A stretch of DNA of 57,468 bases from the NCBI GenBank assembly GCA_012521675.1, contig JAAYLU010000066.1, positions 1 to 57,468 on the forward strand, given 5' to 3'. The translations under genes were made by a program, and so were the position numbers. The DNA comes from Synergistaceae bacterium. GTDB lineage: Bacteria; Synergistota; Synergistia; Synergistales; Aminobacteriaceae. The notes under the pieces were generated by a model. It was not told the DNA's origin, did not search any database, and was given only the letters and a program-made list of their open reading frames with translations. Positions 1-57,468 of this stretch are shown here, one piece after another (position 1 is the first letter of the stretch; the number at the start of each line of letters is the position of its first letter).

Positions 1-31
1 GTCGCGGGTTCGAATCCTGCCGGGCGCGCCA
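1..31 (+). tRNA. 3' end of a tRNA (cut by window edge)
   Basis: The first bases form a T arm (GCGGG, loop TTCGAAT, CCTGC), followed by the 3' acceptor strand CGGGCGC, discriminator G and an encoded CCA. The matching 5' acceptor would read GCGCCCG. The anticodon lies outside the window, so the amino acid cannot be named. It sits 13 bases before tRNA-Lys and is probably in the same transcript. Confidence 0.85.
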
Positions 32-44
32 AAAGGAAAAATGT

Positions 45-120
<76 letters not shown>

Positions 121-163
121 TTTTCTTCTCATTACAAGTGCATTGCATCGCACGAAATGCATC

Positions 164-192
164 AAAGGCTCGTCTTGAGGCGAGCCTTTTTT
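164..192 (+). terminator. Intrinsic terminator after the tRNA pair
   Basis: Arms 164-172 (AAAGGCTCG) and 181-189 (CGAGCCTTT) pair over 9 bp around an 8-base loop, and the run of Ts continues to 192. It ends the upstream tRNA transcript before the OmpA-like gene. Confidence 0.85.
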
Positions 193-215
193 GTTTTCTC
201 CATTTTCGGCTGAAA

Positions 216-224
216 TGGTACAAT
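216..224 (+). promoter_or_regulatory. Possible extended -10 promoter for the OmpA-like gene
   Basis: TGG followed by TACAAT fits an extended -10 element about 45 bases before the start codon and just after the tRNA terminator. No convincing -35 box is visible at the right distance (196-201 reads TTCTCC), so this rests on the -10 element and the position. Confidence 0.4.
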
Positions 225-269
225 GCATTTGTACAGAGACACCGGAGACCATTTTTGGGAGGTAATCGC

Positions 270-1256
270 ATGAAGAAGATTTTTTTCACGAGCATGGCTC
301 TGCTTGCTCTGCTTGCCAGCCCTCTCTTCGCCGTGGACATCGATGGCAGCAGTGACTCGCCCTTGCTACGGAGGTTCGAAGGGTCCTTCATCGTTCAGCA
401 CTCGGCCCAGGAGTTCGACGAAACTGTAGTTCCGCTTGGGGAGACTGTCCGAAAGGACGACAACTATGTCTTCACTGATTATCAAAGGGTCGAGGGCAGG
501 ACGACACGAATAATGTATATCACCCCTCCCGGGACCAGCTCCCTCGCGGTGTTCAGAAACTACGAGGAGGAGCTGAAAGAGAGGGGGTACACTATTCTCT
601 TCAAAGGAGCGAGGGAAGAGCTCGGCCCCCACGACTCCTTCGCCGAGCTGCTCTACGGAAGGGACAGGCATTACCCCGTCCCCGGTCAAGAGTCGACAAA
701 GAAGCAACGCTTTCTCTCCGCGCGCCTAGGCAGGGACGAGGGCGACGTCTACGTGACAGTCTGTTCGTTCGAGAACCACTTCTGGGACATCGCCGGGACG
801 AAGATGGAAAAGGGCAGGACCTACTGCAGGGTCGACGTGGTGGAGACAAAGCCGATGCAGGTCAAAATGGTCGTGGTCAAGGCGGAGGAGATCGCACGCG
901 AGCTGGAGTCGTCCGGAAGGATTGCGCTCTACGGAATCTTCTTCGACACGGACAAGACGGATATAAAGCCCGAATCCAAGCCTGCTCTTGAGGAAATGGC
1001 CAAGATGCTGAAGAGCTCCCCCGGGCTTCGGGTGCTGATAGTGGGGCACACGGATAGCACGGGGGACATAGAGTACAACATGGGCCTCTCCAAGAGAAGG
1101 GCGGAGTCGGTGGTCAAATACCTCAAGGAGCACTACGGCTTCGCTGGCTCCAGGCTCATCCCCGCCGGTGTCGGCATGTTGGCGCCCGTCGCGACGAACA
1201 GGACCGAGGAGGGGCGGGCTAAAAACCGCAGGGTCGAGCTGGTGGAGCTGCAGTGA
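270..1256 (+). CDS. OmpA-family outer-membrane/peptidoglycan-binding protein with DUF4892-like N-terminal region
   Basis: A secreted 328-residue protein. The start at 270 follows GGGAGG at 257-262 and opens a signal peptide (MKKIFFTSMALLALLASPLF, cleavage near residue 20). Residues about 30-140 (RRFEGSFIVQHS, FDETVVPLG, YQRVEGRTTRIMY) resemble the DUF4892 region found in front of OmpA domains. Residues about 219-328 are a clear OmpA C-terminal domain: FFDTDKTDIKPES, VGHTDSTGD, YNMGLSKRRAESV and NRRVELV, including the Asp and Arg that normally bind the diaminopimelate of peptidoglycan. It probably anchors the outer membrane to the wall; what the N-terminal part does is unknown. Its stop overlaps the GTG start of the next frame (GTGA), so the two are probably translationally coupled. 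Confidence 0.88.
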   Translation: MKKIFFTSMALLALLASPLFAVDIDGSSDSPLLRRFEGSFIVQHSAQEFDETVVPLGETVRKDDNYVFTDYQRVEGRTTRIMYITPPGTSSLAVFRNYEEELKERGYTILFKGAREELGPHDSFAELLYGRDRHYPVPGQESTKKQRFLSARLGRDEGDVYVTVCSFENHFWDIAGTKMEKGRTYCRVDVVETKPMQVKMVVVKAEEIARELESSGRIALYGIFFDTDKTDIKPESKPALEEMAKMLKSSPGLRVLIVGHTDSTGDIEYNMGLSKRRAESVVKYLKEHYGFAGSRLIPAGVGMLAPVATNRTEEGRAKNRRVELVELQ

Positions 1257-1660
1257 CAGAGGGCGTGGGTGGACGGATTTTGAGGAAACTATATTACGCC
1301 TTGCTGCTGTCCCTTATGATGATGCCTGTTGCTCATGCCGCGTATGCGACAGCTGTCGAAGGGGGTCCTTCCCTGGCAATGGGGCCGGGCGTCGCCGAGA
1401 AGCTCGAGGCTCTGGGCGCTGAGTTCACACTTGACTGGGGACTTTACCAGGACACCTGAGCCGAGGAGGCCTCCGCTCTCGTCGAGAGCGGAAAGCCAAG
1501 CTCTGCCGACGGCTATCTTCTTCTTCTCGATGACAGCGGACGTATCAGAATCCATGTCTCGAGAAACATGACTTTCATCGACGACACAGTGCTGATAGAG
1601 CACACGGTTCACCGGGGGCGCGACATCTTCATCTGCCGGTCGGTCGAGCCTTACGAGTAA
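1253..1660 (+). CDS. Small secreted protein with in-frame UGA at codon 69: candidate selenoprotein or nonsense-interrupted gene
   Basis: The frame starts at GTG 1253 (or TTG 1280), overlapping the OmpA-like stop. It encodes a signal peptide (RKLYYALLLSLMMMPVAHA) and about 40 mature residues, then meets TGA at 1457-1459. The same frame stays open for 66 more codons to TAA at 1658-1660, and that part reads like normal protein (GYLLLLDDSGRIRIHVSRN, RGRDIFICRSVEP). The full product would be 135 residues. I do not recognise the family. Two readings fit: a recent Trp-to-stop type mutation, or UGA read as selenocysteine using the hairpin at 1472-1492. The UGA context (QDT-UGA-AEEA) is not a CxxU redox motif, which argues for caution. 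Confidence 0.5.
1472..1492 (+). promoter_or_regulatory. SECIS-like hairpin 12 bases after the in-frame UGA
   Basis: Arms 1472-1480 (TCCGCTCTC) and 1484-1492 (GAGAGCGGA) pair perfectly over 9 bp around the loop GTC. The loop begins 22 bases after the UGA and its first base is G. As I recall the bacterial SECIS consensus, it wants a stem closing a small loop with a G in the first two positions, roughly 16-37 bases after UGA. There is no T-run afterwards, so it is not a terminator. GC-rich coding DNA can form such a hairpin by chance. Confidence 0.35.
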
Positions 1661-1667
1661 GACGGAC

Positions 1668-1696
1668 TTCACAAAGAGGCTGCGAAGTGGTATCAT
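1668..1696 (+). promoter_or_regulatory. Promoter of tRNA-Leu
   Basis: TTCACA (1668-1673), a 17-base spacer and TATCAT (1691-1696) fit a sigma-70 promoter. Transcription would begin near 1703, a few bases before the tRNA at 1712. Confidence 0.6.
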
Positions 1697-1711
1697 TCCT
1701 CATCGTCCGGC

Positions 1712-1795
1712 GCGAGAGTGGTGGAACGGCAGACACGCTGGACTTAGGATCCAGTGCTTTCGGGCATGGGGGTTCGAGTCCCCCCTCTCGCACCA
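1712..1795 (+). tRNA. tRNA-Leu (anticodon UAG)
   Basis: An 84-base class II tRNA: acceptor GCGAGAG/CTCTCGC, discriminator A, encoded CCA, anticodon arm CTGGA-CTTAGGA-TCCAG with anticodon TAG, a long variable arm (TGCTTTCGGGCA) and T arm GGGGG-TTCGAGT-CCCCC. A T-run follows directly (1796-1800), where the convergent nitroreductase gene also ends. Confidence 0.95.
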
Positions 1796-1798
1796 TTT

Positions 1799-2362
1799 TT
1801 ATCCCTCGCCGTACCGGGACACAGTGCCCTCTTTGCGCGGGTAGGGCTTTGGAATGAAGTCGACGGCCTTGTAGCCGATCGCGACGGCGTAGCAGGGTTT
1901 ATATCCCTCCGGGATGCGTAGTGATGCGGTCTCCGCCTCGTCCTCGAAAAGATACCGGGCGAGTCCGATCCAGCATGTGCCAATGTCGAGCGACTCCGCC
2001 GCGAGGAGCATGTTCTGGATCGCTGCGGAACAGTCCACGACGGAGGAGAGAGGCCCGTCGGCGCGGTGTACGCCGGAGACTATAATCACGGTGGGAGCGC
2101 CGTGGAAGAGGTGGTAGCCCCTCTTCATCGACAGGTCTCTCACCCAGTCGATCGGCGACTTGGTCATCTTGTCCACGGCGAACTCGCTCATCCGGTCAAT
2201 CTTCTCCCTGTCCTGGATGATGAGGAAGTGCCAGGGTTGAGTGTTGTGTCCGCTGGGCGCCCAGAGAGCGGCCTCGATTATCGCGTTCAGCTCGTCGTCC
2301 GCAATCTGCTCTTGCTTGAAGCGCCTCACGCTGCGTCGGTTTTTTATAGTCTGCAGAACCAA
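1799..2362 (-). CDS. Nitroreductase family flavoprotein
   Basis: An FMN-dependent NAD(P)H oxidoreductase of the small (about 187-residue) nitroreductase type; substrates in this family range from nitroaromatics to quinones. The N-terminal KNRRSVRRFK segment is the usual FMN phosphate-binding region, WAPSGHNTQPWHFLII is the classic second motif, and GTCWIGLARY with PEGYKPCYAVAIGY closes the fold. The start is uncertain. No ATG or GTG precedes the conserved N-terminus in frame. I used TTG at 2362; the family N-terminus would fit slightly better with ATA at 2368, and a GGGGG tract lies upstream. The gene converges with tRNA-Leu and diverges from the lytic transglycosylase across an AT-rich gap of 144 bases. 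Confidence 0.85.
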   Translation of the reverse strand: MVLQTIKNRRSVRRFKQEQIADDELNAIIEAALWAPSGHNTQPWHFLIIQDREKIDRMSEFAVDKMTKSPIDWVRDLSMKRGYHLFHGAPTVIIVSGVHRADGPLSSVVDCSAAIQNMLLAAESLDIGTCWIGLARYLFEDEAETASLRIPEGYKPCYAVAIGYKAVDFIPKPYPRKEGTVSRYGEG

Positions 2363-2506
2363 GTTTATTGGAATTACCCCCTTAATATAAATGTTCCTAT
2401 TCGCGACTATATGATAAAATACCGCGAAACTAGGAAAAAGGCTACTGCACTTTTTTACTTTTTCACTCTCTGCGGCAGTTTCTTCTGCAGAAAGGAGCAC
2501 GACACA

Positions 2507-3097
2507 ATGAAAAACAGGACCATGAAAGTCATTTGCATTCTTATGTTGCTCGCACTTTTCTACCCGAACACCAACCAGGCCTCGGCGGCGCCCTTCGGCA
2601 ACAGCCGCGAGTACCACGCAATGGAGAACTGTAGATCTGCTAAAGACCAGTTGAAAAGAACCCGGGCTATCGAGAGCTACCTCAAGAGAGTCAACCCCAA
2701 GATTTCCTCCGCTAACGCCTCCCTGTACGCAGGACTGATCGAAAAACACTCCCAGCATTACAAAGTGGATCCCTTCCTCGTCACATCCATCATGGCAAAA
2801 GAGTCGACCTTCAAGGCCAATGCCGTGAGCAAGGGCAATTATGGCCTAATGCAGATCAATTGGAAGGCCAACGGTCCGTGGATAAAAAAGACCTTCCCCG
2901 TAAAGGACACCAAACAGCTTTTGGTACCGGACAATAATGTACGCATCGGTGTATGCATCATCGCGTCGAAGATCAAGTCCTCCGGTGGGGACGTGGACAA
3001 GGGACTGGACAGGTACAGAGGAAGATCTCTCTCGTCATACAGAAACGGCGTGATGAAGCACTACTCGGCCCTGTACACTCTCTTCGCCCGACTCTAA
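2507..3097 (+). CDS. Secreted lytic transglycosylase (SLT, GH23)
   Basis: A 196-residue exported murein-cleaving enzyme. AGGAG at 2493-2497 precedes the ATG. Residues 1-28 form a signal peptide (VICILMLLALFYP ending NQASA). The SLT domain spans about 72-190: DPFLVTSIMAKESTF with the catalytic Glu at residue 99, then NYGLMQIN, the hallmark pair of this family. It cleaves the MurNAc-GlcNAc bond and forms 1,6-anhydro ends. It is followed after only 9 bases by the MocA-HD gene, a neighbour with no obvious shared function. Confidence 0.85.
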   Translation: MKNRTMKVICILMLLALFYPNTNQASAAPFGNSREYHAMENCRSAKDQLKRTRAIESYLKRVNPKISSANASLYAGLIEKHSQHYKVDPFLVTSIMAKESTFKANAVSKGNYGLMQINWKANGPWIKKTFPVKDTKQLLVPDNNVRIGVCIIASKIKSSGGDVDKGLDRYRGRSLSSYRNGVMKHYSALYTLFARL

Positions 3098-3106
3098 TAC
3101 GATCCC

Positions 3107-4216
3107 ATGCATTTCAAGCTGGCCGCTGTCGTACTTGCCGCCGGATACTCGAGCCGCATGGGCTTTTTCAAGCCTCTCTCCAGGCTGAAGGGAGTCACGG
3201 CCCTTCAGAGGGTGATCATGTCGCTGTTTGAAGCGGGCGTAGAGGATGTACTGGTCGTAACGGGGCACAGGGGCGAGGACGTGGGGCGACTCGCCGCGAG
3301 CTGCGGCGCCGAGACAGTGCACAACCCCCTATTCGACCGGGGCATGTTCACCTCGGTGCAGGCGGGCGTCGCGGCCATGCCGGAGGATGCCGGGGCATTC
3401 TTCCTCCTGCCGGCGGACATTCCGGCGGTGCGTCCGGCCACTCTTATAAGCATGGCGAACATTGCTTCGCCCGACAGGGTCGTTCACCCGGCCTTCAGGG
3501 GGAGACGCGGTCATCCCCCCTTGATCGGCACCTCGCTGATCCCCTTGATTCTGAATCACACCGGGGAGGGAGGGCTTCGCGCCGTCTGGGAGTCGCGGGC
3601 CATCACGAACGTGGAGCTGCCCGTGTCCGACCAGGGAGTGCTGATGGACATGGACACAAGGAAGGATTTCGAGCTGATCCTCGTTCGCCTGGAGACTAAT
3701 TCAACAACCCCTTCGAGAGACGAAAGACTCGCCCTCTGGGAGATGGCGGAGACACCGGAACGGGTCCGTCGTCACTGCGATAGGGTGGCGTCCACCTGTC
3801 TCGCGATCGGCATGGCATTAAAGCGAAGAGGAGTCGAGGTGGACCTGCCTCTTCTGAGGGGAGCGGCTCTCTTTCACGATGTCTGCCGACACCGGGAGGA
3901 CCATGTTCGCAGGGGAGAGGAGTTTCTGAGGACCAACGGTTTTCCGAAAATGGCGGCCGTGGCGGCGTGTCACAAGGACCTGCCATCACGGGCTCCTGTA
4001 GAGGCCGCTATCCTTCACCTATCGGACAAGCTCGTCAAGGACACGGGGATAGTCACTCTCGCCGAAAGGAAGAAGCAGATGCGAGCGGCATATGGCACCG
4101 ACGCGGACGCTTGGGCTTCGATCGGCAGACGCTACGCCGCCGCAAGAAGGACGGCCCGGATGGTGGAAAAAAAGACTGGGTGTCCCCTCTCTGATATTCT
4201 TGATCATTTAACCTGA
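3107..4216 (+). CDS. MocA/YgfJ-like molybdopterin nucleotidyltransferase fused to an HD phosphohydrolase domain
   Basis: A 369-residue two-domain protein. Residues 1-200 form a nucleotidyltransferase: VVLAAGYSSRMGFFKPL is the nucleotide-binding signature, LLPADIP the metal site, and GRRGHPPLIG the segment typical of MocA/YgfJ, which adds CMP to molybdopterin for xanthine-dehydrogenase-type enzymes. Residues about 215-369 form an HD domain (RHCDRVASTCLAIG, ALFHDVCRHRED with the HD pair near 257, ACHKD, HLSDKLVKD). The position directly before the hydroxylase genes supports cofactor maturation. What the HD domain hydrolyses is unknown; a nucleotide or cofactor precursor is the natural guess. 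No clear Shine-Dalgarno precedes the ATG, so a shorter start cannot be excluded. Confidence 0.82.
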   Translation: MHFKLAAVVLAAGYSSRMGFFKPLSRLKGVTALQRVIMSLFEAGVEDVLVVTGHRGEDVGRLAASCGAETVHNPLFDRGMFTSVQAGVAAMPEDAGAFFLLPADIPAVRPATLISMANIASPDRVVHPAFRGRRGHPPLIGTSLIPLILNHTGEGGLRAVWESRAITNVELPVSDQGVLMDMDTRKDFELILVRLETNSTTPSRDERLALWEMAETPERVRRHCDRVASTCLAIGMALKRRGVEVDLPLLRGAALFHDVCRHREDHVRRGEEFLRTNGFPKMAAVAACHKDLPSRAPVEAAILHLSDKLVKDTGIVTLAERKKQMRAAYGTDADAWASIGRRYAAARRTARMVEKKTGCPLSDILDHLT

Positions 4217-4265
4217 AACCCCTCTGGACAGTTTACATTGAATGTTATAAGGTTAACCGAGGAAT

Positions 4266-4284
4266 TTCGTTCCCATGGAACGAA
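4266..4284. promoter_or_regulatory. Perfect palindrome before the hydroxylase operon: candidate operator
   Basis: TTCGTTCC (4266-4273), CAT, GGAACGAA (4277-4284): 8-bp arms with a 3-bp spacer, about 37 bases before the first hydroxylase start. A poor promoter candidate lies just upstream (TGGACA 4225-4230, TATAAG 4246-4251, spacer only 15). The size and symmetry fit a dimeric repressor site; IclR-family sites look broadly like this, but no regulator is encoded nearby. Confidence 0.4.
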
Positions 4285-4320
4285 TTACGAATGGGATCAT
4301 ACCGAAAAAGGGGGAGAAAA

Positions 4321-5148
4321 ATGAGTACGGTTCAATGGTTTTTTCCGGATACTTTAGAGGAGGCCCTCGCGTATCTCGGAAGAGAGGGTGTGGCGCCTCA
4401 CGGCGGAGGGACCAATCTGGTCAAAAGCGGCATTTCCTCCCTCAAAGGAGTGGTTGATCTCTCAAGGCTGGAGCTCGACTTCATGAAGATCGACAAGGGA
4501 GTTCTCGAAGCGGGCGCGACCCTGACCTTTTCCGGGGTCGCGGATAATCTGGCCAACCTCTATCCAGATTGCCTCCTGGGAAAGGCGCTTGGAACATCCG
4601 CCTCGACCCCGCTGAGAAACAGGATCACACTAGGCGGCTCTGCGGCTCTATTCCCCCTGTGGTCGGACCTGATAGGCCCCATGTCGGTTCTTCAAGGGAG
4701 CGTTTGCGTAGCCGGGGAGAACGAGGGCAAATACGCCTTCGACACGTGGCTCGCAAACGGCGCCCTCCTGCAGGGCAGCCTGATCACATCGCTTCTCTTT
4801 CCGGACCCGGTCGACTGGCTCTCGTACTTCTACAGGGAGATCAGGGTCGGGTTCGATTACCCCGCTTTCACCGTATCCATCCTGGCCAGGAAGAACGGCG
4901 ACAGGGTGGACGAGGTGCGCATAGCTGTCTCAGGCGGACTTGATAGGGTGCGGCGTCTCTCCGAGCTCGAGGAGAAACTCTCAGGCGCGGATCTGTCGGA
5001 GCTGGACAGACTCGACGTCAGGAGGATGGCGACCGTAGAGTTCGGCAAGAAGCCGTCGGGTTCGCCGCAATACCTGTCCGATATGGCCGCGCTGCAGGTC
5101 GAACGGGGATTGAAGAGGATACTCGCCGAGGAGGTGAAGTCCAGATGA
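4321..5148 (+). CDS. ygfM: Molybdenum hydroxylase FAD-binding subunit (YgfM-like)
   Basis: A 275-residue flavin subunit of a xanthine-dehydrogenase-like enzyme. The start at 4321 follows GGGGGAG. HGGGTNLVKSG (about residues 23-33) is the FAD pyrophosphate-binding loop, and TPLRNRITLGGS (about 95-107) is the second flavin-binding motif of the CoxM/XdhB family. It passes electrons from the 2Fe-2S subunit to NAD or another acceptor. It overlaps the next gene by ATGA at 5145-5148, so the FAD, 2Fe-2S and Mo subunits are coupled. At 275 residues it has the compact form typical of YgfM. Confidence 0.85.
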   Translation: MSTVQWFFPDTLEEALAYLGREGVAPHGGGTNLVKSGISSLKGVVDLSRLELDFMKIDKGVLEAGATLTFSGVADNLANLYPDCLLGKALGTSASTPLRNRITLGGSAALFPLWSDLIGPMSVLQGSVCVAGENEGKYAFDTWLANGALLQGSLITSLLFPDPVDWLSYFYREIRVGFDYPAFTVSILARKNGDRVDEVRIAVSGGLDRVRRLSELEEKLSGADLSELDRLDVRRMATVEFGKKPSGSPQYLSDMAALQVERGLKRILAEEVKSR

Positions 5149-5612
5149 ACGGATCTTTCGTTGTGAACGGCCGTAGGGTCGAATGGTCCTTCGAGCCGCA
5201 GGACACCCTGCTGGACGTGTTGCGTGCGAACGGGCATCCGGAGGTGCACAGGGGATGTGACGAGGGGTCCTGCGGGGCCTGCTCGGTGCTGCTCGACGGC
5301 AAGCTTGTGAACTCCTGCCAGGTGTTCGCCGCGTCGGCGATCGACAAGGAGGTTCTGACCGTCGCGGGCATAGGGACGATTCACGAGCCTCACCCGCTGC
5401 AGGCGGCCTTCGTCGAGACTACCGCCGTACAGTGCGGGTTCTGCACCCCTGGCATGATCCTGGCGTCCCTCGCGCTTCTCCGCAAGAACCCAAACCCGTC
5501 GGAGGAGGACATCCGCTCCGCGCTGGACGGGAACTATTGCAGGTGCACGGGGTACGTCAAGATCATCGAGGCGGTCAAACTCGCTTCAAGGAGGATGAGC
5601 GCTCATGACTGA
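5145..5612 (+). CDS. Molybdenum hydroxylase 2Fe-2S subunit
   Basis: A 155-residue iron-sulfur subunit. The plant-type 2Fe-2S site is GCDEGSCGACSVLLDGKLVNSC (C-x4-C-x2-C then Cys), and the second site is QCGFCTPGM plus YCRCTGY. Both clusters of the xanthine dehydrogenase family are therefore intact. It relays electrons from the molybdenum centre (next gene) to the flavin subunit (previous gene). It overlaps the Mo subunit by 8 bases. Confidence 0.92.
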   Translation: MNGSFVVNGRRVEWSFEPQDTLLDVLRANGHPEVHRGCDEGSCGACSVLLDGKLVNSCQVFAASAIDKEVLTVAGIGTIHEPHPLQAAFVETTAVQCGFCTPGMILASLALLRKNPNPSEEDIRSALDGNYCRCTGYVKIIEAVKLASRRMSAHD

Positions 5613-7926
5613 TCTGAACATAGTTGGAAAATCCGTAGAGAAGGTCGATTCACTATCACTCGCTTGCGGCACGGCTCGTTACGCCTCGGACTGCGAGCTT
5701 CGCGACCCCCTCTTCCTGGCCTTCGCCCTATCCGCCGTGCCCCATGCCGAGATTCTCTCCATAGATGATTCGCAGGCTCGGGCCGTGGACGGGGTAGTGG
5801 ACGTCTTCCACTCCTTCAACACCGAGTCGCCCCTCTTCTCGACGGCCGGGCAGGGACATCCGGAACCCTCCCCCTACGACACTCGCCTCTTCAACAAGAG
5901 GGTGAGGTACAACGGTGAGATAGTCGCGGCGGTGCTGGCGGAAAGCCTCAGGGCGGCCCGAGCGGGAGCGAGGGCGATGAAGCTGGATTACTCGCCTCTT
6001 CCGACTCTGTTCGACCCGGAGAGGTCGATGGACGCCGATTCGCCGAAGCTCCACGATGGAGCGGATGCCTACGCCCCACTCCCCGTGCCCTACAGGCCGG
6101 AGGAGAACGTGGCGGGCGAGGTGCTCTTCTCCTACGGCGATCTTGAAAAAGGCTTCACCGAGGCCGACCTGACAGTGGAGGAGACCTTCAGGACGCAGCA
6201 GGCATCTCACTGTGCGCTGGAGTTGCACAACGCATCCGCATACTTCGATGAAAAGGGAAGGCTGGTGATAGTCGTATCCACCCAGGTACCCTTCCACTCC
6301 AGGCGAATTGTATCCAATGCGACGGGGATTCCTCTTCATATGATAAGGGTGATCAAGCCTCGGATCGGCGGTGGCTTCGGAGGCAAGCAGGAGGTCCTGG
6401 TAGAGCTCTACACGGCTCTCGCGGCCTGGAAGCACAAGAGGAGCGTCAGGGCGGAGATGACCCGCCCGCAGGTGTTCACCTCGGCCCGCACCCGCCACCC
6501 GATGAGGGTGAGGATAAAGACCGGTGTGAAAAAGGACGGGACCATCACGTCGATGGACATGAACGACCTGATGGACAGCGGCGCGTACGGCGCCCACGCC
6601 CTCACGGTGCTCTCCAACGCGGCCTCCAAGGTACTGCCCCTGTTCAACAAGATCGAGAACCTGAATTTCACCGGGAGGTCCGTCTACACGAACCTGCCTG
6701 TCGGGGGCGCGTACCGAGGATACGGTGCGACCCAGGGATATTTTCCCTTCAACCAGCACATCGACGAGCTGGCCCGCAGAATAGATATGGACTTCCTCGA
6801 CTTCGCCAAGATGCATCACATAAGAGAGGGAGAGACCTCGGCGGTCTTCGAGGCGATAGGCGAGGGAACCGAGGGAGTGAAGCAGGTAGTTAGGTCGTGC
6901 AAGCTGAGCGAGTGCATAGACATAGGCGCCAAGGAGATCAAGTGGCACGAGCTCCGCGGCAAGAGGATCAAGGACGGCCCGCTGGTGAAGGGAATCGGGG
7001 CGGCGGTTGCCATGCAGGCCTCGGGGATCCCCCAGGTCGACATGGCCAGCGCATCCATGAAGATGAACGACGACGGCTCGTTCAACCTGATGGTCGGGGC
7101 TACGGACATAGGCACCGGGTCCGACACGATACTCTCCCAGATCGCGGCCGAGGCTCTGAACGTCCCGCTCGAGATGATCATAGTCCTGTCGTCCGATACG
7201 GACCTGACCCCCTTCGACGTCGGAGCGTACGCCTCGTCCACGACATACGTGTCGGGCCGTGCGGTTCTCTCGTGCGCGGAGAAGATCCGCGACCAGATCC
7301 TCTCGGTCGCGTCGGCGATGACGGGCGCGCCCATCGAGCAGCTCTCGCTGGGGGAGAGCAAGGTCGTGAACAGGACGACCGACGAGGAGACCTCCTTCTC
7401 GCAGATCGCCTGCTTCGCCCTCTACACCAAGGACCAGTTCCAGATACAGGCGTCCGCCTCCTTCACCGGAATCGAGTCGCCCCCTCCGTTCATGGCACAG
7501 TTCGCCGAGGTGGACGTGGACACGGAGACGGGCAGGGTGAAGGTGGTCAAGTTCGTCTCGGTGGGTGACTGCGGACAGGCGGTGAACCCGAAGCTCGCCG
7601 AGGGGCAGGTGGAGGGAGCGACGATCAACGGCATCAGCTTCGCCCTCGCCGAGCAGTACATCTTTAACCAGAAGGGCAAGATGACCAACGACTCCTTCTG
7701 GGACTACAAGATATACGGCACTCTCGACATGCCAGAGATGGTGACGGTGCTGGTGGACTCGGACGAGCCCACCGGACCCTACGGCGCGAAGTCCATATCG
7801 GAGATAGGCATCAACGGCCCCGCGCCTGCGATAGCCAACGCGATCTACGACGCTATAGGGGTGCGCCTGTACGACATGCCCTTCACCCCGGAGAAGGTGT
7901 TGAAGGCGATCCGCTCGCGTGCCTAG
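5605..7926 (+). CDS. Molybdenum hydroxylase large subunit (XdhD/purine hydroxylase-like)
   Basis: A 773-residue molybdopterin-binding subunit that hydroxylates a heterocyclic or aldehyde carbon with water as oxygen source. It has an Ald_Xan_dh a/b hammerhead domain (about 10-125), RIGGGFGGKQE (about 253-263), GGAYRGYGATQ (near 368-378) and a C-terminal segment GPYGAKSISEIGING with the expected catalytic Glu near 733. The cofactor loop reads ATDIGTGSDT rather than the common GQG, as I recall for XdhD-type enzymes placed in selenium-dependent clusters. Its upstream partners are separate FAD and 2Fe-2S subunits; a terminator follows. The exact substrate (purine, nicotinate or other) cannot be read from sequence. 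Confidence 0.88.
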   Translation: MTDLNIVGKSVEKVDSLSLACGTARYASDCELRDPLFLAFALSAVPHAEILSIDDSQARAVDGVVDVFHSFNTESPLFSTAGQGHPEPSPYDTRLFNKRVRYNGEIVAAVLAESLRAARAGARAMKLDYSPLPTLFDPERSMDADSPKLHDGADAYAPLPVPYRPEENVAGEVLFSYGDLEKGFTEADLTVEETFRTQQASHCALELHNASAYFDEKGRLVIVVSTQVPFHSRRIVSNATGIPLHMIRVIKPRIGGGFGGKQEVLVELYTALAAWKHKRSVRAEMTRPQVFTSARTRHPMRVRIKTGVKKDGTITSMDMNDLMDSGAYGAHALTVLSNAASKVLPLFNKIENLNFTGRSVYTNLPVGGAYRGYGATQGYFPFNQHIDELARRIDMDFLDFAKMHHIREGETSAVFEAIGEGTEGVKQVVRSCKLSECIDIGAKEIKWHELRGKRIKDGPLVKGIGAAVAMQASGIPQVDMASASMKMNDDGSFNLMVGATDIGTGSDTILSQIAAEALNVPLEMIIVLSSDTDLTPFDVGAYASSTTYVSGRAVLSCAEKIRDQILSVASAMTGAPIEQLSLGESKVVNRTTDEETSFSQIACFALYTKDQFQIQASASFTGIESPPPFMAQFAEVDVDTETGRVKVVKFVSVGDCGQAVNPKLAEGQVEGATINGISFALAEQYIFNQKGKMTNDSFWDYKIYGTLDMPEMVTVLVDSDEPTGPYGAKSISEIGINGPAPAIANAIYDAIGVRLYDMPFTPEKVLKAIRSRA

Positions 7927-7951
7927 AGGCAGAGTGGAAGGACATCGATGG

Positions 7952-7981
7952 CCGCCGGAGACGAACGTCTCCGGCGGTTTT
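7952..7981 (+). terminator. Intrinsic terminator after the first hydroxylase
   Basis: CCGCCGGAGACG (7952-7963) pairs with CGTCTCCGGCGG (7966-7977) in a 12-bp, very GC-rich stem followed by TTTT. The T-run is short, so partial readthrough into ygfK is likely. Confidence 0.75.
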
Positions 7982-8011
7982 GAAGGAAAATGAGGAAACG
8001 GAGGTGCGGAG

Positions 8012-11000
8012 ATGAGCGACATCATGAGGATGATTCCCTTCGGGAGCCTGATGGACTGGATGCTCGCGGAACACGAGCGGGAGGGGTCCATCCTTGGAAT
8101 TAGGAAGGAGAAGTTCTATAAAAACGACTCCGGCAGGAGCATTGTCGTCTGCGGGGAGGAGATAGCGTCGCCGATAGGACCCGCCGCCGGGCCGAACTCG
8201 CAGCTGGCGCAGAACATCATAGCCGCCTACCTCGCGGGGGCACGCTTCATAGAGCTCAAGACGGTCCAGATCATGGACGGGGAGGAGCTCCGAAAAGCCG
8301 TCGCAAAGCCGTGCATCAACGCCTGCGACGAGGGGTACAACGTGGAGTGGTCAACAGAGCTGACCGTGCAGGAGGCCTTCGGGGAGTATGTCAAGGCCTG
8401 GTTCGCGATGCAGGTCCTCGCCGTTGAGCTGGGCATAAGCCCCAAGCGAGACTTCGCCTTCAACATGAGCGTCGGATACGACCTGAAGGGCATTCAGTCC
8501 CCGAAGATCGACTCGTTCATAGAGGGGTTGAAGGACGCCTCGTCCACGGACGCATGGAGGGAGTGCAAGGGTTGGCTGTCGGAGAACCTCGACAGATTCA
8601 AACGATTCAAGGCCGCCGAACTCGATGCGATAGAGAGCCGCCTGTGCGACTCGATCACCCTGTCCACCCTGCATGGCTGCCCGCCGGACGAGATCGAGCG
8701 CATCTCTCGCTACCTTATGAACGAGAAGGGGCTCAACGTGTTCGTCAAGTGCAACCCGACCCTGCTGGGGTATGAGACGGCGCGAGACCTGCTGGACAGG
8801 ACGGGCTACGGATACATGGACTTCACCGACCACCACTTCAAGCACGACCTCCAGTACGGTGACGGGGTCGAGATGCTGAAGCGGCTGCAGGAGTACGCCG
8901 GGGAGCTGGGGCGCGAGTTCGGGGTGAAGCTGACCAACACCTTCCCCGTCAACATCAAGAACGACGAGCTGCCGGGCGAGGAGATGTACATGTCCGGGCG
9001 CTCGCTCTTTCCACTCACCGTCACCCTGGCTACCAGGCTTAGCAGGGAGTTCGACGGATCTTTGCAGATATCCTACTCCGGCGGCGCGGATTTCTTCAAT
9101 ATAGAGTCGCTGATCAGGACCGGTATCCAGCCGATAAGCATGGCGACGACAATACTTAAACCCGGCGGCTACGAGCGGCTGAAGCAGATAGCCGACAGGG
9201 TGGAGCCGCTGCTGGACGGGCCGTTCAGGGGAGTCAACGTGGATGCGCTTGACGAACTGGCGAAGAGCGCCCTCGAGAACCCGTTCCACAAGAAGGAGGC
9301 GCGCCCGGTCGGCTCTAGGAAGACCGACTCGCGTCTGCCCCTCTTCGACTGCGCCAAGGCCCCCTGCCAGGACGGAGGCTGCCCGATCAACCAGCAGGTG
9401 CCTGTCTACCTCAGGCTGGTCGACGAGGGAAGATACGACGAGGCCTTCGAGACAATAGCGATAGACAACAGCTCCCCGGCGGTAACGGGGACGATCTGCG
9501 ACCACCAGTGCCAGCACGTCTGCGTCAGGCTGGACTACGAGCACCCGCTCGAGATACGCGAGATGAAGAAGGTTGCGGTGCTGAAAGCCCAGGACTCCTA
9601 CACTTCGAAGATGAAGCCGGCGGAGCTTAAGACCAAGAAGAGGGCTGCGATCATCGGAGCGGGCCCGACTGGAGTCGGCACTGCGATATTCCTCCGGAGG
9701 AACGGGATGGAGGCGCACGTATTCGAGAAGCGAGCGGAGCCCTACGGCATCGTCAAGTACGCCATCCCCGACTTCCGCATCGGCTCGGAGATGATCTCGC
9801 GCGACTACGACATGGCCGTCAAGGCGGGGGTCGAGTTCGAGTTCGGCGAAGAGAGGTCGGCCGACGAGCTCAGGAAGGCTTACGACTATGTCGTGATAGC
9901 CACGGGCGCGTGGGGCCCCGGAGTCTGCCCGGTGAAGGAGGGTGGCGACAAGGTGCTCGACGCTCTCGCCTTCCTGCAGGAGCACAAGGAGAGAGGCGGA
10001 AAGGTCGACCTGGGCGAGACGGTCGCGATCATCGGAGGCGGAGACGTCGCGATGGACTGTGCCAGGGCGGCCCGCAGGACGCCGGGAGTGAAGCGCGCGA
10101 TCATAGTCTACAGGCGGACCAGGGCATTCATGCCGGCCGAGCCGGAGGAGATAAGGCTGACCCTCGAGGACGGGGTAGAACTGATTGAGCTGCTCGCCCC
10201 CGTGAACTACGACGGCTCGGAGCTTGTATGCGAGAGGATGAGGCTCGGAGAGAAGGACGAATCCGGTCGCAGAGGAGTGGTCGGCATAGGTGAGATGGTC
10301 TCGGTCAAGGCCGACTCGGTGATAGGAGCGACAGGCGCCACGGTGGACCAGTCGCCCTTCAAGGCCGCGGGCATCGCCCTCGACCCGAAGGGCAGACCTG
10401 TGCTGAACGAGGAGAACGAGAGCTCCGTCGCCAATATCTACGTCGCGGGCGACTGCAAGGCGGGCCCCGCCACGGTGGTGAAGGGGATCGCCGACGCCAA
10501 GACGGTGGCGAAGAGCATCCTGGGCAAGGAGGGGATCTCCCCGGACTTCGCAGTGACTGAGCTTCTGAGGGACCTGCCCTCGATCTACAGAAAAAAGGGA
10601 GTGCTGAAGGAGGCCGTCAAGGAACACACGGACGGCTCTCGCTGCCTCGACTGCGGCGAGATCTGCGAGATCTGCTGCGACGTCTGTCCCAACAGGGCCA
10701 ACGTGCTCATAGTGGTGGACGGCAAGCACCAGATACTACACCTGGACGGAATGTGCAACGAGTGTGGAAACTGCGGGATTTTCTGTCCGCACACGGGCGA
10801 CCCGTACAGGGACAAGGTTACCCTCTTTTGGACGGAGGAGGACTTCGAAGACAGCGAAAACACAGGATTCTACAGGGTCGAGGGCGACCTCTACAAAGTG
10901 CGCAGGGAGGACGGATCGACCCTCTCCTGGCGGCGAGGCGATCCTGGAGTCTCTGGCGAGATGACGGGGATGCTGAACGAGATCCTCGACCGCTATCCCT

Positions 11001-11020
11001 ATTACGTGTTGAACCTTTAG
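8012..11020 (+). CDS. ygfK: YgfK-like Fe-S/FAD oxidoreductase (putative selenate reductase subunit)
   Basis: A 1002-residue multidomain redox protein. GGAGGTGCGG precedes the ATG. Residues about 1-420 resemble a dihydroorotate-dehydrogenase-like TIM barrel (GPAAGPNSQLAQNI, TLHGCPPDEIE, ISYSGGADFFNI). Residues about 448-850 are GltD-like: CAKAPCQDGGCPIN binds Fe-S, IIGAGPTGVGTAIF is the FAD Rossmann motif and IIGGGDVAMDCARA the NAD(P) motif. The C-terminus has Cys-rich CLDCGEICEICCDVCP and CNECGNCGIFCPH clusters, suggesting two 4Fe-4S sites. The family is a constant companion of SsnA and XdhD-type hydroxylases. Its role is probably electron transfer, or reduction tied to the hydroxylase; the name selenate reductase is historical and its activity unproven here. 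Confidence 0.9.
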   Translation: MSDIMRMIPFGSLMDWMLAEHEREGSILGIRKEKFYKNDSGRSIVVCGEEIASPIGPAAGPNSQLAQNIIAAYLAGARFIELKTVQIMDGEELRKAVAKPCINACDEGYNVEWSTELTVQEAFGEYVKAWFAMQVLAVELGISPKRDFAFNMSVGYDLKGIQSPKIDSFIEGLKDASSTDAWRECKGWLSENLDRFKRFKAAELDAIESRLCDSITLSTLHGCPPDEIERISRYLMNEKGLNVFVKCNPTLLGYETARDLLDRTGYGYMDFTDHHFKHDLQYGDGVEMLKRLQEYAGELGREFGVKLTNTFPVNIKNDELPGEEMYMSGRSLFPLTVTLATRLSREFDGSLQISYSGGADFFNIESLIRTGIQPISMATTILKPGGYERLKQIADRVEPLLDGPFRGVNVDALDELAKSALENPFHKKEARPVGSRKTDSRLPLFDCAKAPCQDGGCPINQQVPVYLRLVDEGRYDEAFETIAIDNSSPAVTGTICDHQCQHVCVRLDYEHPLEIREMKKVAVLKAQDSYTSKMKPAELKTKKRAAIIGAGPTGVGTAIFLRRNGMEAHVFEKRAEPYGIVKYAIPDFRIGSEMISRDYDMAVKAGVEFEFGEERSADELRKAYDYVVIATGAWGPGVCPVKEGGDKVLDALAFLQEHKERGGKVDLGETVAIIGGGDVAMDCARAARRTPGVKRAIIVYRRTRAFMPAEPEEIRLTLEDGVELIELLAPVNYDGSELVCERMRLGEKDESGRRGVVGIGEMVSVKADSVIGATGATVDQSPFKAAGIALDPKGRPVLNEENESSVANIYVAGDCKAGPATVVKGIADAKTVAKSILGKEGISPDFAVTELLRDLPSIYRKKGVLKEAVKEHTDGSRCLDCGEICEICCDVCPNRANVLIVVDGKHQILHLDGMCNECGNCGIFCPHTGDPYRDKVTLFWTEEDFEDSENTGFYRVEGDLYKVRREDGSTLSWRRGDPGVSGEMTGMLNEILDRYPYYVLNL

Positions 11021-11032
11021 GAGGTGTGCATC

Positions 11033-12361
11033 ATGCTTCTGATAGGAAACGGAAAGGTTATCACTCGGGACGACGAGAACAGGGTCATCGATAACGGGGC
11101 CGTCCTCGTGGACGGCGCCCATATCAAGGCAGTCGGAGAGACGGATGAGCTGAGGAAGGCCAACCCGGGCGCCGAGTTCAAGGACGCCGGGGGCAGGCTG
11201 GTGATGCCGGGCCTCATCAACGTCCACATGCACTACTACAGCACCTTCGCCAGGGGTATGGCACTCGACAGCCCACCCGCCAAGAACTTCGTCGACGTGC
11301 TGGAGGGGCTCTGGTGGAGGCTGGACAAGTGCCTGACGCTGGAGGACGTCTACTACAGCGTGATGGGACCGGGAATCGACCAGGTCAAGTGCGGAGTGAC
11401 ATCCGTCATAGACCACCACGCCAGTCCGTTCGCGGTGCGGGGAAGCCTTGCGAAGATCGCGGAGGCCTCAGCCGAGCTGGGACTGAGGAGCAACCTGTGC
11501 TACGAGGTCTCCGACCGGGACGGAGAGCAGAGCAGGGTGGACGGGATCACTGAGAACATAGAGTTCATCAAGTACTGCGCCGAGAAGAAGGACGACATGA
11601 TCAAGGGGCTGTTCGGCTTCCACGCTTCGATGACAGTGTCCGACAAGACCCTGGAGGAGAGCGCAAAGCTCATGGAGGGGCTGGATTCGGGCTACCACGT
11701 GCACATCGCCGAAGGGATCGAGGACCTGGAGGACAGCAGGGGCAAGTACGGCATGGGGGTCGTGGAGCGCTGGCACAAGCACGGGATGTTGCATCCTAAG
11801 AGCTTGGGCATACACTGCATCCACATCTCGGAGAAGGAGATGGATCTGCTCAAGGAGTCCGGAGTCGCCGTGGTGCACAACCCGGAATCCAACATGGGCA
11901 ACGCCGTCGGCCTGTCACCGGTGCTCAAGATGATGGAGAAGGGGGTCATGGTCGGACTGGGGACTGACGGCTACACGGCCGACATGTTCGAGTCGTACAA
12001 GGTCGCAAACTGCCTGCACAAGCACGGCGCGGGCATTCCGAGCGCCGCGTGGGTCGAGCCGCCGACGATGTTCTTCGAGAACAACAGGACGATAATGAAC
12101 CGCCACATCGACGGAGAGGTGGGCGTGCTAAAACCGGGCGCATACGCGGACATCGTAATAGTCGACTACAACCCTCCCACTCCGTTGAACGGAGGGAACG
12201 TCAACGGACACCTGCTGTTCGGCGTCTGCGGAAGGCACGTGGACACGACGATAGTAAACGGCAAGGTGCTGATGGACGAGAGGAAGCTCCTCCACATCGA
12301 CGAGGAGAGGATTATGGCCGAGAGCAGGGCCCTGGCCCGGAAGCTCTGGCAGAGGATCTAA
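11033..12361 (+). CDS. ssnA: SsnA-like amidohydrolase (aminohydrolase/chlorohydrolase family)
   Basis: A 442-residue metal-dependent hydrolase of the guanine-deaminase/ATZ superfamily. The ATG at 11033 was chosen because AGGAGGT (11019-11025) is at good spacing; GTG 11024 lies inside that site. Metal ligands: NVHMHYYS (HxH near 66), HVHIAEG (His near 222), LGIHCIHIS, and GLGTDGYTADM with the catalytic Asp. It probably deaminates a purine or related ring made or consumed by the adjacent hydroxylases. It follows ygfK by 12 bases, and this ygfK-ssnA pairing is the recognised hallmark of the cluster. Confidence 0.9.
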   Translation: MLLIGNGKVITRDDENRVIDNGAVLVDGAHIKAVGETDELRKANPGAEFKDAGGRLVMPGLINVHMHYYSTFARGMALDSPPAKNFVDVLEGLWWRLDKCLTLEDVYYSVMGPGIDQVKCGVTSVIDHHASPFAVRGSLAKIAEASAELGLRSNLCYEVSDRDGEQSRVDGITENIEFIKYCAEKKDDMIKGLFGFHASMTVSDKTLEESAKLMEGLDSGYHVHIAEGIEDLEDSRGKYGMGVVERWHKHGMLHPKSLGIHCIHISEKEMDLLKESGVAVVHNPESNMGNAVGLSPVLKMMEKGVMVGLGTDGYTADMFESYKVANCLHKHGAGIPSAAWVEPPTMFFENNRTIMNRHIDGEVGVLKPGAYADIVIVDYNPPTPLNGGNVNGHLLFGVCGRHVDTTIVNGKVLMDERKLLHIDEERIMAESRALARKLWQRI

Positions 12362-12370
12362 GCAACGACC

Positions 12371-12400
12371 GACGCCAGGGGCCCGACGGCCCCCGGCGTC
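12371..12400 (+). terminator. GC-rich hairpin after ssnA, weak terminator or attenuator
   Basis: GACGCCAGGGGCC (12371-12383) pairs with GGCCCCCGGCGTC (12388-12400), with one A-C mismatch and a 4-base loop. The following sequence CCTTTC is only weakly T-rich, so termination is probably partial and the second hydroxylase could be co-transcribed. Confidence 0.5.
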
Positions 12401-12444
12401 CCTTTCACCGTTCATTCTTTCTGTTTTTAAGGAGGCACATGCCA

Positions 12445-14736
12445 ATGATCGAGAGGCTCAACGTGGTCGGCACCTGTGTTCCAAGACACGATGCCCTTGC
12501 CAAAGTAACCGGTGGTGCCCGTTACGTGGCCGATCTTCCCTGTGAAGGGGCGTGGGTGGGGGGTGCCCTCTGGAGCGAGACCCCGCGCGCGAAGCTTAAG
12601 GGCGTAGTCCGGCGGAGAGGCTTCGACTGGTCGAGAGTGACCGTCGTCACAGCCGCCGACCTGCCCGGCCCGAACGAAGTGCACATGGTGAAGGACGACT
12701 TTCCGGTGCTCGCGGACAGGGAGGTCGCCTACATCGGTCAGGCCATAGCCCTTGTCGCGGCGCCGGACGAAAAGACCCTGAAGGAGGCGCTTGCGTCACT
12801 GGAGCCGGAGTTGGAGGAACTCCCCCCCGTGCTGACGGTGGACGAGTCTCTCTCGCGCAAGGCCGTCATCTGGGGGGAGGACAATATCCAGGCCGAATAC
12901 CTGGTGGAGCACGGCGATATCGAGGCAGCGTTCGCTGAATCGGACATGATCGTGGAGGAGACCTACAGCACGCACCACCAGGAACACCTATATCTTGAGA
13001 CCAACGGAATGCTGGCCAGGCCGCGGGAGGGCGGGGGGGTGGAGGTCGAGGGTTCGCTGCAGTGCCCCTACTATGTCGCACGCGCCCTGGCTCATTCTCT
13101 CTCCCTCCCGCTGGACATGATCGTTATGAGGCAGACGGAGACTGGAGGGGCGTTCGGTGGCAAGGAGGACTATCCGTCTGTGATAGCGGTCCAAACGGCC
13201 CTGATGGCGCTGAAAAGCGGCAAGCCGGTCCGATTCGTCCTCGAGCGAGGGGAGGACATAGAGGTCACCACCAAGAGGCATCCGTCGATTATCCGCCACC
13301 GGACTGGGGTCGCAAAGGACGGGACGATCCTGGCCGCCGAAATGGACATAATCTTCGATGGTGGCGCCTTCTCGACGATGAGCCCGGTGGTGCTCTCAAG
13401 GGGGGTCCTGCACGCGTGGAGCGTTTACAAACTGCCGAACGCAAGGATAAGGGGCAGGGCCCTGGCCACGAACACAGCCCCCAACGGCGCGTTCAGGGGC
13501 TTCGGAGCACCGCAGACCATCTTCGCGATGGAGCGCCAGGTGGACCTGATCGCCCGCCGCCTTGGCATCTCACCGGTCGAGGTCAGGAGAAAAAACCTGG
13601 TCAAGGCCGGCGACACCCTGCCCTGCGGCCAAGTGCTGCGCTCCGCGCATGCCGAGCTCGTTCTGGACAGGGCGCTGGAGCTCTCGAGATATGAAAAGAA
13701 GCACGGCAAAAAGGAAAACGACGGGAGGGTCCTGCGCGGCGTGGGGCTCTCCCTGTTCATGCACGGAGGCGGCTTCACCGGCGCGGGTGAGGAGAACATA
13801 GCCGGAAAGGCCGCGGTCGAGGTCGCGGACGACGGACTGGTCGACATATTGGTGAGCAGCACGGAGATGGGCCAGGGCGCTGCAACGGTGCTGCCGCAGA
13901 TCGCCGCGGAGGTCCTCGCCCTTCCCGTGGAGAGGGTGCGCCACCCGAACCCGGACACTTCGCGAGTTCCGGACAGCGGCCCGACCGTGGCGTCAAGAAC
14001 GACGATGATGGTGGGGAAGATACTGCTTGACGCTGCGACGGACATGCGCGACAAACTCTCGGCCTTCGTCGGAGCAAACTCCGGAGTGAATCCAGAGTAC
14101 ATCGAGTGGAGTGGAGGCAGGCTGCGCTCCGGGGGCAGGGATCTCGGCTCGTTCGATGAACTCGCGGCTCGGTACAGGTTGGCGCACGGCAAGCCTCTCA
14201 GGGGAGAGGCCGCATACGATCCGCCTCCCGAGTGCCAGTGGAACGAGGAGGAGTACAGGGGCGACGCCTACAAGGACTACGCCTGGGCCTGCGACGTCGT
14301 CGAGGTCGAGATCGATGCGGACACGCTCGAACTCAGGGTGCCGCGCATGACGTCGGTCGTCGAGATCGGAAGGGCGATCCACCCGATGCTGGCGGAGGGA
14401 CAGGTGGCGGGAGGCTCGCTGCAGGCCCTGGGATGGGGGGCAATGGAGGACGTCAAGATGCAGAAAGGCCGCTATCGCAACACCAGCCTCGCCAACTACA
14501 TAATTCCGACCGCCGTGGACGCCCCGGACTTTGACATAGAGATAGCGGAGGCGCCATCGCCCTATGGACCGTGGGGGGCAAAGGGTCTCGGCGAGCTTCC
14601 GATGGACGGAGGCGCACCGGCTCTCGCGGCGGCCGTGGATGATGCACTCGGCGTGTTCGCGTCGGAGCTTCCCCTTACGAGCGACCGTCTGCACGAACTG
14701 TTGAGGCGAAAAGAGCGGGGAGGGGATCGTAGATGA
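12445..14736 (+). CDS. Second molybdenum hydroxylase large subunit
   Basis: A 763-residue xanthine-dehydrogenase-family molybdopterin subunit. The ATG at 12445 was preferred over 12439 because AAGGAGG at 12429-12435 is then 9 bases away instead of 3. Motifs: ETGGAFGGKEDYPS, PNGAFRGFGAPQ, SSTEMGQGAATVLPQ (with the usual GQG, unlike the first hydroxylase) and GPWGAKGLGELPMD with the catalytic Glu near 717. It overlaps its partner by ATGA at 14733-14736. It is clearly a paralogue, not a copy, of the enzyme at 5605, so the locus has two hydroxylases probably acting on different substrates or at different ring positions. Confidence 0.88.
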   Translation: MIERLNVVGTCVPRHDALAKVTGGARYVADLPCEGAWVGGALWSETPRAKLKGVVRRRGFDWSRVTVVTAADLPGPNEVHMVKDDFPVLADREVAYIGQAIALVAAPDEKTLKEALASLEPELEELPPVLTVDESLSRKAVIWGEDNIQAEYLVEHGDIEAAFAESDMIVEETYSTHHQEHLYLETNGMLARPREGGGVEVEGSLQCPYYVARALAHSLSLPLDMIVMRQTETGGAFGGKEDYPSVIAVQTALMALKSGKPVRFVLERGEDIEVTTKRHPSIIRHRTGVAKDGTILAAEMDIIFDGGAFSTMSPVVLSRGVLHAWSVYKLPNARIRGRALATNTAPNGAFRGFGAPQTIFAMERQVDLIARRLGISPVEVRRKNLVKAGDTLPCGQVLRSAHAELVLDRALELSRYEKKHGKKENDGRVLRGVGLSLFMHGGGFTGAGEENIAGKAAVEVADDGLVDILVSSTEMGQGAATVLPQIAAEVLALPVERVRHPNPDTSRVPDSGPTVASRTTMMVGKILLDAATDMRDKLSAFVGANSGVNPEYIEWSGGRLRSGGRDLGSFDELAARYRLAHGKPLRGEAAYDPPPECQWNEEEYRGDAYKDYAWACDVVEVEIDADTLELRVPRMTSVVEIGRAIHPMLAEGQVAGGSLQALGWGAMEDVKMQKGRYRNTSLANYIIPTAVDAPDFDIEIAEAPSPYGPWGAKGLGELPMDGGAPALAAAVDDALGVFASELPLTSDRLHELLRRKERGGDRR

Positions 14737-16109
14737 AGTTCAAACTTATCGTAAACGGCGTGACCCGCGAGATCGACGCCCCTCCTACGAGGCGCTTGTT
14801 AGACATACTAAGGGAGGACCTCGGCCTGACCGGGGCCAAGGAGGGATGCGGGGAGGGTGGTTGCGGCGCGTGCGCCGTGCTGTTGGACGGGCGCCTGGTC
14901 AACTCGTGCATGGTGCCGGCACTGCAGCTTCCAGGCAGGAGCGTGGAGACGGTCGAATCTCTGGCGTTGGACGGAGAGCCCGACGTGCTTCAGCAGGCCT
15001 TCATTGACTCGGGAGCGGTTCAGTGCGGCTTCTGCACTCCCGGGATGCTCATGGCCGCCAGGGCGCTGCTTGCGTGCAACCCCCGGCCCTCCAGGGACGA
15101 TATAAGAACGGCCATTTCCGGGAACCTCTGCCGCTGCACCGGTTACGAGTCCATAGTGGACGCGGTCGAGAAAGCTGCGGCCGGGGGCTACTCACCGAGC
15201 CTTCTCACGGGGACGGGCAATCACGAGTTCTCACTCGCCCCGGAGGAGAGGGGGAAGGTGTTTCTGCCCCGGGCACTTGACGAGGCGCTATCGATCCTGT
15301 CCGAGCACCCTGGCGGTGTCGTTCTCGTAGCGGGCGGGACAGACCTTATCGTCGAGATGGAGAAGGGCGGCCGTTCCGCTCCGGAGATGATGATGGACCT
15401 GGGCGGCATCGACGAGCTTCAGGAGATCCGCGTCTCAGGCGACTGGCTCGAGATCGGCGCTGGGGCGACGTTCACGGATATCGCAACGGACGAGAGGGCA
15501 CTTGAAATCGCCCCCATGCTCGCGAGCTGCGCCGCGCAGATGGGTTCACCCGCCGTTCAGAACAGGGCGACCATAGGAGGCAACCTCGCGACCGCCTCGG
15601 CCGCGGGCGACTCGCCTCCCGTCCTGATGGCGCTCGACGCCATAATCGTGCTCGCGAGCAAGGCCGGCCTCCGCGAGGTGACGGCCGTCGAATTCTTCTC
15701 CAAGTACAGAAAGACGGAACTCCGGGACGACGAGTTGATCAAGTCGGTGCGCATCCCGCTGGCTGCGAGGGATCACGTGCAGATGTTCCGCAAGGTGGGG
15801 CCGAGGCGAGCAATGGTCATCTCGCGCATCACCCTTGCCTGCTCTGCGGAGGTCCGCGACGGAAAGACTCTCTCCTGTCGCCTGTACACGGGCAGCATGT
15901 CACCTGTTCCGCTGCTGCTGGAGAGGGCGAGCGAATTGGTCGTCGGAAAGATCCTGACGGTCGAACTGGCGGAGGAGGCCGGGAGACTGGCCGAAGAGGC
16001 GGTTTCGCCGCGCACGTCTCCCGAGTATCGCAAGGAGGCCACCGGCAAACTGGTGGCTCGCTTCTTCAAGGACATCCTGGAGGGCAAGGCAGGAGGTACT
16101 CTCGGATAA
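14733..16109 (+). CDS. Fused 2Fe-2S / FAD subunit of the second molybdenum hydroxylase
   Basis: A 458-residue fusion. Residues 1-150 are the two-cluster 2Fe-2S module ([34 protein letters not shown]). Residues about 178-458 are the FAD module ([13 protein letters not shown] as pyrophosphate loop, [18 protein letters not shown] as second motif, then a CoxM-type C-terminal domain). It does the work of two separate genes in the first hydroxylase (4321-5612). Electrons would pass from the Mo subunit through both clusters to FAD within one chain. It is the last gene of the locus; a strong promoter for the cold-shock gene begins about 30 bases downstream. Confidence 0.92.
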
Positions 16110-16139
16110 CCGAGGAAAGACGATTCGGTGCGATTATGC

Positions 16140-16168
16140 TTGACACTCCATTCGTTTGCAAGTATCAT
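16140..16168 (+). promoter_or_regulatory. Sigma-70 promoter of the cold-shock gene
   Basis: A perfect TTGACA (16140-16145), a 17-base spacer and TATCAT (16163-16168). The leader would be about 45 bases, much shorter than the leaders of E. coli cspA-type mRNAs. Confidence 0.8.
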
Positions 16169-16219
16169 CTTCCAGTCGACCGAGTCGGCAGAAAGCAATC
16201 AAGCTTAGGAGGAGCAGAT

Positions 16220-16423
16220 TTGACAACTCAGGGTACGGTTAAGTGGTTCAACGCAACAAAGGGTTACGGCTTCGTAACTTGCGACGATGGGAACGACGTT
16301 TTCGTTCATTATAGCGCAATCCAGGGAGACGGTTTCAAGACCCTCGACGAGGGACAGAGGATCTCCTTCGACGTCACCCAAGGGGCCAAGGGCGACCAGG
16401 CAGCAAACGTCGTGAAGCTGTAG
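16220..16423 (+). CDS. Cold-shock protein (CspA family)
   Basis: A 67-residue single cold-shock domain that binds single-stranded RNA and DNA and keeps mRNA unfolded. [16 protein letters not shown] contains RNP1 (KGYGFV) and DVFVHYSAI contains RNP2 (VFVHY). The start is TTG at 16220: TAGGAGGA lies 6 bases before it, and the resulting [10 protein letters not shown] is the standard family N-terminus. An upstream ATG at 16136 overlaps the promoter and is rejected. It is monocistronic, with its own promoter and terminator. Confidence 0.95.
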
Positions 16424-16449
16424 CATCTCAACGCGGGCGACTATTTCAG

Positions 16450-16477
16450 GGGCAGCGGTCAGACGCTGCCCTTTTTT
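16450..16477 (+). terminator. Intrinsic terminator of the cold-shock gene
   Basis: GGGCAGCG (16450-16457) and CGCTGCCC (16464-16471) pair around a 6-base loop, followed by six Ts. Confidence 0.9.
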
Positions 16478-16539
16478 CATTCGACGTACTACTTCCGTCA
16501 TACCGATGCGCCCTCTCACCATGATTCCTGAAGTCGCTT

Positions 16540-16568
16540 TTGCTTTCTGCTGTAATTCCGTGTAAAAT
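16540..16568 (+). promoter_or_regulatory. Candidate promoter of the tig-clpP-clpX-lon run
   Basis: TTGCTT (16540-16545), 17 bases, TAAAAT (16563-16568). A small inverted repeat, CTCGTT (16585-16590) and AACGAG (16599-16604), lies in the leader and could fold or bind a regulator. No CIRCE element is visible. Confidence 0.5.
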
Positions 16569-16661
16569 ACCATCCGCATGTTTTCTCGTTATTCAATGAA
16601 CGAGATTTGGAACGGACTATATGAAACAGGGTAGCCTTTGTCGAAAGGGGTTGCGATTAGT

Positions 16662-18011
16662 ATGAGGTCAGAGATCGTCTCGCAGGAGGGAAACATCGTC
16701 TCCATCAAGCTGATCTTCGAGGCGGACGAGTTCGTCAAAGAGGTCGACAAGGCGGTTAAAACGCTCTCCTCCGAGGTGAACATAGCAGGCTTTCGCAAAG
16801 GACACGTTCCGCGCAAGGTCCTGGAGTTGCGGCTGGGCAAAAACGAGATCTACACGGAGGCTTTGGACGGGATGCTGTCGGAGGCGATCCGGCAGACCGT
16901 GAACGACTACGACCTGGACCTGATAGACGAGCCACAAGTTAAGATAGGCGACTTGGAGGAGGGCAGTCCTGTCGAAGTCGACGTTGTCTTCGAGGTCGTG
17001 CCCGAGGTCGTCCTGCCCGAGATATCCGAGATCACGGTGAAACGGCCCCCCGCCACAACGGACGAGGAGATGGTCTCCAATACCATAGAGGAACTCCGGA
17101 TGCAGAACGCCGTCGCCCTCCCTCTAGAAGAGGGAGCCGTGGATGAGGAGAACGTGGTCGAGATCGAGTATGTAACCACGGTTTTAAAGGATGACGGGCC
17201 GGCGGAGCCTCACGGACCGGAATCTGCGACGCTGGACCTGACCCAGCCGTCTGTTAGAAGGGAAATAAAAGAAGCCCTTCTCGGCGCGGAGACGGGCGAT
17301 ACCAGGACGACAGAGATAAGGGTCGAGGACGACTACCCGGACCCGGTCGTGGCGGGGCATATCGTCAGGTACGAGATGAAGGTGAAACAGATCGGCGCAA
17401 AGGTGCTTCCCGAGATGAAGCCGCTTTTCTTCGAGAAGATGCTCGGAGGCGAGTGCGAGACGGAGGATGAGTTCCGCGAGGGGATCAAGAAGAGGATCCT
17501 CGAGAGGGTCTCGGCGGAGCTGAACGCCAAGGCCGAGCTGGACGCGTTGCAGAGCGTGTCCGACCTCTCCACCGTGAATGTGCCGGAGACTCTTGTATTG
17601 CGCCAGATTACCGCGATGATTAAAGATGACGTGGAGAACCTTAGGCAGAGCCGCGACATTTCCCTTGAAGTGATGCTTGAAGAGTCAGGCATAAGCATGG
17701 AGGATTATGAGAAGAAGATTCGAGAACAGGCCGAGGTCATAGTGAAGCGCTCCCTCGTACTTGACAAGATCGCGGAGGAGAGAGGCGTAAGCGTGGAAAA
17801 GGAGGACTTCGAGGCAGAGATGCAGACTCTCGCCTCGTCCTACAATATCGACGCAAAAAGGCTTGTCGAGGGGCTGTACCGGGACGAGAAGAGGCTTATG
17901 GAGCTGGCCAACAGGATAAAATACAAGAAGACCATTAAAGAGATCATGGACACAGTCCGGATAGACGAGACGGTGGACACAGCAGAGACGTCGCAAAACG
18001 AACAGTCGTAA
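16662..18011 (+). CDS. tig: Trigger factor
   Basis: A 449-residue ribosome-associated chaperone with peptidyl-prolyl isomerase activity. The ATG at 16662 gives the family N-terminus MRSEIVSQEGN; AAAGGGG at 16644-16650 supports it. Residues about 1-115 are the ribosome-binding domain with the signature GFRKGHVPRKVL (residues 46-57). About 150-245 is the FKBP-like domain, and the rest is the helical C-terminal chaperone domain. It is followed after 20 bases by clpP, so folding and degradation genes share a transcript. The length is normal. Confidence 0.95.
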   Translation: MRSEIVSQEGNIVSIKLIFEADEFVKEVDKAVKTLSSEVNIAGFRKGHVPRKVLELRLGKNEIYTEALDGMLSEAIRQTVNDYDLDLIDEPQVKIGDLEEGSPVEVDVVFEVVPEVVLPEISEITVKRPPATTDEEMVSNTIEELRMQNAVALPLEEGAVDEENVVEIEYVTTVLKDDGPAEPHGPESATLDLTQPSVRREIKEALLGAETGDTRTTEIRVEDDYPDPVVAGHIVRYEMKVKQIGAKVLPEMKPLFFEKMLGGECETEDEFREGIKKRILERVSAELNAKAELDALQSVSDLSTVNVPETLVLRQITAMIKDDVENLRQSRDISLEVMLEESGISMEDYEKKIREQAEVIVKRSLVLDKIAEERGVSVEKEDFEAEMQTLASSYNIDAKRLVEGLYRDEKRLMELANRIKYKKTIKEIMDTVRIDETVDTAETSQNEQS

Positions 18012-18031
18012 TCCGGCAGGAGGTGTGAGAA

Positions 18032-18610
18032 TTGCTGGTACCCATGGTAGTTGAGCAAACCGGGCGAGGCGAGCGAGCCTACGATATCTACAGCCGCCTT
18101 CTGAAGGACAGGATCATATTCCTGGGGGATTCCATAAACGAGCACACGGGCAACCTGGTAGTCGCGCAGCTTCTCTTCCTGGAGAGCGAGGACCCGGACA
18201 AGGACATCAATCTATATATCAACAGCCCCGGGGGGTACGTATCGGCGGGGCTCGCGATATACGATACCATGCAGTACATAAAGAGCCCCGTGTGCACGAT
18301 CTGCATCGGTCAAGCGGCCAGCATGGGTGCACTTCTTCTCGCGGGAGGCACGAAGGGAAAGAGGTTCATCCTCCCGAACGCGCGCGTCATGATACATCAG
18401 CCGCTTGGAGGGGTTCAAGGACAGGCCACGGAGCTGGAGATTCACGCACGTGAAATACTGAAGCTTCGAGAGAAGCTGAATGATATACTTGTGAAACACA
18501 CGGGGCAGACGAGGAAGAAAGTACGAGCGGACACGGAGAGGGACTATTTTATGTCCTCCGAGGAGGCCGTAGAGTACGGGGTCGTCGATAAAATCATCCA
18601 ATCAAGATAG
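18032..18610 (+). CDS. clpP: ATP-dependent Clp protease proteolytic subunit
   Basis: A 192-residue serine protease subunit that forms the 14-mer chamber fed by ClpX. The catalytic triad is visible: Ser98 in GQAASMGA, His122 in MIHQPLGG and Asp171 in TERDYFM. The start is TTG at 18032, placed 6 bases after AGGAGGT; the ATG at 18044 would remove residues of the usual N-terminal loop. The next gene, clpX, encodes its unfoldase. Confidence 0.95.
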
Positions 18611-18733
18611 TGCGTTTGCTCCAAACATGAGACACGAGTTTGTAAATAACGAAGAAACAGATCTGCGGGTATGTACGCTTCGGACATTCCCTTTGTTGTG
18701 TTATGAAGGAGAAAGTAGCAGGGAGGTATTTTA

Positions 18734-20038
18734 ATGTCCAAGTTCGACAATGGCGGCAGGGGATCCAAGGGAGAGGGCAGGAAGAACTCCTACAATGGCC
18801 GCTGTTCATTCTGCGGCAAGAGCCAGGAGGAAGTGCACAAGCTCATCGCCGGCCCAGGGGTGAACATCTGCGACGAGTGCGTCCACCTGTGCAATATGAT
18901 ACTGGTGGAGGAGAGCGAAGACCCCTCCAAGTCCAAGGTGGCCGAGCCCTTCTCTCTTGCCGAGGCCCCCAAGCCGAAGGAGATAAAGGAGTACCTCGAT
19001 CAGTACGTGATAGGACAGGAGCTGGCGAAGAAGGCCGTCTCGGTCGCGGTCTACAACCATTATAAAAGAGTAGGCAGCTTTGAGGCCAAGGATAACGACG
19101 TGGAGCTTCAGAAGAGCAACGTGCTGCTCATGGGGCCCACGGGATGCGGAAAGACCCTGATCGCTAGGACCTTGGCGAAAAAGCTCGACGTCCCGTTCGC
19201 GATGGCGGACGCGACGACCCTGACAGAGGCCGGCTACGTGGGAGAGGACGTGGAGAACATCCTCGTGAAGCTCCTGCAGGCCGCCGACTACGATGTCCAG
19301 GCCGCGCAGAGGGGCATAATCTATATTGACGAGATAGACAAGATCACCCGCAAGTCGGAGTCGGCCTCGATCACTAGGGACGTCTCCGGAGAGGGAGTTC
19401 AGCAGGCCCTGCTGAAGATCTTGGAGGGCACCCTGTCCAACGTCCCGCCGAAGGGAGGGAGGAAGCACCCCTACCAGGACTTCATCCAGATGGACACGAC
19501 GAACATCCTGTTCATCTGCGGAGGTGCTTTCGACGGCATAGAGGAGATCATCGGCCGGAGGGTTAACAAGAAGATGATCGGCTTCGGAGGCGACATCCTT
19601 GGCAAGCATGATGTGCGCCGCTACGAGATCATGAAGCAGATACAGCCGGACGACCTGATGGCGTTCGGATTCATCCCGGAGCTCGCCGGGAGGCTTCCCG
19701 TGATGATCCCGCTGGAGGAGCTTGACACGGACGCCCTTGTGCGCATACTGGTGGAGCCGAAGAACTCCCTTGTACGCCAGTACAGGAAGACCTTCTCGAT
19801 GGAGGGGGTGGACCTGGAGTTCACCCACGAGGCGCTTCTGAGCATCGCCTCGAAGGCCTCCAGCAAGAACACCGGCGCCAGGGGACTTAGGTCTATCCTG
19901 GAGAACCTTATGATGGACCTGATGTACGAGATACCATCGAGCAAGAAACCGGTGAGCAGGGTGATCATCACGAAAGAGGCCGTTGAAGACGGAATGCCGC
20001 CGGTCAAAGAGGAGAGCAAATCGGAGGAGGTCGCCTGA
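18734..20038 (+). CDS. clpX: ATP-dependent Clp protease ATP-binding subunit ClpX
   Basis: A 434-residue AAA+ unfoldase. The zinc-binding domain has C24, C27, C46 and C49 (CSFCGKS, NICDECV). Walker A is GPTGCGKT at 135-142, Walker [11 protein letters not shown], and the pore loop GYVGEDV is present. The segment with the ClpP-docking IGF loop reads KKMIGFGGD. It recognises tagged proteins and feeds them to ClpP. It is separated from clpP by 123 bases holding no clear terminator, and from lon by 4 bases. Confidence 0.96.
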
Positions 20039-20042
20039 AGTC

Positions 20043-22430
20043 ATGAAGGGGGAGAAAAAGAAGCAAGTGCACGACCCCGCGAACGACTCCGTCATGGAGG
20101 CGGAGCCAGTGGAGCCTCGCCGCTGCTACGTCCTTCCCGTAAGGGACATAGTGGTCTTCCCCGGCATAATCGCCCCGCTGTTCGTGGGGCGCCCTCGCTC
20201 GCTTAAAGCGATCGAGATGGCCATGCTGCAGGACAGGAACGTCCTAGTCGTGGCACAGAAGGAGATGCTGGACGACGACCCGCGGATCGAGGACCTGTAC
20301 ACGGTGGGAACAGTGTGCGGCATTCTGCAGATGGTCAGGATCCCGGACGGGACCACCAAGGTGTTGATAGAGGGCGTCGAGCGTGTCAAGGTCCTTTCCT
20401 ACGGAAGGGGCAGAGAGACGCTCGAGGCGGAGGTGGTCTCGCTGCCCTGGGAGGACGAGTACTCGCCGAACCTGGAGGCACTGAAGCGCAGCGTCCTCGA
20501 GCAGTTCGAGAAGTACGTGACCCTGCATCCGCGCATACCGGCGGAGGTCCTGATCTCCGTCATGAACGTCGATGATCCCCGCCAGATATCCGACCTGGTC
20601 GGGTCTCATCTGTCCATGAAGGTGGACAGGAAGCAGAAGCTGCTGGAGACAGTCAACCTCGAGAGGGCACTGAAATACCTTCTGAGGATCCTCCTCGAGG
20701 AGGTCGACATCCTCAAGCTTGAACACGCCATACAGGACAAGGTCCGGCAGGAGGTCGAGAGGGGGCACAAGGAGTACTACCTGCGCGAGCAGCTTAAAGT
20801 CATACAGGACGAGCTGGGGCAGGGCGAGAAGCCCTCTGAGATCGACGAGTTCAGGGAGAAGATCGAGGAGGCGGACATGCCGGAGGCGGCCTACAACAAG
20901 TCGCTTCACGAGCTGGACCGACTCTCCAAGATGCCGCTGATGTCCGCCGAGGCGACGGTCGTCCGGACCTATATAGACTGGCTGGTCTCCCTCCCCTGGA
21001 ACAAGGCCACCCCGGACAACCTGGACATCGACCGAGCTCGCAAGGTGCTCGACGACGACCACTACGGCCTCGAGAAGGTCAAGGAGCGCATCCTGGAGTA
21101 TTTGGCCGTGCGCAAGCTGGCCAAGGACAGGATGAGGGGTCAGGTGCTGTGCTTCGTCGGACCCCCGGGAGTCGGCAAGACGTCGCTGGGCAAGTCGATA
21201 GCCAAGGCGCTTGAGCGCAAGTTCGTGAACATGTCGCTTGGGGGCATGCGCGACGAGGCGGAGATCAGGGGCCATAGAAGGACGTATGTCGGGGCGATGC
21301 CAGGCCGCATCCTTCAGAAGATCCGCCAAGCCGGAGCGATGAACCCGGTTCTTCTGATGGACGAGATCGACAAGCTCGGACAGGATTTCCGAGGAGATCC
21401 CGCCGCCGCCCTGCTCGAGGTGCTGGACCCGGAGCAGAACAGCGCTTTCACGGACCACTTCATGGAGGTCCCGTTCGATCTGCACAACGTGATCTTCATC
21501 ACCACCGCGAACGTAGTTCACACCATCCCCAAGCCCCTTCTTGACAGGATGGAGGTCATCAAGATCCCCGGGTACGTCTGGCAGGAGAAGAAGATGATAG
21601 CAAAAAAGCACCTCTTCCCCAGGATCCTGAAGGAGCACGGACTGACCTCGAGGCAGCTGACCATAACTACGGGCGGCTTGGAGCGCATAATCAGCGACTA
21701 CACGAGGGAGGCAGGAGTGAGGGGCCTGGAGAGGGAGCTGGCCAAGATATGCCGCAAGGTGGCCAGGCGAATAGTCGAGGACGGGAAAGTCATGGAAAAG
21801 AGGCTTTCGATCGGAGTGAGGCGCCTGAAGGACTATCTAGGGCCCCCTAAGCTGCACGATCCCAGGCTTCCCACGGACAAGGAGGTAGGCTCCGTCGTCG
21901 GGCTGGCCTGGACGGAGACGGGCGGGGACGTGCTCGTGATAGAGGCGGCGACGATGAAGGGCAAGGGAGAGGTCACCCTGACCGGGAACCTTGGGTCGAT
22001 CATGCAGGAGTCCGCGCAGACGGCGATAGGATTCCTCCGCTCGAGCGCGGACAAGTTCGGCATCGGCGATGTTGACTGGAAGAACATCGACGTTCACCTG
22101 CACGTGCCAGAGGGCGCCATTCCGAAGGACGGTCCCTCGGCGGGGATAACCATGGCAGTGGCGATCCTGTCGGCGGTCAGGAACAGCCCCGTGCTGCCGG
22201 ACATCGCCATGACGGGGGAGGTCTCCCTGCAGGGAAAGGTCCTCCCTGTGGGAGGCATAAGGGACAAGATACTGGCCGCAAAGAGACAGGGAGTCAGCAA
22301 TATCATCATCCCGCTCGCCAACAAGCTCGACGTCGAGGAGATCCCGGACTGGTCGAGGGACGGGATCAGCTTCCACTACGTGGACAGGGTGGAGAATGTC
22401 TTCGACAGGGCGCTCGAGGGGACGTCGTAG
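20043..22430 (+). CDS. lon: ATP-dependent protease La (Lon)
   Basis: A 795-residue cytosolic AAA+ protease. The N-terminal substrate-binding domain (YVLPVRDIVVFPG, about 30-230) is followed by a coiled-coil region, Walker A GPPGVGKTS near 372, Walker B PVLLMDEIDKLG and the S16 protease domain, with the Ser-Lys dyad in KDGPSAGITM (about 696) and GIRDKILAAKRQG (about 739). The start at 20043 keeps the gene 4 bases after clpX; upstream in-frame starts lie inside clpX. It degrades misfolded and regulatory proteins. The downstream engB is a common partner. Confidence 0.95.
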   Translation: MKGEKKKQVHDPANDSVMEAEPVEPRRCYVLPVRDIVVFPGIIAPLFVGRPRSLKAIEMAMLQDRNVLVVAQKEMLDDDPRIEDLYTVGTVCGILQMVRIPDGTTKVLIEGVERVKVLSYGRGRETLEAEVVSLPWEDEYSPNLEALKRSVLEQFEKYVTLHPRIPAEVLISVMNVDDPRQISDLVGSHLSMKVDRKQKLLETVNLERALKYLLRILLEEVDILKLEHAIQDKVRQEVERGHKEYYLREQLKVIQDELGQGEKPSEIDEFREKIEEADMPEAAYNKSLHELDRLSKMPLMSAEATVVRTYIDWLVSLPWNKATPDNLDIDRARKVLDDDHYGLEKVKERILEYLAVRKLAKDRMRGQVLCFVGPPGVGKTSLGKSIAKALERKFVNMSLGGMRDEAEIRGHRRTYVGAMPGRILQKIRQAGAMNPVLLMDEIDKLGQDFRGDPAAALLEVLDPEQNSAFTDHFMEVPFDLHNVIFITTANVVHTIPKPLLDRMEVIKIPGYVWQEKKMIAKKHLFPRILKEHGLTSRQLTITTGGLERIISDYTREAGVRGLERELAKICRKVARRIVEDGKVMEKRLSIGVRRLKDYLGPPKLHDPRLPTDKEVGSVVGLAWTETGGDVLVIEAATMKGKGEVTLTGNLGSIMQESAQTAIGFLRSSADKFGIGDVDWKNIDVHLHVPEGAIPKDGPSAGITMAVAILSAVRNSPVLPDIAMTGEVSLQGKVLPVGGIRDKILAAKRQGVSNIIIPLANKLDVEEIPDWSRDGISFHYVDRVENVFDRALEGTS

Positions 22431-22433
22431 GCC

Positions 22434-23033
22434 ATGCCCGGATGGAGGGCATCCTACGAGTGCTCCTCGTTCAAGACCGATCAGCTCCCGGCAGGAGGAG
22501 TAAGCGAGATCGCGGTCGCCGGGCGCTCGAACGTCGGCAAGTCCTCTCTGATCAACAAACTTTTGGGTGCGCGCCTGGCTCACGTCGGCGCCACGCCGGG
22601 GAAGACCAGGAGCATAAACTTCTTCCTGGTCGAACGTGACGGGGCGCCCGCATTCAGACTGGTCGACCTTCCAGGCTTCGGCTACGCCTCCAGAAGCAAG
22701 AGCGAACGCGACCAGTGGGCGCGCCTGGTGGGGGCCTACACGGCCGGGCGTGAGAACCTCGTGCTCATCCTGCACCTCGTGGATTTCAGGCACGGCCTTT
22801 TGAAAAACGACATCGCCCTCAGGGAATGGCTGGACGGGGTCGGGATCCCCGGGCTCGTTGTCTTCACGAAAGGAGACAAGATCTCTAGAGGAAGGCATAA
22901 GTCCACGCGAAACGCATACATACGAAGCGGATTGAAATCCGTGGACATGCCCATAATAACCTCAAGCAAGGACGGCACCGGAGTGGGCGAGCTGAGGCTG
23001 TTCATCGAATCGTATCTCGCAATGCCGGATTGA
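22434..23033 (+). CDS. engB: Ribosome-assembly GTPase EngB/YsxC/YihA
   Basis: A 199-residue TRAFAC-class GTPase needed for large ribosomal subunit assembly. G1 is GRSNVGKSS (30-38), G2 includes TPGKT, G3 DLPGFGYA, G4 TKGD and G5 SSKDG. It begins 3 bases after lon. Its length matches the family. Confidence 0.95.
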   Translation: MPGWRASYECSSFKTDQLPAGGVSEIAVAGRSNVGKSSLINKLLGARLAHVGATPGKTRSINFFLVERDGAPAFRLVDLPGFGYASRSKSERDQWARLVGAYTAGRENLVLILHLVDFRHGLLKNDIALREWLDGVGIPGLVVFTKGDKISRGRHKSTRNAYIRSGLKSVDMPIITSSKDGTGVGELRLFIESYLAMPD

Positions 23034-23092
23034 ACCGCCGGCCTGTTGCGCTTTTTTTGGTCTGTTATTCATCAACGGAGGTGGATCATTTT

Positions 23093-25759
23093 ATGGCAGG
23101 CATTGTGGAGTCAATGGCGAAGTCGTACTCCCCGGAACCTATCGAGGATAAGTGGTACAAAGAATGGATGGACTCCGGGCTCTTCGACGCACCCGAGAGC
23201 GGGGACGGCGAGGCCTTTTCCATAGTCATTCCCCCGCCGAACGTCACTGGCTCCCTTCACATGGGGCACGCCTTCAACCACACCTTCCAGGACATCATCT
23301 GTCGCTTCAAGCGCATGAGGGGCTGCAACGTGCTCTGGCTGCCGGGCACCGATCACGCCGGAATAGCCACGCAGAACGTGGTGGAGCGCAGGCTTGCGGA
23401 GGAGGGGAAGTCGCGCCACGACCTAGGCCGAGAGGAGTTCATCCGAAGGGTGTGGGAGTGGAAGGAGGAGTTCGGAGGGCGCATAACAAGCCAGATGAAG
23501 AAGCTCGGCGACTCATGCGACTGGAGCAGGGAGCGCTTCACCCTGGACGAGGGGCTTTCAAGGGCCGTACGTTCGGTCTTTGTAAAACTCTACAAAAAAG
23601 ATCTTATATATAAGGGGAAATACATAGTCAACTGGTGCTCCCGCTGCCACACGGCTCTGTCCGACATCGAGGTGGAGCACGAGGAGCAGGAGGGAAGGCT
23701 GTACCACGTCGCCTACCCGTTGGAGGACGGTACGGGCAGCGTGGTAGTGGCGACGACCCGCCCGGAGACAATCTGGGGGGACGTGGCGATCGCCGTGCAT
23801 CCTAGGTCGGAGAAGAGCACCCTGGCCGGAAAGAGGGTCAGGGTCCCGCTGGGCGGCAGAATAGTTCCGGTCATAGAGGACGCGATGGTCGATCCGGAGT
23901 TCGGCACTGGATGCGTCAAGATAACCCCGGCGCACGACCCGAACGACTTTCTCGTGGGTCAGCGCCACAATCTGGAACAGGTCCAGGTGATAGACGAGCA
24001 CGGCTTCATGAACTCGAACGCCCCCGGCTACGAGGGGCTGAACATCAACGAGGCGAGGAAGAGGGCCGTCGAGGAGCTGACGGCCTCCGGGGCTCTGGTC
24101 AAAACCGAGGAGATGCGGCACTCGATCGGCTGTTGCTATCGCTGCGCCACGACCGTGGAGCCCTACCTGTCAGAACAGTGGTTCGTCAGGGCGGGGCCGC
24201 TGGCCGAGGCGGGGATAAAGGCTGTCAAGGAGGGCAAGATCAGGTTCGTCCCCGACCAGTGGGAGAAGGTCTACTTCCAGTGGATGGAGAACATACGCGA
24301 CTGGTGCATATCGCGCCAGCTCTGGTGGGGACACAGGATCCCGGCCTGGACCTGCGAGGAGTGCGGTCACGTGACTGTCTCCGAGGAGAACCCGACGTCC
24401 TGTGAGAAGTGCGGAAGCGACAGGATAGTCCAGGACGAGGACGTGCTGGACACTTGGTTCAGCAGTGCACTGTGGCCCTTTTCGACCCTCGGATGGCCGG
24501 AGGAGACGAAGGATCTGTCTCGCTTCTATCCCACCTCCCTGCTTGTCACGGCGTTCGACATCATCTTCTTCTGGGTGGCCAGGATGATAATGATGGGGCT
24601 GGAATTCATGGGAGAAATCCCCTTCCATGACGTCTACATCCACGCGCTCATACGGGACGAGAAGGGACGAAAAATGAGCAAGTCGAGCGGGAACGTCATA
24701 GACCCGCTGGACATGATAGAGAAGTACGGGGCGGACGCGCTGAGGATGACGCTGGCCGCCCTCACGGTGCAGGGGCGCGACATACTGCTGAGCACCGGCA
24801 AGATAGAGATTTACAGGCTCTTCATGAACAAGATCTGGAACGCCTCCCGCTTTGCACTGATGAACCTGGAGGACCTGCCGAAGGACACCGTACTGGCAAA
24901 GGCCACCGAGCTGAAGCTGCACGACAGGTGGATACTGACCAGGTCCGCCCAAGTCACGGAGGAGACCACCCGGCTCCTGGAGTCCTACAACATAGGCGAG
25001 GCGGCGAGGCTGCTGTACGACTTCGTCTGGGGGGACCTGTGCGACTGGTACCTGGAGCTGTCCAAGCCCGCGCTGAAAGGAGCGGAGGGGGAGGAACGGA
25101 GAAGGTCCACTCAGCTCGTGCTTCGATCCGTATTCAGAGACGCCCTGCTGCTTCTGCACCCGTTCATCCCGTTCCTGACCGAGGAGCTGTGGCTGATCTT
25201 CGACTATGACGGCGGGGTCCTCATGGAGCGTCACGAGTGGCCCGCGGGAGACCTGCCCCGTCACCCGGAGTCCGTCGGCAGGATGACCCTCTTCCAGGAG
25301 GTGGTCCGCTCGTTGCGGAACCTCAGGGCGGAGGCCGGGGTCAATCCACAGGGATATGTCGGCAGAGCCGTGGTCCAGTGCGACGAAGGGGAGGCCCTGT
25401 CGCTTCTCCTTGAAGAGACCAAACCCCTCATGCAGGAATTGACCAGGATCCGCGAGATCGCCCAGGCACAGCCATCGTCGGACAAGCCTGCCGGAGCACT
25501 CTCCTCCCAGGTCACCGGCGGAGAGATCAGCCTGATCGTCGGCGACGTGCTTGACATAGACGCGGAGATCGAACGGCTTTCGTCGGAGATCGCCTCGTTG
25601 AAAAAGAGCATTGACGCGAGCATGGGCAAGCTCAGGAACCAGGACTTCGTCGGAAGGGCCCCGGCCGAGATAGTGGAGAAGGAGCGAGAGAGACTTGAGG
25701 AGAGCGAGGCGAGGCTTCGCAGGGTGCACGAGAACATAGAGAGCTTGAAAAGAGCGTAG
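23093..25759 (+). CDS. valS: Valyl-tRNA synthetase
   Basis: An 888-residue class I synthetase that charges tRNA-Val and edits Thr. HMGH (GSLHMGHAFNHT, about residue 54-57) and KMSKS (about 526-530) form the active site. The editing domain sits between (WGDVAIAVHP, GTGCVKITPAHDPNDF). A zinc-like CEECG...CEKCG lies near 424-443, and a C-terminal coiled-coil arm (about 820-888) ends the chain. The start at 23093 follows CGGAGGTGG; an upstream TTG at 23030 lacks such a site. Confidence 0.96.
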   Translation: MAGIVESMAKSYSPEPIEDKWYKEWMDSGLFDAPESGDGEAFSIVIPPPNVTGSLHMGHAFNHTFQDIICRFKRMRGCNVLWLPGTDHAGIATQNVVERRLAEEGKSRHDLGREEFIRRVWEWKEEFGGRITSQMKKLGDSCDWSRERFTLDEGLSRAVRSVFVKLYKKDLIYKGKYIVNWCSRCHTALSDIEVEHEEQEGRLYHVAYPLEDGTGSVVVATTRPETIWGDVAIAVHPRSEKSTLAGKRVRVPLGGRIVPVIEDAMVDPEFGTGCVKITPAHDPNDFLVGQRHNLEQVQVIDEHGFMNSNAPGYEGLNINEARKRAVEELTASGALVKTEEMRHSIGCCYRCATTVEPYLSEQWFVRAGPLAEAGIKAVKEGKIRFVPDQWEKVYFQWMENIRDWCISRQLWWGHRIPAWTCEECGHVTVSEENPTSCEKCGSDRIVQDEDVLDTWFSSALWPFSTLGWPEETKDLSRFYPTSLLVTAFDIIFFWVARMIMMGLEFMGEIPFHDVYIHALIRDEKGRKMSKSSGNVIDPLDMIEKYGADALRMTLAALTVQGRDILLSTGKIEIYRLFMNKIWNASRFALMNLEDLPKDTVLAKATELKLHDRWILTRSAQVTEETTRLLESYNIGEAARLLYDFVWGDLCDWYLELSKPALKGAEGEERRRSTQLVLRSVFRDALLLLHPFIPFLTEELWLIFDYDGGVLMERHEWPAGDLPRHPESVGRMTLFQEVVRSLRNLRAEAGVNPQGYVGRAVVQCDEGEALSLLLEETKPLMQELTRIREIAQAQPSSDKPAGALSSQVTGGEISLIVGDVLDIDAEIERLSSEIASLKKSIDASMGKLRNQDFVGRAPAEIVEKERERLEESEARLRRVHENIESLKRA

Positions 25760-25762
25760 AGG

Positions 25763-27106
25763 ATGAACGGCGGGATAACAAGCTTCGAGGAGCTTGAGGA
25801 GTTCTTTATGCGCCTGTCGAGCCAAGGAATCCGCCCGGGGCTCGACAGGATAGGACGTTTGCTAGGGCTCGTCGGGAATCCCGAGGCCCGGTTCCCCTCC
25901 GTGCATATAGTCGGGACCAACGGCAAGGGGTCCACCGCGGCCTTCCTCGAGAGCATCCTCAGGGCGTCCGGCCGAGCCACGGCGATGTACACGAGCCCGC
26001 ACCTGGAATCCCCCTCGGAGCGACTTCTGCTGATGGGAGAGCCGGCCCCGCTGGACGATTGGACAATGGCTGCCAACGACCTGGCCGAGGCGATGAAGTC
26101 GGACCCGGTGCTGGCCGACGACCCTCCGTCCTTCTTCGAAGTCGTGACAGCGGCGGCCTTTTTGATCTGCGCCCGGATCGAAGTAGGCATAGCCGTCGTG
26201 GAGGCAGGGCTAGGAGGGCGGCTGGATGCAACCAACCTGCTGAAGGACGTCCGGCTGACGATTATCACGTCTATCTCCATGGATCACACTGAGTACCTTG
26301 GCGGCACGATCGAACAGGTGGCGGGGGAGAAGTTCGCCGTGATGCGCGAAGGCAAGCCTGCCCTTTTCTCCGGGGAACCTGACTCTCTCGTGCCCCTGTT
26401 CCTCGAGACGGCCGCCTCCCGCGACGCCGATCCGCTGCTGCTGAGGGAGCTCTGCTCCGTGGACGGCGTGGAGCGCTCCGCTGACTCCCTCTCATTTATA
26501 TACAGCTCGCCCCGCCTCATCGGCTCGAACGAGATTCGCCTCGAGACGGGACTAATGGGCGCCTACCAGGTGGAGAACTGTGCAATGGCGGTCACAGGCG
26601 CGATGCTTCTGTCGAGGACATTTCCCTGTATATCGAACGCGACCGTGCGGGAGGGAGTTCGGACCGCTGCCTGGCCCGGCAGGTTCGAGAGGGTGCTCTC
26701 GAACCCGGACGTAATTCTCGACGGCGCTCACAACCCGGGGGGCATTAGGAGGCTGGTCGAGGACCTCTCCTCCCTTTACGCCGGGAAGAGGATCGGGATC
26801 GTCTACGGCAGCATGAGCGACAAACAGTACGCGGAATCCCTGGCCATGCTGCGGGAGGCCGCGAAAACTCTCTACTGCGTACCGGTGCCGGAAAACAGCA
26901 GGGGCGCCTCGCTGAGGATGCTGGCGGACGCGGCCAGGGCGGCTGGATGGAGGGATGGCGAGATCTTCATCTACGATGACCCGCTCGAGGCGATCCGAGA
27001 GGCTCGAAGCTCGAATGACCTGACGGTCTGCTGCGGAAGCCTCTACCTCGTCGGCTACGTCAGGCACCGGCTTTTAGAGATGTCGATGGGAGAGAGCCGG
27101 GGATGA
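25763..27106 (+). CDS. folC: Folylpolyglutamate synthase / dihydrofolate synthase
   Basis: A 447-residue Mur-ligase-family enzyme that adds glutamate to dihydropteroate or tetrahydrofolate. The P-loop is VGTNGKGSTAAF (about 48-59), TSPHLESPSERL is the family segment after it, and EAGLGGRLDATN is the second diagnostic motif. ILDGAHNPGGI lies in the C-terminal domain. It sits 3 bases after valS, a very common pairing, and overlaps the next gene by ATGA. Confidence 0.93.
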   Translation: MNGGITSFEELEEFFMRLSSQGIRPGLDRIGRLLGLVGNPEARFPSVHIVGTNGKGSTAAFLESILRASGRATAMYTSPHLESPSERLLLMGEPAPLDDWTMAANDLAEAMKSDPVLADDPPSFFEVVTAAAFLICARIEVGIAVVEAGLGGRLDATNLLKDVRLTIITSISMDHTEYLGGTIEQVAGEKFAVMREGKPALFSGEPDSLVPLFLETAASRDADPLLLRELCSVDGVERSADSLSFIYSSPRLIGSNEIRLETGLMGAYQVENCAMAVTGAMLLSRTFPCISNATVREGVRTAAWPGRFERVLSNPDVILDGAHNPGGIRRLVEDLSSLYAGKRIGIVYGSMSDKQYAESLAMLREAAKTLYCVPVPENSRGASLRMLADAARAAGWRDGEIFIYDDPLEAIREARSSNDLTVCCGSLYLVGYVRHRLLEMSMGESRG

Positions 27107-27864
27107 AATCGGCCCCCGACTTTAACCTCCGGACCGCCGGACCCCACCCCTTCATAGAGTACACAGCCCCCTGCCCGGACTCACGCTTTTTCATCCGACT
27201 CTACCTGAGGGGGCCGGGGATGAGCAATGCCCGCGGCGATCCCGAGAGGTCGCGCGCGGCCCTGTCCCGCTCCGTCCCACTTCAAGGCCCCTTGATCGCC
27301 CCTCGCCAGGTCCATGGTGATCGCATTCTCGAAGGGCGTCCCGAGCACTCCCTCCCGAACAGGCCGGAGGCGGACGGCATCCTCTTAGAGAGGTGCGGCG
27401 TCGAAGGCTCGCTCCGCTTCGCCGACTGCTACCCCGTCATACTGGCATCGACTGTCCCGTCCCCCTGGATAGTCATCCTGCACTCCGGCTTCAAGGGAGT
27501 GCTGAACGACATCGCGGGGAGCGCCTGCAGGCTCCTCTTCTCGACGCACGGGAGAACGCCCGAATCGACATTCGCCTGGATCGGGCCCGGGATCGGCTGG
27601 AAACAGTACGAGAGAAGGCGGGACGACAGGTGGACTGAGATCGGGCTGCGGCTCTTCCGCCCCGAGCACGTCGACGATGGAGGAGGGGAGATCCTATTCG
27701 ATCTCGGAGGGCAGATAGCAAGTCAGCTTGCTGACTCGGGCATTCCCAGGGCCAACATACGGCGTCTCCCCCTCTGCACTTTCGAAAGGAACGACCTGTT
27801 CTACTCGTATAGAAGGGGCGACGAGGAGAGTCGACTTTTTCTCCTGGCATTCCTGGGGCGATGA
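27103..27864 (+). CDS. PgeF/YfiH family protein (laccase-domain, purine nucleoside phosphorylase or muropeptide editing)
   Basis: A 253-residue protein of the family formerly DUF152. Zinc-site residues are H71 (RQVHG), C109 (FADCYPV) and H127 (ILHSGFKG), matching the His-Cys-His set of the family. ADGILLE, GPGIGW and LCTFERNDLFYSYRR also fit. The usual HAGWRG is HSGFKG here and the second half of the active-site region is divergent, so activity may differ. Homologues act as purine nucleoside phosphorylase/adenosine deaminase, or in muropeptide editing. It overlaps folC by 4 bases. Confidence 0.82.
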   Translation: MKSAPDFNLRTAGPHPFIEYTAPCPDSRFFIRLYLRGPGMSNARGDPERSRAALSRSVPLQGPLIAPRQVHGDRILEGRPEHSLPNRPEADGILLERCGVEGSLRFADCYPVILASTVPSPWIVILHSGFKGVLNDIAGSACRLLFSTHGRTPESTFAWIGPGIGWKQYERRRDDRWTEIGLRLFRPEHVDDGGGEILFDLGGQIASQLADSGIPRANIRRLPLCTFERNDLFYSYRRGDEESRLFLLAFLGR

Positions 27865-27945
27865 GATTACCACTTTTGCCGGGCCTCAAGGGAGAATGTT
27901 CTTAAGGCACAAGGGTCCTACCTCATCGAAGGAGTTGAAGGGTCC

Positions 27946-28920
27946 ATGAACTTGAAGCGGGTGGGCGTGGTAGGAGTCGGACATCTGGGCCAGCATCACG
28001 CCAGGGTTTATACCGAGCTGCTCGGCACCAATCTCGTGGGCGTCGTCGATGTGAACGAGAGCAGGGCGGCCGCTATCGGAGAGAACCTGGGGGTGCCTTG
28101 GTTCACCGACTTCGATGACTTTATCAAGCGAACCTCTCCGGAGGCCGTCAGCGTAGTGGTGCCCACGAGCATGCACTTCGAGATAGCCCGAAAGGCGTTG
28201 CTGAACGGGATAAGCGTCCTGATCGAAAAGCCCGTGACCACGACGGTGCACGAGGCGGAGGAGCTGATAAGGTACGCGGCCGAGTCGGACCTCGTGCTGC
28301 AGGTAGGCCATATCGAGCGGTTCAACAGCGCCGTACAGTACATATCAAAGATCATCCACGAGCCACTCTTCCTGCAGTCCCGGCGTCTCGGCCCCTACTC
28401 GCCGAGGATAAGCGACGTCGGAGTGGTGCTGGACCTGATGATCCACGACATAGACATAATCCTGTCGCTGGTGCGTTCGGAGATAGCCGACATATCCGCG
28501 ACCGGTAGGTGCATCCGGTCGGATCACGAGGACATAGCCTCGGCCCAGATATCGTTCGAAAACGGCGCAATGGCCCACATCCTGGTGAGCCGCGTGTCGG
28601 AGAGAAGGATGCGCCAGCTTGAGATAATGGAGCCGGAGCGATACGTCACCATAGACTACGAGACACAGGACGTATCCATAAACAGGTGCGTCCGCCAGAG
28701 CAACAACAGCCTGGTCGAGGTGATCGAGCACCCGGTCTTCCCGAAGAGCGAGCCGCTGAAGCTGGAACTTCAGCACTTCGTCACGTGCGTCCGCGAAGGC
28801 AGACAGCCTCTCGTCGGGATAAACGACGGCAAGAGAGCGCTGGAGGTGGCAGTCTCGATCCTGAGACAGATTCACCTGGAGGAGACAGGAGCTTTGGAAA
28901 AAGACGCGGCCTCCTGCTGA
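27946..28920 (+). CDS. Gfo/Idh/MocA-family NAD(P)-dependent oxidoreductase
   Basis: A 324-residue sugar-type dehydrogenase. The Rossmann motif is VGVVGVGHLGQHHA (residues 6-19), VPTSMHFEIARKAL and GISVLIEKPVT (the conserved EKP) follow, and the C-terminal domain carries GVVLDLMIHDIDI with the family His. GHIERFNSA is typical. Homologues oxidise or reduce sugars and inositols, some in envelope sugar-nucleotide metabolism; the substrate here is unknown. It stands alone between an 81-base gap and a strong terminator. Confidence 0.85.
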   Translation: MNLKRVGVVGVGHLGQHHARVYTELLGTNLVGVVDVNESRAAAIGENLGVPWFTDFDDFIKRTSPEAVSVVVPTSMHFEIARKALLNGISVLIEKPVTTTVHEAEELIRYAAESDLVLQVGHIERFNSAVQYISKIIHEPLFLQSRRLGPYSPRISDVGVVLDLMIHDIDIILSLVRSEIADISATGRCIRSDHEDIASAQISFENGAMAHILVSRVSERRMRQLEIMEPERYVTIDYETQDVSINRCVRQSNNSLVEVIEHPVFPKSEPLKLELQHFVTCVREGRQPLVGINDGKRALEVAVSILRQIHLEETGALEKDAASC

Positions 28921-28933
28921 GGAACCCTGTAAA

Positions 28934-28968
28934 GGGCCCCGGACCTCTCGCTCCGGGGCCCTTTTTTT
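28934..28968 (+). terminator. Strong intrinsic terminator
   Basis: GGGCCCCGGA (28934-28943) and TCCGGGGCCC (28952-28961) pair over 10 bp around an 8-base loop, followed by seven Ts. It ends the transcript that includes the Gfo/Idh gene. The following 140 bases are AT-rich and show no gene. Confidence 0.95.
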
Positions 28969-29109
28969 GCACAATCTCATTATTTATCTTTTTTTTCTTT
29001 CCAACTCAGGAGAAAAATCCACATTACGAAGTGGCGCATTGGTTTTTTATGGAGTATCCTTACTTCGATCGCCATGAAAATTTTAATTTTTTAAAAGCCG
29101 AGGAGCCAA

Positions 29110-29328
29110 ATGCCTGTCGTAAATATTCAAGCTCTTATAGCACTGGCACTCTTTATCGCATCGCTGCTTCTTGCCAGGATGATAGTGCGAATTCAAACGG
29201 GAACGATGCCGGGAGGACGTCTGTGGGTTCTGTACCTTAGGATGCTCCTCGGGTTTCTCTTCGCCGGTTCGATAATCCTGGCCTTCTACTCGTTCGCGGG
29301 CGTGGATGTTATTTCGAAGCATCTCTAG
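29110..29328 (+). CDS. Small two-TM membrane protein, unknown function
   Basis: A 72-residue protein, not recognised. GAGGAG lies 5 bases before the ATG. Two hydrophobic segments are visible: ALIALALFIASLLLARMIV (about 8-26) and LYLRMLLGFLFAGSIILAF (about 41-59), with a positively charged, Gly-rich loop between. It precedes the secreted TPR/propeller gene by 67 bases. Coding is supported by the ribosome-binding site and clean hydrophobic periodicity, not by homology. Confidence 0.65.
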   Translation: MPVVNIQALIALALFIASLLLARMIVRIQTGTMPGGRLWVLYLRMLLGFLFAGSIILAFYSFAGVDVISKHL

Positions 29329-29395
29329 CGCTAATGCCGACGCTTAAACTATAATGGTCAAAGCTTTCATCAGTGAGAGGGGTGTTGTAACGCGC

Positions 29396-31225
29396 ATGAA
29401 GCTTGTACTTCGGAGTATTCTGATCCTCGTGATACTCGTCTCCCCTTCTTCCGCCGACCTTCTCCCCGCCGCCGACAGGGAGGGATCGGAGCGCTTCTTC
29501 TCCGTGGCCTACGAGCATTTCACGGCCAGGGAGTACGCCTCGGCCCTTAAGAATCTGGACAGGTCACTGGCGTTGAACACCTATTTCGTCGACTACTACC
29601 TCATGAGAGCCCTTCTCCTGAATCGCCTGGGAATGGGGGAGGAAGCCGTAAAATCAATTAAGTACTATCTCGAGGTGCGCCCGAAGGACAGCGCCGCACC
29701 GAGGATTCTCGAAAGATTTTTGAACGAGGACCTGCTGATCAGGGGATTTCTCTCGGGGGAACCTTTCGGCTCCAGAATCGTCTCGTCCAGAAAGGACATA
29801 AAGAGGATTTTATCGATAGGGCCGATGCGCACCCTAGGGGTGCTCGGCCTGGGGAAGGTCTCCTCTATATCCGACGGCATCTTCATCGCCGACACCCTGG
29901 GAGGAAAGATAGAGTACCGGCTCCCGGGAGAAGAGGTCTTCCGGACGCTCAAGATAGAAGCTCCCGTGACCGCCCTCCCGGTAGGAGACAAGAGCTTTTA
30001 CGCTGTGACGGAGAAGGGCGAGTTTTTCATGCTTCAGGACGACGAGGCAGAACCAGAACTTTTAGGCACAATCCGGTCGAAACCCTCGGACGCGGCTCTG
30101 CTGTCCAACAGGCAGATCGCAGTGGTGAGCGCAGTCGACAGGACAGTCTATATATATTCGCTGCCGGAGCTCGAGCCCCTCAAAAGACTCGAGCCGGCGG
30201 AGGGCAAGCGCCTGTTCGAACCAGTGGGCCTCGCCGCTTACGGAGGGTGGCTGGCGGTGGCGGACAGGGGGAACGACGAGGTCGAGGTCCGCTCCCTCTT
30301 CGATGATGACATTCGCTTTACAATCGGTGTAGCGGAGCCACGGGACTTGGCGTGGTCCTCCTTTGGGGACCTTTTCATTCTATCCGAGACGGGGGAGGTC
30401 TCAAGGGCCAGGATCTCATTTTCAAAGAGGACTGCGACGGACATGGAGGTGGTCCTGTCGGACGCGCAAAACGCCTGGAGCCTGTTCACCTGGCAGGACC
30501 GGGTATTCTGCCTCGACATCTCAGCCTCCCGCGTGTGGGAGATGTTTCCATCGCCCGTGGACGACGGGCTTGCGTTTCTGTCTCTTTCCTCGCCGACCAT
30601 ATCAAGAGAAGAGAACAACGAGTGCTTCATCCTTGACGGGTACCTGTGCGGGCCATTTATGACATATCTCTCGAACAACTCCTCGACTCTGTCATCGGTC
30701 TGGAACGAGCGCCTCCTAGGAGGTGTTTACTCTCCCTCGGCGGGTGACCACCCGGGGGCCACTCTTTTTTTTAAAACGGCCGACGAGGAGGACCAGGAGT
30801 ATCAAGGAAGAAGAGGCGCCGCGACGGGCAGCGATCTACTGAACACCCTGGCGGACGAATGGGACGCAAGGAGCGGACAGGTCGCGAATATAGTCCTGTC
30901 GGCAAGCACTCCTTTCACATACGAAGAGGCCTGTCGGCTTGCGGGCTTCGGTCTGCGAAACAGGGTGCGCATCTTCATATATGCCGATGCAATCCCTTCC
31001 GTGGAGCTCCTCAGAGTCTCAGCCCTGACCAACGGAAGCGTCCTTTTCACCACGAGAGGCGTATGGGGCCCGTTTCCTCCCTACTCCTCGGGAAAGGTCA
31101 GGATAGTATTGCCGACGGACGAATCATCCTCCGGCTTTCCCAGCAAGTCCACCCTGTCGGTGTACCTTGACGTCGGGATCATTCCGGCAAAGGACTGGAT
31201 CCCTCTCTGGCCCGACCTATTGTGA
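29396..31225 (+). CDS. Secreted protein with N-terminal TPR-like repeats and a propeller-like middle region
   Basis: A 609-residue exported protein, family not recognised. The start at 29396 gives a signal peptide (MKLVLRSILILVILVSPSSA). ATG 29354 overlaps a TATAAT at 29350-29355 and is rejected. Residues about 27-95 form a TPR-like helical region (FSVAYEHFTAREYASALKNL, YYLMRALLLNRLGMGEEAV). From about 130 to 430, repeated short strands (DGIFIADTLGGKIEYRL, GGWLAVADRGNDEVEV, GDLFILSETGEV) suggest an NHL-like beta propeller. The C-terminal 170 residues contain an alpha/beta region reminiscent of a von Willebrand or CsgG-like fold, but this is weak. A periplasmic or surface scaffold is the likeliest role. 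Confidence 0.7.
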   Translation: MKLVLRSILILVILVSPSSADLLPAADREGSERFFSVAYEHFTAREYASALKNLDRSLALNTYFVDYYLMRALLLNRLGMGEEAVKSIKYYLEVRPKDSAAPRILERFLNEDLLIRGFLSGEPFGSRIVSSRKDIKRILSIGPMRTLGVLGLGKVSSISDGIFIADTLGGKIEYRLPGEEVFRTLKIEAPVTALPVGDKSFYAVTEKGEFFMLQDDEAEPELLGTIRSKPSDAALLSNRQIAVVSAVDRTVYIYSLPELEPLKRLEPAEGKRLFEPVGLAAYGGWLAVADRGNDEVEVRSLFDDDIRFTIGVAEPRDLAWSSFGDLFILSETGEVSRARISFSKRTATDMEVVLSDAQNAWSLFTWQDRVFCLDISASRVWEMFPSPVDDGLAFLSLSSPTISREENNECFILDGYLCGPFMTYLSNNSSTLSSVWNERLLGGVYSPSAGDHPGATLFFKTADEEDQEYQGRRGAATGSDLLNTLADEWDARSGQVANIVLSASTPFTYEEACRLAGFGLRNRVRIFIYADAIPSVELLRVSALTNGSVLFTTRGVWGPFPPYSSGKVRIVLPTDESSSGFPSKSTLSVYLDVGIIPAKDWIPLWPDLL

Positions 31226-31282
31226 TAACGGGCTGTTACAGGCCAACATATGGAAGTATTTTCCAAAGAAGGAGAGATTGGA

Positions 31283-32950
31283 ATGAAAAAGGAGTACGAG
31301 GAAGCGAAAGCCCGCTTTGAGGCCGGGGTCTCGAAGACTCTTGAGAGACGCAAGGAGCGGAAGGAAGCCTTTTTCACGGTGGGAGGCATTCCGGTGGAGA
31401 GGCTGTATGCCCTGGAGTCGTCAAAAGACACCGACTATTTAAAGGAAATCGGCTTCCCCGGTGAATACCCCTTCACCCGCGGCGTGCAGCCCACGATGTA
31501 CCGGGGCAGGTTCTGGACGATGCGCCAGTACGCCGGCTTCGCCTCGGCGGAGGAGTCCAACGAGAGATACCGCTACCTCCTGGAGTCCGGCACGACGGGG
31601 CTCTCCGTGGCATTCGACCTTCCGACCCAGATAGGCTACGACTCCGACGACCCGATGGCGCAGGGGGAGTGCGGGAAAGTAGGAGTCGCCATCGACAGCC
31701 TCAAGGACATGGAGATACTGTTCGACCGGATCCCGTTGGACAAGGTGTCCACCTCGATGACGATAAACGCGCCCGCGATCGTGCTTCTTGCCATGTACAT
31801 CTGCGTCGGCGAGAAGCAGGGGGTCGCCATGAGCGACCTTTCCGGGACCATTCAGAACGACATCCTGAAGGAGTACATAGCGAGGGGCACCTACATCTTC
31901 CCGCCAAAGCCGTCGATGAGGCTCATAACCGATATCTTCGAGTTCTGCAGTCAGAACGTGCCGAAGTGGAACACGATCTCGATCTCCGGCTACCATATAA
32001 GAGAGGCCGGCAGCACGGCGGCCCAAGAGGTGGCCTTCACTCTCGCTGACGGAATCGCCTACGTCGAGGCCGCGCGCAACAAGGGGCTGGATCCCAATGT
32101 CTTCGGAGGGAGGCTCTCATTCTTCTTCAACGCGCATAACGACTTCCTGGAGGAGGTCGCCAAGTTCCGCGCGGCCAGGAGGATGTGGGCGAAGATCATG
32201 AAGGAGAGGTTCGGCGTGACCAACCCGAAGGCGCAGATGCTCCGCTTCCACACCCAGACCGGAGGATGCACCCTGACTGCGCAGCAGCCGGAGAACAACA
32301 TAGTCAGGGTGACGCTGCAGGCGCTGGCCTCCGTGCTGGGGGGCACTCAGTCCCTGCACACGAACAGCATGGACGAGGCCCTTGCCCTTCCGTCGGAGAA
32401 GAGCGTCATGATAGCCCTCCGCACCCAGCAGATAATCGCGAACGAGTCAGGCGTGACCAACACGGTGGATCCGCTGGCCGGCAGCTACGCCATCGAATCG
32501 CTCACGGACGACATAGAGAAGAAGGCATTCGAATATATCGAGCAGATCGACGAGATGGGCGGAATGCTCGTGGCCATCGAGAAGGGCTATGTGCAGAAGC
32601 ACATCCAGGACTCGGCTTATGAATACCAGAGGGCAATAGAGTCGAAACAGGCGATAGTGGTCGGAGTGAACCAGTACCAGATCGAGGAATCCAACAAGGA
32701 CATGAAGCTCCTCTCGGTGGACGCCTCCGTGGGCGAGAGGCAGATCAAAAAACTGGCCGAGCTGAAGCAGTCGCGCGACAACATTGCCGTGAACAACGCG
32801 CTGGACTCCATCCGCACGGCGGCGGAGGATGAATCGAGGAGCCTGATGCCGCTCGTCATCGATGCAGTGCGCGCCTACGCCACGGAAGGAGAGATCTGCG
32901 GGGTGCTCAGGGGAGTCTTCGGCGAGTACACCGAGAATATAGTTCTTTAG
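31283..32950 (+). CDS. Methylmalonyl-CoA mutase, large (catalytic) subunit
   Basis: A 555-residue TIM-barrel subunit that interconverts succinyl-CoA and (R)-methylmalonyl-CoA using adenosylcobalamin held by the next gene's product. The family core is clear: [87 protein letters not shown] and [12 protein letters not shown]. The start at 31283 follows GAAGGAGAG; ATG 31250 has no such site. The separate B12 subunit makes this the split form found in anaerobes and archaea. The succinyl-CoA to propionyl-CoA route is completed by the decarboxylase genes at 34391-38061. Confidence 0.95.
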
Positions 32951-32988
32951 CCTTCAGCGGAGAGGACAAAACAACGGAGGGATCTTTC

Positions 32989-33402
32989 ATGAGCGAGAGG
33001 AAAATCAGAGTGGTCATTGCCAAACCCGGATTGGACGGACATGACAGGGGCGCCAAGGTGATAGCGCGAGCCCTTAGGGATGCGGGATCGGAGGTCATCT
33101 ACACAGGCCTCAGGCAGACCCCGGAGCAGATCGTGAACACGGTGATCCAGGAGGACGCGGACGCGGTGGGGATAAGCATCCTCTCCGGGGCTCACACATT
33201 TTACTTCACCAAGATAATCGAGATGCTCAAAGAGCGTGACGCGGACGACGTCATCGTATTCGGAGGAGGGGTAATCCCCGATAATGACATTCCTGGCCTT
33301 CTGGAGGCAGGCGCGGGCGCCGTCTTTGGCCCCGGGACCTCGACTTCGACATGCGTTAAGTGGCTCGAAGAGGCGGTCGCTGAAAAACGAGCGAAAGAGT
33401 AG
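32989..33402 (+). CDS. Methylmalonyl-CoA mutase, B12-binding subunit
   Basis: A 137-residue cobalamin-binding domain. The DxHxxG motif is [12 protein letters not shown] with the lower-ligand His at 18; SILSGAH and VFGGGVIP form the rest of the nucleotide-tail cleft. It is encoded 38 bases after the catalytic subunit with its own site GGAGGGATC, and together they form the holo-mutase. Confidence 0.95.
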
Positions 33403-33411
33403 TCTCGCGCC

Positions 33412-34347
33412 GTGGAGGATCTGCTGAAGAGGGCGTTGAACGGTGATATACGTTCAATCGCGAGGATCATCAGCCTTATAGAGAACGACACGCCCTCGAA
33501 GGACGAGCTGCTGAAGCGCATCTACCCGCTGAGCGGGAACGCCATGGTCCTGGGGATAACCGGAAGTCCGGGAGCGGGGAAGAGCACGCTCACCGACAAG
33601 GTGATCGAGAACTTCAGACGGCGGGAGAAGAAGGTGGCCGTGATAGCGATCGACCCATCAAGCCCGTTCTCCGGAGGTGCCATACTGGCGGACAGGATTC
33701 GTATGCAACGGCACACCGGGGATCCGGGCGTCTACATAAGGAGCATGGGTACGCGCGGGTCCCTCGGCGGTCTGAGCAGGGGAGCGAAGGAGTCTCTGAT
33801 TCTGCTCGACGCCTGCGGCTACGACGTGATAATCATAGAGACTGTAGGGGTCGGTCAGTCCGAGGTGGACATAATCAAGATAGCGGACACGGTATGTGTC
33901 GTGCTGGTGCCGGGCATGGGGGACGATATCCAGATAATGAAGGCGGGTATAATGGAGATAGCGAACGTCTTCGCCGTAAACAAGGCCGATAAGCCTGGCG
34001 TCGATCGGGTGGCGGCAGAGGTGAGGCTCATGCTGGATCTCGTCAAGAATAAGGAATGGACCCCTCCGGTTCACCTCACGGTGGCGGAGGACGGATCAGG
34101 AATAGAGGAGCTTGTGGACAGCTTCATCGCACATTCCTCCTTTCTGAAGGACAACCCGGACGGCAGGCGCAGGGAGTGGAGACGACTGGCCTTCGAGGTG
34201 GAGGGCATACTGCTGCAAAAACTGACCAGGCTTGCCGAGAAAAGGTGGGACTCGTTCAGGACAGACGAGATCATGGATCTCTTGCTTTCAAGAAAGACAA
34301 ATCCTTACGCTGTTGCCGAGGATGTTTTGAAAAATATCATGCCCTGA
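33412..34347 (+). CDS. meaB: MeaB/ArgK-type G-protein chaperone of methylmalonyl-CoA mutase
   Basis: A 311-residue SIMIBI-class GTPase that loads and protects the mutase cofactor. P-loop GSPGAGKSTL (about 49-58), switch region DPSSPFSGGAILADRIRM, DVIIIETVGVGQSEVD and NKAD complete the G motifs. It starts at GTG 33412, 9 bases after the B12 subunit. Its placement fixes its partner as the mutase; the alternative name ArgK is historical. Confidence 0.93.
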   Translation: MEDLLKRALNGDIRSIARIISLIENDTPSKDELLKRIYPLSGNAMVLGITGSPGAGKSTLTDKVIENFRRREKKVAVIAIDPSSPFSGGAILADRIRMQRHTGDPGVYIRSMGTRGSLGGLSRGAKESLILLDACGYDVIIIETVGVGQSEVDIIKIADTVCVVLVPGMGDDIQIMKAGIMEIANVFAVNKADKPGVDRVAAEVRLMLDLVKNKEWTPPVHLTVAEDGSGIEELVDSFIAHSSFLKDNPDGRRREWRRLAFEVEGILLQKLTRLAEKRWDSFRTDEIMDLLLSRKTNPYAVAEDVLKNIMP

Positions 34348-34390
34348 GACCGTGCGGGTCCAAGGGTGACAGAGGAGGAAGATTCATCAG

Positions 34391-35950
34391 ATGTCGCAGC
34401 GAACGATGGATGAGCTTTGCGAAGAACTATTGGCAAAGCGGGAGAGTGCGCGTCAAGGCGGCGGAGAGAAGGCGGTGGCCAGGCAGAAGGAGAAGGGCAA
34501 GCTGACTGCGCGCGAGCGTATCGAGCTTTTGCTGGATCCAGGCACATTCAACGAGGTGGACGAGTTCGTCCACCACAGGTGCGTCCACTTCGGCTTGGAA
34601 AAGAGAGTATTCGAGGGAGACGGAGTAGTCACAGGCTGGGGATTGGTAGAGGGGCGCAAGGTCTATGTATTCAGTCAGGACTTCTCCGTTCTCGGAGGAT
34701 CGTTGGGAGAGATGCACGCGGAGAAGATCTGCAAGATACTTGACATGGCGCTGAGCACCGGCAGCCCGGTGGTGGGCATCAACGACAGCGGCGGCGCTCG
34801 TATCCAGGAGGCGGTGGACTCGCTGAACGGCTACGGCAAGATCTTCTTCCAAAACACCCTGGCGAGCGGAGTGATCCCGCAGCTTTCGGTGATAGTGGGA
34901 CCCAGTGCGGGCGGCGCGGTCTACAGCCCGGCCCTCATGGACTACACCTTCATGGTGGAGGGCATTGGGATCATGCATATCACCGGCCCGGCGGTCATCA
35001 AGGCCGTAACCGGGGAAGAGGTCACCAGCGAGCAGATAGGCGGATCTCTCGCCAACAACAGCAAGAGCGGCAACGCACACTTCAACGCAAAGAGCGAGGA
35101 GGAGTGCTTCGCGCAGGTCAGGAAGCTTCTTAGCTACCTTCCGCAGAACAACCTCGAAGACGCCCCGGAGAAGGATGCGGTGGACGACCCGATGAGGGAG
35201 GACATGGAGCTTCGCAATATAGTCCCGGTGAACCCGAACAAGGGTTACGACGTGCGCGAGGTCATCCGCCGCGTTGTGGACGACGCTGACTTCTTCGAGG
35301 TGCAACCCCTCTGGGCGAAGAATATCGTGATAGGCTACGCCCGAATCGGCGGCAAGGTCATAGGCATAATCGCCAACCAGGCCGCTCATCTAGCCGGGTG
35401 CCTGGACATAGACGCCTCCGACAAGGCGAGCCGCTTCATCAGACACTGCGACGCTTTCAACATTCCCATAGTCACGTTCGTGGACGTGCCGGGCTACCTG
35501 CCGGGCACCGCCCAGGAGTTCGGAGGGATCATCCGGCATGGTGCCAAGATGCTTTACTCCTACAGCGAGGCTACCGTTCCCATGGTCACCCTGGTGCTAA
35601 GGAAAGCCTACGGGGGCGCCTACCTCGGAATGTGCAGCAAGGCCCTCGGGGCGGACATGGTGCTCGCGTGGCCGCAGGCCGAGATCGCCGTCATGGGCGC
35701 AGAAGGGGCCGCCAACATAGTCTTCCGCCGCGAGATCGAGGGGGCCGAAGACGCAGTGGCCATGCGCACGAAGAAGATAGAGGAGTACAGGGAGGCCTTC
35801 GCCAACCCCTACGTCGCGGCGGAGCGGGGCTTCGTCGACAGGGTGATACTCCCGGAGACCACGCGCGGGGAGATTTGGCGTGCGATCATAGCTTCGGAGA
35901 ACCGACGCGACTTTAGACCGCACCGTAAACACGGCGTCATGCCTCACTAA
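34391..35950 (+). CDS. mmdA: Methylmalonyl-CoA decarboxylase alpha subunit (carboxyltransferase, PccB-like)
   Basis: A 519-residue carboxyltransferase of the acyl-CoA type. KEKGKLTARERIELLLDPGTF is the family start, SGGARIQEAVDSL and GPSAGGAVYSPAL form the acyl-CoA oxyanion region, and FVDVPGYLPGTAQEFGGIIRHGAK is the biotin-side motif. Alone it could be a propionyl-CoA carboxylase subunit, but the sodium-pump subunits that follow (35975-38061) and the lack of a biotin carboxylase gene point to decarboxylation: carboxyl passes from methylmalonyl-CoA to biotin on the 36487 product. GAGGAGGA precedes the ATG. Confidence 0.9.
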   Translation: MSQRTMDELCEELLAKRESARQGGGEKAVARQKEKGKLTARERIELLLDPGTFNEVDEFVHHRCVHFGLEKRVFEGDGVVTGWGLVEGRKVYVFSQDFSVLGGSLGEMHAEKICKILDMALSTGSPVVGINDSGGARIQEAVDSLNGYGKIFFQNTLASGVIPQLSVIVGPSAGGAVYSPALMDYTFMVEGIGIMHITGPAVIKAVTGEEVTSEQIGGSLANNSKSGNAHFNAKSEEECFAQVRKLLSYLPQNNLEDAPEKDAVDDPMREDMELRNIVPVNPNKGYDVREVIRRVVDDADFFEVQPLWAKNIVIGYARIGGKVIGIIANQAAHLAGCLDIDASDKASRFIRHCDAFNIPIVTFVDVPGYLPGTAQEFGGIIRHGAKMLYSYSEATVPMVTLVLRKAYGGAYLGMCSKALGADMVLAWPQAEIAVMGAEGAANIVFRREIEGAEDAVAMRTKKIEEYREAFANPYVAAERGFVDRVILPETTRGEIWRAIIASENRRDFRPHRKHGVMPH

Positions 35951-35974
35951 TCACATGAGGAGAGTGAGCGAACA

Positions 35975-36412
35975 ATGGAAACCACGGCAGTAAACGGGGC
36001 TGTAGAGGCAGTTGAAACTGCGGGCCGCGCGGCGGAAAGCCTGTCGGGAGTGAGCGGCGCGCTTATCATGTGCATCATCGCGTTCAGCGTCGTCTTCCTG
36101 GTGTTGGTAGGCCTCACTGGCGTGATATTCGCCATCAAGTACATGGCCCAGGGGCTTGAACGCAAGAAGGGGGGGCCAACGTCGGGCGCAACTTCGACGC
36201 CCTCTGCGGCCGGATCGCCGGCGCAGTCGCCTGCCTCCGACGGACGTCTTCTCGCCGTAATAACCGCGGCAGTGGCAGCAACCGGTATAAACGGAAGGAT
36301 TACAAGCATCCAGCCGGGCGGAGGCACATGTCTGAGGCACATAAGATCCTCGGGATGGAGAAACGCAACCCTCTCGGAGGGGATTCAGACTCTTAGAAGA
36401 GGCTGGAAGTAG
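35975..36412 (+). CDS. mmdD: Sodium-pump decarboxylase small membrane subunit (OadG/MmdD-like)
   Basis: A 145-residue protein. One TM segment lies at about 30-55 (LIMCIIAFSVVFLVLVGLTG), followed by a charged, Pro/Ala/Ser-rich linker and a conserved C-terminal part (LLAVITAAVAATGINGRITSI, RNATLSEGIQTLRRGWK). This layout fits OadG and MmdD, which assemble the complex and attach it to the beta subunit. Assignment relies on the context between the alpha subunit and the biotin carrier. Confidence 0.82.
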   Translation: METTAVNGAVEAVETAGRAAESLSGVSGALIMCIIAFSVVFLVLVGLTGVIFAIKYMAQGLERKKGGPTSGATSTPSAAGSPAQSPASDGRLLAVITAAVAATGINGRITSIQPGGGTCLRHIRSSGWRNATLSEGIQTLRRGWK

Positions 36413-36486
36413 CGGAATATACATGCATAACGCATCATCGCTTAAATTTTTCATTAAAATTAAAAAACAAGGAGGCTCATCGCACT

Positions 36487-36900
36487 ATGAGCAGGAAGTT
36501 TAGAGTTACAGTTGACGGAACGGCTTACACGGTGGAAGTAGAGGATCTTGGCGCAGGCTCGCCCGCCGCAGCGCCCGCACAGGCTCCGGCTCCGGCGGCA
36601 ATCCCCGCGGCTGCTCCTGCAGCAACAGCGGCACCTGCACCAGCACCAGCGCCCGCTCCGGCTCCGGCCCCCGTTCCGGCGGGCGATGGCGCCCCGGTGA
36701 CAGCACCGATGCCCGGGAAGATCCTGAAGGTAGCGGTGTCCGTCGGTGCCCAGGTCAAAAACGGCGACATGGTGCTCATCCTCGAGGCGATGAAGATGGA
36801 AAACGAGATTTTCTCCCCTGCGGATGGAGTTGTGAAGGAGATCAGGAGCCGGGAGGGCGATACCGTCAATACCGGCGATGTGATGATGGTGATCGGCTAA
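36487..36900 (+). CDS. mmdC: Biotin carrier subunit of methylmalonyl-CoA decarboxylase
   Basis: A 137-residue biotinyl protein. N-terminal beta segment (1-22), then an Ala-Pro linker from about 23 to 66 that acts as a flexible arm, then a biotinyl domain with VTAPMPGKILKV and EAMKMEN, biotin on Lys103. The preceding 74 bases are AT-rich, and AAGGAGG sits 11 bases before the start. The linker DNA is low-complexity and a likely site of length variation between strains. Confidence 0.95.
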   Translation: MSRKFRVTVDGTAYTVEVEDLGAGSPAAAPAQAPAPAAIPAAAPAATAAPAPAPAPAPAPAPVPAGDGAPVTAPMPGKILKVAVSVGAQVKNGDMVLILEAMKMENEIFSPADGVVKEIRSREGDTVNTGDVMMVIG

Positions 36901-36939
36901 CCGTTTCTTAATGGACGCTAAGGAGGAGAGTTATTCGCA

Positions 36940-38061
36940 ATGGATAGCTATGTATTGGCGATAAGGGAGATTTTCGAGGCCTCCGGCTTCGCCGGACTCA
37001 CTGGAGGACACATCACGATGCTCCTGGTGGCGCTGGTTATGCTCTACCTCGCCATCGGCAAGGACTTCGAGCCTCTATTGCTGGTCCCCATCGGATTCGG
37101 ATGCCTTCTGGTAAACCTGCCTCTATCCGGGATAATGGAGGAGGGCGGATTTCTTCGCTACGTGTTTTTCGGCACGGAACACGAGATATACCCGGTCATC
37201 ATCTTCATGGGGATCGGTGCTCTGACGGACTTCGCCCCGCTGATAGCCAACCCGATTACATTCCTGCTCGGGGCGGCTGCTCAGCTCGGGGTGTTCATAG
37301 CGCTCTTCGGCGCGATGGTGATGGGCTTCTCGATCAAGGAGGCGGCGTCCATAGCAATCATAGGGGGCGCAGACGGGCCGACCAGCATCTACCTGACTAT
37401 GAAATTGGCGCCTCAAGTGCTGGGCGCGGTCGCGGTGGCCGCCTACAGCTACATGTCCCTCGTTCCGCTGATCCAGCCTCCTGTGATCAGGATGCTCACC
37501 AGCAAAGCGGACCGAGGGATAAGGATGGAGACGCTGCGCCCGGTAAGCAAGCTGGAGAGGATACTCTTTCCCATCGTCACTACGATAGCCTCCGGCCTAC
37601 TGCTTCCCGCCTCCGTCCCCCTGGTGGGGGTGCTGATGTTCGGCAACCTGCTGAGGGAGTGCGGGGCGACTGAGAGGCTCAGCCTGGCCGCACAGAACGA
37701 GATATTGAACATAACCACCATCTTCCTCGGCCTTTCGGTGGGCGGGACGATGAGCGCAGAGCAGTTCCTCACACCGGCCACGCTGAAGATCATCCTGCTT
37801 GGGCTGATCGCCTTCGTGTTCAGCACCGCCGGAGGAGTACTTTTCGGACAGGTGCTCAAGAAGTGGAGCGGCGGCAAGATCAACCCGATGATAGGCTCGG
37901 CGGGCGTGTCTGCCGTGCCGATGGCCGCGCGAGTGGTTCAGCGCGTCGTCCAGAAGGAGTACCCCGGCAACTTCCTGCTGATGCACGCGATGGGGCCGAA
38001 CGTCGCGGGCGTCATAGGCACGGCGGTGGCCGCAGGAGTAATGTTGACGCTCCTGACATAA
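36940..38061 (+). CDS. mmdB: Na+-translocating decarboxylase beta subunit (OadB/MmdB-like)
   Basis: A 373-residue integral membrane protein that decarboxylates carboxybiotin and exports Na+. The first hydrophobic helices follow IFEASGFAGLTGGH, IFMGIGALTDFAPLIANP is the conserved region with the functional Asp, GGADGPTSIYLT is the family signature, and GSAGVSAVPMAARV with HAMGPNVAGVIG closes the pore region. It turns the energy of methylmalonyl-CoA decarboxylation into a sodium gradient. It is the last gene of the block. Confidence 0.93.
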   Translation: MDSYVLAIREIFEASGFAGLTGGHITMLLVALVMLYLAIGKDFEPLLLVPIGFGCLLVNLPLSGIMEEGGFLRYVFFGTEHEIYPVIIFMGIGALTDFAPLIANPITFLLGAAAQLGVFIALFGAMVMGFSIKEAASIAIIGGADGPTSIYLTMKLAPQVLGAVAVAAYSYMSLVPLIQPPVIRMLTSKADRGIRMETLRPVSKLERILFPIVTTIASGLLLPASVPLVGVLMFGNLLRECGATERLSLAAQNEILNITTIFLGLSVGGTMSAEQFLTPATLKIILLGLIAFVFSTAGGVLFGQVLKKWSGGKINPMIGSAGVSAVPMAARVVQRVVQKEYPGNFLLMHAMGPNVAGVIGTAVAAGVMLTLLT

Positions 38062-38087
38062 CAGAACAAAGTTTGCAAACCAGCCCA

Positions 38088-38120
38088 AGAGGCTCTCCCA
38101 GTTCGAGAGCCTCTTTTTTT
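38088..38120 (+). terminator. Intrinsic terminator of the mutase/decarboxylase block
   Basis: AGAGGCTCTC (38088-38097) and GAGAGCCTCT (38105-38114) pair over 10 bp around a 7-base loop, with a T-run to 38120. Confidence 0.95.
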
Positions 38121-38136
38121 AAGGAGTTCTACGGGC

Positions 38137-38166
38137 TTGTGCGTCTCTTTTGCCCAGTGTTATTAT
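38137..38166 (+). promoter_or_regulatory. Candidate promoter of the rpiB-upp fusion gene
   Basis: TTGTGC (38137-38142), 18 bases and TATTAT (38161-38166), with TGT directly before the -10 giving an extended -10 element. It lies just after the previous terminator and about 60 bases before the start codon. Confidence 0.5.
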
Positions 38167-38224
38167 ACCGGGGGATGTAGAGGTTTTTTTCGATCAATCG
38201 ATATCTTTTAGGGGGGGTCTGTCC

Positions 38225-39325
38225 ATGAGAATCGCCGTGGGTTCCGATCATGCTGCTTTCTCTTTGAAAACCCGTCTGTTGGAGCATCTCAGACAAAAAC
38301 CGGGAGTCGTTCCAATGGACATGGGCACTGACACGGACGCCCGGTCCTGCGACTACCCGGATATCGCCTTCCGCGTGGGTGAAGCCATCAGTATGGGAAA
38401 CGCGGACAAAGGGCTACTGCTCTGCGGGACCGGGATTGGGATGAGCATAGCGGCGAACAAGATCCCCGGCATATACGCGGCCCACTGCCACGAGATCGAG
38501 ACAGCCCGACTTAGTCGTCTCCACAACGACTCGAACGTCCTTGCGATGGGCGCGAGGATAATCTCTCCGGAACTGGCGACGGACATCCTTGATGCGTGGC
38601 TGTCAACGGATTTCGAGGGGGACAGGCATATCCGAAGGCTAGAAAAAATCCTGGATTACGAACGGAAGGCGTGTCCCGGCCGGGCCTTGTCCGAGAGGGG
38701 CAAGACGGTCCTGTTCGAGCACCCGCTCGTTCTTCACAAGGTCAGTATGATCCGCGACAAAAACACCTCGGTAAAGGAGTTCCGCGAGCTCGTACAGGAG
38801 ATCGCCGGACTGATGGTCTACGAGATGACGCGCAGTCTTCCGCTCGTCAGGAAGGAGGTCGAGACCCCCCTTGAGAAGACGGATGCCTACGCTCTGGCCG
38901 GTAAGGACCTCGCGATAATACCAGTGCTGAGGGCCGGCCTCGGGATGGTCGACGGCATCCTTCAGCTCATCCCGAACGCAAAGGTCGGTCACATAGGGCT
39001 GTACAGGGACCCCGATACGCTGCTGCCGGTGGAGTACTACTGCAAGCTGCCCTCGGACATTGATCAGCGGGACGTGCTCGTCCTCGACCCGATGCTGGCG
39101 ACGGGTGGCTCGGCGGCGGCGGCGATAAGCCTGATAAAGAGACAGGGCGGAAAGAAAATCTCCCTGGTGTGCATAATCGCGGCCCCAGAGGGAGTCGCAA
39201 AAGTGCACTCGGAGCATCCCGATATAGATATCTACTCCGCCGCCCTGGACAGCCACTTGAACGGTCAAGGCTATATAGTGCCGGGGCTCGGAGACGCGGG
39301 CGACCGGCTATACGGAACGAAATAA
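38225..39325 (+). CDS. Fusion of ribose-5-phosphate isomerase B and uracil phosphoribosyltransferase
   Basis: A 366-residue single open frame. Residues 1-146 are Rpi[26 protein letters not shown] with active Cys67, and [14 protein letters not shown] with His100. After a short linker (about 147-160), residues 161-366 are Upp: [43 protein letters not shown] (PRPP loop) and [13 protein letters not shown] at the C-terminus. The first half makes ribose-5-phosphate, the precursor of PRPP; the second uses PRPP and uracil to make UMP. In other bacteria rpiB and upp can be neighbours, so a stop-loss fusion is plausible. AGGGGGGG precedes the ATG. Both active sites look intact. Confidence 0.92.
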
Positions 39326-39334
39326 GAGGGCTTC

Positions 39335-40228
39335 GTGAATCCCGCGCTTTACACTCTCCCCATAACGGTTGCGCTTCTCTTCCTCTGGAGCCTGTTCATA
39401 ACGCCGCTTTCTATAAACCTTTCGAACAGGTACAGAATCGTCGACAGGCCCGGAGAGCGGAAGATACACACCATCATCACACCGAGGGGTGCCGGCATCG
39501 TCATCTGGCTGGGCTTTCTCCTGTGGGGGCTTTACTCCGTCGAGGCGATCCCGGCGTTTCGCCCCCTGGCCCTGGGAGGCACAATGGTCTTCCTGAGCGG
39601 TTACTGGGATGACATGAGGACGCTCAGGCCATCGATACGCCTTGCTTTTCACGTGGCCGCCGCCGTGATTTTCCTTGTCTACGTCGAGATTCCCATCCGC
39701 CATTTCCCGACGGGGATCCTGTGGATCGCCGGCATGAGCAATGCGTTCAACCTCGTAGACGGCGCCAACGGGCTTTGCCTCTCGATGTGCATTGCCGCCT
39801 CGGCGGCCCTCGGCCTCGCAGGCTTTCCCGAAGTCTACTTTCCTCTTGCCGGACTGGCGGCGGGAGTACTCCCTTGGAATTTCCCAAAGGCCAGGACATT
39901 CATAGGGGATGGAGGCACGACACTGCTCGGCTATCTCTACTCTTCGCTCTTCATCCTCTCGATAATGCCGTTCATAGAGAGTTACAGCACGATTCACCTG
40001 CCGCTGTCGCTTTTTTTAATTGGGGGGATCCCTGCGGCCGACACCCTCTTTGCTATAATGAGAAGGTTGGCTAGTGGAAAGTCTCCCTTTTCTCCGGACA
40101 GAGGGCACATACATCACCGACTGATCGATGCGGGATGGGGGGCTATATGGACAGTGGCTTTTTTAAATGTCGTTCACCTGTTTTTAATTGCTGGCGGAAT
40201 GCTTGTATCCGGCTTTTTCTTTGTGTAG
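39335..40228 (+). CDS. WecA/TagO/MraY-family undecaprenyl-phosphate sugar-phosphate transferase
   Basis: A 297-residue polytopic membrane enzyme that puts a sugar phosphate (probably GlcNAc-1-P) on undecaprenyl phosphate. DRPGERKIHTIITPRGAG is the family N-terminal motif, SGYWDDMRTL and NAFNLVDGANGL hold the catalytic Asp residues, FIGDGGTTLLG and PFSPDRGHIHHRL (His-rich) are typical of WecA/TagO. It starts at GTG 39335, 9 bases after the upstream fusion gene. With the WecB gene behind it, it points to a surface polysaccharide or teichoic-like pathway. Confidence 0.9.
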   Translation: MNPALYTLPITVALLFLWSLFITPLSINLSNRYRIVDRPGERKIHTIITPRGAGIVIWLGFLLWGLYSVEAIPAFRPLALGGTMVFLSGYWDDMRTLRPSIRLAFHVAAAVIFLVYVEIPIRHFPTGILWIAGMSNAFNLVDGANGLCLSMCIAASAALGLAGFPEVYFPLAGLAAGVLPWNFPKARTFIGDGGTTLLGYLYSSLFILSIMPFIESYSTIHLPLSLFLIGGIPAADTLFAIMRRLASGKSPFSPDRGHIHHRLIDAGWGAIWTVAFLNVVHLFLIAGGMLVSGFFFV

Positions 40229-40253
40229 CACCTAGTGGAAGGACTCCATAACG

Positions 40254-41393
40254 ATGAGTACAGATACTAAACGAATCGCTTGCGTCGTCGGGACTCGCCC
40301 GGAGGGAATAAAAATGGCACCCCTGATACAGGCCCTTCGCAGGGAGGGCTTCAGGGTCGCTGTTATCTCAACCGGGCAGCACCTTCACATGCTGAATCAA
40401 TCTCTGAGCTTTTTCGGAATATGCGCGGACGTGAATCTATCGATAATGGAGGAGCGGCAGTCGCTGGACGCCATTACGTCAAAGGTCCTGAACGGGGTTG
40501 GGTCGTTCCTGGACGAGAACCCGCAGGACCTGGTGCTCGTCCATGGGGACACCTCAACTACCTTCGCGTCGGCGCTAGCGGGTTTTTACAGGGGAATTCC
40601 CGTCGGACACGTCGAGGCCGGCCTGAGAAGCGGCGATATGCGCAGCCCCTTCCCCGAGGAGGCCAACAGGGTGCTCACGGACCGATTGGCCTCCCTCTGG
40701 TTCGCACCTACGCCGAGGGCGGCGGAAAACCTTCGCGAAGAAGGACTGCCCGTATCTGAAGAGACCCTGATCGTCACCGGCAACACCGTGATCGATGCGC
40801 TAAAACAGACCTTGAAGATAGATCGCGCCCCAAGCCGGGAGCTGCATCCCCTGGAGGATTTCTCGGGACGTCTTATTCTAATGACAGCGCACAGGAGGGA
40901 GTCGTGGGGGGCCCCCTTGGAGTCCATCTGCAAGGCGATTCTCGACATACTGGAACAGGATAAAGAGGCGAGGGTGTTGATCCCGCTCCACAAGAACCCG
41001 TCGGTGCGGGAGGTTATCCGTCGTTTCCTGGGCGGGGCGGAGAGGGTGATCCTGACGGAACCTTTGGATTATCCGGATTTCGTCCGGGTCATGAAGAGGA
41101 GCTCGTTGATCCTGAGCGACAGCGGCGGGGTACAGGAGGAGACCGCCGAGCTGAAAATCCCTCTTCTTGTAATGAGGGACACCTCCGAGAGGCCTGAGGC
41201 GCTTGAGGAGGGCACGGCGTTGCTCGTCGGCACCGATAGGGGCAGAATAGCAAGCACCGCCCTGCGAATACTTTCGGACGACTCCTTCAGGGAGAGCTTG
41301 GTCAACAGGGGCAAATACCCTTTCGGACGCGGGAATGCCTCCGAAAAGATCGTGGATGCGATAAAACGATTCTTCGCATGTCGGACAGGATGA
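40254..41393 (+). CDS. wecB: UDP-N-acetylglucosamine 2-epimerase
   Basis: A 379-residue non-hydrolysing epimerase making UDP-ManNAc. GTRPEGIKMAPLI near the N-terminus, STGQHLHML, VHGDTSTTFA, GHVEAGLRSGDMRSPFPEEANR and LSDSGGVQEE are all family hallmarks. It follows the lipid-linked sugar transferase by 25 bases, so both serve the same glycan. Confidence 0.95.
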   Translation: MSTDTKRIACVVGTRPEGIKMAPLIQALRREGFRVAVISTGQHLHMLNQSLSFFGICADVNLSIMEERQSLDAITSKVLNGVGSFLDENPQDLVLVHGDTSTTFASALAGFYRGIPVGHVEAGLRSGDMRSPFPEEANRVLTDRLASLWFAPTPRAAENLREEGLPVSEETLIVTGNTVIDALKQTLKIDRAPSRELHPLEDFSGRLILMTAHRRESWGAPLESICKAILDILEQDKEARVLIPLHKNPSVREVIRRFLGGAERVILTEPLDYPDFVRVMKRSSLILSDSGGVQEETAELKIPLLVMRDTSERPEALEEGTALLVGTDRGRIASTALRILSDDSFRESLVNRGKYPFGRGNASEKIVDAIKRFFACRTG

Positions 41394-41438
41394 GCAATGC
41401 ATCCTACCGGTATTTCCTATTTTTTTCTCAGGGGGAAT

Positions 41439-42743
41439 ATGAACGTGGAATCTAAAATGAAAATTATCGGCGGCAACCCGCTGAAAGGCAGGATCTTCGC
41501 ACAGGGAGCGAAAAACGCGGCTCTTCCCGTCATGGCGGCCGCAATACTGCTCAAGGGGGAAAAACTTACGCTGAACAGGGTCCCCAACCTTCTGGACGTG
41601 GTAACAATGGCGGATCTCCTCCGAAGCCTGGGCGCGTCGGTGGTCTTCAACGACCAGGTGATGGAGATCTCAACTCCCACGGAGATCTCGTGGGAGACAC
41701 CTCCGGACCTGGTGAGGAAGATGCGCGCTTCCTCGCTTGTCCTCGGGCCGCTGCTCGCTCGATGCGGCAGGGCCGTGATGCCACTCCCCGGGGGCTGCTC
41801 GATAGGGAGCCGTCCGATCGATCTGCACCTGAAGGGACTGACTAGGATGGGCGCCACTATCGAGCTCGTGCACGGGGCCGTGCACGCCCGGGCAAACGGC
41901 CTGAAGGGTTGCCGGATCTACCTCGACTTCCCCTCGGTGGGCGCCACGGAGAACCTGATGATGGCGGCAGTGTTCGCCAAGGGGGAGACAGTGTTGGAGA
42001 ACACGGCCCGCGAGCCCGAGATATTCAACCTGGTGGAGGCTCTTCGCTCCATGGGCGCGGTGATCGAGGCGGACGGCACCGGCGTAGTCAGGGTCCATGG
42101 CGTCGATTCCCTGAGCAGCGCCGGAGTGACGATCATCCCCGACAGGATAGAGGCATCCACGTACATACTTGCGGGGGCGGCCACGAACGGAGAGGTCACT
42201 GTGTCGAACATAATTCCCAACCATATAGACTCCCTCCTGGCGAAGCTGGAGGAGGCGGGCGCCTCCCTCACGATCAATGATACCGAGGTAACGATTCACC
42301 CCTCGCAGAGGCTCAAGGCGGTATCCCTGAAGACCCTGCCCTATCCCGGGTTCCCCACCGACCTGCAGCCGCAGGTCATGGTGGCTCTCTGCCTAGCGGA
42401 GGGGACGAGCATAGTCCAGGAGAGCGTCTTCCAATCCCGCTTCCTTCATGTCAGCGAGCTGAACAAGATGGGAGCGAAGATCGACATCCAGAGCAACTCG
42501 GCGATCATCAACGGGGTGGAGGCCCTGGCCGGCGCCGACGTGGTCGCGACCGACCTGCGCGCAGGAGCGGCGCTGATCATCGCAGGTCTGTCCGCGCACG
42601 ACGCGACCTGCGTTCGAAACCTGGGTCACGTCTTCAGAGGGTACGAGAAGATCGAGGAGAAGCTCAAGGCCATCGGCGCAGACATCACGATTCTACCCTC
42701 CACCGAGGAGCTCAAGGGCGGTTCCGTGACTGCATCACCATGA
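41439..42743 (+). CDS. murA: UDP-N-acetylglucosamine 1-carboxyvinyltransferase
   Basis: A 434-residue enzyme for the first committed step of peptidoglycan synthesis. QGAKNAALPVMAA near the start, PGGCSIGSRPIDLH with the fosfomycin-target Cys at 120, and FPTDLQPQ in the C-terminal domain. The start at 41439 follows GGGGG closely (3-base spacing); ATG 41457 is possible. The Cys predicts sensitivity to fosfomycin at the target level. Confidence 0.95.
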   Translation: MNVESKMKIIGGNPLKGRIFAQGAKNAALPVMAAAILLKGEKLTLNRVPNLLDVVTMADLLRSLGASVVFNDQVMEISTPTEISWETPPDLVRKMRASSLVLGPLLARCGRAVMPLPGGCSIGSRPIDLHLKGLTRMGATIELVHGAVHARANGLKGCRIYLDFPSVGATENLMMAAVFAKGETVLENTAREPEIFNLVEALRSMGAVIEADGTGVVRVHGVDSLSSAGVTIIPDRIEASTYILAGAATNGEVTVSNIIPNHIDSLLAKLEEAGASLTINDTEVTIHPSQRLKAVSLKTLPYPGFPTDLQPQVMVALCLAEGTSIVQESVFQSRFLHVSELNKMGAKIDIQSNSAIINGVEALAGADVVATDLRAGAALIIAGLSAHDATCVRNLGHVFRGYEKIEEKLKAIGADITILPSTEELKGGSVTASP

Positions 42744-42779
42744 TTGTAAACCGGCAACGAAAGTGATAAAAAGCGGGCG

Positions 42780-43613
42780 ATGTCCTTGAACGGTACTCTT
42801 CCCATAAGGGTGATTGCATTCGTAGGCCCGGCGGGCACGGGCAAGAGTCAGCGGGCGCAGATGGTCGCCTTGGAGAACGAAGTGGAGTACATAATTGACG
42901 ACGGGCTGCTGATCGCCAGAGGAAGAATAATGGCGGGGAAGAGCGCCAAGGCGGAGAAAAACCTCGTCCGGGCGATAAGAAGGGCCCTTTTCCAGTTCCC
43001 CGACCACAGGAAGGCGGTCCATGCCTTTCTCGAGAAGAAAAGGCCGAAAAAACTCATGGTAATCGCCACCTCCATCTCCATGGCGGAGAAGATCACAAAG
43101 GCCCTGAGGCTCCCGCCACCGGAGCTGATAATCGATATAACGGAGGTCGCCTCCCCGGAGGAGATAATAAACGCCAGACGAGAGAGGCACGAGAAGAGAC
43201 AGCATGTGATACCGGCGTCGAGAACCCAGATACGGAGGAACTTCGCAGGCAAGCTGGTCGGGCACCTGAGAGGGCTCTTCAGAAGCGTGGACAGGGAGGA
43301 GGGGGAGCGCACAATAGTAAGACCTCCCTTCAGTTTCATCGGCGATCTCACCATAGAATCGTCCGCAGTGCTCGACCTTGTAAAGAGGGTTCTGTTTTCA
43401 AATCCGCAGGTGACGGCCATCAAGGACATACGGGTGAGATACAAGGGAGACTCCGTGCTTATAGAAGTTTCCCTTCAGGTTGTACCCGGCAGGATGGATT
43501 TTCACATGCTGGGGCTCGTCAACCAGAAGAAGGTGGCATCGGCGGTCGGCTATTTCACCGGGATGGACGTCGCCGGAGTGGATATACGTATCGTGGAGGT
43601 AAAGCTGCAATGA
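42780..43613 (+). CDS. P-loop protein with C-terminal Asp23/Gls24-like domain
   Basis: A 277-residue two-part protein. Residues 11-23 are a Walker A loop (VIAFVGPAGTGKS); the following segment (EVEYIIDDGLLIARG, KKLMVIATSISMAEKIT) looks like a small P-loop NTPase. Residues about 185-277 (FSFIGDLTIESSAVLDLV, IRVRYKGDSVLIEVSLQVV) resemble the Asp23/Gls24 envelope-stress domain. Function is unknown. It sits between murA and a DNA-repair gene and overlaps the latter by 4 bases. A link to envelope or stress response is inference. Confidence 0.72.
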   Translation: MSLNGTLPIRVIAFVGPAGTGKSQRAQMVALENEVEYIIDDGLLIARGRIMAGKSAKAEKNLVRAIRRALFQFPDHRKAVHAFLEKKRPKKLMVIATSISMAEKITKALRLPPPELIIDITEVASPEEIINARRERHEKRQHVIPASRTQIRRNFAGKLVGHLRGLFRSVDREEGERTIVRPPFSFIGDLTIESSAVLDLVKRVLFSNPQVTAIKDIRVRYKGDSVLIEVSLQVVPGRMDFHMLGLVNQKKVASAVGYFTGMDVAGVDIRIVEVKLQ

Positions 43614-44227
43614 GCAACCTATCGGGTGGCATCAGCCGGCAGAGTGCGTGGGAGGAACTCGAAGGACGAGTGAGGTCCTGTACCGCCTGCGATCTGTGTC
43701 GAGGCAGGAAGAACACGGTCTTCGGACAGGGAAATCGCTCGTCCTCCCTCGTATTCGTGGGCGAAGGCCCCGGAGCGGACGAGGACGAACAGGGAACGGC
43801 CTTCGTCGGTCGGGCCGGGAAACTGCTCACCGCCATCCTTCAGGCGGCGGATATAGAGAGAGAGGACGTCTTCATAACCAACATAGTGAAATGCAGGCCT
43901 CCAAACAACAGGATCCCGTTGGCCAAGGAGATGATGGCCTGCAACCCCTTCCTGGAGGCGCAGCTTGCCCTTTTGAGGCCTAAGATCGTAGTTTGCCTCG
44001 GGAACACTGCACTTAAATGGCTGATGAAGACGTCCGAGGGCATCTCCTCCCTCAGGGGCCGCTGGTTTCCATGGCGGGGAATACTCCTGTTTCCGATGTT
44101 TCACCCGAGCTATCTTCTGCGAAACGACTCCAGGAAGAAGGGCAGTCCGAAGGAGCTGACTTGGCAGGATATAATCGCCGTGAAGGAAAAGCTTGATGCC
44201 TTGACGGCGGAAGAGGGGGTGTTCTAG
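43610..44227 (+). CDS. Family-4 uracil-DNA glycosylase (4Fe-4S)
   Basis: A 205-residue DNA repair enzyme that removes uracil. Four Cys for the 4Fe-4S cluster: C24, C27, C95 and C111 (SCTACDLC, VKCRPP, ACNPF). GEGPGADEDEQGTAFVGRAG is the catalytic motif A and MFHPSYLLR is motif B, both with expected residues. It overlaps the P-loop gene by 4 bases. It replaces family-1 UDG in many anaerobes and thermophiles. Confidence 0.93.
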   Translation: MSNLSGGISRQSAWEELEGRVRSCTACDLCRGRKNTVFGQGNRSSSLVFVGEGPGADEDEQGTAFVGRAGKLLTAILQAADIEREDVFITNIVKCRPPNNRIPLAKEMMACNPFLEAQLALLRPKIVVCLGNTALKWLMKTSEGISSLRGRWFPWRGILLFPMFHPSYLLRNDSRKKGSPKELTWQDIIAVKEKLDALTAEEGVF

Positions 44228-44245
44228 CTGACGCAAAGCGATTCC

Positions 44246-44926
44246 TTGCCCGTTCACGTTGCGGTGATAATGGATGGAAACGGGAGGTGGGCGAAAAAGA
44301 GGCGTCTGCCCCGCCTCCTGGGGCACAGGGCCGGAGTCAAGGCGCTCGAGAGGACCGTGGACGCCGCCGGTGCCATCGGGATAAAGTTCATCTCGTTCTA
44401 CGCTTTTTCAACGGAGAACTGGAAGAGGCCCGAAAAGGAGATCATGGGGCTCATGAGCATCTTCAAGTTCGCCCTGACCCGGAAGATCGAGGAGTTTCAC
44501 GGCAGAAACGGCAGGCTCCGGTTCGCCGGCTTCAGAGAGGGACTCCCCGGGGAGATAACGGAGCTTATGGCATGGGCGGAGGAGAAGACGAAGGACAACA
44601 CCGGGCTGACAATGATACCCTGTTTCAACTACGGAGGAAGGCAGGAGATCCTCCATGCAGTTGAAAAAATGATCCGGTCCGAGGTGCGACCACCCCTGAC
44701 GGAGGAGGTTTTTCGTAACTTTCTATACCTTCCGGACGTCCCTGACCCTGATCTGGTGATCCGCACCAGTGGAGAGACGAGGATAAGCAACTTCTGGCTC
44801 TGGCAGAGCTCCTACAGCGAGCTCTATTTCACCGACGTGCTCTGGCCCGACTTCGACGGCGAAGAACTGGGGAAGGCGTTGGAATTCTATAGGAACAAAG
44901 AGAGACGATATGGCGCTCTCAGATGA
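44246..44926 (+). CDS. uppS: Undecaprenyl (isoprenyl) diphosphate synthase
   Basis: A 226-residue cis-prenyltransferase that extends farnesyl diphosphate to the lipid carrier for wall and glycan synthesis. VIMDGNGRWAKKRRLPRLLGHRAG is the family N-terminal block with the catalytic Asp10; SFYAFSTENWKRP and RTSGETRISNFWLWQSSYSE follow. The start is unsettled: TTG 44246 lacks a ribosome-binding site, while CTG 44228 is in frame, directly after the upstream stop, with GAGGGGG about 8 bases before it, adding LTQSDS. It overlaps cdsA by 17 bases. Confidence 0.94.
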   Translation: MPVHVAVIMDGNGRWAKKRRLPRLLGHRAGVKALERTVDAAGAIGIKFISFYAFSTENWKRPEKEIMGLMSIFKFALTRKIEEFHGRNGRLRFAGFREGLPGEITELMAWAEEKTKDNTGLTMIPCFNYGGRQEILHAVEKMIRSEVRPPLTEEVFRNFLYLPDVPDPDLVIRTSGETRISNFWLWQSSYSELYFTDVLWPDFDGEELGKALEFYRNKERRYGALR

Positions 44927-45734
44927 TCAGTTCAAAGAGCTGGCCGTCCGAGGGGGCAGCTCGCTGGTAATAGTCGCCGGGACGATGAGCTCGCTGTACG
45001 CGGGGGGAATGATCTGGGTCTTCTTCTCATCCGCCGTGGCGCTGCTCTCGCTCGCTGAATACTACGGAATGCTTTCGAGGAAGTTCAAGGTATCGAAGGG
45101 GATAGGGTTTATCACCTCGGGCCTGATATTCTTCTCCGCCTCCGAGGGGATACATCCCGTATCGCTGGTGCTCGTGCTCAGCGTATCCTCCTTCGCAGTG
45201 CTCTTCATCGAGATAATAAGGAGGCAGGTCAGAGGAGAGAGCTTCGCAATATGGAACATGGGAGGTACGATCTCCGGCATAGTCTACATCACCATTCCCT
45301 GGGCCTTCATAATCCTGCTGCGCCGTCTGCCGGGAGGAGGATTGCTGCTTTTCGCCATGTTCATCTCGACGTGGGGCTGCGATGTGGCCGCCTATCTCAT
45401 CGGATCGAAATGGGGACATACGCCTCTTTGCGAAAACATCAGCCCGAACAAGACCTGGGAGGGCTTCATCGGGGGCTTCTCCGCCGCCATCCTGGCGAGC
45501 GTGCTCTTGGCCTTCGTGTTGGAGATCCCCCCGGTTCCCTTCCTCTTCGTGGGGTTGATCTGCGGCTTTGCGGGACAGCTGGGAGACCTCGCCGAGTCTG
45601 TGATCAAAAGGGAGAGTTGGGTGAAGGACAGTGGAAACATAATCCCCGGGCACGGAGGAGTGCTGGACAGGTTCGACAGCGTCCTGATCAACGGGCTGCT
45701 GATCTACACCCTCTTCGGGGTGATCCTGAGATGA
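44910..45734 (+). CDS. cdsA: Phosphatidate cytidylyltransferase
   Basis: A 274-residue multi-TM enzyme making CDP-diacylglycerol. The C-terminal signature is GQLGDLAESVIKRE plus GHGGVLDRFDS, with SPNKTWEGFIGG before it. It lies between uppS and dxr, the standard gene order, and overlaps both. Confidence 0.94.
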   Translation: MALSDDQFKELAVRGGSSLVIVAGTMSSLYAGGMIWVFFSSAVALLSLAEYYGMLSRKFKVSKGIGFITSGLIFFSASEGIHPVSLVLVLSVSSFAVLFIEIIRRQVRGESFAIWNMGGTISGIVYITIPWAFIILLRRLPGGGLLLFAMFISTWGCDVAAYLIGSKWGHTPLCENISPNKTWEGFIGGFSAAILASVLLAFVLEIPPVPFLFVGLICGFAGQLGDLAESVIKRESWVKDSGNIIPGHGGVLDRFDSVLINGLLIYTLFGVILR

Positions 45735-46897
45735 GAAGAAAGAGTCTTTACATAATAGGATGCACCGGCAGCGTGGGCGCCTCGGTTCTGTCCGTGTGTC
45801 GAATGTTCCCGGAGCGCTTCGAGGTAGCCGCCCTTGCGGCCCGCTCTTCGGTGGATGAGATCGTCCGACTGGCCGCGGAATTCTCATGTCCGACCCTGGT
45901 CCTGTCGGACGGAACGGCTGCGGAGAGATGCGTCGATCGCCTGTCGAGCGCCTGGACGAATGCCCCGATGCCGAGGGTGCTGTCGGGCGAGGGGGGTCTT
46001 TCGCTCCCCGCGTCCGCCCCCGACATCGACCACGTGGTCGTCGCCTCGTCGGGCACCGGGGCGATAGGCGCCCTCGTCGAGGCCCTGAAAAGCGGCAAGG
46101 AGATCTCCCTCGCGAACAAGGAGAGCATAGTCGCCGCCGGCCCGTGGATAATGCCTATGGTCGCCGGGAAGGACCAACTGCGCCCGCTCGACAGCGAACA
46201 CAATGCCATCTGGCAGTGCCTCCAGGGCGAGGATCCGGCCCATGTCGAGGAGATAGTGCTTACCGCGTCCGGCGGCCCGTTTCTCGGATACTCGCATGAA
46301 CAGCTCCATGCCGTGACACCCTCGATGGCCGTGGCTCACCCCGTATGGAACATGGGAGCGAAGATCAGCGTGGACAGCGCTACTCTCATGAACAAGGGGA
46401 TAGAGCTGCTGGAGGCCATGTACCTCTTCTCCCTCCCCCCGGACAGGGTCAATGCGGTGGTCTCGCCGAACCCCTTCATACACGGCATCGTTCGATTCTC
46501 CGACGGGACGTTTCACATGTGCGCATCTGCGCCCGACATGGGCATCCCCGCCCTGTCCGCTCTCTTCCACCCTGAACGAAGCCCTGGTGACAGGGGAAAC
46601 ACACCCTCGCTCGAAGGGATGACACTGTCATTCGAATCTCCGGACGAGGCGCGTTTCCCATGCATCCGGCTGGCCCGGGAGACCGCCCGAAAAGGCGGCG
46701 CTTATCCGGCTCTGTTGGTAGGAGCGGACGAGGTCGCGGTAGGCAGGTTTCTATCAGGGGAGATAGGATTCATGGACATACCCGCAGTTGTCAAGATCGT
46801 GCTGGAAAAATACGCAGGCCCTGCTCCTTCAAGCCTTGAGCACGCCCTGGCCATAATTGAAGAGGGCAGGCTCATGGCTTCGGAAGTGTTTACATAG
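45731..46897 (+). CDS. dxr: 1-deoxy-D-xylulose-5-phosphate reductoisomerase
   Basis: A 388-residue enzyme for the second step of the MEP pathway. The NADPH loop reads IIGCTGSVGASVL (GSTGSIG in most members, so Ser is Cys here). LANKESIVAAG, LDSEHNAIWQ (metal-binding Asp/Glu) and SVDSATLMNKGIELLEA are the substrate and metal motifs. The start at 45731 gives an ATGA overlap with cdsA. The MEP pathway step and ispG at 47966 show isoprenoids are made without mevalonate. Confidence 0.94.
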   Translation: MRRKSLYIIGCTGSVGASVLSVCRMFPERFEVAALAARSSVDEIVRLAAEFSCPTLVLSDGTAAERCVDRLSSAWTNAPMPRVLSGEGGLSLPASAPDIDHVVVASSGTGAIGALVEALKSGKEISLANKESIVAAGPWIMPMVAGKDQLRPLDSEHNAIWQCLQGEDPAHVEEIVLTASGGPFLGYSHEQLHAVTPSMAVAHPVWNMGAKISVDSATLMNKGIELLEAMYLFSLPPDRVNAVVSPNPFIHGIVRFSDGTFHMCASAPDMGIPALSALFHPERSPGDRGNTPSLEGMTLSFESPDEARFPCIRLARETARKGGAYPALLVGADEVAVGRFLSGEIGFMDIPAVVKIVLEKYAGPAPSSLEHALAIIEEGRLMASEVFT

Positions 46898-46926
46898 GTT
46901 TCTGCAGTGCTGAGGAGACGTAAATA

Positions 46927-47961
46927 ATGGCTAGTCTAATATCATTTCTATTTGTAATAGGAGTCTGCGTCATAGTGCACGAGACGGGGCACTTCATCAC
47001 GGCCCGCATGCTGGATGTACAGGTTCACGAGTTCTCCTTCGGCATGGGCCCCTTGTTGGCGCAGCGAGCCGGCCGGAACACGACGTGGTCCCTGCGCGCC
47101 CTTCCCGTCGGGGGATTCGTACGACTGGCCGGCATGGGGGAGGAGAGGGACGGCGAGGAGGTCGCGGAGGGGAAGGGGTTCTACGACAAGGCCCCCTGGA
47201 AGCGCTTTCTCGTGCTTTTTAACGGCTCCCTCTTCAACATACTCCTCGCAATGCTGCTGACCGCGACCTTCCTGTACGGGCACGGAGTCCTGGACCTGAC
47301 CACCACGACGGTGGGGGAGATCATCGAGGGTTATCCGGCTCAATCCGCCGGGGTCCTGCCCGGGGACAGGTTGCTGGCGATCGCGGGACAGGATGTCTCG
47401 TCGTGGAGGGAGATGTCCGAGGGAATTCGCGCCGCCGCCGCCAAGGGGCCAGTGGACATAGCACTTGAGCGGGACGGCGAGAGGATCGCCATGTCCGTGA
47501 CAATACCCCCGGACGAGCAGGGAATCACCCTCCTGGGGATAAGGCCGGCCCTGAAACGCTACCCGGCGGGCGAGGCTCTTACCTCGGCGCTTTCCTACAC
47601 GGTCGAAATGACGGTGGAGATGCTTCGAAGCATAATTCGCTTCATCATCGGCGCAGAGAAAGTGGACGTGGCGGGACCGGTCGGCATCGCCTCGATGGCC
47701 GGAGAGGCCGCGAGGAAAGGCCTATGGACCTTCGTCACCTTCCTGGCCCTCATCAACCTGAACCTGGGGCTTCTGAACCTCTTTCCCTTCCCGGCACTGG
47801 ACGGAGGGCGTCTGGTGTTTACCGTGGGCGAGATGATACTGAGACGACGAGTGCCCGAGAAGCTGGAGAACTTCATCCACATGTCGGGATTCGTCCTGCT
47901 GATAATGCTGATCATATACGTAACCTGGCAGGACATTGTCAATGTGTTCGGATGGAGGTAG
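46927..47961 (+). CDS. rseP: Site-2 membrane protease RseP
   Basis: A 344-residue intramembrane zinc protease. HETGH at residues 18-22 supplies two zinc ligands and the catalytic Glu; LNLGLLNLFPFPALDGGRL near the C-terminus supplies the third ligand (Asp). A single PDZ domain lies at about 115-195 (IIEGYPAQSAGVLPGDRLLA). It cleaves anti-sigma factors and remnant signal peptides. It sits in the usual order dxr-rseP-ispG. Confidence 0.94.
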   Translation: MASLISFLFVIGVCVIVHETGHFITARMLDVQVHEFSFGMGPLLAQRAGRNTTWSLRALPVGGFVRLAGMGEERDGEEVAEGKGFYDKAPWKRFLVLFNGSLFNILLAMLLTATFLYGHGVLDLTTTTVGEIIEGYPAQSAGVLPGDRLLAIAGQDVSSWREMSEGIRAAAAKGPVDIALERDGERIAMSVTIPPDEQGITLLGIRPALKRYPAGEALTSALSYTVEMTVEMLRSIIRFIIGAEKVDVAGPVGIASMAGEAARKGLWTFVTFLALINLNLGLLNLFPFPALDGGRLVFTVGEMILRRRVPEKLENFIHMSGFVLLIMLIIYVTWQDIVNVFGWR

Positions 47962-47965
47962 GGCG

Positions 47966-49012
47966 GTGAGCAAAAGAAAAGTTGTTATTCAAGGGCTTCA
48001 GATAGGTGGAGGAGCGCCTGTCCGCGTGGAGAGCATGCTCAAGATCCCCCTGTCGCGCAGAGAGGAGTGTTTGGAGCAGTGCGTCTCCTTGAAAAAAGTC
48101 GGCTGCGAGCTTGCGAGGGCCGCTTTCCCCTCGATGGAGCTACTTGACGATCTCGAATGGCTTGGAGAGAACTCGCCGATCCCCTTGATGGCCGACATTC
48201 ACTTCGACGGCGCACTAGCCCTGGCGGCGCTCGAGGCGGGGATCCCGTCGGTCAGGATAAACCCCGGGAACATGTCCATCTCATGCCTGAGGGACATAGT
48301 CGCATCGGCGAGGGAGAAGAGAACCCCCATCCGCATAGGCGCGAACGGAGGCTCCCTGTCGAACTCCCAGATCAGGGAGGCCGGCGGAGTGCGCTCCGAC
48401 GCCCTGGCATCGGCGGTGGAGGAGCAGCTTCAAATACTGCTTTCAGAGGGCTTTTACGATATAATACTGTCTGCAAAGTCGACCTCCGTGATGGAGACGG
48501 TAAGGGCGAACACGCTGCTGGCGTCGAAATACCCGGACTTCCCCATGCACATAGGCATCACCGAGTCGGGATACGGAAGGGACGGACTTGTTAAGAGCGC
48601 GGCAGGACTCTCTCTCATGCTCGCGCAGGGCATAGGAGACACGTTGAGGATCAGTCTTACAGAGAGTCCCGAGGAGGAGGTAAGGGCGGGGTACTCACTC
48701 CTTAGGGCGCTTGAGTTGCGCTCTCGCGGCGTGAACATCATCTCCTGCCCCACCTGCGGGAGAAAAAGACTGGACGTAAAAACCATTCTGAACATACTTG
48801 AACCGGCATTCGCAAATCTCCCCGACGGCCTTTCCGTCGCTGTCATGGGCTGCGAGGTGAACGGCCCCCGCGAGGCGATGGACGCCGACTTCGGCGTGGC
48901 GGGATCGGCGTCGGGCGCCGTGATATTCCAGAAAGGCCAGGTTTTGAAAGAGGTGACATTGGACGAGCTCCCGAGAGTGTTTGAAGAGTTCGTCCGTTTC
49001 AGCAGAGTCTAG
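47966..49012 (+). CDS. ispG: 4-hydroxy-3-methylbut-2-en-1-yl diphosphate synthase
   Basis: A 348-residue 4Fe-4S enzyme (also gcpE) of the MEP pathway. CPTCGRKRLD and VMGCEVNGPREA hold the three Cys ligands; ADIHFDGALAL and RINPGNM are substrate motifs. The start is GTG 47966, 8 bases after GGAGGT; an earlier start at 47936 lies inside rseP. It follows rseP by 4 bases. Confidence 0.94.
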   Translation: MSKRKVVIQGLQIGGGAPVRVESMLKIPLSRREECLEQCVSLKKVGCELARAAFPSMELLDDLEWLGENSPIPLMADIHFDGALALAALEAGIPSVRINPGNMSISCLRDIVASAREKRTPIRIGANGGSLSNSQIREAGGVRSDALASAVEEQLQILLSEGFYDIILSAKSTSVMETVRANTLLASKYPDFPMHIGITESGYGRDGLVKSAAGLSLMLAQGIGDTLRISLTESPEEEVRAGYSLLRALELRSRGVNIISCPTCGRKRLDVKTILNILEPAFANLPDGLSVAVMGCEVNGPREAMDADFGVAGSASGAVIFQKGQVLKEVTLDELPRVFEEFVRFSRV

Positions 49013-49054
49013 AGTTGCAACTATCACGTAAAACCCGAAAGGAGAATATGATTC

Positions 49055-50005
49055 ATGGCTTTCAATCTCAAAGGACGCAGTTTTTTAACCCTTATGGACT
49101 TCACCCCGGAGGAGATCTACTACCTCCTCGACCTCTCGGCCGACCTCAAGGCGAAAAAGCGCTCCGGCGTGCGCGGGAGGGCGCTGCAGGGAAAGAACAT
49201 AGCTCTCATCTTCGAGAAGTCCTCCACCAGGACCAGGTGCGCCTTCACCGTCGCTTGCATCGACGAGGGAGGACACCCGGAGTTCCTCGGCAAGAACGAC
49301 ATCCACCTCGGCGGCAAGGAGGACGTCAGGGACACGGCGAGAGTCCTCGGCAGGATGTTCGACGGCATCCAGTATCGCGGCTTCGCTCAGTCGCTGGTGG
49401 AAGATCTGGCGAAGTACGCAGGAATCCCGGTCTGGAACGGACTGACCGATGATGACCACCCGACCCAGATCCTCGCCGACTTCCTCACGATCCAGGAGAA
49501 CTTCGGCAAGCAGCTCAAGGGCATACGGCTCGTCTACTGCGGCGACGGAAGGAACAACATGTCCAACGCCCTGATGATCGGGTGCGCCAAGCTCGGAATG
49601 CACTACGTCGTGGCCTCCCCGAAGTCCCTCTTTCCCGAGAAGGGGCTCCTCGACACGTGCACCGAGATGGCCGAGCGCAACGGAGGCTCGGTCACAGTCT
49701 TCGAGGACCCGCTCCAGGCCATGAAGGGCGCGGACGTCATCTACACCGACGTCTGGGTGTCGATGGGGGAGGAGGCGAAGGCCGAGGAGCGCCTGCGGCT
49801 GCTGACCCCCTACCAGGTCAACATGAATCTCGTGAAGGCGTCCGGCAAGGACTCGACCATATTCCTTCACTGCCTGCCCGCCAACAAGGGACAGGAGGTC
49901 ACGGAGGAGGTCTTCGAGTCGCCCAACTCCAAGGTCTTCGATGAGGCGGAGAATCGCATGCACTCAATAAAGGCGATAATGGTCGCCACTATCGGCAATC
50001 AGTAG
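49055..50005 (+). CDS. Ornithine carbamoyltransferase (ArcB/ArgF)
   Basis: A 316-residue transcarbamylase joining ornithine and carbamoyl phosphate or, in catabolism, splitting citrulline. Carbamoyl-phosphate site [11 protein letters not shown] (STRTR at 57-61), [11 protein letters not shown] near 131 and [10 protein letters not shown] near 270. Overall wording ([31 protein letters not shown]) is closest to catabolic ArcB as I remember it, but no arcA or arcC lies nearby, so anabolic use cannot be excluded. GAAAGGAGAA precedes the start. The 42-base gap after ispG shows no terminator. Confidence 0.9.
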
Positions 50006-50042
50006 ACGGTGAAAAGTATTTCCGTCCGGGAGGCGAATGTCG

Positions 50043-50225
50043 ATGACAGATGAAAACTACCGAATCTTCAAATGCGCCTCGTGCGGGACGGAGTTCCGCG
50101 CCGAGGCCAGGGAAAGGGCCCCTCGCTGCCCCGAGTGCGGAGGCAAGGTCCTGATACTGCTCGAAGGGGAGAGCCTGTCCAAGGGGAAGTGCGCCGGGTG
50201 CGCCGCATCCTCCTGCTCGACCTGA
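50043..50225 (+). CDS. Small FmdB-like zinc ribbon protein
   Basis: A 60-residue protein with a zinc ribbon (FKCASCGTEF and RCPECGGKV) and a Cys/Ser-rich tail (KCAGCAASSC), the pattern of the FmdB/CxxC_CxxC family of presumed regulators. The ATG at 50043 is 9 bases after GGGAGG; ATG 50037 is only 3 bases away. A terminator follows the gene directly. Confidence 0.8.
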   Translation: MTDENYRIFKCASCGTEFRAEARERAPRCPECGGKVLILLEGESLSKGKCAGCAASSCST

Positions 50226-50240
50226 GGCGTGTGACATACG

Positions 50241-50269
50241 GGGCGGCGGTTCGCCGCCCTCTCTTTTTT
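50241..50269 (+). terminator. Intrinsic terminator after the zinc ribbon gene
   Basis: GGGCGGCG (50241-50248), loop GTT, CGCCGCCC (50252-50259), then TCTCTTTTTT to 50269. Read on the other strand, the hairpin lies just beyond the nikR stop but has no T-run, so it serves mainly the + strand. Confidence 0.9.
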
Positions 50270-50283
50270 CAAAGCCCGGATCC

Positions 50284-50691
50284 TCAAAGCACTATCGAGA
50301 TGGACGGCTCGATGCTCTTCAGTCCCCTGAGAGTGCGCAGCGCGGCTACAAAGCTCCTGACCCTTCCCGCGTCGCCCTTCACCACGATGCACTCCAGGCA
50401 GTGATGGTGATCCACGTGCACGTGGGTCGTGCAGACGATGCTCTCCCCGAAGTCGTGCTGCAGCGTCGTCAGGTCGGACATGGTATCCTTTCCGTGATGG
50501 TCGTACATTATCGTGACAGTCCCATAGACGACGCCTGCACCGCTGGTCCACATCTCTCTCGACAGCCTCTCTCGGATCAGCTGTCGCAAGGCCTCGGACC
50601 TGTTGGGCATTCCGTTGTCCTCTACAAACGCGTCGAACTCCTCCAGCATCGCCCTTGGAACTGCGACCCCGAACCGGACCAATGAGCTCAT
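50284..50691 (-). CDS. nikR: NikR-family nickel-responsive ribbon-helix-helix regulator
   Basis: A 135-residue repressor. The N-terminal ribbon-helix-helix (SSLVRFGVAVPRAMLEEFDA) binds DNA; the ACT-like C-terminal domain carries H79, H90, H92 and C98 (LQHD, THVHVDHHHCLE), which match the square-planar nickel site of E. coli NikR (H76, H87, H89, C95). The start at 50691 follows GGGAG with 8-base spacing. No nickel transporter, urease or hydrogenase gene is in the window. It diverges from the 50760 gene across 68 bases where -10-like elements of the two strands overlap (TATAAT 50723-50728 on +). Confidence 0.92.
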   Translation of the reverse strand: MSSLVRFGVAVPRAMLEEFDAFVEDNGMPNRSEALRQLIRERLSREMWTSGAGVVYGTVTIMYDHHGKDTMSDLTTLQHDFGESIVCTTHVHVDHHHCLECIVVKGDAGRVRSFVAALRTLRGLKSIEPSISIVL

Positions 50692-50759
50692 ATGCATCAC
50701 TCCCATGCCATTTGAGTTGGAGTATAATACAATGACCACAGATTAAGGGGGCGCATTTA

Positions 50760-51287
50760 TTGTACCCGATCTCGGCCACATTCCTGCTGAAGTCCGAAGG
50801 GAACTCTTCAAGCTACGCCCGCCTGTTTGTTCGTCGTCTTTCCCGTCGAGAGGAACTGCAAAGGACGGCCCGATCTAAGGTAGCCTACTCGGTCGCTCTC
50901 AAGGACGAGGCAACGAGCGAGGTCGTGATATTCGACGACGGCGGCAACGAGATCGAACCGACTGCCCCGGCCTTCCAAGTCGACAGCCCCCTTCCATTCA
51001 GCCTGTTCCACGCGGGCGGCATACCTTGCGCGGCCTCTGGCGAGAAGGGGCTTCTTTCGTCCGAGGCCGGACGTCTCCTCGCCCTTGCAGGGGTGAGGGT
51101 TCTCTGCTGCTTCCCGTCGGAAAGTGCCACCGCCGATTATCCCATGGCTGATTTCGCCAGGGTCAGGTCGCTTGAAAACGGTCACTACACGATCATCGCA
51201 CTTCCGGGAGAACAGGGGGTGGCCTGCTTTGGAAAGGGAGATGCCCCGCTTTCGACATGTGAAATTGTTCTCCGAAGAGTGCGATGA
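50760..51287 (+). CDS. Degenerate nitrilase-like protein upstream of NadE
   Basis: A 175-residue protein with no certain family. Residues about 100-165 (EAGRLLALAGVRVLCCFPSE, FARVRSLENGHYTIIALPG) align by eye with the second half of carbon-nitrogen hydrolases, where the pattern is FPE-x-ARLLA-x-x-GA...RA-x-ENG-x-Y. The catalytic Cys expected 7 residues before the conserved Glu is absent, and no Lys or Glu of the triad is obvious, so it is probably inactive or a binding subunit. It starts at TTG 50760 after AAGGGGG. The position 59 bases before an ammonia-type NAD synthetase is suggestive, since glutamine-type synthetases carry a nitrilase domain in front. Confidence 0.5.
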   Translation: MYPISATFLLKSEGNSSSYARLFVRRLSRREELQRTARSKVAYSVALKDEATSEVVIFDDGGNEIEPTAPAFQVDSPLPFSLFHAGGIPCAASGEKGLLSSEAGRLLALAGVRVLCCFPSESATADYPMADFARVRSLENGHYTIIALPGEQGVACFGKGDAPLSTCEIVLRRVR

Positions 51288-51299
51288 ACACGTCGATTA

Positions 51300-51308
51300 T
51301 GCTAAAAT
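51300..51308 (+). promoter_or_regulatory. Possible extended -10 promoter of nadE
   Basis: TGC followed by TAAAAT fits an extended -10 element about 38 bases before the start codon, in the gap after the nitrilase-like gene. No good -35 is visible. Confidence 0.35.
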
Positions 51309-51346
51309 ACGGTTGATAACTGCTATCTACGAAGGTGGGTGTGCGT

Positions 51347-52075
51347 ATGTCGTACCAGCGCAGGGACACGGCGAAAGTCTGTGATTCCATCGTAAAATGG
51401 CTGAAGGAGCAGGTTTCCAACGCGGGTGCAGCAGGGGGAATAGTCGGGCTCAGCGGCGGGATAGACTCCGCCGTCGTCGCGGCTCTCCTCCGGAGGGCAT
51501 TCGGGGATGACATGCTCGCAGTCTCGCTCCCCTGCGGCAGCTCGAAAGAGGACCTGGACGACGCTAGGCTCGTCGCTGCCGCCCTGGACCTGCCCTTCGC
51601 CGAGATCGACCTTACACCCGTCTTCACATCCATCCTAAGGGCGTTGAACGCCGGCCTGTCCCCGATCGCCACCGCGAATATCAAACCCAGGCTCCGCATG
51701 ACGGCGCTTTACGCGCTTGGCCAGGACAGAAGGCTTCTCGTCTGCGGCACGGACAACAGATCGGAGAGGATGATCGGCTACTTCACGAAGCATGGTGACG
51801 GCGCGTGCGATCTCCTCCCCATCGCTGACCTCCTGAAGTCCGAGGTGCGGCTTTTGGCGGAACACTTGGGCGTCCCGGGAAGGGTGATAACCAAGGCTCC
51901 GTCCGCGGGACTGTGGGAGGGACAGACCGATGAGCAGGAGATGGGACTGACCTACGACCAGATCGATTCATACTTCTCGTCGACGAAAGTGGACGAGGAG
52001 GCCGCCGCCAGGATTTCCCGTATGGCGAGCGCATCGGAGCACAAGAGAGAGCTCCCCCCGATATGTTATCCATAG
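51347..52075 (+). CDS. nadE: NAD+ synthetase, ammonia-type
   Basis: A 242-residue ATP pyrophosphatase that amidates nicotinate adenine dinucleotide. The PP-loop is GIVGLSGGIDSAVVAAL (SGGIDS near 39-44); CGTDNRSERMIGYFTKHGDG and TKAPSAGLWEGQTDEQE complete the site. There is no N-terminal glutaminase domain, so it should use free ammonia unless a separate partner supplies it. The ATG at 51347 is 8 bases after AAGGTGG; GTG 51335 lies inside that site. Confidence 0.94.
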   Translation: MSYQRRDTAKVCDSIVKWLKEQVSNAGAAGGIVGLSGGIDSAVVAALLRRAFGDDMLAVSLPCGSSKEDLDDARLVAAALDLPFAEIDLTPVFTSILRALNAGLSPIATANIKPRLRMTALYALGQDRRLLVCGTDNRSERMIGYFTKHGDGACDLLPIADLLKSEVRLLAEHLGVPGRVITKAPSAGLWEGQTDEQEMGLTYDQIDSYFSSTKVDEEAAARISRMASASEHKRELPPICYP

Positions 52076-52103
52076 GACAGATCATTTTTAAGGAGTGATT
52101 GTT

Positions 52104-52856
52104 TTGGCGGGCCATTCTAAATGGGCGAATATAAAGCGCAGGAAAGGGGCTCAGGACGCTAAGAGGGGCAACCTCTTCCAGAAACTTGTCAAGGCCATAA
52201 TAGTCGCGGCGAGGGAGGGCGGCCCGGATCCGGCCATGAACATGCGTCTCAAGGCGGCGATAGACCGGGCCAAGGCAGCCAGCGTCCCCAACGACAATAT
52301 CATAAGAGGAATAAAGAGAGGCACCGGGGAGCTGGAGGGCGGGCAGCTCGAGGAGATCGTCTACGAGGCGTACGGTCCCAACGGCGTCGCCATACTGCTC
52401 GAGGTCCTCACGGACAACAGAAACAGGACCGCCTCCGAGATGAGGGCCCTGTTGACGAGGAACGGCGGCAACCTGGGCGAGTCAGGGAGCGTGGCGTGGA
52501 TGTTCGAGCGCAAGGGCGTAGTGGAGGTCACGGGCAAGGATATAGACGAGGAAGAGCTGATGACCGTGGCTCTCTACTCGGGCGCCGAAGATATGCAGGA
52601 GGAGGGCGACGGCTTTATCATCCACTCCGAGCCGGGTGCCTTCGGCGGGATCAAGGAGGCCCTGGAAACGGCGGGGTACGTGGTGGAGAGAGCCGAGACG
52701 GAGATGATCTCCAGCAATACGGTCCTGGTCGACGATGCCGAGAAGGCCGGGAGAGTGCTGCGCCTGATGGACCTCCTGGAGGAGCACGACGACGTCCAGA
52801 ACGCCTACAGCAACTTCGACATACCGGACGAGATAATGGAAAGCCTGGACGATTGA
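52104..52856 (+). CDS. YebC/PmpR-family protein
   Basis: A 250-residue member of the YebC family, which acts as transcription regulator or translation factor. The start is TTG 52104, 8 bases after AAGGAG, giving the standard MAGHSKWANIKRRKG. GGNLGESGSVAWMFERKG is another conserved block. It directly precedes ruvCAB, a widespread arrangement. Confidence 0.93.
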   Translation: MAGHSKWANIKRRKGAQDAKRGNLFQKLVKAIIVAAREGGPDPAMNMRLKAAIDRAKAASVPNDNIIRGIKRGTGELEGGQLEEIVYEAYGPNGVAILLEVLTDNRNRTASEMRALLTRNGGNLGESGSVAWMFERKGVVEVTGKDIDEEELMTVALYSGAEDMQEEGDGFIIHSEPGAFGGIKEALETAGYVVERAETEMISSNTVLVDDAEKAGRVLRLMDLLEEHDDVQNAYSNFDIPDEIMESLDD

Positions 52857-52860
52857 CAAG

Positions 52861-53373
52861 TTGTTGAGATGCATTGGAATCGACCCGGGCCTGGGAAGAA
52901 TGGGAGTGGCGGCGGTAGCCATGGATGGACGGGTATTTCGCCTGATCTCCTGCGGCTGCATAGAGACTCCTCCCGGCATGCCTTTGCCGGCGCGCCTGAA
53001 CATGATCTTCAAGGAGCTGGGGGATCATATCGAGGAGTGCACACCTGATTTCATGTCGATAGAGAAGCTCTTCTTCGGAAAGAACATCACGACGGCGGAG
53101 TCGGTCTGGCAGGCCCGAGGCGTGGCGCTCTTACAGGCCGATCGATACAACCTTCCTGTCTTCGAACCAAAACCTTCGCAGATCAAGCTGGCCGTGTGCG
53201 GATACGGCACCGCTCCCAAGGAGCAGGTTCAGAGGATGTCGCAGAGGCTTCTCGGGCTCTCCTATCTTCCAAAACCGGACGACGCCGCCGATGCGATAGG
53301 TGCGGCCATCACCGGTTTTTCGCTTCTTGCGGAGGAGCGCCGGATATCGGGCGCCAGGAGAGATCATGCTTAG
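52861..53373 (+). CDS. ruvC: Holliday junction endonuclease RuvC
   Basis: A 170-residue resolvase. IGIDPGLGRMG at the N-terminus holds the first catalytic Asp, IEKLFFG the next Glu, and KPDDAADAIGAAI the last Asp pair. It starts at TTG 52861 (or the adjacent TTG 52864), 4 bases after yebC, with no clear ribosome-binding site, so it may depend on translational coupling. It overlaps ruvA by 8 bases. Confidence 0.93.
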   Translation: MLRCIGIDPGLGRMGVAAVAMDGRVFRLISCGCIETPPGMPLPARLNMIFKELGDHIEECTPDFMSIEKLFFGKNITTAESVWQARGVALLQADRYNLPVFEPKPSQIKLAVCGYGTAPKEQVQRMSQRLLGLSYLPKPDDAADAIGAAITGFSLLAEERRISGARRDHA

Positions 53374-53971
53374 GTCTCTGACGGGCAAGATCAGATCCGT
53401 ATGCGACAATGTGGTTGTCCTCGACGTCGGCGGCATCGGGTTCGAGCTGCTGTGCACGGGACGGGCCACTTCCCTCTGCACGGAGGGAGAGGACGCGGAC
53501 CTCATCACGCACGTGCAGTTCTCCGACGCTGGCCCCACACTGTTCGGGTTCGCGGACGAGAGGGAGAGGCATCTATTTCTCAAACTGATCACTGTGAAGG
53601 GCGTGGGCGGAAAGATGGCGATGAACATCCTGAAGTTCGCCTCCTCGGAGCACATAGTCTCGTGGATAGTGTCCTCGGATATAAAAGCCATGATGAGAGT
53701 TCCCGGCGTGGGCCGCAAGACGGCCGAGCGGCTATGCTTCGAGATGCGTCCACATTTGACGGATGCGGAAGGGGAACTGTTGACGGGGCCTGTCTCTCCG
53801 CGTGACGAAAAATTCGCCACGGCCATCGAGGCCCTACGCACGCTTGGATTCGCCCAAAACGAAGTGAGAGAGATGATATCCAAGCTGAAAAAGTCAGGCC
53901 TTCTCGAGGACGAGGAGCTCACGGAGGAAAAGATCATCCGGCTCGCCCTCAAGGAACTGAAGCGACACTGA
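53366..53971 (+). CDS. ruvA: Holliday junction DNA helicase subunit RuvA
   Basis: A 201-residue junction-binding protein. MLRSLTGKI opens the OB domain; helix-hairpin-helix motifs are [16 protein letters not shown] and [15 protein letters not shown]. The C-terminal [10 protein letters not shown]-like domain III ([15 protein letters not shown]) contacts RuvB. Starts upstream lie inside ruvC. Confidence 0.95.
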
Positions 53972-53981
53972 GGTGACAGGT

Positions 53982-55040
53982 ATGACGGCAGCCATAAATC
54001 GCTTCCTGGACCCGAACGACGGGCCGGGAGAGGACGAAAGCACCCTTCGCCCTCAGTCGCTCGGCGAGTTTTTGGGCCAGGAGAAACTGAAGGAGAAACT
54101 GTCGATCTTCATAAAGGCGGCCAGGCAGAGGAGAGAGGCGCTGGACCACACCCTCCTTTACGGGCCTCCCGGGCTGGGAAAGACGACCCTCGCGGGGATC
54201 ATAGCCCGCGAGATGGGAGGACAGCTGCGCGTCACGACAGGCCCCTCCCTGGAGAGGACCGGGGATCTCGCGGCCATTCTCTCGAACCTGGAGCCGAACG
54301 ACGTGCTCTTCATAGACGAGATACACAGGCTACCCACGAACGTCGAGGAGATACTATACCCGGCTATGGAGGACTACGCGCTCCATATCATCGTGGGGAA
54401 GGGGCCGCTGGCGAACAACATCTGCCTGCCGCTCCCCGGCTTCACCCTCGTGGGCGCCACCACGAGACTGGGTCTGCTCACCTCGCCGCTGCGCGCCCGT
54501 TTTGGTATAGTGGAGCAGCTGTCACCCTACACGGACGACGAGCTGCGGAGGATCGTGACAAGGGGGGCCAGGGTTCTGGGCACCGAGATACAGGATGACG
54601 CATCGAAGGAGATCGCACGCCGCTCCAGGGGCACTCCGCGAATCGCCCTTCGCCTCCTCCGAAGAGTTCGGGACGTGGCCGAGGTCAGATCCACCGGGGC
54701 CATCGACGTGGCCCTTGCGGGAGCGGCGATGGATATGCTCGGGCTGGACGACATGGGGCTGGACGAGGGCGACAGGAGGATATTGAGGGTGATCGTCGAG
54801 CTCTTCGACGGAGGTCCCGTCGGGCTCTCAACTCTGGGAGCGGCCCTCAACGAGGAGGTGCAGACCATAGAGGATATATACGAGCCCTTTCTGATTCAGC
54901 GAGGCTTCATCGAGAGGACCCCCAGGGGCAGAAGGGCCACCAGGAACAGCTGGGCCTACCTGGGCAAGGAGCCTCCATCGGAAGACCAGGAGCAGTGGCG
55001 TCTGCCCCTTCCCTCGGAAGAGGAGGAGGCCGAATCGTGA
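53982..55040 (+). CDS. ruvB: Holliday junction DNA helicase subunit RuvB
   Basis: A 352-residue AAA+ branch-migration motor. [18 protein letters not shown], Walker [10 protein letters not shown] near 59-67, Walker [11 protein letters not shown] and sensor [18 protein letters not shown]. The start ATG at 53982 is 8 bases after GAGG. Its last four bases overlap the next gene's GTG (GTGA). Confidence 0.96.
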
Positions 55041-55261
55041 ACTCCATCGGGAGGGCCCTGATCGCAGCGGGCTGCATCCTGGTGCTGTCGGGCGTTCTTC
55101 TCCTGCTTCTCGGCAGGTATACCGGCTTCTTCGGCAAACTGCCAGGCGACATCTCCTTCAGCCGAAAGGGGCTCACCGTCTTTGCCCCCTTCACGAGCAT
55201 GATAATCCTCAGCGTTTTGCTGACGGTCGTGATAAATATCATCTTCAGGTTTCTGAAATAG
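55037..55261 (+). CDS. DUF2905-like small membrane protein
   Basis: A 74-residue protein with two hydrophobic segments: [20 protein letters not shown] (about 6-25) and [19 protein letters not shown] (about 52-70). Between them lies [12 protein letters not shown], the conserved loop of DUF2905 proteins. The start is GTG 55037, coupled to ruvB by GTGA. Function unknown; the family often follows ruvB. Confidence 0.82.
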
Positions 55262-55282
55262 CCTTTATTCGGAGGAGTGCTT

Positions 55283-56731
55283 ATGTTGAAGGACAAGAAC
55301 AAGGGAGCTCCGGCTTCGACTCTTTCTCTGCTTTTCGCCGTTTTTCTGCTTATTCTCATGCTCCAGTCTCCGGCTCTTGCCAGGAACGTGTCCGTGGGGC
55401 TCGCGATAGGGCAGGCATCCGTATCGGTAAAGAGCGAATCGGCCATCACCGTGGTCGACTCAGGCGGGAAAAAACATTCGGTCGGCAAGTCGGTCGATTT
55501 CAAAGCATCGGCGAAGGGCTGCGTATCCGCGGGGAAGCTTCTGCTGAAGCTGCCTGTGAGCCTCTCTTCGGGGCACCCCCTGTCGTTCAACGGAAGGCGT
55601 TACCGGGGGTCCCTTCGCCTGGTCGCGTCCGGTTCGGGCGTGACGCTTCTCAACGTAATCGATCTCGAGGAGTACCTCAGGGGCGTGCTGAAGATGGAGG
55701 TGAACCCCGCCTGGTCGATGGAGGCGTTGAAGGCTCAGGCGATCATATCAAGGACATACGCCCTTAGAAGCGTGCTCAACAACAAGGGCAAGGGGGGGTT
55801 CGACCTTCGAGACGGCATAACGTCTCAGGTGTACCGGGGGATCAACGCTGAGGACAAGAAGACCGACGAGGCCATCAAGTCCACCAGGGGAATGATCCTG
55901 AAGTACGGAGGCGGCATCGCGTTTACTCCTTTTCACTCTTTCAGCGGAGGGGCCACCGCCGATGTCTCCACTGTCTGGGGGGGCGACATGCCCTACCTCA
56001 AGGGGGTAAAGGAGGACTTCAGGACAGACTCGCCAAACAATCACTGGGAGACGCGCCTTACCCCCGCCCAGGTGGAGGGGGCCCTGCGCTCCGCCGGCGT
56101 CAACGTAGGACGGCTGCAGGAGCTGCGCGTCGAGAAGACCGACCCGCACGGCAGGGCGACAGTGCTTCGCGCTATCGGAACCAATGGAACCAAGACGCTC
56201 AAGAGCCATAACTTCCGCATGGCGGCCGGCAGCAACGTCATCAAGAGCACCGTGATGACAATCACCCCTCCCGGTGGAAGAATACCGCAATCGCAGCCCG
56301 ATCGGCAGCCGCCCGCGGAGATCCCGACCGCCGCTCCGCCTGCAGGCGAGCCGCTCCCGGACATACCTACATCTCTCACGCCCATGAGCGCGTCCGAGGA
56401 GCTGAAACTGACCCAGCTGACGGAACAGGGCGCTTTCAACTCGGAGGAGTTGATGGACATGCTGATGAACCCTGACAAGCGCAAAGGATACCTGGTCAAG
56501 GCGCTGCGAAGCGTCAAACCGGAGACGCCGGCTGTCAGCCCCCTGCCGAAGCCTCAGCCGAGCCCGCCCCCTTCGTACTCGACGGATTGTTTTGTCTTCA
56601 CCGGCAGAGGCTGGGGACACGGAGTGGGCCTGTCTCAGTGGGGGGCGAAGGCCTTGGCTGACAAGGGGTGGAGCCACAAACAGATACTCGACTTCTACTA
56701 CCCGGGCACCAAGCTTGACAAGATGCAGTGA
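55283..56731 (+). CDS. SpoIID/LytB-domain protein with proline-rich insertion
   Basis: A 482-residue exported protein. Residues 1-34 form a signal peptide (LSLLFAVFLLILMLQSPALA). The SpoIID domain begins near 115: IDLEEYLRGVLKMEVNPAWS with the catalytic Glu at 139, EALKAQAIISRTYALRS, and GGATADVSTVWGGDMPYLKG. At about 330-440 a Pro-rich low-complexity stretch is inserted, after which the last block (FTGRGWGHGVGLSQWGAKAL) completes the domain. SpoIID is a lytic transglycosylase acting on denuded glycan; in a non-sporulating diderm it more likely remodels the wall. GGAGG precedes the ATG by 7 bases. Confidence 0.88.
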   Translation: MLKDKNKGAPASTLSLLFAVFLLILMLQSPALARNVSVGLAIGQASVSVKSESAITVVDSGGKKHSVGKSVDFKASAKGCVSAGKLLLKLPVSLSSGHPLSFNGRRYRGSLRLVASGSGVTLLNVIDLEEYLRGVLKMEVNPAWSMEALKAQAIISRTYALRSVLNNKGKGGFDLRDGITSQVYRGINAEDKKTDEAIKSTRGMILKYGGGIAFTPFHSFSGGATADVSTVWGGDMPYLKGVKEDFRTDSPNNHWETRLTPAQVEGALRSAGVNVGRLQELRVEKTDPHGRATVLRAIGTNGTKTLKSHNFRMAAGSNVIKSTVMTITPPGGRIPQSQPDRQPPAEIPTAAPPAGEPLPDIPTSLTPMSASEELKLTQLTEQGAFNSEELMDMLMNPDKRKGYLVKALRSVKPETPAVSPLPKPQPSPPPSYSTDCFVFTGRGWGHGVGLSQWGAKALADKGWSHKQILDFYYPGTKLDKMQ

Positions 56732-56743
56732 CGAACTACCCCG

Positions 56744-57468
56744 ATGTCCGGTCTTTTCGACATAGAGTCATATGACTACTCTCTCCCCGAGGAGTTGATC
56801 GCCCAGAACCCGGCGACCCCGAGGGATTCTTCGAGGCTGATGATCTTGGATCGTGCCTCCGGCGCAATCACGCACAGGCAGTTTTATGACCTCGGGAAGT
56901 GTCTTCGTCCAGGCGACCTGCTGGTGCTGAACGATACCAGGGTGATGCGTGCCCGCCTTCACGGCGTGAAACTCCACGGAGGCGCCAGGGTGGAGATCCT
57001 GCTGTTGAAGGCCTTGGACGGCGGGCGGAAGGAATGGGAGGCACTTGTGAAACCGGGCAGAAGGCTCCGCCGTGGAACACTCATAAGCCTGAGCGACGGG
57101 ACGGAGTTAACGGTAGGGGAGCGCACTGCCGCAGGCGATGGAGTACGTTCCGTGCTCTTCCCCGACGGTGTTGATGTCGACGAGCTGCTGGACAGGATCG
57201 GTGAGACGCCTCTGCCACCCTATATCACTCGCTCCGACGCTCCGGCCTCGGCATACCAGACCGTCTTCGCCGCCCACGACGGATCTTCCGCCGCGCCTAC
57301 GGCAAGCCTTCACTTCACCGAGGCGCTGCTGGAGAGGGTAAAAGACGAGACCGGCGTTTCGATAACGTGGGTAACCCTGCACGTCGGACTTGGGACCTTT
57401 CGCCCGGTCAAGTGCTCCGATATCCGCGACCATGTAATTCACCACGAGAGCTGCATGGTTCCACGAGA
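56744..57468 (+). CDS. queA: S-adenosylmethionine:tRNA ribosyltransferase-isomerase (5' part; runs off window)
   Basis: At least 241 residues are present and the frame is open to the window end. SYDYSLPEELIAQNP, LNDTRVMRARLHG, TPLPPYI, YQTVFA, GSSAAPTASLHFT and VTLHVGLGTFRPV are standard QueA motifs. It makes epoxyqueuosine from preQ1-modified tRNA, so the organism carries queuosine. It begins 12 bases after the SpoIID gene. About 100 residues are missing at the 3' end. Confidence 0.94.
   Translation, partial: MSGLFDIESYDYSLPEELIAQNPATPRDSSRLMILDRASGAITHRQFYDLGKCLRPGDLLVLNDTRVMRARLHGVKLHGGARVEILLLKALDGGRKEWEALVKPGRRLRRGTLISLSDGTELTVGERTAAGDGVRSVLFPDGVDVDELLDRIGETPLPPYITRSDAPASAYQTVFAAHDGSSAAPTASLHFTEALLERVKDETGVSITWVTLHVGLGTFRPVKCSDIRDHVIHHESCMVPR

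Follow-up and report, generated by a model that had tools for sequence, protein, structure and literature searches.

A conserved in-frame UGA in Synergistota points to a small exported selenoprotein with an IscA-like fold

The locus and its reading frame

The window (the whole stretch of DNA analysed, 57,468 nucleotides from a draft Synergistaceae genome, G000) starts with tRNA genes; next come a gene encoding DUF4892 and OmpA domains and a short frame interrupted by one UGA codon. The features considered here are these:

270 to 1256, + strand: upstream gene for an exported protein with DUF4892 and OmpA domains (PF16234, 48 bits; PF00691, 79 bits)
1253 to 1660, + strand: putative exported selenoprotein gene, starting at GTG 1253 or TTG 1280, read through a UGA and ending at the TAA stop 1658-1660
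1280 to 1342, + strand: predicted signal peptide region (LRKLYYALLLSLMMMPVAHAA), from the sequence pattern, with relatives alike at the N-terminus
1457 to 1459, + strand: UGA codon, predicted to be decoded as selenocysteine (Sec); 60 distinct homologous loci carry UGA at the aligned position and 7 others carry Cys
1472 to 1492, + strand: predicted bacterial SECIS hairpin with a 9-bp stem and a GUC loop 21 nt after the UGA (synonymous shuffles, covariation, bSECIS limits)

The frame encodes 135 residues, the UGA included, with 66 codons from the UGA to the TAA. Its GTG start overlaps the stop of the OmpA gene (GTGA at 1253-1256), and no terminator-like site was seen between the OmpA gene and the frame. 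Translation could also start at the TTG at 1280 (MRKLYYALLLSLMMMPVAHA), which fits the N-termini of the relatives better than the GTG does. These N-termini likewise carry K or R, a hydrophobic core and AxA, and the sequence pattern of the window copy suggests that its signal peptide is probably cleaved after AHA. The coordinates given in the initial annotation for the frame, the UGA and the hairpin were all correct on re-checking.

Gene neighbourhood and a second copy

In the relatives, AddAB-type genes lie on one side of the gene and those for IorA, a HAD protein and DUF255/YyaL-type proteins on the other (names read from the sequences). The genome of the window has a second copy (L026, on contig C65) that keeps this conserved neighbourhood, without IorA; the window copy, next to the OmpA gene, is a paralogue displaced from it. 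In the tree, the window copy lies nearer to sequences from other genera than to L026 (support 83-92, not starred), and it is possible, judging from this placement, that it derives from an older duplication or from transfer. The coupling to an OmpA-type gene proposed earlier is not conserved, as both the relatives and L026 lie elsewhere, and the link is a local accident.

The site is UGA or Cys across the family

A single-sequence scan of the genome contigs with the window protein found no relative; the relatives were reached by alignment-based searches and not by the window protein on its own. Of 83 genomes searched from the same family, 17 had matches, the strong ones all with an in-frame TGA and a few with an extra stop at one end of the match. 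Matches to IorA in this search (E about 1e-3) were rejected as chance, covering a short stretch of a different protein with no stop. All close relatives had one in-frame TGA at the site, in a single column of the motif W-G-x-Y-x-N-T-U-G-E-x-x-S-A-L-V-x-S-G. A 14-row profile gave matches in 68 of 188 Synergistota genomes, with TGA in nearly all.

The loci extracted from these searches comprised 60 distinct sequences with UGA at the site, seven with Cys and four with neither; for several sites the register was shifted by a few codons relative to the profile column, and the five exported Cys forms come from a reading of the alignment. The Cys members are uninterrupted frames with no stop. No Trp was found at the UGA column among the relatives, and in relatives of full length whose motif is intact, Cys was the sole sense replacement. 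An alignment of 66 rows, which leaves out the four rows without Sec or Cys and one near-duplicate, has only two invariant columns, the U/C column and one Phe. The four rows excluded from this count (L136, L137, L139 and L140, from genomes G116, G117, G119 and G120) are cytosolic-type proteins in which Sec and Cys have both disappeared from the site; the rest of the domain persists, as does the Cys-rich tail in L136, L137 and L139.

In the tree, a starred clade unites L162, the UGA member of G073, with five Cys members, among them those of G074 and G075; these three genomes belong to the same genus, so L162 groups with two congeneric Cys members. Across the family, then, the interchange at this site is between UGA and Cys, not Trp. 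Long branches leave the finer placement in the tree unsure. The Sec, Cys or lost state changes at least four times in it, and the exported or cytosolic state once.

Two kinds of neighbouring copies were also seen. In one genome, two adjoining cytosolic paralogues (L127, G113:C1:2136700-2137600) carry one UGA and one Cys (TGT) at the same site. Tandem exported UGA copies occur at L141 (G121:C7) and L113 (G122:C27), with one copy of each pair having a shortened pre-Sec loop (GRxGUGxPLxALV).

The initial annotation had named a plain nonsense mutation as the main rival to Sec and had looked to homologues to separate the two; with TGA aligned to UGA or Cys and never to Trp, they support Sec. A nonsense mutation or assembly error, leaving an ordinary gene that is now a pseudogene, would fit the status of the window copy as a displaced second copy and the odd residues beside its UGA: the context is U-A-E-E-A, against a family consensus of U-G-E-E-P, and with this departure the window copy might be drifting. 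Against it, 60 independent loci share the UGA and come from many different genomes and assemblies, the only sense codons that replace it in intact full-length relatives are those for Cys, and the codons 3' of the UGA differ between close pairs mostly at third positions. The hairpin described below, kept and covarying, also speaks against a pseudogene, and we regard this explanation, on the comparative record, as already refuted at the level of the family and as highly improbable overall.

A covarying SECIS hairpin follows the UGA

In the window, a stem of nine perfect pairs begins 12 nt after the UGA, with the 5' arm at 1472-1480 (TCCGCTCTC), the loop at 1481-1483 (GTC) and the 3' arm at 1484-1492 (GAGAGCGGA). 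The minimum free energy of the RNA 1457-1510 is -25.5 kcal/mol, a z of -2.2 against dinucleotide shuffles that is modest by itself, and that of the 27-nt stem-loop is -15.6 kcal/mol. A 2026 review (PMC13188914) gives four limits for bacterial SECIS elements, namely a loop of 3-9 nt starting with G and then G or U, a stem of 4-16 bp, a position 16-37 nt after the UGA and an energy of at most -7.5. The window hairpin lies inside all four (GUC, 9 bp, 21 nt, -15.6 kcal/mol).

Much stronger signals came from the 60 UGA sites together, compared with shuffles in which the protein was fixed and synonymous codons were redrawn. The summed stem run reached 292 paired positions against 69.7 +/- 12.2 in the shuffles, and the summed energy was -663 against -350 +/- 21 kcal/mol; the nine-pair register used here was that of the window hairpin, from which some sites depart, L119 and L162 among them. 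The hairpin stands at an equal distance from the UGA at nearly every site, and the loop starts with GU at 57 of the 60, with the spacing from the UGA kept. For 43 of these sequences we counted 38 two-sided changes, compared with 11.0 +/- 2.6 after shuffling and at most 16 in slid-register controls; 93.6% of the cells were paired, a percentage that leans high because the 43 are mostly well-fitting sites. The exchanges in the stem (GC/AU/GU, CG/UA and CG/GC) entail little change in the protein. This pattern across the alignment indicates that the hairpin is under selection, and the earlier proposal of a SECIS-like element is borne out by a stem far above the synonymous-shuffle null, its covariation and its fit to the bSECIS limits. 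Because the hairpin sits within the SALVESG motif, conservation of that motif in the protein may largely be an RNA constraint, which is a caution against taking such motifs for active sites.

Selenium machinery of the genome

The genome of the window carries selA and selB side by side (G000:C24), and its SelD (L066, G000:C25:13865-14797) has an in-frame TGA in SSGUAAK, the usual UxxK site. Its Sec makes SelD a classical selenoprotein, so the genome makes at least one. The gene for tRNA-Sec (selC) was not found in the draft genome, the RF01852 matches checked there being ordinary Ser, Leu and Tyr tRNAs; it is present in 11 of 12 relatives. The gene that precedes selC in G017 matches contig C33 of the draft up to base 5002 of 5004, in an orientation that places selC past the contig end. 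As the usual neighbour of selC is cut by the end of this contig, an assembly gap is the simplest account and the likely one. Of the sel genes for which the initial annotation had called, selA, selB and selD are thus present, and selC was not found in the draft.

The YgfK/SsnA locus reported earlier in the window was also recovered, with 1372 bits for YgfK (TIGR03315) and 640 bits for SsnA (TIGR03314). Together with a DVU_1551-type NTP transferase and XDH subunits, these genes form a selenium-dependent molybdenum hydroxylase cluster at 3107-16109.

At the level of sequence, the UGA could also be a true stop followed by a conserved second small frame, or be read as Trp or another common amino acid. 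We consider this barely credible: the Cys homologues are single uninterrupted frames, UGA terminates normal genes here (the upstream OmpA gene ends in TGA), SelA, SelB and a SelD with Sec of its own are encoded in the genome, and the hairpin falls within the published bSECIS limits. The Sec reading put forward in the initial annotation agrees with the UGA/Cys column, the covarying SECIS and selA, selB and selD, and on this comparative evidence the UGA is almost certainly decoded as selenocysteine.

The protein belongs to an exported branch related to NF041239

The nearest named family of the exported branch is NF041239, the "CC/Se motif family (seleno)protein" of NCBIfam. It matched 54 of the 66 alignment members at E <= 1 (best 9.5e-13). 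Cytosolic Synergistota members scored 33-45 bits (up to 45.2) against its cut-off of 40; exported members scored singly reached 29.6 bits at best, under the cut-off, and the window protein gave no match. An hhalign comparison of the exported with the cytosolic branch gave an E of 1.6e-20 with the Sec columns aligned, indicating that the two branches are homologous, with Sec/Cys in register. These comparisons place the window protein in an exported, usually Sec-only branch related to NF041239. The "possible new small selenoprotein" of the initial annotation therefore stands as a selenoprotein, but not as an isolated new one.

No Pfam family, PF01521 included, matched the window protein, and at the sequence level the exported members showed no match to the IscA family (hhalign probability 2.5%). 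In the 66-row alignment, PF01521 matched five members at E <= 1 (best 2.4e-5); the two seen individually, L153 and L128, are both cytosolic and lie below its cut-off.

Predicted fold and cysteine pattern

An AlphaFold2 model of an exported member (pLDDT 85, pTM 0.72) had SufA and IscA as its best PDB matches in Foldseek, with probability up to 1.00, TM about 0.57 and a weak E of 0.04, and its top seven matches were all IscA-type. SufA and IscA were also the best matches of a cytosolic model (pLDDT 81), again with a weak E (0.002). From these models, the mature domain of about 105 residues very probably has a HesB/IscA-like fold. Searching the PDB by sequence gave nothing significant, with IscA at E about 1, and circumsporozoite matches were rejected as chance. 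A fold search of BFVD added nothing new: its matches were weak and viral, and those at the top bore the names of core-domain or Fe-S assembly proteins.

In a HMMER profile alignment to E. coli IscA (1s98), at E about 1, Sec falls on the first cluster cysteine; the alignment is weak, and the fold of the predicted models agrees with it, so that this placement is only a lead. The three cluster ligands of IscA, C-x(n)-CxC, were not found, as the exported members lack the CxC at the C-terminus. They commonly have a Cys 57-59 residues beyond Sec, but L012, L014, L016 and L021 do not, and the mature domains of these four contain no Cys. Cytosolic members keep Cys-rich tails.

Proposed function

We assign a probability of about 0.93 to the main reading, a small exported selenoprotein in which UGA 1457-1459 encodes Sec; within it, the Sec step ranks higher than this, the IscA-type fold somewhat lower and the exposed-selenol function well below even odds. 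SelB and tRNA-Sec would decode the UGA, steered by the hairpin, and the N-terminal signal peptide predicted from the sequence would release the product into the periplasm, where it is probably located. Sec is proposed to act alone because most exported members lack an obligatory partner cysteine, several having none in the mature domain, so that Sec is the one fixed residue with redox activity. As an exposed selenol, it would most likely take part in redox reactions or soft-metal chemistry in the cell envelope.

Alternatively, the selenoprotein could be a Sec-bearing A-type carrier that handles Fe-S clusters or iron in the envelope. The modelled IscA/SufA fold with Sec at the first IscA cluster cysteine, the five PF01521 matches in the wider family and the Cys-rich tails of cytosolic members are in keeping with such a role. 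The exported members, however, lack the C-terminal Cys pair of IscA, the mature domain of some is free of Cys, and the known A-type carriers are cytosolic, so we hold this role to be unlikely. Over the role of an ordinary Fe-S cluster carrier, we tentatively prefer exposed-selenol chemistry. As a whole, the exported single-Sec family may be a selenol catalyst in the periplasm of Synergistota, or a trap for soft metals or selenium, a proposal that we rate somewhat higher but still short of even odds.

If this is true, an A-type scaffold has moved out of the cytoplasm and been turned to a new Sec-based chemistry. With Sec the only selenol or thiol of the mature domain in at least four exported members, the family poses a clean question about an envelope selenol.

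Comparison with known systems

Synergistota are rich in selenoproteins (PMC5029168), and a report on Aminobacterium sp. MB27-C1 gives 13 known selenoproteins and none new (PMC12013277). The exported branch adds to the selenoproteome of this phylum and is hidden from normal gene calling by its UGA. NF041239 appears in two reviews as a hypothetical selenoprotein, predicted in Moorella thermoacetica (PMC9312934, PMC13188914), and no mention of an exported form was found in the literature searched. The exported branch shares with it homology over the whole domain and Sec/Cys at the identical column, but differs in its signal peptide, in having W-G-x-Y-x-x-x-U where that family has GxGU, and in the usual absence of a Cys-rich tail.

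The HesB-like selenoprotein (TIGR01911 / IscA_HesB_Se NF038090), listed among the experimentally verified selenoproteins in PMC9312934, is likewise a small protein with Sec and an IscA-type fold; its profile, however, gave only marginal matches, to two of the 66 members (best 0.042), and none to the window protein. IscA, SufA and ErpA (PF01521), the A-type Fe-S proteins, are the best fold matches, with Sec aligned to their first cluster cysteine, but the exported branch has Sec for that Cys, is exported, and resembles them in sequence at a level near noise. The cytosolic model also matched Allochromatium DsrR (2k4z), a divergent IscA-fold protein outside the classical carriers that is cytosolic and is not known to be a selenoprotein. 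Together, these likenesses would tie the IscA fold to the CC/Se motif family, which has lacked an explanation.
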